Of a stretch of 12,643 nt of DNA, positions 1 to 12,643 are shown one piece after another. The notes below the pieces were generated by a model that was not told the origin of the DNA, made no database searches, and worked only from the letters and a program-made list of their open reading frames with translations. This DNA comes from Methanobacteriota archaeon (GTDB lineage: Archaea; Thermoplasmatota; Poseidoniia; Poseidoniales; Thalassarchaeaceae), in contig PAUH01000044.1 of the NCBI GenBank assembly GCA_002712645.1, positions 1 through 12,643 on the forward strand, in the 5' to 3' direction. Numbering within the stretch: position 1 is the stretch's first letter; the number at the start of each line of letters is the position of its first letter. Made by a program: the position numbers and the translations under genes.

Positions 1-132
1 GTTGAGGGCATAGGTGGCCGAATGGGAAGATCTTACGGGGATTTGCCCGGTGTTAGATTCAAAGTCATCAAAGTGAATGGTGTCTCTCTTGATGAGATGG
101 TCCGCGGACGTAAGGAGAAGCCAGTAAGGTGA
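1..132 (+). CDS. rps12: Small ribosomal subunit protein uS12, C-terminal part
   Basis: This is the last 43 codons of archaeal S12, open at the left window edge and ending in TGA at 130-132. Seen directly: the segment [19 protein letters not shown] followed by [20 protein letters not shown], the conserved end of archaeal and eukaryotic S12. S12 sits at the decoding centre of the 30S subunit and helps monitor codon-anticodon pairing. Archaeal S12 is usually a little over 140 residues, so roughly 100 N-terminal residues lie outside the window. The stop codon falls inside the ribosome-binding region of the next gene, so S12 and S7 are probably translationally coupled, as in the classical str operon. 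By synteny in other archaea, RNA polymerase subunit genes and a NusA-like gene would be expected upstream, but they cannot be seen here. Confidence 0.95.
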
Positions 133-134
133 TC
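126..134 (+). promoter_or_regulatory. Shine-Dalgarno site for S7, overlapping the S12 stop
   Basis: The string AAGGTGATC at 126-134 is complementary to the usual archaeal 16S 3' end (GATCACCTCC). It covers the last codons and stop of S12 and lies just upstream of the ATG at 138. This favours ATG 138 over the in-frame GTG at 129, which lies inside the site itself, as the S7 start. The spacing of 3-6 bases is short but workable. Confidence 0.6.
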
Positions 135-137
135 AAT

Positions 138-752
138 ATGTCCGATGAAGAAGTTCAGATGCAAGAGCAGCAGGCTGCTATAGCCGGCATAGGCACCATG
201 GTGTTTGGGAAGTGGGATGCAACGGAAGTGACCTGTAATGATCCAGGGTTAGCGCCCTACGTCAACCTCACTACAATCGGAACACCCCATAGCGGAGGGA
301 GGCATGCTAGAGTATGGTTTGGAAAATCCAAGCTTTCCATCATAGAACGATTCATCAACAGCCTCATGAGAACTGGAAAGTACGCAGGAAAAAAACAGCA
401 TTGTGCCAAGGCATTCGAGGCAGCACTTGACACAATGGCCGAGAGGAAGGGAGAAAACCCCTTGCAACTTTTCATTGATGCAGTCGTTAATTCTGCACCT
501 TGTGAGGAGATAACTAGGATAAAATTCGGCGCTGTAAGCCAGCCAAAGGCAGTCGACTCATCTCCCAGCAGGAGGCTTGACACTGCTATGAGGAATCTCG
601 CCAAGGGGTGCACTGCAGCCACAGCGAAGAGTACCAGAACTTTGACCCAAGGAATAGTATCCGAACTCAGCAAAGCTTCCGAGGGGGATATAGCCTCGTT
701 TGCAGTTTCCAAGCGCGAGGAAGTCGAGCGTATCGCGGCTTCAGCAAGATGA
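138..752 (+). CDS. rps7: Small ribosomal subunit protein uS7
   Basis: Archaeal S7, about 204 residues from ATG 138. An in-frame GTG at 129 would add three residues, but it lies within the ribosome-binding sequence. S7 binds the 3' major domain of 16S rRNA, nucleates assembly of the 30S head and contacts the E-site tRNA. Seen directly: the motif TIGTPHSGGRHARVWFGKSK early in the protein, then IIERFINSLMRTGKYAGKK, NPLQLFIDAVVNSAPCEE, a PSRRLDTAMRNLA stretch, and a C-terminus ending EEVERIAASAR, typical of archaeal and eukaryotic S7. The N-terminus carries an acidic, Gln-rich lead of about 15 residues. The gene overlaps the end of the S12 ribosome-binding region and is followed by an 83-base gap before EF-2, consistent with str operon order. 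Length is normal and no frame damage is visible. Confidence 0.97.
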   Translation: MSDEEVQMQEQQAAIAGIGTMVFGKWDATEVTCNDPGLAPYVNLTTIGTPHSGGRHARVWFGKSKLSIIERFINSLMRTGKYAGKKQHCAKAFEAALDTMAERKGENPLQLFIDAVVNSAPCEEITRIKFGAVSQPKAVDSSPSRRLDTAMRNLAKGCTAATAKSTRTLTQGIVSELSKASEGDIASFAVSKREEVERIAASAR

Positions 753-789
753 TTCAGCCGCTCAATTCGAGTACGTCCAAACGGTCGGC

Positions 790-795
790 TTTATG
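790..795 (+). promoter_or_regulatory. Possible TATA box for the EF-2 gene
   Basis: TTTATG at 790-795 is the most TATA-like string in the 83-base S7/EF-2 gap. A start site about 25 bases downstream (near 818) would leave an 18-base leader containing the GGTG ribosome-binding site at 826-829. This would let EF-2 be transcribed on its own as well as from the operon. The support is position plus a weak sequence match only. Confidence 0.3.
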
Positions 796-825
796 AACCT
801 CTCAAAAGTGGCCCGAACCGTCAGT

Positions 826-829
826 GGTG
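826..829 (+). promoter_or_regulatory. GGTG ribosome-binding site of EF-2
   Basis: GGTG at 826-829 stands six bases before ATG 836, the usual spacing for an archaeal Shine-Dalgarno site, and fixes the EF-2 start. Confidence 0.6.
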
Positions 830-835
830 TGCTAA

Positions 836-3043
836 ATGGGACGTAAGGAAGACAACATCAAGCGAGCAACTGAGGTCATGCATGACCGAGATCGAATTAG
901 AAATCTAGCAATTGCTGCTCATATCGACCACGGCAAGACAACTCTTTCGGACAATCTAATCGCTGGAGCAGGGATGATGTCCGAGGATCTGGCTGGTAAG
1001 TCCAGGGTCCTTGATTTCGATGAGCAGGAGTCTGCAAGAGGAATCACGATCAACGCTGCTTCCGCATCGATGGTGCACAGCGTATCCGGTGAAGACTACC
1101 TGGTCAACCTGATAGATACGCCTGGACACGTGGATTTCGGTGGGGACGTTACACGTGCAATGCGTGCTGTTGATGGATGCATTATCCTCGCCTGTGCGGT
1201 TGAAGGAACAATGCCCCAGACTGAAACAGTCGTACGTCAGGCCTTGAAGGAGAAGGTCCGCCCTGTTCTTTTCATAAACAAGGTAGATCGATTGATCAAT
1301 GAGCTTCAGATTGACGGAAAGGAGATGATGGAGCGCTTCTCCCTAATCATTGCTAAAGTCAACAAGCTAATCTCCACGTTCGCTCCAGAGGGGCTAAAGA
1401 AGGAATGGAGGGTATCTGTCGAGAATGGGACGGTCGCCTTTGGATCCGCATACTACAACTGGGGCATGTCAGTACCATTCATGGCGAAATCTAAGTTGAA
1501 CTTCGTTGATATCTTTGAGCACTGTAAAAACGATCAGCAGAAGGAACTCTCGAAGAAGGCGCCCGTGCACGAAGTCCTCCTGGATATGGCTGTGGACAAA
1601 CTACCTTCTCCATTGGTCGCCCAAGTCTACAGGATACCAAACATCTGGCAGGGCGACCTCGACTCAGTCCAAGGAAAGGCCATGATTGATTGCGACGAGG
1701 ATGGCCCTCTTTCTCTAATGATAACCAAGATATGGATGGATCCTCATGCAGGTGAAGTAGCAGTAGGACGTATCTATTCTGGCCAGATTAAGCAGGGAGA
1801 GAGCGTCTGGGCTCTCGGCGGTGCAAAAGCCGAGCGGGTTCAACAGGTCTCCATGATGGTTGGGGGAGACAGAATATCTGTACCTTCTGTGACTGCTGGC
1901 AATATCGCTGCGATCACAGGGATTAGAAGTGCTGCCGCAGGAGTCACAGTTACCAGGGATCCCGAGGCCACACCCTTCGAGGCCATAAGGCATTATTCGG
2001 AACCGGTCGTAACCAAAGCCATCGAACCACTTGCCATGAAGGATCTGCCGAAGTTCATAGGGGCAATGTCGAGCTTGGCCAAGGCCGATGCTTCACTACA
2101 AGTGAGTACCAACAGCGAGACTGGAGAGGCCCTTCTCGCAGGGATGGGGGAGCTACATCTCGAAATCACAATTTACAGGCTCGAGGAGGAGCATGGCATA
2201 AAGGTCAAGCAGAGCGATCCAATTGTCGTTTACAGAGAATGCATTCAATCTAAGAATGAAGGCCAAGCATTCGAAGGGAAGTCCCCGAACAGGCACAATA
2301 GGTTCTACGTCGAAACAGAACCCCTGCCCACCGAGGTCATCCAAGCCCTCAGGGAAGGCGAGTTCGGCGATGGCACAGTCAGGAACAAGGACTCCAAGGA
2401 AGTTGGCGACAAGTTTGCTGCATATGGAATGAAGAAAGACCTGATGAGGAAAATATACGCGATACATGGTACAAACGTCCTTGTGAATGATACCAAGGGT
2501 ATTCAGAATCTACATGAAACACGAGAACTAATCATCGAGGGATTCAATGAGGTTTGCAAGAAAGGCCCGCTGGCAGAAGAACCTTTGATGGGCGTCATGG
2601 TGAGGCTCACAGATGCGAAACTCCACGAAGATGCAATACACAGAGGTCCTGCGCAGACGATTCCTGCAGTAAGGAACTCGATAAGAGGCAGTCTTGTAAG
2701 ATCGCGACCAGTTATTTTGGAGCCAATCCAGAATATACGAATCGACGCTCCAAACGACGTCATAGGCGGCGTCACCAGGGAAGTTACCAATCGAAGAGGA
2801 ATAATCGAGGATATGCCGGTAGATGGAGGAACTGCATCAGTGATAGGCAAGATGCCTGTGGGAGAGTCCTTCGGATTCTCCAATGACATACGCGCAGCCA
2901 GCCAAGGTCGAGCTGTATGGAATACTGAAAATGCAGGATTCGATATCCTTCCGATGAACCTCTTTGAGAAGACTGTGGGCGATATCCGCGAGAGAAAGGG
3001 CCTCAAACCAGAGGTTCCAGGCGAGGCATACTACTCGGATTGA
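836..3043 (+). CDS. fusA: Elongation factor 2 (aEF-2), translocation GTPase
   Basis: Full-length archaeal EF-2, 735 residues, matching the family's usual 720-740. It uses GTP hydrolysis to move tRNA and mRNA through the ribosome after peptide transfer. Seen directly: P-loop AAHIDHGKTTL (residues 27-37), switch I region ARGITINAA with Thr71, the G3 motif DTPGHVDFGGDV (94-105), and the G4 motif NKVDR (148-152). Near the C-terminus, the loop LHEDAIHRGPAQ carries His602 at the position that aligns with human His715, the residue modified to diphthamide. The conserved base suggests diphthamide is made here, although no dph genes are in the window. The end KPEVPGEAYYSD is typical of archaeal EF-2. 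The start is supported by GGTG six bases upstream. The gene converges on the isoprenoid genes with only two bases between stop codons. Confidence 0.98.
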   Translation: MGRKEDNIKRATEVMHDRDRIRNLAIAAHIDHGKTTLSDNLIAGAGMMSEDLAGKSRVLDFDEQESARGITINAASASMVHSVSGEDYLVNLIDTPGHVDFGGDVTRAMRAVDGCIILACAVEGTMPQTETVVRQALKEKVRPVLFINKVDRLINELQIDGKEMMERFSLIIAKVNKLISTFAPEGLKKEWRVSVENGTVAFGSAYYNWGMSVPFMAKSKLNFVDIFEHCKNDQQKELSKKAPVHEVLLDMAVDKLPSPLVAQVYRIPNIWQGDLDSVQGKAMIDCDEDGPLSLMITKIWMDPHAGEVAVGRIYSGQIKQGESVWALGGAKAERVQQVSMMVGGDRISVPSVTAGNIAAITGIRSAAAGVTVTRDPEATPFEAIRHYSEPVVTKAIEPLAMKDLPKFIGAMSSLAKADASLQVSTNSETGEALLAGMGELHLEITIYRLEEEHGIKVKQSDPIVVYRECIQSKNEGQAFEGKSPNRHNRFYVETEPLPTEVIQALREGEFGDGTVRNKDSKEVGDKFAAYGMKKDLMRKIYAIHGTNVLVNDTKGIQNLHETRELIIEGFNEVCKKGPLAEEPLMGVMVRLTDAKLHEDAIHRGPAQTIPAVRNSIRGSLVRSRPVILEPIQNIRIDAPNDVIGGVTREVTNRRGIIEDMPVDGGTASVIGKMPVGESFGFSNDIRAASQGRAVWNTENAGFDILPMNLFEKTVGDIRERKGLKPEVPGEAYYSD

Positions 3044-3048
3044 GCTCA
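3041..3048. other. Palindrome formed by two facing stop codons
   Basis: TGAGCTCA at 3041-3048 is a perfect 8-base palindrome. It contains the EF-2 stop (TGA, 3041-3043) and, on the other strand, the stop of the isomerase-prenyltransferase gene (3046-3048). The two genes meet tail to tail with two bases between them, so each transcript must end inside the other gene. I see no separate stem-loop plus T-tract here. Confidence 0.7.
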
Positions 3049-4716
3049 TTGAACTCTTACTATCTGGAAGTCCGTGATGGTCCTCAATATGTCCAAGCTG
3101 GGCGATTGGTCAATTTTGTCAAGCGCCTGATGTGCCGCCTCATGGTAATCGAGCGCCCTCTTCCACGCATAATCCAAGCTTCCAGAATCTTCCAAATCCC
3201 TAATCGCTTTACCAATCATACTTTCAGATGCGTCTTCATTGCCGAAGGCTGCTTTGAAATTGGGCATATCTCTGCCACTTGATAGCGCATGAATCGCAAT
3301 CAGTGTCCTCTTACCGCTAGAGATGTCTGAACCAGAAGTCTTTCCTAGAGTTTCCGTATCTGACCTAAGATCAATAACATCATCCATTATTTGGAAGCAT
3401 AGACCAAGCATCAAACCCCACTCCGACATAGTCTCTACCATTTCATTCGAAGCTCCAGAAATTATTGCCCCAGTCTTGGCGCACATTTGGAACATTGCAC
3501 TTGTTTTACCTTCAATCATGGCGAGATAATCTTCTTCTGATACGACATCTCTACCTTCGAACTCGAAATCCTCTTGTTGCCCCTCTGCCACTCTTCGAAC
3601 CATTTCTCCAATATTCTTCACAAGCAGCCGTAATTGGTCATCACTAATGTGATTGGAATCTGCAAGCATTTCAAAACTCAAAGCGAGCATGGCATCTCCA
3701 GCATTGATAGCAGTAGAATCGTCAAATTCTACATGCACAGCCTTGAGGCCCCTTCTAACAGGGTCTTGATCCATGATGTCATCATGCACAAGAGTGAAAT
3801 TGTGTATGATTTCTATACAAGCGCCAAGAACGTAGTGTCCTTCATGCCCTTTCCCAATCGCTTCGCCAACCAGAATGGGAAGCATAGCTCTGAGACGCTT
3901 CCCGCCACCTGTGAACAAGTGACTCATTGCTGCATGTAGTCTTGATTGGCTAATCTTTGAAAGCCCCTTCATGATATGCTCCTCAGCATGCTCTCTATGC
4001 TCCGATAATACTGAAAGAATCTGACTGGAGTCATCAGGATATAGTGACATTCTTCCGAATTGAAGGATTTCATCAGACTTGCCCCCCATTGCCTCCTCTA
4101 CCGATTTCCCATCTGGCAGATACGCACTCACGATGGCCTTGAACCAGGGGGCTACCATCTCTTCAGACCAACGTCCGGTTTGAGCAACCATACTTCCCAC
4201 TTCATCAAGATCTAACCATTCGAACGCTTCAACCTCGTTTAGATTAGGCTTGATATCAGCATCACCCCTGACCATTAGGACGTGATCGATTTCTCTTTCT
4301 ATCCATTCAGAGTTCCATCTTGAACTGTATTTGAATTTACCAATTTGCCTAAAATCCCATTTCTCTGATATTTCTGAGGGTATTCCGAGCTCTTGCTCCA
4401 TTTTTCTTATGGCTGCAGAACGAACCGGCTCTTCTGCCACTGCTTCTCCATCCGATACCATGAGTGGATGACTGCAGCAGGTATTTGCCCATATGGATGG
4501 GAATGTGATCTTCGTCGATGCTCGCTTTTGTACTAATAATCGATCGTTCGTATCGAATAGTAAGACGCTAAAGGCCCTATGGAGAGCACCCTCGCCATGG
4601 TGGCACTCTTTCTTAGAAGCGCCACCAATCGGCTTGTCGTCCTCGTCAACTAGGATGCACAACTCTGACATCATGGATCTCTGGTCAGAGTCCAGCCCTT
4701 CGAGTACATCCCGCAT
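3046..4716 (-). CDS. Fusion of type I isopentenyl-diphosphate isomerase and geranylgeranyl-diphosphate synthase
   Basis: One unbroken frame of 556 codons encodes two complete enzymes. Residues about 15-200 are a Nudix-fold type I IPP isomerase, which interconverts IPP and DMAPP. It has the ANTCCSHP motif with catalytic Cys81 and metal-ligand-type His83, His39/His40 and His46 upstream, and WIEREIDHV with Glu140 and catalytic Glu142. Residues about 230-556 are a trans-prenyltransferase with GGGKRLR (270-276), the first aspartate-rich motif DDIMDQDPVRRG (Asp312, 313, 316), EGKTSAMF, and the second motif DDVID (Asp445, 446, 449). Phe307, five residues before the first motif, is the feature that limits chain length in archaeal GGPP synthase, so C20 product is inferred. 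ATG 4716 is preferred; an in-frame TTG at 4728 would add four residues. The gene lies 19 bases after the isopentenyl phosphate kinase gene, likely as one operon. Most archaea are known for the unrelated FMN-dependent type II isomerase. Confidence 0.93.
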   Translation of the reverse strand: MRDVLEGLDSDQRSMMSELCILVDEDDKPIGGASKKECHHGEGALHRAFSVLLFDTNDRLLVQKRASTKITFPSIWANTCCSHPLMVSDGEAVAEEPVRSAAIRKMEQELGIPSEISEKWDFRQIGKFKYSSRWNSEWIEREIDHVLMVRGDADIKPNLNEVEAFEWLDLDEVGSMVAQTGRWSEEMVAPWFKAIVSAYLPDGKSVEEAMGGKSDEILQFGRMSLYPDDSSQILSVLSEHREHAEEHIMKGLSKISQSRLHAAMSHLFTGGGKRLRAMLPILVGEAIGKGHEGHYVLGACIEIIHNFTLVHDDIMDQDPVRRGLKAVHVEFDDSTAINAGDAMLALSFEMLADSNHISDDQLRLLVKNIGEMVRRVAEGQQEDFEFEGRDVVSEEDYLAMIEGKTSAMFQMCAKTGAIISGASNEMVETMSEWGLMLGLCFQIMDDVIDLRSDTETLGKTSGSDISSGKRTLIAIHALSSGRDMPNFKAAFGNEDASESMIGKAIRDLEDSGSLDYAWKRALDYHEAAHQALDKIDQSPSLDILRTITDFQIVRVQ

Positions 4717-4735
4717 GATTCCTTCCAACCATTAG

Positions 4736-5536
4736 TCATTCATCACTTTTGGCCCTCTCAAAAAGAGTTCCGATAAAACGCTCTCCGATTAGTAGATCGT
4801 GAAGATTAGCAGGGTCCAGACCATTCACGAAGGTGACCAATGGAACGTTTTTGGAAATCCTCGAAGCAACTTCGACCTTCAGTGCCATACCGCCTGTGAC
4901 ATCAGTTAACTCGTTGATAGAAGTCTCATAAGACGTCGATGAAGTCCAAACTGGTATCATCTGGGAATCCTTGTTTATTGGGTCCTTATCGTACAGCCCG
5001 TCTATGCCGTCTAACAAGAAGATGACTTTCTCTACTTCTGGAAGTTCAGTGGAGAGCCTCTCCATGAGGTGATCGCCGGATAGAATGCCAAACTCTCGAT
5101 CCCCAGCAACATCAACTACATCGCCAAATGTCACATGCACGTATCCATGTTCTTCGAATCTTCTGATATCTCCCTTGAATTTAGGGCCAGTACCATTAGC
5201 CCACTCCCTCGGGGGGTGGCATCGGCATCTAATTCCATGACTCTCAAGAATAGATACCACTGAGCTATTCAACTCATTCATGGATTTCCTTACCGTTTCC
5301 TTTGCTCGATTTTGCTCTTCCTCTCTACCGGACACACGTCCCCTGGAAAGGTCCCCTGACTTAGCGTCTATATGGCCAAAAGAACCTGCTCCATGTACGA
5401 TTATGAGGTCCATTCCTGAATTTACCATGTTGGATAGTATTGGTGCGATAGCCGATATTGTATCTGGTCTGAACACTTTTCTTGACTCCTTTTCGGTAAT
5501 CAGAGCCCCTCCAAATTTGATTATGGTCCGTCCCAC
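4736..5536 (-). CDS. ipk: Isopentenyl phosphate kinase
   Basis: Amino-acid-kinase-fold enzyme that phosphorylates isopentenyl phosphate to IPP with ATP, the last step of the archaeal alternative mevalonate pathway. Seen directly, counting from GTG 5536 (266 residues, the usual family length): the N-terminal nucleotide-binding strand IIKFGGALITEK with Lys7 and Lys16; VHGAGSFGH, whose last residue His55 aligns with the phosphate-contacting His60 of the Methanocaldococcus enzyme; KGDIRRF and HVTFGDVVD in the middle; FGILSGDHL; and DVTGGMALKVEVASRI near the C-terminus. The frame remains open to a TTG at 5608, but those 24 extra residues have no family counterpart. GTG 5548 is another option. The stop is followed 19 bases later by the isomerase-GGPP synthase start, so the two genes are probably co-transcribed and perform consecutive steps. 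The upstream gap of roughly 78 bases is shared with a divergent zinc-ribbon gene. Confidence 0.92.
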   Translation of the reverse strand: MGRTIIKFGGALITEKESRKVFRPDTISAIAPILSNMVNSGMDLIIVHGAGSFGHIDAKSGDLSRGRVSGREEEQNRAKETVRKSMNELNSSVVSILESHGIRCRCHPPREWANGTGPKFKGDIRRFEEHGYVHVTFGDVVDVAGDREFGILSGDHLMERLSTELPEVEKVIFLLDGIDGLYDKDPINKDSQMIPVWTSSTSYETSINELTDVTGGMALKVEVASRISKNVPLVTFVNGLDPANLHDLLIGERFIGTLFERAKSDE

Positions 5537-5614
5537 GATTGATGTCACGTTAAGTGATGCATTTGAGTGCGCCGTCGACCACAGGTTCTTCCGTCCTCGT
5601 TCGTGCAAGCTGTC

Positions 5615-5941
5615 ATGGCCGAGGACGCGGACATGTCTAGATTCAAACGATGGCTACAAGCAAGAATCGAAGATTCGGAAGCTATCGAGGATATCGAGGA
5701 GAGGAAAATAACCCTGAGGCGGCTTAACTCTGCTTTGCACGAGGCCCAGAGTTTCTCAGATCTCGTTGCGCTATCTAGCGGAATCATCAGCGATCCATTC
5801 GTTGAGAGGGATGCAAATGTAAGGCCTGTAGAGATACCCTCTGCACGAAACCCCGATCCAACGGTCTGTCCATCCTGCGGGGAGAAGGTCTCATCCGATC
5901 TTGGGTTCTGCCCCCTTTGTGGGACATACAGAGAGTCCTAG
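5615..5941 (+). CDS. Small C-terminal zinc-ribbon protein of unknown function
   Basis: I do not recognise a named family. The 108-residue protein has a charged, probably helical N-terminal half (residues about 8-60, with a run of Glu, Asp, Arg and Lys that could form a coiled coil), a flexible middle rich in Pro and Arg, and a C-terminal zinc ribbon. The ribbon reads CPSCGEK then FCPLCG, with Cys85, Cys88, Cys99 and Cys102 placed to bind one zinc. No signal peptide or membrane segment is seen, so it is likely cytoplasmic. ATG 5615 is taken as the start; ATG 5633 is also possible because GAGG lies eight bases before it and would give 102 residues. The gene is divergent from the isopentenyl phosphate kinase gene and ends one base from the facing kptA stop. 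Such zinc ribbons often mediate protein or nucleic-acid contacts, but nothing here shows which. Confidence 0.75.
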   Translation: MAEDADMSRFKRWLQARIEDSEAIEDIEERKITLRRLNSALHEAQSFSDLVALSSGIISDPFVERDANVRPVEIPSARNPDPTVCPSCGEKVSSDLGFCPLCGTYRES

Positions 5942-5942
5942 T

Positions 5943-6632
5943 TCACTCTTCTTCATCCCATTTAGCAGTTATAATCTGCATTTCTGGGTCATTCGAGTCT
6001 ACGATTGATAGGAATTCAGGATCGACGCTCTCTGCAAGGTAGACAGTGACTCCCGCATGCCAAACGGTATGGCCGGAAGCCACCATTCTTGCAGTGTCCA
6101 CGTCAAGTATGACCGGCCTATCGTGATGCACCTTGCCTGCATCACCTGCGGATCTTATACTCCCTGAAAGGTGAACATGAGCCCTTCCCGAGGGTATCAG
6201 CCCCGCTTCCAGAAGCGCTTCAACCTCATCAGGACCACAGGGGAAATACAGTGAGGAGGGGATATTCTCCGTTGGAAGATCCAGTTCAATCTCGACTGTA
6301 TGCCCGTACGTAGCTCTAATCATGTTGCCGCGAACCTCGTATCTCCCTTTCGGGTCTGTCTCTGATACTGCTCTGAAGTGATGCGGTCTGAGCCAGTGAT
6401 ATCGACGTTCATCTCTTTTCTTAAATTGGCGAATGATATCTTTGATGTCTATCCAGCCGTTAATGTCCATTTCCAGATCGAATTTCTCAGGAGCATGCCT
6501 CAGAATGAGGGCCAGCCTCCTGGCCATGCTGTTTCGTTCACCGGAGCGCATGATGAACTTCCCCTCATCATTGCAGGCGGGACATAGGGGCTCATCAGAG
6601 AAATAACCGTGTACGCTACATTCGCGAATCAT
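5943..6632 (-). CDS. kptA: RNA 2'-phosphotransferase KptA/Tpt1 with N-terminal zinc finger
   Basis: Tpt1/KptA family enzyme, 229 residues. The family removes a 2'-phosphate from RNA using NAD+, giving ADP-ribose 1'',2''-cyclic phosphate. Seen directly: an N-terminal zinc-binding segment with Cys5, His8, Cys17 and Cys20; LALILRHAPE with Arg45-His46; MIRATYGHTVE with Arg106 and His111; and GLIPSGRAHVHLS with Arg150, His152 and His154. Arg45, His46, Arg106 and Arg150 match the Arg-His-Arg-Arg catalytic set described for yeast and bacterial Tpt1. The later RPVILDVDTARM segment is also typical. One difference: the family's LYHGT motif reads LYFPC here (residues 128-132), so the NAD-contacting His is replaced by Phe. 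The substrate in archaea is unclear, because archaeal tRNA splicing by RtcB leaves no 2'-phosphate. A TATA-like box lies about 26 bases upstream of the ATG, suggesting a leaderless message. Confidence 0.9.
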   Translation of the reverse strand: MIRECSVHGYFSDEPLCPACNDEGKFIMRSGERNSMARRLALILRHAPEKFDLEMDINGWIDIKDIIRQFKKRDERRYHWLRPHHFRAVSETDPKGRYEVRGNMIRATYGHTVEIELDLPTENIPSSLYFPCGPDEVEALLEAGLIPSGRAHVHLSGSIRSAGDAGKVHHDRPVILDVDTARMVASGHTVWHAGVTVYLAESVDPEFLSIVDSNDPEMQIITAKWDEEE

Positions 6633-6652
6633 GAGCCAGCGAACAAAGACCC

Positions 6653-6664
6653 TGATTAATACAC
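6653..6664 (-). promoter_or_regulatory. TATA-like box of kptA, possibly shared with the thiolase gene
   Basis: On the minus strand the string TGTATTAATC lies in 6653-6664, centred about 26 bases before the kptA ATG at 6632. That distance is expected for a leaderless archaeal transcript, and no Shine-Dalgarno site is seen before this ATG. The core ATTAAT is palindromic. Read on the plus strand it could also serve the thiolase gene, placing a start site near 6684 and leaving a leader of about 20 bases. Confidence 0.45.
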
Positions 6665-6703
6665 ACCGGTCAGAGGTTCGCCCGACTCAATCGTTAAGCA
6701 GCC

Positions 6704-7849
6704 ATGTACATCCTCGCGGCCATGGCTCCTATCATTGCAGGCTGGGTCCGAACTCCATTTCACAGAGCCCACAAGGGAAAACTCGTGAATATGAGGCCAG
6801 AGAGCATGGTGGCGTCATGTATCATGCAGATTATATCACGTCTAAACATAAACTCGGAAGATATCGATGATGTGATTGTCGGATGTGCGTACCCCGAAGG
6901 CGAGCAGGGTTACAACATAGGCCGAATGGCCGCCCTGCTTTCCAAACTCCCAGAAACTGTTCCAGGAATGACCATCAATAGGCTATGTGGTAGTTCGATG
7001 CAAGCTGCAATATCAGCTGCGAACGCCATTAGTGTCGGACAGGGAGAGTGCTACGTAGTCGCAGGTGTTGAATCGATGTCCAGGGTGAAGAGGCGCGGCT
7101 TCAACTGGAGCCCTCACCCCGCTCTAGAGTCTGGCGCGACTGATGCGTACATATCAATGGGAATAACCGCTGAGAATGTCGCAAGAGAGTATGGCATCAC
7201 ACGAGAGCAGCAGGAAGAATTTGCCTTTCAGAGTCACATGAAGGCTGCAGCGAACGAGACTAGTAGTAGGCATATAATCGGAGTTTCAGATCAAGATGGA
7301 GAGGAGATATTGGTCGATGGATGCATAAGGGCAAGTACATCAATTGAGAGTATGGCACGTCTTCCACCCGCATTCGATGAGAATGGAACCGTAACAGCCG
7401 CAACCTCGTCCCCACTCACGGACGGAGCCGTTGCGATGATCGTCTGCTCCGAAGAATACGCTCAGAGGAGGAATATGCCTTCGATGGCCAAGATAGTTGC
7501 AGGAGTCGTGACCGGAGTCCACCCCAATATGATGGGAATCGGCCCGATTTCCGCTGGAAGGAAGCTTTCAGACAGAACTGGATGGAAACTCTCTGATGTT
7601 GATTTATTCGAAGTCAATGAGGCATTTTCTTCTCAGAGCATTGCAACCATCTCAGAACTTGGATTGGATGCTGAAAGGGTAAATATCCATGGCGGCGCTA
7701 TCGCGATAGGGCATCCTCTGGGCGCCAGTGGGGCTAGGATAGTAGGCCAAGCAGCATCGCTCCTCGAGAGTACGGCAGGCTCCAGAGCAATGGCGCTAAT
7801 GTGTATCGGGGGAGGCATGGGGATAGGGGTTGCAATTGAGCGATTGTAG
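6704..7849 (+). CDS. Thiolase (acetyl-CoA C-acyltransferase)
   Basis: A 381-residue thiolase, close to the usual 390. It either cleaves 3-ketoacyl-CoA to acetyl-CoA plus a shortened acyl-CoA, or condenses two acetyl-CoA. Seen directly: NRLCGSSMQA with nucleophile Cys95; TAATSSPLTDGA; EVNEAF with Asn305 and Glu306; GHPLGASGAR with catalytic His337; and CIGGGMGIG with the second Cys367. The NEAF and CxGGGMG motifs mark it as the bacterial-type thiolase, not the SCP2-like thiolase (HDCF-type motif) that feeds the archaeal mevalonate pathway beside HMG-CoA synthase and a DUF35 protein; neither partner is next to it. Beta-oxidation is therefore the likelier role, though acetoacetyl-CoA synthesis cannot be excluded. 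ATG 6704 is taken as the start; ATG 6722 is a good alternative, as the protein would then begin directly with the conserved first strand. No ribosome-binding site precedes either. It converges on the S15 gene. Confidence 0.93.
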   Translation: MYILAAMAPIIAGWVRTPFHRAHKGKLVNMRPESMVASCIMQIISRLNINSEDIDDVIVGCAYPEGEQGYNIGRMAALLSKLPETVPGMTINRLCGSSMQAAISAANAISVGQGECYVVAGVESMSRVKRRGFNWSPHPALESGATDAYISMGITAENVAREYGITREQQEEFAFQSHMKAAANETSSRHIIGVSDQDGEEILVDGCIRASTSIESMARLPPAFDENGTVTAATSSPLTDGAVAMIVCSEEYAQRRNMPSMAKIVAGVVTGVHPNMMGIGPISAGRKLSDRTGWKLSDVDLFEVNEAFSSQSIATISELGLDAERVNIHGGAIAIGHPLGASGARIVGQAASLLESTAGSRAMALMCIGGGMGIGVAIERL

Positions 7850-7878
7850 ATCCTACTTCTAAACGATAAATCAGATAG
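7850..7878. other. AT-rich gap between convergent genes
   Basis: These 29 bases separate the facing stops of the thiolase and S15 hydrolase genes. The stretch is richer in A and T than its surroundings and could hold termination signals for both strands, since archaeal termination often needs only a T-rich run. No stem-loop is evident. Confidence 0.3.
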
Positions 7879-9696
7879 TCAATTTTCACAGAAGGGATAA
7901 CTCTCAGCCATCGGCGGTAAGAAGAGGTCCTCACATGACCGATCGACTATTGAAAGACCCAATGTGGACGCGGCATCAGTCGAGACGGTCACCGCTTGCA
8001 TGGACACAGGGCTTGGGACATAATCTTCCCCTGTTTGACTCAAGAAGAGGGAAATCCCATCGCCCGCTGGTACGACTACGTCCATCCCGAAAAACTCCAT
8101 CTTTGCAATTACAGTGCTCCCAGGTGCCAAGATCTCTCCCTCCTTCCCCCCTGAATGGAATCTGAGGTCCATCACAGCATGCCCTAGATGTAGGCCGTCA
8201 GAAGATCGCTGCATCTCTACAAAGAGATGGCCAGATGTCGAGAACAGTGATATCTGCGCTTCGATATGGAATGTTGGGGTTCCAACTATGCGAGTATCTT
8301 CTTCGAATTCAGGGCAGGAGAAGTGTGATTGCGTGCTCGAACCTATGACTGCGCTTCCGAAGTAGTCGCATTCATCCATTCCAATCATTAGCCATTCAAC
8401 ATCTTCGGGGGGGTAGGTGGCTTCAACTCTCCAACCACCCATGTTATCCTGAACCTCGGCGATCAGCCGTGGTTGCGGCCCCACATCCCTCAGGTAGAAG
8501 TCAAACCACTCGAGGAGATCATCTCCCCAATCCCATCGCAGAGTGTAGGGGTAGGCCTCGCCTCCCCTCCCGCTCGAGAGGCTGGAATGCCCGTCATCGC
8601 GATCAGGATAATCGTGCGCCCACTGACCATAAAGGCCCTTTACGTCAAATCCTGCATCGATAGCCATCTGATGCGTTGGAAATGCCATGTGAGGGTCAAC
8701 ATTCCAATCCTGTAGTCCATGGATGATGTAGATTGAACCACCGTACATTTCTAGAGCACGGGTTAGAAAATGACGCTCCTCCCAGTAGTCCGAGCCCACC
8801 CATCCCAGATTATCCCCCGTCATGTAAGCTGCTGGACCTGCATAATATCCTTCGAGATAACCCTCGCAAGCATTCTCAATATCGCCGCTATCGCCATCCA
8901 GTCCGAAAGATCCGTAGACACCATTGTGCATAATGGCGCCACGAGCCTCCATGCTCCCGTTCCTCCACATTAGATCATGCACCCCTATCAAGCCAGACAT
9001 TGGGACTATGGTGGTGAGATATTCTGAACCAGAGGCAGCAGCGTTCCATGGCGTGCTCCCATCATATGACTTCCCTATCGCAGCAACACGGCCATTCGAC
9101 CATGCCTGCGTCCCGAGCCAGTCAATAGCGCCCTTGATGCCGGACTGCTCGTCATGCCCCATCAAATCCATGCAATGATTTGATTCTCCTGTACCGAAGA
9201 CAGAAACTTGAGCGACTGCAAAACCGTGTTGAACGAAATTTTCGATCAAGAACCGGCCAAGACGATCCGCAGGCGTCAGTGCATCTACATCCCCATCATC
9301 GTAATAGGGTCCGATTTCTGTTATTACAGGAATCTTACACTCGTCCGGAATTGTTTCCGAGTCCCACTCGCATCCCTCTATCAGAGGCATCCAGAGTCCA
9401 AGATGGACCTCAGCCCCCCCAGTGACTCCAGCCCCACCATCAGAAGCATCGATCTCGGGGATTTCGACGTAGATTGAACGAACAAAGTCAGTCTCATACG
9501 TACCATTCCTCGATACTCGTGAGAACACATCATCAGTTCTATACTCCATCCCATGCCTATCTTCCACGGGTGGAAGCCAATGCCCCTGATTCTCTTCCAA
9601 TGTGTCTCCCTCTGAACCGAAGCATCCAGCTAAGGGTGCAGAAAAGAATGCTAGGACTAGTAAAATTGCATTAACCCTCTTCACGTTGAACAGCAT
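7879..9696 (-). CDS. Secreted lipoprotein hydrolase of the S15/CocE family (X-Pro dipeptidyl-peptidase-like)
   Basis: A 605-residue serine hydrolase carried outside the cell on a lipid anchor. Seen directly: a signal peptide with a basic start, a hydrophobic stretch (residues about 9-22) and lipobox LAGC ending at Cys25, followed by an acidic linker. The alpha/beta-hydrolase domain has GPYYDD (oxyanion-hole tyrosine region, about 129-134), nucleophile elbow IGKSYDGS with Ser210, HGLQDWNVD with Asp330, and GQWAHDYP with His361. The C-terminal 170 or so residues are beta-rich, as in the jelly-roll domain of X-Pro dipeptidyl-peptidases. Several cysteines (109, 120, 175, 277) could form disulfides outside the cell. 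Family members cleave Xaa-Pro dipeptides or esters, and the substrate here cannot be told from sequence. ATG 9696 has a strong AGGAGGT site lying inside the last codons of the upstream membrane-protein gene, so the two are coupled. Confidence 0.9.
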   Translation of the reverse strand: MLFNVKRVNAILLVLAFFSAPLAGCFGSEGDTLEENQGHWLPPVEDRHGMEYRTDDVFSRVSRNGTYETDFVRSIYVEIPEIDASDGGAGVTGGAEVHLGLWMPLIEGCEWDSETIPDECKIPVITEIGPYYDDGDVDALTPADRLGRFLIENFVQHGFAVAQVSVFGTGESNHCMDLMGHDEQSGIKGAIDWLGTQAWSNGRVAAIGKSYDGSTPWNAAASGSEYLTTIVPMSGLIGVHDLMWRNGSMEARGAIMHNGVYGSFGLDGDSGDIENACEGYLEGYYAGPAAYMTGDNLGWVGSDYWEERHFLTRALEMYGGSIYIIHGLQDWNVDPHMAFPTHQMAIDAGFDVKGLYGQWAHDYPDRDDGHSSLSSGRGGEAYPYTLRWDWGDDLLEWFDFYLRDVGPQPRLIAEVQDNMGGWRVEATYPPEDVEWLMIGMDECDYFGSAVIGSSTQSHFSCPEFEEDTRIVGTPTFHIEAQISLFSTSGHLFVEMQRSSDGLHLGHAVMDLRFHSGGKEGEILAPGSTVIAKMEFFGMDVVVPAGDGISLFLSQTGEDYVPSPVSMQAVTVSTDAASTLGLSIVDRSCEDLFLPPMAESYPFCEN

Positions 9697-9700
9697 TTAG

Positions 9701-10252
9701 TCAACCTCCTGTTAGGGACTTCCCGCAAATAGGGCAGAGATCGCCTTCGTCGAGCTTCTCCGGAATCACTGCGAGCATAGATGAGCACGAGGGGCAAGTC
9801 GCAAGTATTTCCCCCTCGGAGAGTTCGATTCCCAACACATCTTCCCCCGTAGACATCGTCCACCATGATCTAAAACGAGGATCGTCTAAAGCTCTTCTCC
9901 GTTGCAAACACGATCGGGCCAATAGTAGCACTAGGAAAGCCTGTATGAATAGCCAACCATCGCCAATTAATCCGGCTGCAAGAAAATCAATGATGCCAAT
10001 TACCACATACAATGTGAAAAGAACGTAGAAAGCATTCATTGCCTGGGATAGCGATCCTAGGCGCATCCTCCTGAATGAGTAGGCGCTGAAAACAACATAC
10101 AACAGTGCAGAGGCGCCTATAATAGACCCTATAGTGGATAGCAGGAATCCAAAGATGGTTACATGGCTGGCGAGAAGGACAGCCAGTATAACGGCATCAA
10201 GGACCATGAACGGAGTTGTTCGACGGTGAAGGCGCGCCCCTATCCCCTCCAT
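9701..10252 (-). CDS. Membrane protein with C-terminal zinc ribbon, unknown function
   Basis: I do not recognise the family. From ATG 10252 the protein has 183 residues. It shows four hydrophobic segments at about 15-36, 38-60, 72-95 and 98-115, then a basic stretch (CLQRRRALDDPRFR) likely facing the cytoplasm, then a zinc ribbon with CPSC (Cys153, Cys156) and CPICG (Cys173, Cys176). ATG 10252 is chosen because GGAGTGA lies just upstream and because this leaves about 70 bases for promoters before the divergent coaBC gene. ATG 10324 (207 residues) is also in frame, and the frame is open further up to 10447, but that extension overlaps coaBC. The stop codon overlaps the region of the S15 gene's ribosome-binding site, leaving four bases before its ATG. 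A role in handling or anchoring of the secreted hydrolase is possible from coupling alone. Confidence 0.75.
   Translation of the reverse strand: MEGIGARLHRRTTPFMVLDAVILAVLLASHVTIFGFLLSTIGSIIGASALLYVVFSAYSFRRMRLGSLSQAMNAFYVLFTLYVVIGIIDFLAAGLIGDGWLFIQAFLVLLLARSCLQRRRALDDPRFRSWWTMSTGEDVLGIELSEGEILATCPSCSSMLAVIPEKLDEGDLCPICGKSLTGG
9704..9710 (-). promoter_or_regulatory. AGGAGGT ribosome-binding site of the S15 lipoprotein gene
   Basis: AGGAGGT on the minus strand at 9710-9704 lies seven bases before ATG 9696. It is formed by the last Gly codons of the upstream gene. It is the strongest such site in the window and implies efficient, coupled translation of the secreted hydrolase. Confidence 0.75.
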
Positions 10253-10324
10253 GTACTCACTCCGCCAGCCATCTAGGTTTAGTCTGTCGATGACCTGAAA
10301 GCAAACAACGTTGGCCGTGTACAT

Positions 10325-11506
10325 GTGCGCGACTCCGATGTTCAACTGTCTGGTGACTCCCTGAAGGGTAAGATGGTGCACCTTGTTGTGACTGGGGGGA
10401 TAGCTGCTGTTGAGACCGTCCGCTTGGCAAGAGAATTGCGCAGGCATGGTGCTGAAATCACCGTGACTATGACGTCAGAAGCCACGAAAATCATCTCGCC
10501 GCTCGCCGTGGGATGGGCAACCGGGAGTGAAGTGAATACAGGCTGGTCTTCTGATTTGCCCGGATTAGACACACCAGATCTCGTGCTTGTCGCGCCTGCA
10601 ACAAGGAACACGCTATCCAAAATATGTGCTGGAGTTATGGATGATCCTGCGATGATGGCAATAACGGCTGCATCTGGAGCCGGGAAAACAATCCTTCTAG
10701 TCCCTTCAATGCATGATGACCTGTTTGATGACGCAGTTACAAGGGATATGATCGAGACAATCAAATCGATTGGCTACAAGGTGTTAGTTTCCCCATCCGA
10801 AGAGGGGAGAAGGAAGCAACCATCTCCCTCAAACATTGTCAGATTCGCAGCAGCGAAGATTAACGAAAATCTCCCGAATAGAGCAAATATTGCAGTTATT
10901 TATGGGGCCACCGAGTCATCGATTGATCCTGTACGTGTAATTTCGAACAAATCCTCTGGTAAAACTGGCATTCACATAAGCGATTATTTGGAGAGGATGG
11001 GGCATGGTGTCACTAGGATATCCGGCGTCGTGGAAACGAGCGATGTTCAATCGGACATAAACGCCAGAACGCCCCAAGAGATGGTCGATGCAGTTAGGGA
11101 TGTTATGTCTAAGTCCGTGCCAGATGTGTGGATTGTTGCAGCAGCAGTTCTAGATTTCCAGCCAGTTAACCCCTCGATGGAGAAAATGTCATCCTCTGAC
11201 CGTCCCACACCCATAGATCTTGAACCGTCTCCTCGATTGATCGATTATATACGGTCCAGTGACTCAGATGCCAGGATAATATCGTTCAAACTAGAAAGTG
11301 GAATAGAGATCGAGGAGTTAATTTCTAGAGCGAGATCTCATATGAAACGCTGTGAAAGCGATGCAGTTGTTGCAAATTTATTGGAGAATCTCGATGGCCC
11401 AGGACCCAGAGCACATTTGGTGACGAAGAACGATGTAGATGAGATATCGGATTTAGAACATCTCTGCATATCCATTGAATCGATCGTTTCATGCTGGATG
11501 GAGTAG
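10325..11506 (+). CDS. coaBC: Bifunctional phosphopantothenoylcysteine decarboxylase / phosphopantothenate-cysteine ligase
   Basis: CoaBC joins phosphopantothenate to cysteine and decarboxylates the product to phosphopantetheine, in coenzyme A synthesis. The 393-residue protein has both domains. Residues about 16-180 are the flavin-dependent CoaC part: VVTGGIAAVE, VAPATRNTLSKICAG (89-103) and VPSMHDDLF (126-134). Residues about 188-393 are the CoaB ligase: IYGATESSIDPVRVISNKSSGK with Asn208, AAAVLDFQP (272-280), Lys287, and FKLE (321-324). The catalytic His of CoaC, normally about 15-20 residues before the APAT motif, is not seen; that position reads Asp77 in SSDLPGLDTPD. GTG 10325 is chosen because LKGK before the first strand is family-like. 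ATG 10373 is the alternative and lies close to the first strand. The gene is divergent from the membrane zinc-ribbon gene and 42 bases upstream of proS. Confidence 0.88.
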   Translation: MRDSDVQLSGDSLKGKMVHLVVTGGIAAVETVRLARELRRHGAEITVTMTSEATKIISPLAVGWATGSEVNTGWSSDLPGLDTPDLVLVAPATRNTLSKICAGVMDDPAMMAITAASGAGKTILLVPSMHDDLFDDAVTRDMIETIKSIGYKVLVSPSEEGRRKQPSPSNIVRFAAAKINENLPNRANIAVIYGATESSIDPVRVISNKSSGKTGIHISDYLERMGHGVTRISGVVETSDVQSDINARTPQEMVDAVRDVMSKSVPDVWIVAAAVLDFQPVNPSMEKMSSSDRPTPIDLEPSPRLIDYIRSSDSDARIISFKLESGIEIEELISRARSHMKRCESDAVVANLLENLDGPGPRAHLVTKNDVDEISDLEHLCISIESIVSCWME

Positions 11507-11536
11507 ATACACCCGGCATTTTGAAGCGTATGACGC

Positions 11537-11540
11537 GGTG
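11537..11540 (+). promoter_or_regulatory. GGTG ribosome-binding site of proS
   Basis: GGTG at 11537-11540 stands eight bases before ATG 11549, inside the 42-base gap after coaBC. It supports the proS start and separate initiation on a message that may also carry coaBC. Confidence 0.55.
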
Positions 11541-11548
11541 GAAGGGCT

Positions 11549-12643
11549 ATGCCCAAGGGACCAGGTAGCGCCAAACGAGGCATCCCCCCCAAGGAAGACT
11601 TCAATTCGTGGTATCCTGCGATAGTGGAGATAGCGGATCTTGTCGATAAGCGGTATCCAATCAAAGGAATGGATGTATGGAAACCCTATGGGTGGAGCGC
11701 GATGGGGCACATAGACACACTCGTTCGTATGGAGATGAGGAACACGGATCACGACGAGTATAATTTCCCATTGTTGGTGCCCCACGATCTTTTGGATAAG
11801 GAGAATAAATTGGTGCAGACTCTTAAGATGGCGAGAGAACAAGGCGTCGATCCCTCGGAGTTACGAATCGAAGAGGAGATCGGGGGTTTCGAGAAGGAAG
11901 TCTATTGGGTAAAACAAGCTGGTGAACACGATCTCGACGTCCCGATGTTTCTCCGCCCCACTAGTGAGACTCCGATGTATACCATGTTCTCGCTATGGAT
12001 CCGATCCCATGCAGATCTACCTCTGAAAACATTTCAGATTGTCAATACATTTCGATACGAGACTAAGCAAACTCGTTCCTTCATCAGAGTACGCGAGATT
12101 CACTTTTTCGAGGCCCATACTGCGCACGCAGATCAATCTGGAGCAGATGCGCAGATAGATGAGGATTCAGATATAGTACGAAGACTCCTTCATGATCTCT
12201 GTCTCCCTGCAATCATATCGAAGAGGCCTGTCTGGGACACATTCCCCGGAGCATGGTACACAAATGCAGTCGATGCAATCATGCCCAACGGGAGGACGCT
12301 GCAAATAGCCTCATATCATCACTACAGGGACCAATGGGCTCGCGCATTCGATATCACATACGAGGGCGCGGATGGCAGTCAGAGTAATTGCCATCAAACG
12401 ACATTTGGGATGAGTGAGAGGCTTCTCGGTGCTGTGGTGGGGGTTCATGGGGATGACGCCGGACTCATAATGCCCCCATCGATCGCACCCATCCAAGTCG
12501 TGGTTATGCCTGTCGCGGCACATCTTGACGAGGCCGTCGAGCCTCAGGCATCAACCATTGTAGAACGACTGAAAAAATCTGGAATCAGGGCTAGACTCGA
12601 TTCAAGAGACATGCGTCCAGGTGCTAAGCATTATGACTGGGAA
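11549..12643 (+). CDS. proS: Prolyl-tRNA synthetase, archaeal/eukaryotic type, N-terminal part
   Basis: The reading frame is open from ATG 11549 to the right window edge, 365 codons without a stop. It encodes a class II synthetase that charges tRNA-Pro. Seen directly: the N-terminal substrate region VWKPYGWSAMGHID, the proline-binding TXE loop LRPTSETPMY (135-144), motif 2 around FRYETKQTRSFIRVREI (168-184) with FFEAHTAH (186-193), and motif 3 RLLGAVVGVHGDDAGLIMPP (291-310). After that the anticodon-binding domain begins (IAPIQVVVMPVAAH) and is cut. The lack of the bacterial editing-domain insertion between motifs 2 and 3 marks it as the archaeal/eukaryotic form, usually near 480-500 residues, so about 115-135 residues are missing on the right. 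The residue before the motif 2 Glu is Tyr170 where many relatives have Trp. GGTG eight bases before the ATG supports this start. Confidence 0.95.
   Translation, partial: MPKGPGSAKRGIPPKEDFNSWYPAIVEIADLVDKRYPIKGMDVWKPYGWSAMGHIDTLVRMEMRNTDHDEYNFPLLVPHDLLDKENKLVQTLKMAREQGVDPSELRIEEEIGGFEKEVYWVKQAGEHDLDVPMFLRPTSETPMYTMFSLWIRSHADLPLKTFQIVNTFRYETKQTRSFIRVREIHFFEAHTAHADQSGADAQIDEDSDIVRRLLHDLCLPAIISKRPVWDTFPGAWYTNAVDAIMPNGRTLQIASYHHYRDQWARAFDITYEGADGSQSNCHQTTFGMSERLLGAVVGVHGDDAGLIMPPSIAPIQVVVMPVAAHLDEAVEPQASTIVERLKKSGIRARLDSRDMRPGAKHYDWE

Follow-up and report, generated by a model that had tools for sequence, protein, structure and literature searches.

The window, by which we mean the whole stretch of 12,643 nucleotides analyzed here (contig PAUH01000044.1 of an archaeon of the order Poseidoniales, or Marine Group II), carries on its minus strand a gene that joins a type I (Nudix) IPP isomerase, IDI1, to a protein resembling GGPP synthases, with a frame for an isopentenyl phosphate kinase next to it (Table 1). 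As an open reading frame, the fused gene extends without interruption from position 4728 to position 3046 and comprises 560 codons when read from a TTG. We dropped this TTG as the start because a relative that is 93% identical (L003) carries a TGA at codon 3, between the TTG and the ATG, and the ATG at 4716 is therefore the better start. A preliminary description of the locus had used this ATG, and the frame, coordinates, and residues that it gave all proved to be correct. Elsewhere in the window, positions 7879 to 9696 of the minus strand encode an S15/CocE-type hydrolase, whose N-terminus resembles a lipoprotein signal (LAGC) and which is probably exported.

Table 1. Features of the fused gene and its upstream neighbor, in window coordinates.
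Feature	Coordinates	Strand	Details
IDI1::GGPP-synthase-like fusion gene	3046..4716	minus	556 aa + stop
Type I (Nudix) IPP isomerase domain	4132..4659	minus	Residues 20-195; TIGR02150 above cut-off; human IDI1 is the top isomerase structure
Cys81 codon	4474..4476	minus	Invariant in 44/44 aligned fusions and 79/79 rows
Glu142 codon	4291..4293	minus	Invariant in 44/44 aligned fusions and 79/79 rows
Junction (isomerase end + linker)	4021..4131	minus	Residues 196-232; predicted strand at 217-223
In-frame ATG in linker	4048..4050	minus	Met in 7/79 rows; no conserved start
Polyprenyl synthetase domain	3199..3942	minus	Residues 259-506; fold about 228-556
First Asp-rich motif, DDIMD	3769..3783	minus	Residues 312-316; Phe307 five residues ahead
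Second Asp-rich motif, DDVID	3370..3384	minus	Residues 445-449
Isopentenyl phosphate kinase frame	4736..5608	minus	Directly upstream of the fusion; start codon uncertain; NF040647 160.8 bits, cut-off 120

Two domains in one frame

Profile searches recover both halves of the protein. Pfam reports NUDIX (49.2 bits) and polyprenyl_synt (224.1 bits, cut-off 27), both above cut-off; these are the only two Pfam domains on the fusion, a squalene synthase domain being absent, and the same pair was found in all 44 members of an alignment of fusions. The isomerase half also scores above the cut-offs of TIGR02150 (IPP_isom_1; 152.3 bits, cut-off 105.8) and PRK03759 (143.7 bits, cut-off 127). The synthase half falls below the cut-off of every NCBIfam equivalog model that it matched, including the best of them, IdsA (NF040698; 270.5 bits, cut-off 468), and GGPP_syn (NF041003; 246.3 bits, cut-off 500). 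Therefore, we filed it as a trans-prenyl synthase and treat GGPP as its predicted product.

Residue conservation was read from the alignment of 44 fusions and, separately, from 79 distinct rows drawn from the 119 fused frames on the fetched loci. Cys81, Glu140, Glu142, Asp312, Asp313, Asp316, Asp445, and Asp446 (numbering of the 556-residue protein) are invariant in all 44 aligned fusions, and Asp449 is nearly so. Among the rows, the isomerase Cys, both Glu residues, and the three Asp residues of the first motif are present in 79 of 79, and the second motif, ahead of which two rows end, retains its first two Asp residues in 77 of 77 and its last in 76 of 77. We take the Cys and Glu residues to be catalytic and the Asp residues to be catalytic or metal-binding. 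The first motif has the form DDxxD without an insert, and the fifth position ahead of it (-5) is Phe in 78 of the 79 rows, the remaining row having an X.

A structure model of the fusion (pLDDT 90.3, pTM 0.85) matches both human IDI1 and archaeal GGPP synthases. Note that the best 50 structures from one comparison were nearly all synthases, with archaeal GGPP synthases ranked highest by Z, and that the isomerase matches were taken from a separate comparison. The claim of the preliminary description that two complete and intact domains share one frame is thus backed by the frame, by the model, and by the conservation seen in both Poseidoniales families.

Distribution of the fused gene and the nature of its junction

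Going by the matches listed for the 148 genomes searched in the family to which the window belongs, 119 have a frame that spans the linker, with 114 of these being essentially full length in one open frame and 5 partial; one genome of the full-length group (G004) has a single stop, which falls ahead of the ATG. The other 29 comprise two genomes in which the gene is apparently broken at contig ends, 25 with weaker matches only, and two with no match. Forty-one genomes were drawn from a second family, and the frame spans the linker in 38 (36 full length, 2 partial); the gene is broken over two contigs in one of the other three, one has only an isomerase piece near a contig end, and one has only a weaker synthase-like match. 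The fusion is also present in a one-contig genome (G148). Conservation across two Poseidoniales families rules out chance as the source of the fused frame.

The 27 of 148 family genomes that lack the fusion include some listed as more than 90% complete. The neighboring kinase lies upstream of the fusion in the same order in five of five loci (L176-L180). The kinase is also absent in 18 of the 20 fusion-less genomes tested (19 of the family's 27 and one of the second family). The two that retain it are G091 and G096, and in G091 it is located 179 bases from the contig start, such that the side on which the fusion would lie is cut off. Because the kinase is mostly gone as well, the absence of the fusion looks like an assembly gap rather than a splitting of the gene, with loss as a possibility. 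As an observation in its own right, the kinase-fusion segment is often absent as a unit and may assemble or bin badly.

The preliminary description had named separate genes with a stop codon between them in related genomes as the arrangement that would speak against a true fusion. No split isomerase and synthase genes were found within Poseidoniales among the matches listed, whereas a sister lineage does carry two such genes (six of six loci, see below).

Genome G023 has two distinct full-length fusions (C47:670-2337 and C29:8697-10349; 55% and 52% identical to that of the window), either because the assembly is mixed or because the gene is duplicated. The Poseidoniales fusion also occurs, at 84% identity, in a record whose title reads Pedosphaera sp. 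(L074), and this public genome may be mislabelled or mixed.

Although the sources are mostly metagenome draft assemblies, an error of sequencing or assembly is a highly improbable origin for the fused frame, given that both families repeat the architecture (119 of 148 assemblies in one, 38 of 41 in the other), as does the one-contig genome, with both Pfam domains present in every one of the at least 120 matches listed. A different concern is that the cell might make or keep two proteins from the fused frame, either because translation also starts internally near the linker or because proteases cut the product, in which case the fusion would be functionally meaningless. The linker is indeed highly variable, and the model assigns it some of its lowest confidence values (70-75 at residues 221-240). 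Moreover, a start-type codon (ATG, TTG, or GTG) occupies the alignment column of position 4050 in 30 of 79 rows, and TTG accounts for 19 of the 34 Leu codons in this column versus 20% in these genes overall. An ATG located 26 codons farther on occurs in 35 of 79 rows, and some Met is found within that stretch in 64 of 79. Nevertheless, we rejected the ATG at 4050, at which the preliminary description had placed the possible start of an independent synthase, as a conserved start, since 49 of 79 rows are without any start codon there. No single start is conserved, the frame is kept open across two families, and the linker itself retains a conserved Gly (75 of 79) and a conserved Ile or Val (78 of 79). 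We consider two separate products improbable on these grounds and regard the gene as probably encoding one fused protein.

Gene order in relatives and the origin of the two halves

Outside the class (Poseidoniia), the place of IDI1 is generally held by the type II isomerase, IDI2. Sixty-one genomes outside the class have both IDI2 and the synthase among the matches listed, and IDI2 lies directly upstream of the synthase on the same strand in 59 of them, with 0 to 240 bases between the matched parts. Three fetched loci from other Thermoplasmatota (L172, L173, and L174) have the isopentenyl phosphate kinase, IDI2, and GGPP synthase genes in a row (IPK-IDI2-GGPPS). These loci encode the same steps in the same order as in Poseidoniales, but they employ IDI2, an unrelated flavin isomerase, and keep three separate genes. 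IDI2 is above cut-off in none of the 87 class genomes in the draw, 81 of which have IDI1 above cut-off; the 205 genomes from outside the class include 187 with IDI2 and 5 with IDI1 above cut-off. A reason for replacing IDI2 may lie in its need for reduced flavin, which is awkward in oxic water.

The sister lineage has a separate IDI1 gene directly before the synthase in six of six genomes. The two genes overlap by 4 bases (ATGA) in five genomes and by 10 in one, and their frames always differ. We read these separate genes as the state that preceded the fusion. No kinase match was found on the stretch fetched for the six sister loci (L166-L171), unlike in Poseidoniales and in L172-L174. This lineage is probably 'Marine Group III', as suggested by one named match (P0240, 65% identical to its isomerase). 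The isomerase of the sister lineage ends in a tail of the form (I/V/L)H.MG (for example, DNKIHYMGNYE) that resembles the C-terminus of vertebrate IDI1 homologues (DHEKIHRM), and several fusions still carry a comparable tail within their linker (for example, EDVVHHIGDVSA in L135), where no stop precedes the synthase. This places the fusion at the former boundary between the two genes.

From the gene order and the junction present in these sequences, we infer a series of steps by which the fused gene may have arisen. The starting point would be the archaeal IPK-IDI2-GGPPS gene order, in which a type I isomerase would have taken the place of IDI2 at the same position. The isomerase stop would then have come to overlap the synthase start, and a frame change would have joined both genes at the overlap.

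Long frames are also found around the synthases of other Thermoplasmatota (L081, G454, and others such as G462 and G339). The long frame of L081 (656 aa) was rejected as another fusion because its extra part is no isomerase by eye; this part seems to be G+C-rich DNA read out of frame. Likewise, G454 (L173) was set aside, as its synthase (338 aa) and the preceding frame (350 aa) are separate.

The two halves of the fusion have different affinities. In pairwise comparisons, the isomerase of the window reaches 152-160 bits against vertebrate IDI1, and the highest scores are 116 bits against IDI1 from other Thermoplasmatota, 105 bits against eight plasmid-borne bacterial IDI1 proteins, and 86 bits against haloarchaea-type proteins. 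In a tree whose eukaryotes are vertebrates only, whose bacteria are 8 plasmid records, and in which long branches were flagged, one side of a branch (100/100) gathers 15 rows from fusions, 10 from the sister lineage, and 7 from vertebrates. The best tree places the vertebrates inside the class, as neighbors of the sister lineage rather than of the class as a whole (96/83, 95/89). It does not unite the fused rows in a single clade, and a tree that does so is unrejected (p-AU 0.272). The grouping with vertebrates, the location of IDI1 at the usual site of IDI2, and the absence of IDI2 above cut-off from the class genomes in the draw support acquisition of the isomerase half by transfer, as had been suggested in the preliminary description. 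The transfer may have run in either direction, including from archaea to eukaryotes.

The five Thermoplasmatota from outside the class with IDI1 above cut-off (L161-L165) group with the bacterial rows (93/82), which suggests a separate gain of IDI1 in these genomes. Four of them have no IDI2 match and one has a weak match (E 4e-10); IDI1 has apparently replaced IDI2 there, probably in an event of its own. A passage of a review describes the archaeal IDI1 proteins of Haloarchaea and Thaumarchaeota as nested among bacteria (PMC3533463). The IDI1 of the class differs from these.

The synthase half falls among archaeal synthases, and the fused synthases form one group (100/100). Fused and sister-lineage synthases are not sisters in the best tree, and a tree joining them is unrejected (p-AU 0.193). 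In the phylum of G479, which we take to be Halobacteriota, 50 of 246 genomes have an IDI1-model match, none of them above cut-off, and no synthase match was found near these IDI1 matches on the stretch fetched for 30 loci. Among viral contigs, one stretch matched a pattern and encodes no relative of the fusion.

Predicted function and relation to known proteins

We consider it very probable, judging from the frame, the motifs, and their conservation, that the Poseidoniales fusion is a bifunctional enzyme able to make GGPP from IPP alone. The N-terminal type I isomerase would convert IPP to DMAPP, and the C-terminal prenyltransferase would combine DMAPP with three IPP to give GGPP (C20), from which archaea build the side chains of their membrane lipids. 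The upstream isopentenyl phosphate kinase would supply the IPP. Fusion would fix both predicted activities at 1:1, and any benefit of this ratio, like the activities and the C20 product, is put forward here as a prediction.

The fusion is the one IDI1 found in its own genome, in which no IDI2 is above cut-off (best TIGR02151 match, E 3.3e-4); because the listed completeness is 86.7% and the contamination 6.3%, a missed isomerase gene is possible. Extra matches to the IDI1 model that fall below cut-off (52 to 76 bits) occur on G110 C79, G036 C11, G120 C34, G011 C12, G029 C18, and G013 C14, and G167 has a partial one, also below cut-off. These are probably other Nudix proteins, with a second isomerase in those genomes as a possibility. 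The genome of the window also encodes a second prenyl synthase (L175:2595-3740, on C17), which has Ala at position -5 of the first motif. An aromatic residue at this position and a motif without an insert are associated with a short (C20) product. The Phe of the fusion fits C20, and the Ala of the second synthase fits a longer product.

The main product of the synthase half is unlikely to be FPP, a mixture, or anything else but GGPP. Such an outcome would be in keeping with its best NCBIfam model, IdsA, which denotes a short-chain isoprenyl diphosphate synthase, and with its failure to reach any equivalog cut-off. However, the Phe and the uninterrupted DDxxD motif, the rank of archaeal GGPP synthases as the best structures by Z, and the requirement of archaeal lipids for C20 chains all point to GGPP. 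An arrangement of another kind, in which the DMAPP made by the isomerase passes through a closed channel to the attached synthase only, could be imagined because the active sites handle a shared metabolite one after the other and the model has a defined overall arrangement (pTM 0.85). Yet the second prenyl synthase needs an allylic primer, and the genome yielded no IPP isomerase besides the fusion. Since other uses of DMAPP need this isomerase, we hold a fully closed channel to be quite unlikely. If the bifunctional fusion is indeed the only isomerase, then all DMAPP for other uses would come from this protein or its products.

Each half resembles proteins that occur on their own. Human IDI1 (2dho/2icj/2i6k), the best isomerase match by sequence and structure, has its fold and the conserved Cys and Glu residues in common with the fusion but is free-standing, whereas the Poseidoniales isomerase is joined to a prenyltransferase in an archaeon. 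The archaeal GGPP synthases of Geoglobus acetivorans (5jfq) and Pyrococcus horikoshii (1wy0) are also free-standing, whereas here the synthase forms the C-terminal half of a larger protein and is below NCBIfam cut-offs. A passage on the diatom Phaeodactylum tricornutum describes PtIDISQS, a fusion of IDI and squalene synthase (PMC12168105), which is similar in that a single protein unites an IPP isomerase with an enzyme acting further along the isoprenoid pathway. It differs in belonging to a eukaryote and in its partner, because squalene synthase is no direct user of DMAPP.

A counterpart with the same domain order in one frame is encoded by plasmid CP123774.1 (L221:3004-4635), labelled Bacillus subtilis DK01. 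Its 543-aa 'idi' protein has NUDIX/IDI1 followed by polyprenyl synthetase and is 26% identical to the fusion over 498 columns. It was the only one of 507 matching plasmid records with a single place covering 80% of the query. The synthase half of this protein scores best with a Mycobacterium-named model, below its cut-off, and the neighboring genes encode a UbiA prenyltransferase, a polyprenyl synthetase, and an FAD monooxygenase. We regard it as probably an independent fusion, and the label of the record may be doubtful because the best models and matches are partly actinobacterial. On an Arthrobacter plasmid, the two halves were matched in two pieces at overlapping frames of 182 and 397 aa. 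Separately, E. coli plasmid CP056448.1 (L222:1514-3085) has idi directly after a gene for a 'class 1 isoprenoid biosynthesis enzyme' that has no Pfam match; other E. coli plasmids are similar, which suggests a small terpenoid locus.

No published description of the Poseidoniales fusion was found in the open-licence literature among the matches listed. The words 'fusion' and 'fused' have no occurrence in the main text of PMC11052028, and PMC6461757 has none of isopentenyl, mevalonate, or geranylgeranyl. Fusion proteins of this group are already public under names that include isopentenyl-diphosphate delta-isomerase and geranylgeranyl diphosphate synthase type I. The statement of the preliminary description that no characterized protein of this architecture is known therefore agrees with the literature among the matches listed, but the architecture does recur on CP123774.1. 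The architecture itself is thus not unique, and the diatom IDI-squalene synthase is a relative in kind.

These observations can be joined in a single reading that we offer tentatively and consider less likely than not. The class ancestor and the eukaryotic lineage may have shared a eukaryotic-type IDI1 by transfer in either direction, IDI1 may then have replaced IDI2 in the core lipid operon, and the fusion in Poseidoniales may have become a self-priming GGPP synthase, which would direct IPP into the chains of membrane lipids, and the only DMAPP source of the cell. If this is true, lipid-chain supply and all other isoprenoid use would be controlled at one protein.

The fusion would also provide a natural test of primer and extender enzymes fixed at 1:1 and possibly a single-gene GGPP source for engineering. 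Its history would show clearly how genes can be replaced and then fused step by step, because a living sister lineage retains the intermediate. The eukaryotic character of the isomerase is relevant to how archaea and eukaryotes have exchanged genes. For the organisms themselves, a fusion at the entry to lipid synthesis would count among the core traits shared across the order Poseidoniales.
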